Source: Spirochaetaceae bacterium
Lineage (GTDB): Bacteria > Spirochaetota > Spirochaetia > Treponematales > Treponemataceae
Direction of reading: 5' to 3'
Assembly: GCA_031285525.1 (NCBI GenBank)
Contig: JAITWB010000194.1
Span: 1 to 6,036 of the forward strand
DNA: 6,036 bases
Positions 1 to 6,036 of this stretch are shown piece by piece. Below the pieces are notes generated by a model that worked only from the letters and a program-made list of their open reading frames with translations, made no database searches and was not told the DNA's origin. Numbering within the stretch: the first letter of the stretch is position 1; every line of letters begins with the position of its first letter. Position numbers and translations under genes: made by a program.

Positions 1-540
1 GGTAAATCTTCCGCTCTCACAGCTCCGGCGATCACCCTCGAAGCCGCAAATACCCACGTCAACACAACCAACGAACCCCACGGCGCAACCTCAGCAGCAA
101 CTGCCGGCAGAATAATCCAGCGCGATGCTAACGGCCGAGTGCAGGTTGCTAATCCCTTGGCAGATGCGGATATTGCAAATAAAGGGTATGTTACTGGTCT
201 TATGGCGGGATTGAGCCTGCAGGACGTATATTCTCTTTCGGAGGTAAAGACAATCAACGTATGGGCAGACGGTAAGGCGATCTATCGTAAAGGCTTACTC
301 ATATCATCACTTCCCAAGGCAGCATCGGCAAGCATCTCTTTTGCGCTTACAGGAGTAACCGGCATAACAAACGTACTCGGGATTGCCCGTAATAAAACAA
401 CAGGGAGAGTGCTGACACTTCCGCATCCTCTTATCAACATTAAAGCCGCTCTATCATCAGGTAACATTACAGGTCAAATCGTTACAGGCGCCGACCGCAC
501 AGGATGGGAGGCGTATGTTTTTGTTGAGTACACAAAGTGA
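1..540 (+). CDS. Phage tail-fibre-type protein, 3' part (5' end outside window)
   Basis: The frame is open from base 1 to a TGA at 538-540, giving 179 visible residues with the start outside the window. Residues 27-64 (HGATSAATAGRII, then QRDANGRVQVANPLADADIA, then NKGYV) match the short collagen-like or fibre repeat common in phage tail fibres and tail-needle proteins, in which an HGATSxAT stretch is followed by RDANGRxQVxxP and DIANKxYV. The remaining C-terminal 110 residues are rich in small and beta-forming residues, as expected for a trimeric tip domain, but I recognise no named fold. A GTG at 139 lies inside the repeat and is not a credible start. The likely role is virion attachment to the host surface. 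Position next to a DNA methyltransferase and a Mu-like end suggests the late right end of a transposable prophage. I am fairly sure of the fibre assignment and unsure of the exact protein. Confidence 0.75.
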   Translation, partial: GKSSALTAPAITLEAANTHVNTTNEPHGATSAATAGRIIQRDANGRVQVANPLADADIANKGYVTGLMAGLSLQDVYSLSEVKTINVWADGKAIYRKGLLISSLPKAASASISFALTGVTGITNVLGIARNKTTGRVLTLPHPLINIKAALSSGNITGQIVTGADRTGWEAYVFVEYTK

Positions 541-728
541 TAATACGGAAAAACAAATACCCCGGCGTTGCCGGATATATACATAATGGGCAAGACACCC
601 GGCAGGCGACACTGCCGGACGAGGCGCGCTAACGCCTCCGGGTTTCCCCGATCTTACCCAACCTAGTACCAGGTGGTTATATCATCGGCAATCCATGTCA
701 GCAGGTTTAGTCCAATTAGGAGGTAGGC
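541..728 (+). other. Intergenic spacer with three GC hairpins
   Basis: No convincing gene lies in these 188 bases. Three tight inverted repeats sit in the first 100 bases: CCGGC-gtt-GCCGG (562-574), CCGGCAG-gcgaca-CTGCCGG (599-605 with 612-618) and GAGGCG-cgctaa-CGCCTC (621-626 with 633-638). In addition ACCCGG (597-602) could pair with CCGGGT (638-643) as a competing outer stem. None is followed by a run of T, so they are not classic intrinsic terminators. They may slow or structure the tail-to-methyltransferase transcript. A 26-codon reading frame at 586-666 has no ribosome binding site. I could not pick out a credible promoter for the methyltransferase. Confidence 0.5.
718..723 (+). promoter_or_regulatory. 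Ribosome binding site of the D12 methyltransferase
   Basis: A full AGGAGG lies 5 bases before the GTG at 729. It decides the choice of this non-ATG start, since the conserved YYGGKQ motif begins only six residues later and no upstream in-frame ATG fits better. Confidence 0.85.
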
Positions 729-1541
729 GTGAAAACACCTATTAGCTACTACGGCGGCAAACAGTCGCTCTCTTCAATCATCTTAGGGTTAATCCCGGAT
801 CATCGGATATATTGTGAGCCTTTTTTCGGAGGAGGCGCAATATTTTTTGCTAAAGAACCGTCAAAGGTAGAAATTATCAACGATACAAATTCAGAGCTTA
901 TAAACTTTTACGAAGTCTTAAAGCATGATTTTATATCCCTTGAAAGGGAAGTGTCCATTAGCCTTCATAGTCGTTCTGTGCATCGGCAGGCAGAAGTTAT
1001 CTACGCAAACCCTGATATGTTCGATAGGATAAAACGAGCATGGGCAATCTGGATGCTGGCAAACTCCTCCTATGGTTCTAAACTGGACGGATCTTTCGGA
1101 TATGATCGTGTCGGCACCACTGGCAAGAAACTGAAAAACAAGCGTGAATCCTTCACCGATGATTACGCAATCCGGCTTCAAGAGACACAAATCGAATGCT
1201 GTGATGCCCTGCGGGTGGTCAGAAGCCGTGATACTCATGACACTTTTTTCTACATTGACCCGCCCTACGTGGGCTCTGATCAGGGGCATTATGACGGCTA
1301 TTCACAGGACGATTTTGATAATCTGCTTACTGCCTTGGAAGCAATTCAGGGCAAGTTTTTGTTGAGTTCCTATCGAAACAAAAAACTCACAGAATTTTCC
1401 AAGCGGAACGGATGGTATACAATCGAGCTGAAAGTGTCCTGCGCCATGACTAACCGGAATAATCCGAGGAGCAAGATCGAGGTTCTGACGGCAAATTATC
1501 CCATAACGGTAAAACAAGCGGAGCAACCAGAAGAGAGGTAA
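729..1541 (+). CDS. D12-class DNA adenine-N6 methyltransferase (Dam family), phage-borne
   Basis: A 270-residue protein of the MethyltransfD12 family, which transfers a methyl group from S-adenosylmethionine to N6 of adenine in duplex DNA. The N-terminal YYGGKQ (residues 7-12) and EPFFGGGAIFF (30-40) form the cofactor-binding motif I region; N51-D52-T53-N54 fits the acidic end of the next strand; DPPY at 177-180 is catalytic motif IV. The insert between them (LANSSYG near 110-116 through about 145) is where target recognition lies in this family. KIEVLTANYP (249-258) is the usual C-terminal strand. Length is normal and all motifs are intact, so it should be active. The GTG start follows AGGAGG. 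It lies 188 bases after the tail-fibre gene and ends before a strong terminator. It is probably a prophage modification gene that protects phage DNA from restriction; the target site cannot be read from sequence, and GATC is only the commonest one in the family. Confidence 0.9.
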   Translation: MKTPISYYGGKQSLSSIILGLIPDHRIYCEPFFGGGAIFFAKEPSKVEIINDTNSELINFYEVLKHDFISLEREVSISLHSRSVHRQAEVIYANPDMFDRIKRAWAIWMLANSSYGSKLDGSFGYDRVGTTGKKLKNKRESFTDDYAIRLQETQIECCDALRVVRSRDTHDTFFYIDPPYVGSDQGHYDGYSQDDFDNLLTALEAIQGKFLLSSYRNKKLTEFSKRNGWYTIELKVSCAMTNRNNPRSKIEVLTANYPITVKQAEQPEER

Positions 1542-1564
1542 TTGCCAGCATGAACAGGTAAAAG

Positions 1565-1600
1565 AAAACCCCCTTGTAATAGCACTTACTAGGGGGTTTT
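1565..1600 (+). terminator. Intrinsic terminator after the methyltransferase
   Basis: AAAACCCCCT (1565-1574) pairs perfectly with AGGGGGTTTT (1591-1600); after one mismatch GTAA (1576-1579) pairs with TTAC (1586-1589), leaving a six-base loop. The plus strand has only four T after the GC stem. The minus strand has TTTTCTTTT, so the element may work in both directions and shield the prophage end from incoming transcription. Confidence 0.8.
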
Positions 1601-1659
1601 ACAAGGATTAAAGTCCTATTTTCGCCGACCATTATATTGATTTTTCAGCTATAAATCGG

Positions 1660-1700
1660 GATTTTATTCGTTAAAACCCGGTAAAATTCGCTAAAATTCG
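1660..1700 (+). repeat. 10-base-phased AT-rich motif array in the prophage end
   Basis: Three successive decamers share a TAAAAnnCG core: TTAAAACCCG (1671-1680), GTAAAATTCG (1681-1690) and CTAAAATTCG (1691-1700); ATTTTATTCG (1661-1670) ends in the same ATTCG in the same phase. The core resembles GCCAAATTGCG of the two 18-base repeats just downstream, so these may be weaker transposase sites. Exact helical phasing would place them on one face of the DNA. Confidence 0.5.
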
Positions 1701-1704
1701 GTTG

Positions 1705-1744
1705 TTTTTGCCAAATTGCGTGACACTTTTTGCCAAATTGCGTG
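1705..1744 (+). repeat. Two 18-base direct repeats offset by 22 bases; putative transposase binding sites
   Basis: TTTTTGCCAAATTGCGTG occurs perfectly at 1705-1722 and 1727-1744, separated by ACAC. The 22-base offset equals the size of MuA-type binding sites, and the pair lies ten bases inside a candidate TGTAACGC end (minus strand, from 1754). The sequence identity and offset are seen directly; the binding role is inferred by analogy with Mu R1-R2. A simple 22-base slippage duplication is the alternative. Confidence 0.6.
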
Positions 1745-2620
1745 GCGCGTTACACCCAGTCAAGCGGGGTAAATGCTATTAGCGGAAAAACATATTATGA
1801 AGACAATATAGCAATTTTTTTCTCAACCACCGCCGAGGGTAGTACAAAGGGAACCTATACTCGTGGAAACTTTTATAGTCAAGGAAACCCTCTGATTGTG
1901 GATGGTAAATACGCATATAACCACATTGAAACAGGCTCCTATGCATGGAACGAAACTGCAAAAACGGTAACCTTAAAGCCTGAAACCACCGAATACAATG
2001 CCGGTGTGTTGTTAACAGAATCTGAATACCGTACAGCATTTATAGAGATGATGACGACACAGCTTGCAGCAATGCCTGAGGATGAAAAGGCTGCAATACT
2101 GGAACAGGCGTTGGCAGCAGGCTATACCAGTTTGGACGAATATATGGAGGATACGGTCGATTATCAGATAGAATTCTTTTTTGGCGTCAGGGCATACAAC
2201 TACTCTTTCAGCGATGATGGGGCAGCATTATTTTTGGTTCAGCCATTGCCGGCAAATAACGGAACGAATGAATTGACAGGGCAGACTTATTACGGAATGA
2301 AGTGGGATAATATTGAACAAGACGATGTTAAAGACGAAACACAATCATACGTTTTTACCGACAATACGTATACATTGACCCTGTACGGGAATTGGGTGAT
2401 CACCGGTTCATATGCATATGATGGCAGTATAATGAAACGGGTTTGGTTAAACCGTAATACAGTAGACGGAAAAACCCGCGCGCAGATGTATGCAGATATG
2501 GCAGTGACGGAACAGCACAATTACGCAGATGATTACGCTTACCGCGCCGCAAAGACAAATAGTCAATTTAGGACTTCGGAAAACATAAGATACGACAATG
2601 TTAATAAAACCATACGCTGA
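1730..2620 (+). pseudogene. 3' part of a secreted-type two-repeat protein gene, 5' end lost at the prophage boundary
   Basis: The frame is open from 1724 to TGA at 2618-2620, about 296 codons from a TTG at 1730. It lacks a ribosome binding site, an ATG before residue 107 and any signal peptide, and its first codons come from the 18-base repeat. The protein has an internal duplication: SSGVNAISGKTYY (residues 11-23) aligns with NNGTNELTGQTYY (176-188), and GSYAWNETAKTVTLKP (69-84) corresponds to GSYAYDGSIMKRVWLN (226-241). Each copy looks like a beta-rich domain ending in a short helix; an acidic helical stretch (about 95-145) links them. Such domains are typical of treponemal lipoproteins of unknown function, which is family knowledge recalled rather than tested. 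Because homology to the second copy starts at residue 11 (base 1760), native coding probably starts about there and the upstream part was displaced by the prophage. It could instead be a real gene with TTG or GTG start, but this is less likely. Confidence 0.65.
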
Positions 2621-2659
2621 GAACCCAAAAGCATAGCGCAAAGGCATCAAACGTAAAGC

Positions 2660-2707
2660 AGGGAAACAGAGACCACCGGAGACGGCAGTCTCTGTTTCCC
2701 TTTTTTT
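2660..2707 (+). terminator. Strong intrinsic terminator
   Basis: AGGGAAACAGAGAC (2660-2673) pairs perfectly over 14 bases with GTCTCTGTTTCCCT (2688-2701); the loop holds a further CCG/CGG pairing (2677-2679 with 2683-2685). The 3' arm runs straight into seven T (2701-2707). It ends transcription of the truncated secreted-type gene about 40 bases after its stop, which suggests the gene was once a real transcription unit. Confidence 0.9.
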
Positions 2708-2809
2708 CTCATTTCACTCTCTTTTCTGCGGATTATAGCAGCGCTGATATGGTGTTATACAGCTTTGTCTATTAAGAATAAAACCTTACTGTCCAATAAT
2801 AATACCGGA
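2708..2809. other. Spacer without recognisable gene
   Basis: About 100 AT-rich bases between the terminator and the palindromic array. I see no open frame, no RNA gene and no promoter with two good boxes, nor any trace of the missing N-terminal half of the Rpn-family gene downstream. Confidence 0.4.
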
Positions 2810-2901
2810 CGATGAGACACCTTCTCATCGCCCGATGAGAGCCTCTCTCATCGAGTGATGAGAGGCATTCTCATAGAGCGAAGGGAGAAGCTCCCTACGG
2901 G
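2810..2901 (+). repeat. Array of four 23-base palindromic units
   Basis: Four head-to-tail units at 2810-2832, 2833-2855, 2856-2878 and 2879-2901. Each is itself a hairpin: GATGAG/CTCATC, CGATGAGAG/CTCTCATCG (nine pairs, three-base loop), ATGAGA/TCTCAT, and AGGGAG/CTCCCT. Hairpin centres fall at 2820, 2843, 2866 and 2889, exactly 23 bases apart. The fourth unit differs in its stem but stays paired (T-A becomes A-T, and A-T becomes G-C). A shorter hairpin AGGG-aag-CCCT (2905-2915) and AAGG/CCTT (2945-2956) may be further decayed members. There are no unique spacers, so it is not a CRISPR array. Confidence 0.75.
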
Positions 2902-2939
2902 ACTAGGGAAGCCCTCACTACAAGACCGCAGATGTAGAG

Positions 2940-3404
2940 ATGCAAAGGAAGCCCTTCGTCGGCATGGAAAACAGAATTGTCTGGTATAACTCATCGATTC
3001 TTGCAGAACAGCAGATAGTACAATATCACATCCTGGAATTGCCAAAAGTCAAAACAGGCGCAATGCCCGCCAGTGATGAACAGGAGAAGAGACTCATACA
3101 GTGGTTGAGATTTTTCAAAGCTAAAACTGAGGAGGATTTTATGGTATTGGCAAGGGAAAGTTCTATTCTCGAAAAAGCTTTTCAGATATTGATGATAGCC
3201 AGCGGAAGTCAGCGGATGAAGGCTATCTATGACGAAAAAAGGAAGGAGGAAGCAACTCTGTACTTCATGCAGAACAGAGCTTATACTCAGGGCCGTGACG
3301 AAAAAGCCCGTGAAACCGCTCAGAAAATGAAGACAGAAGGAATGATCATTGTGGATATAACAAAATATACCGAACTGTCTCCCGAAGTTATTGAAGAACT
3401 GTAA
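2940..3404 (+). pseudogene. 5'-truncated Rpn-family (PD-(D/E)XK-2) nuclease/transposase remnant
   Basis: The 154-residue product corresponds only to the C-terminal half of the Rpn recombination-promoting nuclease / PDDEXK_2 putative transposase family, whose full members are about 280-330 residues. Family-like features are YHILELPKVK (about 30-39), then a helical block with IQWLRFFKAKTEEDF (about 53-67), a QGRDEKARETAQKMK stretch (about 117-131) and the terminal helix-turn ending SPEVIEEL. The whole nuclease domain with its D...E-x-Q/K active site is absent, and no piece of it is seen upstream, where the 23-base palindromic array lies. There is no ribosome binding site at the ATG used; another ATG at 2964 is equally weak. 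The remnant cannot cut DNA and is best read as decayed. It converges on the atp operon across a shared terminator. Confidence 0.75.
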
Positions 3405-3408
3405 CAAC

Positions 3409-3507
3409 AAAAAAAGAGAAAAGAGAAGGTAAAAGGGAGAAAAGTCTTCCGGGCTCTTGAGACGGAACGTGACATTGGTATTTTCCTACTTTTCTCTTTT
3501 CTCCCTT
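3409..3507. terminator. Bidirectional purine/pyrimidine inverted-repeat terminator between convergent genes
   Basis: AAAAGAGAAAAG (3412-3423) pairs over 12 bases with CTTTTCTCTTTT (3489-3500). An overlapping alternative pairs AAGGGAGAAAAG (3433-3444) with CTTTTCTCCCTT (3496-3507), whose right arm ends one base before the atpC stop. A small TTCCG/CGGAA hairpin (3447-3451 with 3463-3467) lies in the loop. On the minus strand the outer stem is followed by seven T (complement of A at 3409-3415), so it suits the end of the atp operon best. Confidence 0.65.
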
Positions 3508-3508
3508 C

Positions 3509-3928
3509 TCATTCCTCTTTCCTCATTTCCCCCGCCACTTTAAGTCTAAACCTCGACCGCCGTACCTTTTCCTTCAGCCCTGCAACCTCGAACTTAAACG
3601 CTCCGGCGCTCAGGTCCGCTTCGGCTTGTTTACCCGAGGCCTCGGCGCGTTCCCGGTCTATCTCGCTGGGCCACTCTGCCGTGTCGGTGACGAGGACGGC
3701 TTTACGTTTTTTGACTTCGATAATGCCGTTTGAAATAAAGGCGCTCCGCCATTCGCCGTTCTTGTCTTTGAGGCGGAGTATGCCTGTTACCACCGGGGCG
3801 ATAAAGGGAGAGTGATTGGCGTAGATGCCCACTTCGCCGTCTGCAAGGGTCAGCGAGACTGCTTCCACCTTATCGGAAAAAAAGGGCCGATAGGGGGTGT
3901 GTACTTCAAAAGGGAAAAGGACTGCCAT
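3509..3928 (-). CDS. atpC: F-type ATP synthase epsilon subunit
   Basis: A 139-residue epsilon subunit of F1, part of the central stalk; it binds gamma and the c-ring and can inhibit ATP hydrolysis. The N-terminal beta-sandwich covers about residues 1-86, with the family signature GEVGIYANHSPFIAPVVTGI (31-50; compare GxxGxLPxHxPL in other species) and the final strand KKRKAVLVTDTAEWP. Residues 88-131 form the usual C-terminal helical hairpin, here rich in Arg, Lys and Glu. Length is typical. The ATG start follows AGGAG (complement of 3934-3938) with five bases between. It is the last gene of the operon, 65 bases after atpD, and its stop adjoins the shared terminator. The 3' end is highly charged, and its last codons lie in the pyrimidine-rich tract (plus strand), which may explain the EMRKEE tail. 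Confidence 0.93.
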   Translation of the reverse strand: MAVLFPFEVHTPYRPFFSDKVEAVSLTLADGEVGIYANHSPFIAPVVTGILRLKDKNGEWRSAFISNGIIEVKKRKAVLVTDTAEWPSEIDRERAEASGKQAEADLSAGAFKFEVAGLKEKVRRSRFRLKVAGEMRKEE

Positions 3929-3943
3929 GAAAACTCCTACTGT

Positions 3944-5406
<1,463 letters not shown>

Positions 5407-5413
5407 TTACTTT

Positions 5414-5428
5414 TTCCGTTCAACGGAA
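5414..5428 (-). other. Small hairpin in the atpG-atpD spacer
   Basis: TTCCGTT-c-AACGGAA is a 15-base near-perfect palindrome in the 51-base spacer, ten bases upstream of the atpD ribosome binding site. It would form TTCCGT/ACGGAA with a three-base loop. There is no T run on the minus strand, so it is not a terminator; it may protect or space the message. Functional weight is low. Confidence 0.4.
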
Positions 5429-5445
5429 GCGAAGCCGCTCTCCTT

Positions 5446-6036
5446 TTATTTTCCTGCCAGTGCGGACGAACCGCCGATGATTTCCGACATCTCTTGGGTA
5501 ATGCCTGCCTGACGGGCGCGGTTATAACTAATCCTGAGAGAAGCAAGCATATCTTCGGCGCTTTTAGACGCTTCATCCATGGCATACATACGGGCGCTTT
5601 GTTCGCTTGCATAGGCTTCCACCAGGGCGCCGTAGATTATTCCTTTTATGTACATAGGAACCAGGGTATCGAAGACGGCTTTTTTTGAGGGAATAAACTC
5701 GTACTGCTCTTCGAGACTTTGCCTATCCCCTACAGCGGCATATTCTTTCTGAAACTGTTCGATATTCAAAGGAAGGAGCTGCTTTTCTGTCGGAAGCAGT
5801 TTGATGCTGCTGTACATATGGGTATAGACAACATGTATCTCATCGAACATTTCCCACAAAAACTGGGACACGATGTAATCGCTTATTTCAGCGGCATTGT
5901 CGATGGTAGGCATTTGTGACTGAAAGGAAAAGCTTTCCAGTACCACATAGGGACTCTGCATAAAATACCGATTCCCCACGGAACCGACTACAATGAGGTG
6001 GGGGTTCCGAATACTGGAACAAAGCGTATTCACCTG
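5446..6036 (-). CDS. atpG: F-type ATP synthase gamma subunit, C-terminal part (5' end outside window)
   Basis: The frame is open from the window edge to TAA at 5446-5448, giving 196 residues, roughly the C-terminal two thirds of a family that is usually about 285-300 long. Gamma is the rotating central shaft of F1. The visible part contains the Rossmann-like middle (HLIVVGSVGNRYF) and the characteristic last helix, in which ASEQSARMYAMDEASKSAED and then SYNRARQAGITQEMSEIIGG match the strongly conserved ASExxxRMxAM...A..N......YN..RQ..IT.E..EI..G pattern. The GTG at 6033 is only the first start-like codon in view; the Gln codon before it continues the frame, and the real start lies beyond the edge. 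It is 51 bases upstream of atpD in the same operon. Confidence 0.93.
   Translation of the reverse strand, partial: QVNTLCSSIRNPHLIVVGSVGNRYFMQSPYVVLESFSFQSQMPTIDNAAEISDYIVSQFLWEMFDEIHVVYTHMYSSIKLLPTEKQLLPLNIEQFQKEYAAVGDRQSLEEQYEFIPSKKAVFDTLVPMYIKGIIYGALVEAYASEQSARMYAMDEASKSAEDMLASLRISYNRARQAGITQEMSEIIGGSSALAGK

Follow-up and report, generated by a model that had tools for sequence, protein, structure and literature searches.

The window, i.e., the whole stretch of 6,036 bases that we analyzed, opens at the contig edge with the C-terminal part of a tail-fibre-like phage protein (1 to 540, plus strand; PHROG tail-fibre and tail families, best E value 5.6e-8), followed by a gene for a dam-type DNA N6-adenine methyltransferase of the D12 class (729 to 1541, plus strand; PF02086, E value 4.5e-27; phrog_56, E value 5.1e-58), which is the final gene ahead of the presumed prophage end. 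Thus, the tail-fibre and DNA-modification genes that an earlier, sequence-only reading had placed ahead of a pair of repeats are both borne out by family matches. The closest relatives of the methylase that bear organism names are mostly from Treponema or Spirochaetaceae. The tail-fibre-like product shows weak similarity (E value 8e-4) to the protein at the corresponding place in a related prophage (c1 of genome G079, described below), which itself matches no PHROG, and no similarity worth the name to the corresponding protein of a second relative, G345. A terminator-like hairpin (1565 to 1600, plus strand; 15-nt arms, 93% complementary, with 6 nt between them) lies 3' of the methylase gene, and further on a ladder of A-tracts in steps of ~10 bp (1661 to 1696, plus strand; AAAA at 1673, 1683, and 1693; 0.042 for the window in our A-run spacing test) adjoins the first of the repeats.

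The repeats are two identical 18-base units (TTTTTGCCAAATTGCGTG) at 1705 to 1722 and 1727 to 1744, offset by 22 bases, exactly as the earlier reading had described them. This pair is the longest exact repeat in the window at offsets of 18 to 60; more specifically, the longest exact run at offsets of 20 to 24 is 18 bases, compared with 9 in 100 sequences simulated with a first-order Markov model of identical composition. Next to them, GTTACA ends at position 1754 and the minus strand reads 5'-TGTAACGC (1747 to 1754), confirming the potential terminus proposed earlier, for which 1754 would be the final phage base. We interpret the repeats as putative transposase sites on the minus strand, namely, an inner site (R2; 1705 to 1726, perfect core 1705 to 1722) and an outer site (R1; 1727 to 1748, perfect core 1727 to 1744), in a GCCAAA register common to four prophages of G079 and to 43 stretches of viral contigs. 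GCC lies 23 bases from the terminus in the window, at both ends in G079, and in Pseudomonas phage B3, and the sequence common to the G079 prophages likewise stops after GTTACA. Tandem sites and a TG...CA terminus, as at the right end of a Mu/B3-type element, are therefore both present in the window, and a transposase would be predicted to bind there. The window holds one prophage end only and no transposase gene, as the contig does not extend to the left end. At the DNA level, no similarity of the window to phage records was detected, and the 17-base repeat core alone, used as a query in viral contigs, gave two unrelated single matches.

The bases that follow the terminus, CCCAG (1755 to 1759, on neither strand in particular), are the predicted copy of a 5-bp target duplication, a prediction based on their position and on two relatives with 5-bp duplications; the second copy would lie beyond the contig. 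CCCAG fits CYSRG, which is given as the target preference of MuA in PMC5977238. This fit is probably due to chance, because none of 12 flanks of scored relatives (see below) fits CYSRG.

Beyond the terminus lies the 3' part of an interrupted, lipoprotein-like host gene (1755 to 2620, plus strand), the product of which is 44 to 48% identical to 11 longer homologues, with homology beginning at ~1760. All 11 aligned homologues extend further at the N terminus, where they have a hydrophobic start and a Cys (as judged by eye), a region that is absent in the window, so the abrupt start within the interior of another gene, as originally noted, is confirmed, and the lipoprotein seems to have lost its export signal through the prophage insertion. 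The protein family comprises 54 members, including the window's own, and the few that carry an organism name are from Treponema or Spirochaetaceae. With the interrupted protein as query, a scan of genome contigs found no relative, and a search of 195 genomes of one family, 10 of which carried the interrupted protein, with the best places 43 to 45% identical, revealed no true empty site. Such a gene cut at the terminus, together with the different flanks of the four G079 copies, conforms to the insertion into arbitrary host genes that characterizes Mu/B3-type elements. Downstream of the interrupted gene are the end of a PD-(D/E)XK transposase family gene and then F-type ATP synthase epsilon and beta genes. 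For the former frame (2940 to 3404), the match to the PD-(D/E)XK nuclease transposase family (PF12784) is confined to the C-terminal part, and the frame is probably a remnant. We also observed an imperfect 30-base inverted repeat (2812 to 2874; 80%, with GATGAGA/TCTCATC units and 3 bases between the arms) and a repeat containing CAATTACTATTGCT, present as two copies of 25 bases (88%) between the epsilon gene and the point where the beta gene ends (3937 to 4001).

An alignment scan of species genomes with the methylase returned 184 relatives, the best 80 of which were considered, and the 29 loci among these with Treponema or Spirochaet- titles were scored for a comparable end. GTTACA was present within 800 bases 3' of dam in 17 of the 29 loci. 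In 12 of the 29, at least 12 of the 20 bases before GTTACA were repeated at an offset of 21 to 23, the best offset being exactly 22 in all 12 cases; the cut-off of 12 was set after the scores had been seen. As a control, none of 142 other GTTACA occurrences in these loci reached a score of 12 (best, 11). The 17 loci that did not score comprised 12 without GTTACA within 800 bases, including two (L055 and L113) with fewer than 300 bases left after dam, and 5 with scores of 5 to 10. Since 17 of the 29 loci did not score, dam alone is no marker of the group. Among the scoring loci the site core varied (mostly TTCC-type; TTGAGAAA in L048), and GTTACA was constant. No GTTACA end passing a cut-off of 13 was found near MuA in G085, G081, G269, G309, G304, and G043, in which some pieces stop short of the ends. 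A possible variant end was noted in G302 (contig C12, ~720 to 783; L271), with GGAATTTGA-type sites at an offset of 21 and CTGACA, 17 kb from a MuA gene; this stretch scores on both strands.

When the MuA protein of G034 (the genome of L048, titled Treponema) was used as a query, 13 of 274 genomes of its family were matched. The strict end pattern GCCAAA-N16-GCCAAA-N11-GTTACA occurred among these 274 genomes in G079 only, four times. This Treponema-family genome carries, on a contig of 3.37 Mb (C1), four related prophages (c1 to c4) of ~34.4 to 35.9 kb, whose aligned stretches are 94.6 to 99.8% identical (part of c3 left out) and whose borders were read where the four copies part. Prophage c1 (826376 to 860910; 34,535 bp) has the same dam end as the window, in the pattern common to all four copies, and at its far end an inverted site, TTTTGCCAAATCTCATGTAAAATGACA; another site lies 134 bp inward of it. 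Its MuA was recognized by PF09299, PF02914, and phrog_310, and the adjoining gene as MuB by the transposition protein family phrog_296; terminase, portal, minor head protein, protease, repressor, and tape measure genes were likewise recognized by family. Perfect 5-bp target duplications flank two of the four copies, namely, CCGTT at c1, for which a 6-bp reading is possible should the final A not belong to the phage, and TGGAC at c3, which fits 5 bp only. The c2 and c4 prophages have no matching duplications of their own; CTGAC is shared crosswise between them, and the reciprocal pair is one base apart (AACGG/ATCGG), suggesting that exchange between Mu-like copies may have rearranged the chromosome. 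The crosswise duplications are located at 480512 and 3090122 of C1 (L181 and L180).

In G079, G034, G326, G345, and G344, MuA, identified by family in all five, lies ~20 kb from the dam end and reads away from it. Terminase and protease genes, assigned by family in G079, G345, and G034, read in opposite directions with MuA between them; a repressor was also recognized by family in G345, and MuB in G079. Apart from MuA, the two-arm layout of G326 and G344 was assigned by likeness only. The far ends of G345 and G034 were looked for and not found. We had considered that MuA might lie beside the far end, as in Mu, with G034 misassembled, and dropped this idea, as a central MuA is also present in G079, G326, G345, and G344.

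Taken together, these data make it very probable (about 0.95) that the window contains the right end, i.e., the tail and methylase side, of a transposable prophage of the Mu/B3 type that has integrated into a Treponema-like spirochaete, within a lipoprotein-like gene, and that the 22-base-spaced sites would bind the phage's own MuA. The sites, the terminus, the gene order, and the interrupted gene are seen in the window itself. MuA, MuB, an inverted partner site, and 5-bp duplications are those identified, by their sequences, in relatives; by extension, MuA would bind to the sites in the window, and the unseen part of the element would carry the same genes. In the mechanism that we propose, two MuA subunits would occupy the 22-base-spaced sites side by side and pair with the inverted site of the far end; MuA would then cut after ...GTTACA and, assisted by MuB, link the ends to the target DNA at positions staggered by 5 bases.

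With a single end visible and a tail-fibre fragment at the contig edge, the window could also be read as part of a smaller Mu-type or Tn552-type transposon, or of a domesticated remnant, that acquired dam and a piece of a tail-fibre gene and is not a full phage. We regard this as very unlikely: G079 c1, which has the same end, carries terminase, portal, minor head, protease, and tape-measure genes, the other three G079 copies match c1 at the above 94.6 to 99.8% over their aligned stretches, and the window's end adjoins a tail gene just as that of c1 does. Repressors and activators can likewise have tandem 22-bp repeats as their sites, and the pair might have arisen by chance or serve a regulatory role, e.g., as operator sites of the flanking gene, in which case the prophage boundary would lie elsewhere. 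Against this stand the terminus, spacing, and order common to G079 insertions, the flanks of which diverge immediately beyond identical bases, as well as the start of host homology within a few codons of the terminus, leaving such a role scarcely credible. Equally improbable is an assembly chimera that joined phage and host at 1754; the window is a contig of 6036 bases known from its sequence alone, yet the break coincides exactly with a conserved phage terminus, as is not expected of a random misjoin.

The prophage-end reading was thus upheld, whereas the view that this Mu-like right end has a site sequence of its own was not: judged by comparison of ends, the GCCAAA site belongs to a class that is widespread among Mu-like ends and resembles the right end of B3. 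The breadth of this class follows from the 43 viral-contig stretches that carry the strict pattern (reversed pattern, none) and from B3, which ends in a GCCAAA-N11-GCTACA version. A Mu-transpos_C match was obtained in 16 of the 43 pattern-bearing viral records, several others being short fragments. We compared 45 ends (the window, one G079 copy, and the 43 viral stretches, some of them near-duplicates), 12 of which have TTTTT before GCCAAA (TTTTTGCCAAA-type ends). An A-tract ladder was significant (spacing test, <0.05) in 8 of these 12 ends, the other 4 failing, versus 1 of the 33 others. The association of the ladder with TTTTTGCCAAA-type ends is a lead, given that the grouping was made after the sequences had been seen.

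The MuA proteins of G326, G345, and G344, which have TTTTTGCCAAA ends, are 34 to 36% identical to that of G079 and 46 to 48% identical to that of G034 over >600 residues, whereas three MuA proteins from other pattern-bearing records reach 20 to 24% over no more than 448 residues, or 31% over a stretch of 96. Because the former are closer to the MuA proteins of G079 and G034, the TTTTT-type ends are tied, by this measure, to the Treponema lineage. The G034 MuA gave 183 matches among 50,697 phage records, all of <60% identity (20 to 30% in 60 entries spread over the ranking), and what is new is, on these identities, the Treponema-lineage branch of MuA. A wider scheme, which we put forward tentatively and consider rather doubtful, is that Treponema-lineage spirochaetes have their own branch of transposable phages, with GCCAAA- or TTCC-type sites and a fixed TGTAAC terminus, in which the 10-bp A-tract ladder of TTTTTGCCAAA-type ends would pre-bend the DNA in place of a host bending protein, and the sites would drift with MuA while the terminus and the 22-bp spacing stay fixed.

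A different terminus was observed in other Mu-like phages. In 9 of 10 loci, which had been chosen for tandem repeats after dam, dam is followed by tandem sites (offset, 22 to 23), and the phage ends in GATTATA (5'-TATAATC); six of the nine are titled Bacteroidota and three are viral contigs (L009, L035, L036, L070, L071, L072, L089, L092, and L095, downstream of dam; see also L286 to L288). Far ends were sought in six of this group: G544 and G541 have TATAGGGGG after the 4-bp repeats CAGG and CATA, respectively, G540 has CCCT before TAAGGGG, and nothing clear was found in G545, G024, and G009. TA-TA ends, which are known from Leptospira, with other bacteria left open (PMC8705779, section 3.3), may therefore occur in Bacteroidota as well, and 4-bp repeats are reported for transposable phages of Porphyromonas in PMC10367356.

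The sequence-only reading had also suggested a little-described group of transposable phages. This holds for the branch in Treponema-lineage hosts, which is little described in print; the kind of phage, a jumping virus, is known. In the open literature, no description of Mu-like or transposable Treponema phages of this group was found by title or start of abstract, nor, by title, anything on this group among the open termite-gut matches listed. That the window itself stems from a termite gut is a guess, based on sample and MAG names. In PMC11144348, a paper on 38 Treponema prophages, the stem "transpos" appears a single time, in the reference list, and the main text of the Leptospira study PMC8705779 makes no mention of Treponema. 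For transposable phages of Treponema-lineage spirochaetes, the ends, the map of the genes, and the size of the duplication are now given. Moreover, their ends form a natural series of fixed spacing and drifting sites, from which the DNA specificity of MuA could be read from sequence, and the multi-copy prophages of G079 look like places of chromosomal exchange.

The paired right-end sites of Mu are also 22 bases apart. As in the window, a modification gene (mom) is the last before the right end of this Escherichia phage (AF083977), whereas its site sequence is another and its transposase gene is at the left end (match at 1973 to 3223); its duplication is 5 bp (PMC8705779). In Pseudomonas phage B3 (AF232233), the right end, GTCATTTATTGCGC...GCCAAATTTCGCGCCGCGCTACA, shares the outer core and the 23-base distance with the window and has a degenerate second site 22 bases inward (9 of 14 bases, by eye). 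In contrast to the window, B3 has one intact GCCAAA only and ends in CTACA, and its duplication is 6 bp (PMC8705779) rather than the 5 bp of G079 c1 and c3. Two arms reading in opposite directions from a regulatory center are described as typical of B3 (PMC8705779), a map shared by the relatives of the window. Likewise, the right end of Burkholderia phage KS10 (NC_011216) has tandem sites at a spacing of 22, and its transposase gene is internal and its head genes fall into two groups, as in these relatives (PMC2628397). Because two opposite arms are typical of B3 and a transposase inside a split head module is published for KS10, the central-transposase, two-arm layout is B3-like and not new. 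KS10 differs in its site (TCAAATTAAACG), in its MuA, which reads toward the tail genes instead of toward terminase as in G079, and in being reported to have neither TG...CA termini nor flanking direct repeats (PMC2628397). Lastly, the transposable prophages of Leptospira share with our group the spirochaete hosts, two-arm B3-like maps (37 to 39 kb), and MuA/MuB, and differ in their reported 6-bp duplications and, in some, TA-TA ends (PMC8705779), compared with the 5-bp duplications of G079 c1 and c3.
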